A stretch of DNA of 14,082 nucleotides from Phanerochaete sordida (taxonomy: Eukaryota; Basidiomycota; Agaricomycetes; Polyporales; Phanerochaetaceae), in the NCBI GenBank assembly GCA_019973155.2, contig BPQB01000201.1:1-14082 (forward strand), in the 5' to 3' direction. Made by a program: the position numbers and the translations under genes. Under the pieces are notes generated by a model that was given only the letters and a program-made list of their open reading frames with translations, was not told where the DNA came from and did no database searches. Of this stretch, positions 1-14,082 are shown piece by piece (the first letter of the stretch is position 1; every line of letters begins with the position of its first letter).

Positions 1-307
1 CGGCGAGCGGTGCGGTGCCGTGTGGTGGCAGTGGACCCTAGGGAATGAAGGGCGGCTTTGCGATCGCTGGCCTCTGGGGTCAGCTGCCGCTTGCGTAAAC
101 CTGGGGAGTTTGGAGAGGACATGGGTGGCGTGCGTGGCCATCGCGTGTGTCTGCGGTGTCCGGCCGCACACTCAAGCGGACGCTAATCGTGGGGGAGGAG
201 GCGCTGCCCTGGTTTGTGGCGGCGCGCGTCTGTTCGTGCAGCGTGCTGACGTGAGCGATGCTGCCTTTTTGGCGTGCAAGCGTTCTGTAAAGTCATGAGA
301 CTCTCTC

Positions 308-325
308 TACTACTACTACTACTAC
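308..325. repeat. (TAC)6 microsatellite
   Basis: Six perfect TAC units preceded by a CT run (301-307). The surrounding first 380 bases contain only short open frames with no recognisable product, and I assign no gene there. Confidence 0.95.
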
Positions 326-387
326 GTCACCAAGCTTTGTCTTTTCTCCTGTGCGCGTGCGACGCGTCCCGCCAGCTGCGGCCGCCC

Positions 388-475
388 ATTGGCTACCCCG
401 TCCGGGCGTCCATTCCGCATGTCCGATCCAGCCCCGCAGCGCTCCCACACTTGCTTTCTCTCCACCACCAAGGTG
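388..475 (+). promoter_or_regulatory. Possible promoter of the array 1 transcript
   Basis: An inverted CCAAT box (ATTGG, 388-392) is followed 60-80 bp later by a pyrimidine-rich stretch (about 440-470), and the first intron-like segments follow after about 480. There is no TATA box. This is a suggestion only. Confidence 0.3.
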
Positions 476-769
476 TCCTTCCAGCCCGCCCAGCCTGCCC
501 ATCTGCACCTAAGGTGCGTCTACTCTGGCCATCTCCTGCACACTCCCGCTCAGCTACGATTGTGCTACACAGAACGCATGCGCGCGAGCTCGCGGCGGTC
601 GCGCAGAGGACGTGCCTCGCGTGCATACACCCCGGCAAAGTCTCGCAGAATGCACCTGCGCGAACGCCTGCATCCACGCCTCTTGCGCGTCCAGAACGTA
701 CGCTGAAGCCTTGGCGCCACGCTTGGAATGTCGCTCGCCGGGCCGAAATTGGAGGGCTGGCCGCGCGAC

Positions 770-2130
770 GCCAGAATCTGCGGTCGAAGTCGCGCGGTCT
801 CGCTTGCTGGTACGTCGCTGCGTTCGCCATCGTCTCCACGATCTGACGCTGTGCGGCGCTCGCCAGCCTTCGAAATGTGCGGCTGAAGTTCGCGGGCCTC
901 GACGTATGCATGCCGCCGTGCTCGTCGCGCCTTCGAGGGATGTCGTGCAAGGGGTCGGTCACCGGACGTCGAAATTCGTGGTCGGAATTGCAAACGCTCC
1001 CTCGCTGGTACGTTGCTGCCCTTGCCGTCGTCTCCACAATCTGACGCTGTGCGGCTCCAGTCCATGCAGCGTCGCTCGCCGGCGTTCGAAATCCGTGGTC
1101 GAAGCTCGGGAGCCTGCATGCCGCGGGACTCGTTGCGCCTCCGAGGGATGCCGTCGGTCACCGGACGTCGAAATCCACGGTCAAAGTCGCGGAGGCCAAG
1201 TTGCTGCCTGGTACGCTGCCGCGCCCGCCGTCGCCTTCACGGCCCATCCGACGCAGTGCGGTCTCTGCAGCTGGCAGTCGACGGCGTCCCGGCCGTCGGG
1301 CCTCAGAATCCGCGGTCGAAATTGGAGGGTCCGACGTGCAGGTGCGCTGCTGCCCTTGTCTTGCCTCGCTTCGAGAGACTGACTCTGCGGCGCGATAGCA
1401 CTCCTGGAGACTCTTGCGCTCGAAATCCGCGGCCGAATGTTCGAGGCCGAGCGCGCAGGTGAGTTGTGCCCCTCGTCCTCGCCGCCCGCACCGTGCTGAT
1501 GCCGCCTCAGACGTTCGCTGCGGGACATCCCGCCTCGGTGCGCGCTGAAGAAGGCCCGTCGCGGGAAATCGATATCCGCGGTCGAACACGCGCTGGGTGT
1601 CCGTCGCCGTGCGTCCAGGGCCGAACTGTCGCCGTCCGAGGGCCGGTCGCGGGAAGACGATACGTCGCGTCAAAGTGCGCGCGCCGCCGATGAAGGTACG
1701 CCGCGCAGCCCCTCGAGACCGCCTCGTCGTGCTGATGTACGGCTGCGTGAAGGTCTTCCAGCACCGCCGTCGTCGGGTCGCTCGCGGGAACTCGGAATAT
1801 GTGGTCGGCGTCGGGGGGCTCGCCTGAAGGTGCGGCGTGCTGCTCGTCGAGCGTGCGCCGTCGTGCTGATGTACCGCAGTGCGAACGCAACGGGACATGC
1901 CGCTCTGAGGCCGGTCGCGGGAAGCCCAAAAATCGACTCGGAATTTCGGGCGCTCGTTCGCGCAGGTACACGCGTCCGCGCTAGGTTCCCGCCGTCCTCG
2001 TGCTGGCGTAGTCGAGGTACGTTGACCTGATCCTCGACGCGCGCATCGTGGTATTGACCCGCGCGTCGCTGCAGCGCCCGTCGCCGCCGATGTCGTGCTG
2101 GACGCCGGACGGCAGAATCCGCGGTCAAAA
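770..2130 (+). repeat. Array 1: degenerate tandem array with exonic CGAAATCCGCGGTCGAA-like core
   Basis: About 12 copies of the core lie near 773, 871, 970, 1087, 1169, 1304, 1421, 1570, 1657, 1793, 1938 and 2113 (spacing about 82-175). A higher-order repeat of about 198 bp is visible early on: GTACGTNGCTGC at 810 and 1008, and CGGTCACCGGACGTCGAAAT exactly at 956 and 1155. Short plus-strand introns separate the cores: 810-866, 1008-1060, 1211-1257 or 1270, 1342-1398, 1459-1510, 1696-1752, 1830-1879, 1966-2011, 2017-2074, most with CTGAC or CTGATG near the 3' end. Every core falls in a predicted exon. The open frames across this region (up to 256 codons on the plus strand, also long ones on the minus strand) have low-complexity Arg/Ser/Ala-rich content, as expected by chance in GC-rich DNA, and resemble no known protein. 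Confidence 0.75.
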
Positions 2131-2219
2131 CGTCGGCCGGCCGGATACGTCGCCCATGCTGCTCGCCGTCGTGCGGACCTTCTAACTGACTGCGCCAGGG
2201 CAGAGTCCGCGTCGGGAGC

Positions 2220-3204
2220 GGCTCGTCAAGAGCTGGGCTGCGGGCTGCAGCGTCGATGAGCGGCCTGCGCGCGATCGCGAGGAGGTCGACTTACCGATCG
2301 CGAAGCTTCAGCCTGGCTGCTCGCACGCCCGCGCGAGGCGCTATCGCTCAATGGAGGAGTAGGCCGTCTAGCGCGACGGTCTGGAAAGCTAGGCGACGTC
2401 AGCATGCAAGCAGGACACGAGCAAAGCCGAGACCCACCAGGACAAAGCACCGCGGCGTGCAAGCCAGGCGGCCGCCGCCGTCATTGGACGTGACCGCGGG
2501 CGGAAGCCGTGACCGGTGGAGGTGCGGATCTTCATCACTGTCCTTGCGCTCGCTATCCTGACAATCTCGTGCGTGTAGCGCCGCCGTCCGCGGCGGGACT
2601 CGGGAGATCGGAGGCCGCGTCGGAAACGCGCGGGATCGCGATCTGCGGAACTGGGTCAGCGCGAGCACGCAGAACGGCGTGAGGATATCCTTACCAGCAG
2701 ACTGTCGTCGCGCCCTGTGCCCTCCCGCCTCTCGCCTCGGACGCCCCCGAAACCTTCGTCCGTCTCGCTGCCCCCTGTTGCGCCTTCGGCGGGACCGCGC
2801 CCCGGGATCGCCGCGCCGATTTTCGTCGCAAAGCGTCGCCCGACTGCGCGCGCGGGCGACCGGTTAGGCGCCGGGCGAACGTCGAGGAACACGCCGGCTG
2901 CGCGGGCGCAGAGCGTGAATACGGGTAGAACCACGCGTGTAAGCAGTAGGCGTACCTTGTGCACAATATACGAGAGCTGTTGCGTGGCTTGCAGCCGTGA
3001 TGCGCGTGCGCGAGGGTGGTGTGAGCGGATGGGTGTCGGATGTGAGAGCGGCGCGGCGGCGGCGGCGGCACGAGAGTGTTGGGCGCGTCGTGGGTGGTTG
3101 AGTGGGTGCGGTGGAAATGGGAGGGTGCCGCGGTGGGCGCAAGTGAGCTCTCGCGGTGCCAGTCGGAGTGCACAGGTTGGCGGTAGTGGGATCTGGGCTG
3201 CCAC
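2220..3204 (-). other. Possible spliced minus-strand gene of unknown function
   Basis: Two well-formed minus-strand introns support it. One is 2694 down to 2643 (GTAAGG, GCTGACC, GCAG; 52 nt). The other is 2437 down to 2389 (GTGGGT, GCTGACG, CTAG; 49 nt). A third possible donor, GTACGC, lies near 2957. The exon 2642-2438 is open in two minus-strand frames, so the true frame is not decided. Upstream, an open frame of 182 codons starts at 3204. Its Pro/Ala/Arg/Ser-rich product has no domain I recognise; part of it may be 5' leader. The first bases of the region (2220-2390) may also hold the end of the array 1 transcript, which converges here. Confidence 0.35.
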
Positions 3205-3357
3205 TAGTGCAGTGGCGGCATGTCGGGCAGGATTCTGAGCAGCTGCGCGGGCTCGCTGAGGTCCGCGCAGTGCTCGGGCATAGTCTACGAGGTGGCGGGT
3301 GCGGTGAGAGAGCTGCTGCGGGGGGCAGAGTCAGCCTGTCAGGTAGGAGCCAAGCTT

Positions 3358-3424
3358 CGCTCGGGCTCGGAAAATACCAGACGCCCCCGTTTCGAGGGCC
3401 TCTGGTGTCTTCCGAGCCTCGGCG
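3358..3424. repeat. Long imperfect inverted repeat, microRNA-precursor-like hairpin
   Basis: The 22-nt arms 3365-3386 (beginning GCTCGGAAAATACCAGA) and 3396-3417 (ending TCTTCCGAGC) match at 19 of 22 positions, around a 9-nt loop CCGTTTCGA. Weaker pairing with wobbles and mismatches extends the arms outward to 3358 and 3424. Arm length, mismatches and small loop resemble a Dicer-type precursor. A long palindromic protein-binding site or a small mobile-element remnant is also possible. Confidence 0.85.
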
Positions 3425-3872
3425 CATCATGCGCTGGCATGGCGAGATATTTTTTTGCCCGACGGCGTGAGATCCCGTGGAGTCAAGGGCCCTCGTCTGA
3501 TCGGGTCCCGGGCACAATCCCACGCTCACACAGGTGGATCTCTCAGTGTCCGAGCTCCCAAGTGCCTCAGAAAAATCATCTCAGAGTGCGGAAACTTAAG
3601 GCGTGCATTCTCTCAGAGTTGGTGTGTCCCGCAGGTCAGTGCCGTAGCACAGTAAAAAATCTCTTGGCTGCACACTCTGCAATCCCGCAGTAAGGCAGTG
3701 TGACAGCTGCCTGCATCAGAATTGATCGGGCTCGCCCCACCCGGTACTAGTGCATCGGAAATGACAACCGCAGACTGTTGTCAGCCTGCAGGTGTCACTT
3801 CCGACGCACCGTCCATGCCTCAAATCTGTATTTACATGGTCTACTAAGTCTAGACCTTCCAAGCCTGGCAGT

Positions 3873-3942
3873 CTCGAGGCACGCAGACACAGGATGCAAT
3901 TCTACCCACGGAGCAGCCCTGTGTGGCCACTTCCACCTCGAG
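3873..3942. repeat. Two-tier inverted repeat
   Basis: CTCGAGG (3873-3879) pairs with CCTCGAG (3936-3942), and nested inside it ACACAGG (3887-3893) pairs with CCTGTGT (3918-3924). The 7-bp stems are separated by a 7x11 internal loop and the terminal loop is 24 nt. This is weaker than the other hairpins and could be chance. Confidence 0.5.
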
Positions 3943-4397
3943 AAATTTTATGAAACGTACAGGAGACCTGCAGTGGTCGCAGAGGGCGCACAACGCTCTG
4001 CTCGAGTCCTGAGAGAAAGCAGAAGACACTACCGGGATCACCTATTCCAGCCCATCCAGCTCCCTCGTCTGCACCATAGCCACGATCTGCGACACCGTCC
4101 CATCGCACTGGCGGATGTCTGCCCTCGCGCGACCCGGACGAGGAGACGAGGAGACGAGGGCGAGACGAAAGCGCGATAAGGAGAAATCGCGGCGATAAGC
4201 CAGGATCAGGCGCCAGATCTGCGCCACAAAGCCTTTGCCCGCGCTTGTGAGCCACGCGAGGCGCGGCGTTCCCGCCAACTCTCGCTCCGCCCATCCACCT
4301 CCCGCGGACACTCTGCCGCATTCTCGTCCTCTTGCACACACGAACGCGCTCTGCCACTGGTCAGAGGATTAAATATGCGGTGCGTGCGTGAACTGCG

Positions 4398-4448
4398 CTC
4401 GAATCACGCTTGGCCCGCGGGCATTCCGCGGGACGAGCGTGCTTCGAG
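4398..4448. repeat. 51-nt near-perfect hairpin upstream of the long transcript
   Basis: Outer stem CTCGAATCACGCT (4398-4410) pairs with AGCGTGCTTCGAG (4436-4448) at 12 of 13 positions. A symmetric 3x3 internal loop follows, then a perfect 7-bp inner stem CCCGCGG (4414-4420) with CCGCGGG (4426-4432) and a GCATT loop. It lies about 600 bp before the inferred start at 5060. It may be a symmetric protein-binding site or a hairpin RNA. Confidence 0.9.
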
Positions 4449-4907
4449 GCGGGTCGGGAATATCTCACAGAGTCGGACACACAGCGTCGTCGAGAAGCCC
4501 CGTTGCATCAGGCAGGGTGTGATGGGCGTTAGGGTGGAGCACGGGAGCGGAGAGAGCTGACAGGAGAAACGTACTCGCCGGAAACGCGTCGCACGCCAAG
4601 CGGGCAGGAACGCGACGTCGCAGCGCGGTCAGGAAGCTTCGAGGGGTGGGAGGCTGGCTGGGATGGCTTGAGGTGCGTACCCTGAGACTGCCTGATGCAC
4701 CCCTAAATGACCCAAATTTCTCCCTTTTGCACAATGCGTGCAAAGACAGAGATTCACGCGTCCTGCCCACCTGCTCCTCGACCCTCCCTTCGCCGAAACA
4801 CCGCGGGACCAAGACACCGAGATGAGCTCGGCTAGCCGCCCATCAAGAGCGACCATCACGGCCGCAATTTGGGGTGACGCTGCGCTCGAACGGCGGCACG
4901 TACGGCA

Positions 4908-4942
4908 CGCGGGCTGCACTCGTTTCGTGCTGGCAGCCCGCG
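4908..4942. repeat. 10-bp inverted repeat just upstream of the promoter
   Basis: CGCGGGCTGC (4908-4917) and GCAGCCCGCG (4933-4942) are perfectly complementary with a 15-nt spacer, about 85 bp before the TATA box. Outside it GCTCG (about 4883) could pair with CGAGC (about 4945). The position suggests a regulatory site. Like the 4398 hairpin, it is preceded by TGCGCTCGAA-type sequence. Confidence 0.75.
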
Positions 4943-5027
4943 GGCGAGCCGACGAATCTCGGAGAGCGAAGGGCCCCGGATGCAAAGTGGGGTGACGTGG
5001 GCTGGCCCGTGCGCACGTCCGGTGGGG

Positions 5028-5036
5028 GATAAAAGG
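5028..5036 (+). promoter_or_regulatory. TATA box of the long plus-strand transcript
   Basis: GATAAAAGG follows a GC-rich stretch containing TGACGTG (about 4993-4999, CRE/bZIP-like). About 30 bp further on comes a long pyrimidine-rich tract (roughly 5042-5160) with CTCAGCAGCACTCAGCC, a typical fungal start region. The first donor, GTAAGT, follows at 5269. The start site is inferred as about 5060. Confidence 0.65.
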
Positions 5037-5612
5037 TGCGCTCCTCTGGCTGTCCTCCTCAGCAGCACTCAGCCTGCATTCCCTCCTCCTCCCACTCCCA
5101 GCCTCCTCTCCCACTCCTTCACCTCTCTCGCCGTCTCTCTCACATCCTTCGCACACGACGCCTTTGTCCCTACTTCTGCACGTCGTCCCGCCTCTCTTGC
5201 ACGTCGTCGCGGCCCTCTAATACGTGACGCGACTCGCTCGGCGCAGCCAGCAGCCAGCGTCGTGGCAGGTAAGTGCGTGCTGGCTTCGTTCATTTATCTG
5301 ACTGACGATCTGATAGGCTCAAGAATTACATTCGAACGCAACGCCTGACAGCTTGTATTACATGGTGAGCATGGCTCGACCTCTCGCGCTTTGTACACAC
5401 GGTTCACGCGTTCAAATTCTAGCTTACCGGCACTTCAATATTTAATGAAAGCATGAAACGCTGAGGTCTGGGTAAGTTCACTCCTGTTTACGCTCTACGA
5501 TAACTGAATGCTCGTATAGCCATCTCGTTCTCGTGCGGCGTGGTCGTCGCTGGTGAGCAGCTCACAAACTGTCTAAGGGCTTTACTCGATTACTAACACT
5601 GTCTAGGAGGTC

Positions 5613-5627
5613 TTATCGATTCGATAA
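5613..5627 (+). repeat. 15-bp palindrome in an early exon
   Basis: TTATCGA, a central T, then TCGATAA. It lies in the predicted exon 5607-5645 right after the TACTAAC-containing intron. Confidence 0.8.
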
Positions 5628-6918
5628 TGCTTCGCGGCTAGCTCTGTAAGTAATTGCTTACTCTCACTCGGCCTTCACTTGACTGACACACCTAGACCAT
5701 ACCCTGCGCTATAAGAGCGGCTCTGTCGGCGTGCCGGCCGCAGATAGCTCGTGCGCACGTTCTCGTCGCACGTCGATGCGATGATCTGGAATTCTGGTGA
5801 AACGAAACGCCGTGCAGCTTGTCCGTACCGAGCCCGATGACCGTGACAAGCCTTACTAACATTCGTGCTCATCTAGAGCGCGCGCATTGCTTTCGGGACA
5901 TGGCAGGGAGCTGTTCGCCGGCGCGCCGCCCTGCTCGGCCCACGAAGACCGGGGGTATGGCGGCGCGATGATCGCTACGCCTGGTCCATCGAAATGTAAG
6001 TAGCCATTCGGTTACTGCCTTATTCCTCTCGCTCACTCAATTACTTCCACAGGCACCCACGATCTAATGCACAGGCGAGCTCTCGCGAAGACCGTGCCTC
6101 TGGGCTGTTTGCGACGGCCCAGAGACGCACGGCGTTCACGCTTTGCACGCACGTCACAGAGGTGCGGCGCCCGTGTTCGTTTCGACCCCGGGCTGACGTT
6201 ATCGCCAGCCTGGCAGCGCGTCGGCTCGATCCCCTTGGATCTGGCCATCGCCATATCGCACGGCCCAGAGCCCGATGTCGCGCCAGAACCGGACAGCGTT
6301 GACAGCCGATCGCGCGACCAGCATGCCAGCATCTGACCAGGTACGCCCGTCGCTTCTGCTTCAGGCCCGCTCTGACTGACCAGCTCATAGATCGTATCAT
6401 GCTGGATCCCGCGACGATCCTCTGCGGTAGCCGCCGCAGCCTTGACCCTGGAACCAGGCTTCTCGACCGCCTATCGACCGGCACAGCACATCGAGCCTTC
6501 GGGGTAAGTGTGCCATTTAATCACAGCTCACTATCAGGCTAATCGGACGTGCCAGGACAACCTCACGCGCCCGAATCGTACGCGGAACGTCTGACGTCCC
6601 GATCGTCTCGCAGCAGCTGGTCACCGTGACGTACGCGAACGCCAAGGTACCGGCCTGTCGAGCCGTAGCCTCGGCCCTTATCCCACGAAATGGGCCTCAC
6701 GCGGTAAGCCTCGAAGCCATTACCTGTGTGCGACCGTCTATTAATCCTGGCTCCTCGTAGATGGACCCTCCGCTGCCGCGAACTCGCTCTCGGCCGCTAC
6801 CGACGCGTGACCTCGACGAAGGGCCGTCAGACGTCCCCAGCTTGGGCTTACACAGGTACGTCGAGGCCCACATTTTATCGTAGCGAGTTTACGAACGCAG
6901 GCTGATCTCACTTATAGC

Positions 6919-6987
6919 TGCAGTATCGGTTGCTTTTGGCAACCTTACACTGCACTTAATCCTTCAGGATTGCCGCATGTCCAACCT
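6919..6987 (+). ncRNA. Array 2 structured element, copy 1 (hairpin, ACTTAAT linker, second stem)
   Basis: Hairpin 6919-6954: lower stem TGCAGTAT with ACACTGCA (one A-C mismatch), upper stem GGTTGC with GCAACC, loop TTTTG. The conserved core is 6938-6960, its last seven bases (ACTTAAT) unpaired. A second stem follows at 6966-6987, AGG-TTG with CAA-CCT and a bulged A. That it acts as RNA is inference from comparison with the other five copies. Confidence 0.7.
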
Positions 6988-7222
6988 CTCGAAATGTACT
7001 CAACGACGTGAGTATTATCTTCATACATTTCACACAGCCTTCCGCTTACATCCTTGATAAAAGGACTGTATGACCCTCTCGATAACTCGATTAGTAGGAT
7101 ATCGCTATCAGAGCCCTATACGCTCCTGCGATTCCGCTTCATGTCCCCAGCGGCGCAGGTACGTCTGAAACCATGCCCGTTATTTGTTATGCTAACATAT
7201 GGCGACATAGGTTCATGAACCG

Positions 7223-7299
7223 TAGTGTACGGTGTCGAAAGACAACCTTACACTGCACTTAATCCTTCAAGGTCTCGGATTGCACCACTACATTCCGAG
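7223..7299 (+). ncRNA. Array 2 structured element, copy 2 (compensated variant)
   Basis: Hairpin 7223-7255: lower stem TAGTGTA with TACACTG (a T-G wobble at the base), upper stem TGTC with GACA closed by a GAAA tetraloop, then GG with CC across a bulged A. The core (7241-7263) is the only one with a substitution, GGCAAC to GACAAC, and the facing base has changed from C to T so pairing is kept. Second stem 7274-7299: CTCGG with CCGAG. Confidence 0.72.
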
Positions 7300-7508
7300 C
7301 ATTCTCGAACCATGTAAGTAAATGTATCTCTCCGCTCGTCGCGTAGCTATTGACATTGTAGTACCCCAGGCCTGTCGAGACGAGTTCCTACTCGTTCGTA
7401 GTCGGATCGCTGTTCCCGCCGTCTACCGCGGTGTCGACTTCGAAGGTACGTCTAGCTATCCTCCAAGGGTATACCATACTCACGAGTAGGCTTAGAAAGA
7501 TACAGACA

Positions 7509-7595
7509 TCATAGAACGGTGTAGAGGTTGCTTGCTGGCAACCTTACACTGCACTTAATTCTATGAAACCTCGGGTCGTACTTCTACGTCTCGAG
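7509..7595 (+). ncRNA. Array 2 structured element, copy 3 (with extended basal stem)
   Basis: Hairpin 7517-7551: CGGTGTA with TACACTG (one G-T wobble), then GGTTGC with GCAACC. Core 7537-7559. An extra perfect 8-bp basal stem, TCATAGAA (7509-7516) with TTCTATGA (7559-7566), leaves most of the conserved CACTTAAT as a one-sided bulge. Second stem 7570-7595: CTCG and CGTA with TACG and CGAG, a 3x3 internal loop and a CTTC tetraloop. Confidence 0.72.
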
Positions 7596-7823
7596 TGCTT
7601 ACCACACCTTGTAAGTCCTTGGATTCCTTCGTTCACGCCATGACTAATGATCTCTCGACATCCTAGGGCTGGTGAAGCGAGGCTCGAGCCCACGCTTGTC
7701 CGTACTCGACCCGCTGGTCGTCTCGACCGCCTCGTAGCATTTTCATATAAATGGTGCGATCGCTCATAACACAAGTGTATACCGTACTGACGAGTAGGTT
7801 TAGGGAGAGCAGGATGCCAAGGA

Positions 7824-7903
7824 GCAGTATATCCGTTGCCAAAAGGCAACCTTACACTGCACTTAATCTGCAAGACCTCGGACCGCAACACTACATACCG
7901 AGG
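7824..7903 (+). ncRNA. Array 2 structured element, copy 4
   Basis: Hairpin 7824-7860: GCAGT with ACTGC, one A-C mismatch, then TA with TA; upper stem GTTGCC with GGCAAC around an AAAA loop. Core 7845-7867. Second stem 7876-7903: a perfect 6-bp CCTCGG with CCGAGG. Confidence 0.72.
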
Positions 7904-8114
7904 CTACACGAACCACGTAAGTACATGTATTTCTCCGTCCGTTATGTATGTAATGACCTGCCGATACCCTAGGTTTATCGAGACGAATTCATGTTCGTCC
8001 GCGGTCAGATCGACGAGAGCTCCCGCCGCCTCCCTTGTATCTATATATCAGGTATGCTGGTCTATCATGCAGGTGTATAACACACTGACAAGTAAGTCTA
8101 GTGTCGTGGAAACG

Positions 8115-8198
8115 CTGTAGAGCAGTGTCTAGGTTGCCAACTGGCAACCTTACACTGCACTTAATCCTACAGGACCCTAGGCGGTTCATGGCTAGGTC
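8115..8198 (+). ncRNA. Array 2 structured element, copy 5 (most perfect hairpin)
   Basis: Hairpin 8122-8158: perfect 7-bp GCAGTGT with ACACTGC, a 3x2 internal loop, perfect 7-bp GGTTGCC with GGCAACC, loop AACT. Core 8143-8165. A basal 6-bp stem CTGTAG (8115-8120) with CTACAG (8167-8172) places the conserved ACTTAAT in a one-sided bulge, as in copy 3. Second stem 8173-8198: GACC-TAG with CTAGGTC, one bulged C. Confidence 0.75.
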
Positions 8199-8430
8199 TA
8201 CCATGTAAGTGTTACCCTTACTTTGTCATCGATCTGGTTACTAATCTGTCAACGTGATAGATCGTGGTGTGGCGTTGACGCGACGCCCACGCTCGATGGG
8301 CGCACGGCTGGATCCCTGCGGTCCCCGGCCAGTCTCACCGTTTCGTGCAAGGTCTCTTACGAAGGTAAGAGCTTTTGTATACCGTTAAGATACCTCACTG
8401 ACTCGCGAAGTATGTAGGAGCTGCATAGCA

Positions 8431-8510
8431 CAGTGTATGAGTTGCCGACTGGCAACCTTACACTGCACTTAATCCTTCGAGACCGTCGGAATTCGTCCAA
8501 GATGGCCGAC
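8431..8510 (+). ncRNA. Array 2 structured element, copy 6
   Basis: Hairpin 8431-8465: perfect 7-bp CAGTGTA with TACACTG, a 3x2 internal loop, GTTGCC with GGCAAC, loop GACT. Core 8451-8473. Second stem 8485-8510: GTCGG with CCGAC. Confidence 0.72.
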
Positions 8511-8700
8511 CGCCCTCAAACCTCTCGAAATGTACATTCATGTAAGTACATCTTCATATGTCATTATGATGCTCTACTTACATGAACACTAGGGTAATAA
8601 TTCGTCAGAATCGAGGGCTATAGGCTCTGCGACGCGCATCGCCGTCGGACATGCTAACGGCCGTGGAACGGACGTCTCGCATGTAATATACACGTTGTCT

Positions 8701-8742
8701 ACATTGTACAAAAGCTCGGGGACGAGCTTTCGCCCCAAATGT
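8701..8742 (+). other. Perfect stem-loop downstream of array 2
   Basis: AAAGCTCG (8711-8718) pairs perfectly with CGAGCTTT (8723-8730) around a GGGA loop, which fits the GNRA tetraloop class. An outer ACATT (8701-8705) can pair with AATGT (8738-8742). It lies in the long predicted exon that follows the last array unit, so it may be another structured element of the same RNA. Confidence 0.65.
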
Positions 8743-9216
8743 TCTGGTGGCGCGTCGTTCAGAGGGCTCAGTCGTGCGCGTCGTTCGCGATCGCCGACTT
8801 ATCACTTCGTTGTTCGCGTCACCTTCGCGGCGACAGTCTTACGCGGGAGGGCGTCGCGCGAGATGCTCAATGTAATATTTGCAGGACGCGCTACGCTGCA
8901 CAAGGACTCGGCCTCGCTTCGATACCTCGGCAGCTCGAGGCCCGGTCCTCCAGGCCAAGGTACGCCTCGCATTTGCTCTTGTATTTGGCGTATACTTATC
9001 GACGCTCTATTGACCGCAGGCGTTGCATGTCATCGGCCACGGTATGTCCCTCGTTATCGCACTACCATCGCACTTACTCACCAAGTCTTGTGTTCCTTGG
9101 TAGGTGTCCAGCAGCACACGCCGTGCAGGCTCTCGCACATTGGTCAAGGTATGTAACCCACATATTTATTCATCGGTATATCTAACGGGCTGTCGTACAA
9201 GCTCTCGTCTCACCAG

Positions 9217-11106
9217 CGGGATGCTCGGCTGTGCGTTCAAATGGCAGCGCGAGGCATCCCCAAACATCGACGACGCTAGCTCTAGCCCAGCGCGCCCTTG
9301 TCCCCCAGCACCGCAGCTCCACGACGGTACGTCGTCCTCTCCACTGGCGGCGAGACCTGCTTAGGGCGATTGTAGGATCGTCGGCAGGCGCTGCAGCCCG
9401 TCTCACGCGACGTTCAAAAGCGTGCCAGGCAGCTTCTCTCGAGAGGCTCGCCGTTGTCCTTGGCGCGGCCTGCGCGGTGCCTCTGGTGAGCGGCTTCGCT
9501 CTTGTAGGGAACGTCTTGTTGATCTGTGCATAGCGACGCGCTGGCCTCGTCCGCGTTCCGTGTTCGCGCCGTCGTGGTATGGCTCCTTCGACCCCAACGC
9601 GGCGACGTCGCGACCGGGCCTCGTCCGCCGTCCGTCAAAGCGTTCCGCCGCCTGATTGGCTGGTACGTTCTCTCGTTCGATGTGCTGCGCCCGACGCTGA
9701 CTGCGGTCTCACAGGAAGCCCGTCCGTGCCGCCGCTGGTGTCATCGAACCCAGCATCGGCTCCGCTCCGTACGAGCACCCTCTCTGCGGGCGACGCTGCC
9801 CGCGTACAAGGGTCGCGACGGTGTGTTCCCGTCTCGCTTTTCGTCGCTTCACATGCAGCGTGGCACGGCTGCGCAGACGTGCTTCGCTCGCAGCCACGGG
9901 CGGCGCGTCCTCTCTCTCTCTCTTCCTCTTGCTTGCTATCCAGGGCTGCGCTGACGTCCCCTTCTCCAGTACCGGGGACCGCATCGCGCGGCCCCTGTGT
10001 GAGTACTCCGTGCGCCGTGGGTGGGCATCGCGTTGCGCTCGTCGTCGACCCCGTGCACGCTTTGCCATGGCAGCCGCCCTCTCGACGGTGAGTTTGGATC
10101 TGTCTTCGTCGTCGTGTCTCTGCTGCGGACGGGCCTCCGCCGGCTGCGATCTCCACGGCCCGCTCTTCTCATTCGCAAGCCCGGCATGCGCTGACGCCGT
10201 TCCTCCCAGGTCTTGGAGCCGCATCGAGACCCTCTCGTGCGCGTCCCTGCTGAACGCCTTGGGCTCGCGTGCTGCTCCGCAGTGCACGCGACGTCGACAG
10301 CGGTCGCGGTCGTCATGTCTCGCTGCGGCGTCCATGGCTTGGTGTCCGGTACGTCCTCGTCTCGCTCTCCGTTGTGCTCGCCGCTGATCTTGCGTTCGCA
10401 GGCTCGACGCGGGTGTCGACGGCGTCTTCAGGTGCGGCCTCCGCACCGCCTCGCGTGTGCATGGTGGCTGCGAGCGGCGGCGAGGGCTGCGCTGCGCTCG
10501 CGGGCAACGTGGTCTTCGTGGTGCAAGGGTGAGTCCGTGTTCGTCTTGGCTTCTTCGTCTGCGACGCGGCAGCGTCGGCGGGTCTGCGCCATGTCCGCGC
10601 ATGTGCCGGACGCGCTCCTCTCGTCCTCCCTCTCTGCCGAAGCAAGAGCTGGCGCGACGGCTCTCCCTTTGAGCTCCTTGGGTCGTCTCGCGCGGAGCGA
10701 CTGCGCGCAGCCCAGGTCGAGAGCCTGGGCTCGCTCGTCCGCCTTTTGCGAACGCCTCGCAGGCGGCTTGGACATTGCCGGCGGCGCAGCGCGCGGGTCG
10801 GCCTGCCGGCGCGTGTTTGGTGCTCGTTTTCGCGTTCGGTCCGCTTGCTGACGACGCTTGACGTGGCGCCTAGAATGGCCATTTCGTACTGGGTCGCAGC
10901 GTATCCGCCGACCGCGTGCTACCCTAGCAAACGCGTGGGGGCGAGCGCGCGGGGCGTGCTGCCCGGGGGTGAGTCTTCGCTTTTTCGCCTGGTGTCTCTG
11001 CGGCGGGGCGCGACAGCGCCGCCCGCTTCCGACATCGCCCGGCCGAGTTCTGCTTGTCCAAAACCTCTGCTGTGACGACGTCCGCTGACGCCCTTGTTTC
11101 GCCCAG
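9217..11106 (+). other. Intron-rich plus-strand stretch, no recognised protein
   Basis: Well-formed plus-strand introns continue: 9487-9534, 9663-9714 (GCTGACTG), 10088-10210 (GTGAGT, GCTGACG, CCCAG; long at 123 nt), 10349-10401 (GCTGATC), 10529-10572, a donor GTGAGT at 10969, and an acceptor at 11106 preceded by GCTGACG. Recurring pieces such as CCGCATCG after the acceptors (about 9979 and 10220) suggest old tandem duplication as in arrays 1 and 2. Open frames up to about 297 codons exist on both strands but are Arg/Ala/Ser-rich GC-driven frames without domains. This may be the 3' part of the 5060 transcript or a separate one. Confidence 0.4.
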
Positions 11107-12163
11107 ATCTTGAATCGACGCCGGCGGGCCCGGCGGTCGTGCCGTCCGTGCGTTGCCGCGGCCAGGTTAGCACTTCGGCCGCGAAGTCGCCAACTGCGAC
11201 GCCTGATTGGCCGCGAAGGGCCGCCATGGCAGGGTCAAAGGCGTGCGCGGGAGATGCGCTGGACGGCGTACAGAGGCGGGAGCACGCTTCCGAGCGCGGC
11301 TGGGCAGCTCTGCGAGAATCGTCGGGAGGGGGCGGGAGACCGTGACGACGAGGCTGGGCAGTCGGCCCGCACTTCCGCGCGACTCCCGCGTGGATTCTAA
11401 CGGACGGAGTGGCTGCTGGAGGTCCAGCCGATGCGGCGGTTGGGTCTGTATGGCGAGATCGCGATGAGCCAGGTGGCCGGGTGCAGCCGAGAAAGGCACA
11501 CGTACAGGTATGCAGAGCGTGTGGAGGCTGCTGCCAAACTCGTCACGCCACTATCTTTATCTTGCGGTGGTTGTTTGCCTAGATTTAGCGTAGGTTAGCT
11601 CAAAAAGCGGGAGAGGAGGCGGTGCCGACGAACCGAGCAGGCGAAGGCGCCCTCGGCGGATGGGGCGTAGCAGACGACGTGGAGAGGAGGTCGAGGGTGC
11701 GGGCGCCGTGTGTGAGCGTCGGCACGTGCGTGTTGCAAAGCGGCGGCGCGAACGTCGGGCGCGAGGAGGGGCTGCGGCGGGGCAGTGAGCACGCCATGTT
11801 GGGAAGCGGGACGCAGCGAGACACGCACCTCGTCGACGGCTGGAGGCCGTCGGGCATCGTTGAAATCGGCGACCAAGGCGGCCATGGCGCGTTCAGGCGC
11901 GGTGCAACGTCTGCTGGTCGCCGCTCGTCGTTGGTGGGAGAGAAAGCGCGACGACGTGTTCGGTTTGATGAGATGCGCGAGAGAAGCCAGTGGCGCGGCT
12001 GATGCCGAAGGCGCGTCGCTGCCACGGCGTGGACGTTCGTTGATTGAGGCGTCGAGTCGAGTGGACGCAGCGGCGGGGCGGTGGTCGTGGTGCAGAGCAA
12101 GGAGCGTGGCGCCCAGCGCGCGCGCCGGCCGCGTTCGCGCCGCGCGCGTCGCCTCGGACACAG

Positions 12164-12180
12164 ATATTAATATTAATATT
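12164..12180. repeat. AT-rich palindromic repeat
   Basis: Alternating ATT and AAT units make a self-complementary 17-bp run, sharply different from the GC-rich surroundings. It may be a simple replication-slippage repeat. Confidence 0.9.
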
Positions 12181-12610
12181 CCTGGGAGGCTGATTCGCGG
12201 GAGAAGAGCAGGGCATACGTTGCAGGCACGCAGCCCTGTCAAAAGGCAAAACTTACCTTTGAAGAATGCTCGCTAAGCTTGCGCGTGAATTTGGCCAGCG
12301 CGGCGCGGACGCGCAGATGTTCCTGTCGGATGCATGTCATCGGACACCATCGCCTGTCACGCGCGGGCAGAGGATTCGAGAGGAAGACCGGCAATAATGA
12401 AATAAAATCGGGGTATAGGTGCTGACAACATAGAAAGCCCCGCTGAGTTACAAATAAGATGCTCGGGCATGCAGCCCACGAACACGAAGGGCCGTCGCGC
12501 TGGACCAGGGTACACGCGACTCGGAGCGACGGCTGGCCCAACCAGACAGCTCAGCATCACACCAGCGTGTGCCTGCGCGCGGGGAGCCCACCGCCACTGC
12601 CGCCGCCACT

Positions 12611-12637
12611 GCCGCCGCCGCCGCCGCCGCCGCCGCC
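12611..12637. repeat. (GCC)9 microsatellite directly after the amidohydrolase stop codon
   Basis: Nine perfect GCC units on the plus strand (GGC on the coding strand) touch the TGA at 12638-12640. A further interrupted block of CCGCCACT and GCC units extends it left to about 12590. On the coding strand, in frame with the gene, it would read as a glycine tract followed by Gly-Gly-Gly-Ser-like units if the stop were read through. Confidence 0.95.
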
Positions 12638-14082
12638 TCATATACGACCGAACACGGGCGCGCCGTCGATGACCGTCGCGAGGACGCGGGTGGCGAGGAT
12701 GCGCTCGGGCGCGATAGCCATGATGTCCTGCGACAGCACCGTGTAGTCGGCGCGCTTGCCGGGCGCGATCGAGCCGAGGACGTCTTCCGTGAAGGACGCG
12801 TAGGCCGGGTCGAGCGTCATGCCTGTGCGCGCACGCATGTCAGCTCGACCTACGAACACGCGGGTGATCGCACTCGCCTTTCAGCGCCTCCGCGCGCGTC
12901 ATGCGCTGGTCCGGGAACCTACAGGGGGCGAGCGATCAGCCTGCGCTCGCACGCGCGGGGCAGCGCGGGGCGCACCAGCCGTCGGGCCCGTGGGGCGACG
13001 TGCCCTCCGCGGAGAGGCGCGTGATCGCGGCGTAGAAGCCTGCGAGCGGGTTCACGCCCTCGACGGGGAAGTCGGAGCCGAGCGTGATGCGCGCGCCGTG
13101 GTCGAGCACGCTGCGGAACGCGTACAGGCCCTTCACACGCTCGGGGCCCTGCCATTCAGTGCGGTGAGCAGGCAGCGGGAGGCGCGCGGCGAGGGGTACG
13201 TACGAGCCGCTCCTCGGCGTACCACATGTCGTCAGTGCTGCCCGAAGCTTGTCAGTGTGGGGCGGGCGGAAAACGGACGGCCGAACGCACGCGTGGGTCG
13301 GTTGCACGCTCGCGATAACTAAGGGCCGATATGAGTACGGTTTGCGCGGCTAGGCGCCACGCGACTTACCACCGAGGTCGCCGAAACGCGCCATGTCCTG
13401 CTGGGAGAGCAGCTGTGCATGTTCGAGACGCGGCCGGAGCGCTTTGACGTCCGCGTCCTTGAGCGCCGTCTCGAACGCGTCGAGGACGAGGCCGTTCGCG
13501 CGGTCGCCTATAGCATGTACGTTCTGGCGCGAGAAGCGTCAGCGCGCCTGACATGCGCCCGGGCGCGGCACGTACCACTTGCCAGCCGTCCTTGAGGAAG
13601 CGGGGGATGACGGTGTTGAGCACGTCGGCGTCGATGCGCATCACGCCACGTGTCGTCGGGTTGTCCGTGTACGGCTCGTAGAGCTGGGGGCATGGGTTTA
13701 GCAGCGCAAAGGCCGCAGATCGCGCGCAAGACGCACCGCCGCACCGCCAGACCGCAGTGCACCTGCAAAGAAGCGTCAGCGCACGCACGGGCGGACCGAG
13801 CGCCCGCGGCCGCGGCTTTGCCAGTGAACGCACCATCGGCGAAGATCTTGACACTGCGCGCAGTGAGGCGGCCGTTGCCCGCGCCGATCAGTTTCTCGCG
13901 GCGGTCGCCCCAGTAGTCGGCGGACTCGTTGAAGTGGGTCATGCCATACACGCGCATCTGCGCGAGATCGAGGTCAGATAGCAGTTCCGGGAGGCAGCGC
14001 GAGAAACGTGGGGGCGACGCACTGGGAGCTTGCCCTCGTCGGCAGCCCTGCGGAGGAGACGATCATGATCTGAACACCGATG
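12638..14082 (-). CDS. Amidohydrolase family 3 (YtcJ-like) metal-dependent hydrolase, 3' part, ten exons, 5' end outside window
   Basis: Exons on the minus strand in coding order: 14082-14023 (cut by the window edge), 13957-13834, 13762-13737, 13683-13576, 13523-13370, 13318-13291, 13237-13204, 13148-12976, 12918-12878, 12822-12638. They total 933 nt, in frame throughout: 310 residues plus TGA. Family landmarks, numbered within this partial protein: EGKLPMRVYGM (residues 16-26), SVKIFADGALRSGGAALYEPY (55-75, crossing two introns) with lysine 57, NVHAIGDRAN with histidine 109, RLEHAQ with histidine 141, ASVQPTH (160-166), TLGSDFPVE with aspartate 204, and a C-terminal GSIAPGKRADYTVLSQD. In the amidohydrolase superfamily the lysine, histidines and aspartate bind the metals and activate water; the N-terminal HxH pair must lie beyond the right edge. 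Substrate and cell location cannot be read from this part. It is convergent with the plus-strand transcripts to its left. No frameshift or internal stop is seen, so it appears intact here. Confidence 0.93.
12823..12877 (-). other. GC-AG intron in the amidohydrolase gene
   Basis: The last intron begins with GCGAGT after exon end CTGAAAG and ends with ACAG; a branch-like GCTGAC lies near its 3' end. Splicing it out joins the conserved LK-G-MTLDPAYASF in frame (phase 1). No GT donor nearby keeps the frame: the alternative GTGCGATC start leaves only about 24 nt before the next TAG. GC-AG is a known minor donor class and its exon context here (AAAG before GCGAGT) is the usual one. Confidence 0.85.

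Follow-up and report, generated by a model that had tools for sequence, protein, structure and literature searches.

Short copies of one PHO85-type cyclin gene in dispersed, intron-dense loci of Phanerochaete sordida: candidate trans-acting siRNA-type loci

About 18 unlinked loci in the genome of the basidiomycete Phanerochaete sordida, 15 of them convincing, carry short pieces of a single cyclin gene. Apparently non-coding and dense in introns, these loci are read here, on sequence evidence and with a probability of about 0.45, as trans-acting siRNA-type loci aimed at the cyclin. The stretch of DNA analysed (the window; 14,082 nucleotides) is contig C201 of the 40.8-Mb genome assembly and holds an array of six units, the core of which is a perfect copy of a stretch of cyclin coding sequence. 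The array is one of a set of dispersed loci holding different pieces of the same mRNA; both points were absent from an earlier note on this DNA. All recurrent short elements that have a convincing match trace to this one gene. Target, candidate guides and loci are all readable from sequence and, if the siRNA reading is true, intron-dependent RNAi would be linked to cyclin control in mushrooms.

The six units are spaced by 303, 296, 308, 298 and 308 bp, so that the tandem array with a period of about 303 bp described in the earlier note is real, with spacings of 296–308 bp. Their 21-nt core, CAACCTTACACTGCACTTAAT, is identical in 6/6 units and is referred to as element A; it lies on the + strand at 6940–6960, 7243–7263, 7539–7559, 7847–7867, 8145–8165 and 8453–8473 (units 1–6, respectively). 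Unit 1 is a sense copy of positions 7227–7247 of L033, the cyclin locus, in which all cyclin coordinates are given. Units 2 and 4 hold the exact 21-mer, and identity to the cyclin reaches 26 nt in unit 3 (from 7534) and 27 nt in units 5 and 6 (from 8141 and 8449). The longer 23-mer (GG plus the 21-mer) previously reported as identical in five copies is indeed so in 5/6, unit 2 reading GACAACC. The array also contains two + strand copies of element B, a sense copy of the cyclin 5′ leader, at 6981–6999 (one mismatch) and 8515–8535 (exact over 21 nt; L033 6922–6942). In an alignment of the six units the core columns are invariant (21/21), compared with 22/214 ungapped columns outside the core, where the mean pairwise identity is 46% and the next-longest invariant run is 3 nt. 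An invariant core within such diverged flanks is far beyond chance.

A protein-coding array is unlikely, as a single-base gap immediately follows the core in unit 4 and the core letters are read in a different frame in the cyclin; 4/5 unit spacings are also not multiples of three, a weak point as introns are included in the spacings. The proposal of a spliced-looking, apparently non-coding tandem design with selection on the core nucleotides is supported. Plain local gene conversion, which had been offered as the alternative, does not fit because the flanks of the units are not homogenised. The array does not resemble a tandem satellite, its units being only 46% identical outside the core and the array being unreported by Tandem Repeats Finder. 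Membership of the core in a dispersed transposon or satellite would, according to the earlier note, have refuted its reading. This is half the case: the core is indeed dispersed, yet long terminal inverted repeats did not turn up in a limited test, in which 9/12 loci lacked exact 14-mer inverted pairs separated by 1.5 kb or more and the other three had one or two chance-like pairs; the ends of the loci may lie beyond the stretches examined.

The feature is larger than the interval 6901–8541 first assigned to it, having a TATA-like box at 5028 and a common upstream block from about 3265. This block (3265–3814, +) is shared with the C28 locus at 69% identity, and sequence comparison places pieces of it (3346–3443 and 3747–3812, +) in C36a as well. 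The putative array gene has a conserved promoter region (4133–5104, +) that is 78% identical to C28 over 972 nt and 74–75% identical to C36 in two pieces; beyond these two, no genome match was found at E ≤ 0.01 among the best candidates. The TATA-like box GATAAAAGG (5028–5036, +) also stands at the equivalent place in C28 and C36a. Promoter and cores are kept while the rest drifts, since 4133–5104 retains 74–78% identity whereas for 5105–6918 no alignment to C28 was reported at an E value of 1e-5.

A putative intron-dense and apparently non-coding transcript, the ends of which we infer, would extend over 5060–8700 (+). A strict intron model, consisting of a 5′ splice site, a CTRAY branch point and YAG, predicts 11 introns on the sense strand of 5060–9100 and one on the opposite strand; 50 shuffles averaged 0.9 and never exceeded 2. 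The sense introns (+) are placed at 5269–5316, 5553–5606, 5646–5695, 5996–6074, 6341–6383, 6504–6555, 6856–6917, 7159–7210, 7611–7666, 8052–8101 and 8205–8260. The claim that each unit has two exons and two introns with all signals intact was overstated: just five of the 11 strict introns overlap 6901–8541, and although further introns are readable by eye, some signals are weak, such as the unit 4 donor GTGCGA. The strict count covered ten regions, leaving out C18, C19, C33, C70, C97, C134 and C208. Nine of the ten contain 7–18 sense and 0–1 antisense introns against shuffle means of 0.8–1.0 (at most 4), and the signals, on one strand only, are at least eightfold above shuffles; the remaining region, C14, has two sense and no antisense introns (0.2 in shuffles, at most 2).

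Genome-wide, the exact 21-mer occurs at 17 sites, 16 of which are in five array-type loci and one in the cyclin coding sequence (six on C201, five on C20, three on C28 and one each on C36, C18 and C25); the reversed control gave none. It is absent from viral and prokaryotic collections, as expected for a fungus. The cyclin, on contig C25, is 100% identical to PsYK624_083700 of P. sordida and comprises 656 amino acids, with a match to the PHO85-type cyclin family PF08613 at 21.4 bits (cut-off 21). Its relatives number 531 among 7,991 scored; the names listed are from Agaricomycetes and the source names include 'PHO85 cyclin-5' and 'G1/S-specific cyclin pas1'. The assignment of the start codon is backed by an N-terminus conserved among these relatives, and core A lies in the codons for WQPYTALNP; in P. 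carnosa this part of the protein is different. In the 5′ leader, a 48-codon upstream reading frame (MYSPRLN…; L033 6937–7083) starts inside element B. The gene downstream of the cyclin seems, by eye, to be oriented towards it.

Elements A, B, E and F are sense copies from the 5′ part of the cyclin mRNA, and C and D are antisense copies from its 3′ end. Element B (sense; L033 6922–6942) derives from the 5′ leader with the upstream AUG; its 19-mer has 19 exact sites in the genome, one being the cyclin, and 13, 5 and 7 sites with one, two and three mismatches, respectively, compared with four sites at up to three mismatches in the reversed control. Element C (antisense; L033 9170–9190), which was discovered by counting words common to loci without reference to the cyclin, has 18 sites at up to three mismatches, comprising 17 in arrays and one in the cyclin (control 0). 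Element D (antisense; L033 9189–9227) spans the stop codon and is found five times in C211 and once each in C139 and the cyclin (control 0); used as a query against the genome, the C211 array hit nothing beyond itself, the cyclin and C139. Element E (sense; L033 7247–7272) is present three times in C14, once with three mismatches, and once in the cyclin (control 0), and element F (sense; L033 6983–7006) once in C20. The exact cores measure 21–32 nt and are set in drifting flanks, and around some of them homology with mismatches reaches approximately 30–45 nt.

Compared sensitively against the 18 array loci, the cyclin gene yielded 80 matches at E < 0.05, and none once the loci were reversed; 75 fall on A–F and five weak ones were left uncounted. 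In the same comparison the middle of the cyclin mRNA (7320–9150) had no reliable match in the 18 array loci. The weak matches are those of a candidate element G, antisense to cyclin 7285–7320 with four matches in the two C97 loci (E 0.007–0.02), and a C208 match at cyclin 8175–8224 (E 0.007–0.02). A relative of A with three mismatches on C4 was treated as chance, as were relatives of B on C7, C39, C47, C49, C132 and C145, the reversed control for B being four. The genome was searched by single queries; other targets may exist, because such DNA searches can miss 27-nt matches, and the query with the window array did not list the cyclin.

At up to three mismatches, 82 elements (A 19, B 37, C 17, D 5, E 3 and F 1) are distributed over 18 unlinked loci on 16 contigs. 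Element A is found in C201, C20, C28, C36 (near 246 kb) and C18; C in C33, C36 (near 78 kb), C70, C121, C195, C217, C97 (two loci) and C134; D in C211; E in C14; C208 and C19 have B alone. Element B is present in 17/18 loci and in the cyclin. The doubtful loci are C18, with one element, C14, with two strict introns, and C19, in which no introns are seen by eye; the other 15/18 are convincing. In C19 (L035, about 4842–5150 of the reversed locus) two copies of B lie 53 nt apart beside a minisatellite (AGATGACGGTCAGAGAAG), with no visible introns. One promoter is common to eight C-type or B-type loci (C121, C195, C36, C217, C70, C33, C134 and C208). Copies within one locus, and loci with a common promoter, are not independent.

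The elements differ in their placement relative to the predicted introns. In the ten regions, A (18/18 copies) and B (22/22 copies) lie outside them. Strict introns contain D in 3/5 copies, E in 1/3 and F in 1/1, the remaining D and E copies being intronic by eye. Element C overlaps a predicted intron in 8/11 tested copies, all eight introns ending within C (CTAAT…GTAG), and the other three show no such overlap. Some C copies have an earlier AG, and use of the predicted 3′ splice site within C is not certain; if it is used, C is divided by splicing. In three D copies, CACTGAC is common to the element and the branch point. Because the pieces sit in exons, in introns and across a predicted 3′ splice site alike, their common active form is unlikely to be spliced RNA and should instead come from unspliced RNA.

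A predicted hairpin holds the 5′ part of A; in the example of unit 5 (8110–8205, +) it has a z score of −4.35, and 0/200 shuffles were as stable. Across 20 copies 72.7% of pair cells are paired, compared with 25.5–47.6% when the structure is slid. Two of 14 pairs are changed on both sides (reached by 30/500 shuffles), and the covariation score is 0.094 versus 0.082 (4/500); the covariation support is slight because the 3′ arm hardly varies. The stem that surrounds element C in C121 falls short of significance (z −0.87; 37/200 shuffles as stable), and one of its arms is largely cyclin homology. The array has no Rfam match, in line with the earlier note, which knew of no described fungal family of this design. 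The only Rfam match in the window, to MIR161, lies outside the array and reaches 27.8 bits against a threshold of 90; a known structured RNA family was rejected.

The stretch underlying that sub-threshold match is a hairpin of about 60 nt (window 3741–3822; L010 572–652; L011 7826–7904, −) that is kept in all three loci with this promoter; in the window it precedes the TATA-like box by approximately 1.2–1.3 kb. Its folding z scores are −4.7, −6.0 and −6.2, and its arms have no match in the cyclin locus at up to five mismatches. A miRNA-like precursor and a DNA palindrome are both conceivable. Within the shared upstream block, 3361–3440 of the window is a very stable hairpin-forming stretch (z −7.8 versus mononucleotide shuffles).

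Perfect identity to one gene at small-RNA length, a drifting background and the number of loci point to base pairing as the selected property. Under the siRNA reading the loci would be transcribed, and their intron-rich precursors would be copied by an RNA-dependent RNA polymerase (RdRP) and cut by Dicer; siRNAs from the cyclin-identical pieces would then be loaded into Argonaute, and the cyclin would be silenced or tuned by them in trans. Antisense pieces could pair with the mRNA directly and sense pieces would need the other strand, so that both would yield guides against the cyclin mRNA because the polymerase copy would supply it. Pieces on both strands, in introns, in exons and across a 3′ splice site suit siRNAs from unspliced RNA. 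Against this reading, the four sense elements need an antisense copy in order to pair with the mRNA, B is no more than a candidate for a shared trigger site, and the middle of the cyclin (7320–9150), which siRNA sources would have no reason to avoid, is without a reliable match. Matches to RNAi genes are present in the genome (RdRP at about ten places, Piwi at about nine and paired RNase III domains at three, by our grouping of hits), but such genes are common in fungi and their presence proves nothing specific. By the same grouping, Argonaute (Piwi) genes are clustered at C9:187–199 kb (three) and C127:2.7–9 kb (two). Taken further, at least 15 loci would form a dedicated trans-acting RNA circuit over this cell-cycle regulator, making small RNAs against the cyclin with guides from both mRNA ends and from unspliced precursors. 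We would give this conjecture roughly even odds; an equally bold alternative is that selfish loci are shielded from RNAi by pieces of a needed gene.

Decoys are another reading: array RNAs would sequester small RNAs or proteins that bind the cyclin mRNA and an antisense transcript of it, leaving the cyclin protected rather than silenced. The preponderance of sense elements (A, B, E and F), as in a mimic, the many copies per locus and the consistent placement of A and B outside predicted introns would suit this. A copy of the target site would, by prediction, remain in the mature RNA for A and B but largely not for C, D, E and F; D, E and F being intronic and C straddling a predicted 3′ splice site in 8/11 copies, mature RNA would lack or split them. 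Target mimics known from plant work carry a bulge, whereas the identity here is perfect, and we consider decoys unlikely. The predicted intron ends inside C and the CACTGAC shared by D and the branch point could alternatively reflect direct antisense or splice sensing, with cyclin RNA pairing with locus introns at branch points and 3′ splice sites so that the loci read the cyclin level. However, A and B lie in exons, and overlap with branch points may be trivial because short introns leave little room elsewhere; this explanation is very improbable.

Parasitic loci might instead carry small-RNA-sized pieces of a needed host gene; RNAi directed at such loci would strike the cyclin too and would therefore be selected against. 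If true, this would give selfish DNA a new means of resisting silencing. The dispersal of the loci, their lack of a visible coding role and the presence of pieces on both strands and in introns and exons agree with this, as does a 46-nt piece (two mismatches, cyclin antisense strand) that closely follows the stop codon of a C139 open frame (L051, C139:1500–3800, minus strand; about 1296–1341 of the reversed locus), where there are no array or intron signals. This frame, which we take to be transposase-like in appearance, has no Pfam match above the cut-off, and a protein search with it gave one relative, although full-length relatives are missed by protein pieces. Since the limited test found no terminal repeats either, shielding seems distinctly improbable. 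We judge much the same of a passive origin, in which captured cyclin pieces are kept identical by gene conversion or recent spread with no function aimed at the cyclin. Homology with mismatches extending to about 30–45 nt around some cores resembles decaying captures, and loci with a common promoter are related by duplication; however, unchanged 21-nt tracts in flanks of 46% identity, involving several pieces and many loci, are not readily explained in this way, and the middle of the gene contributes nothing.

Returning to the siRNA reading, the nearest likeness is to plant TAS loci such as TAS3, which have a miRNA trigger and phasing. As in those, a short, fixed stretch of a non-coding locus is identical or complementary to a gene targeted elsewhere in the genome while the rest drifts, and the output may be alike. 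The putative fungal system differs in having many loci, dozens of pieces for one gene, both strands and many introns. Suppressor of Stellate and hairpin-RNA loci of Drosophila are likewise repeated non-coding loci homologous to one host gene, but with long homology or long inverted repeats rather than isolated 21–45-nt pieces. In the basidiomycete Cryptococcus neoformans, spliceosome-held RNA is turned into siRNAs by spliceosome-coupled nuclear RNAi (SCANR), for which intron-containing transcripts are the suggested source (PMC7763443). The predicted intron signals of P. sordida make its putative transcripts intron-containing as well, and the biogenesis proposed from its DNA may be similar; the Cryptococcus targets are transposons in cis (PMC7763443), whereas the P. 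sordida pieces point in trans to a host cyclin. Endogenous target mimics such as IPS1 are also non-coding RNAs with a short copy of a target site (PMC9918958), but the P. sordida pieces are perfect, in many copies, on both strands and in some cases intronic.

In the open-licence literature the core letters do not occur, searches showed no trans-acting siRNA loci aimed at a host gene in any fungus, and no such system was found under fungal arrays and small RNAs, TAS3 and mimics, basidiomycete Pcl cyclins or host-gene fragments. Elsewhere in the window, positions 12650–12880 (−) are part of an amidohydrolase gene (PF07969).
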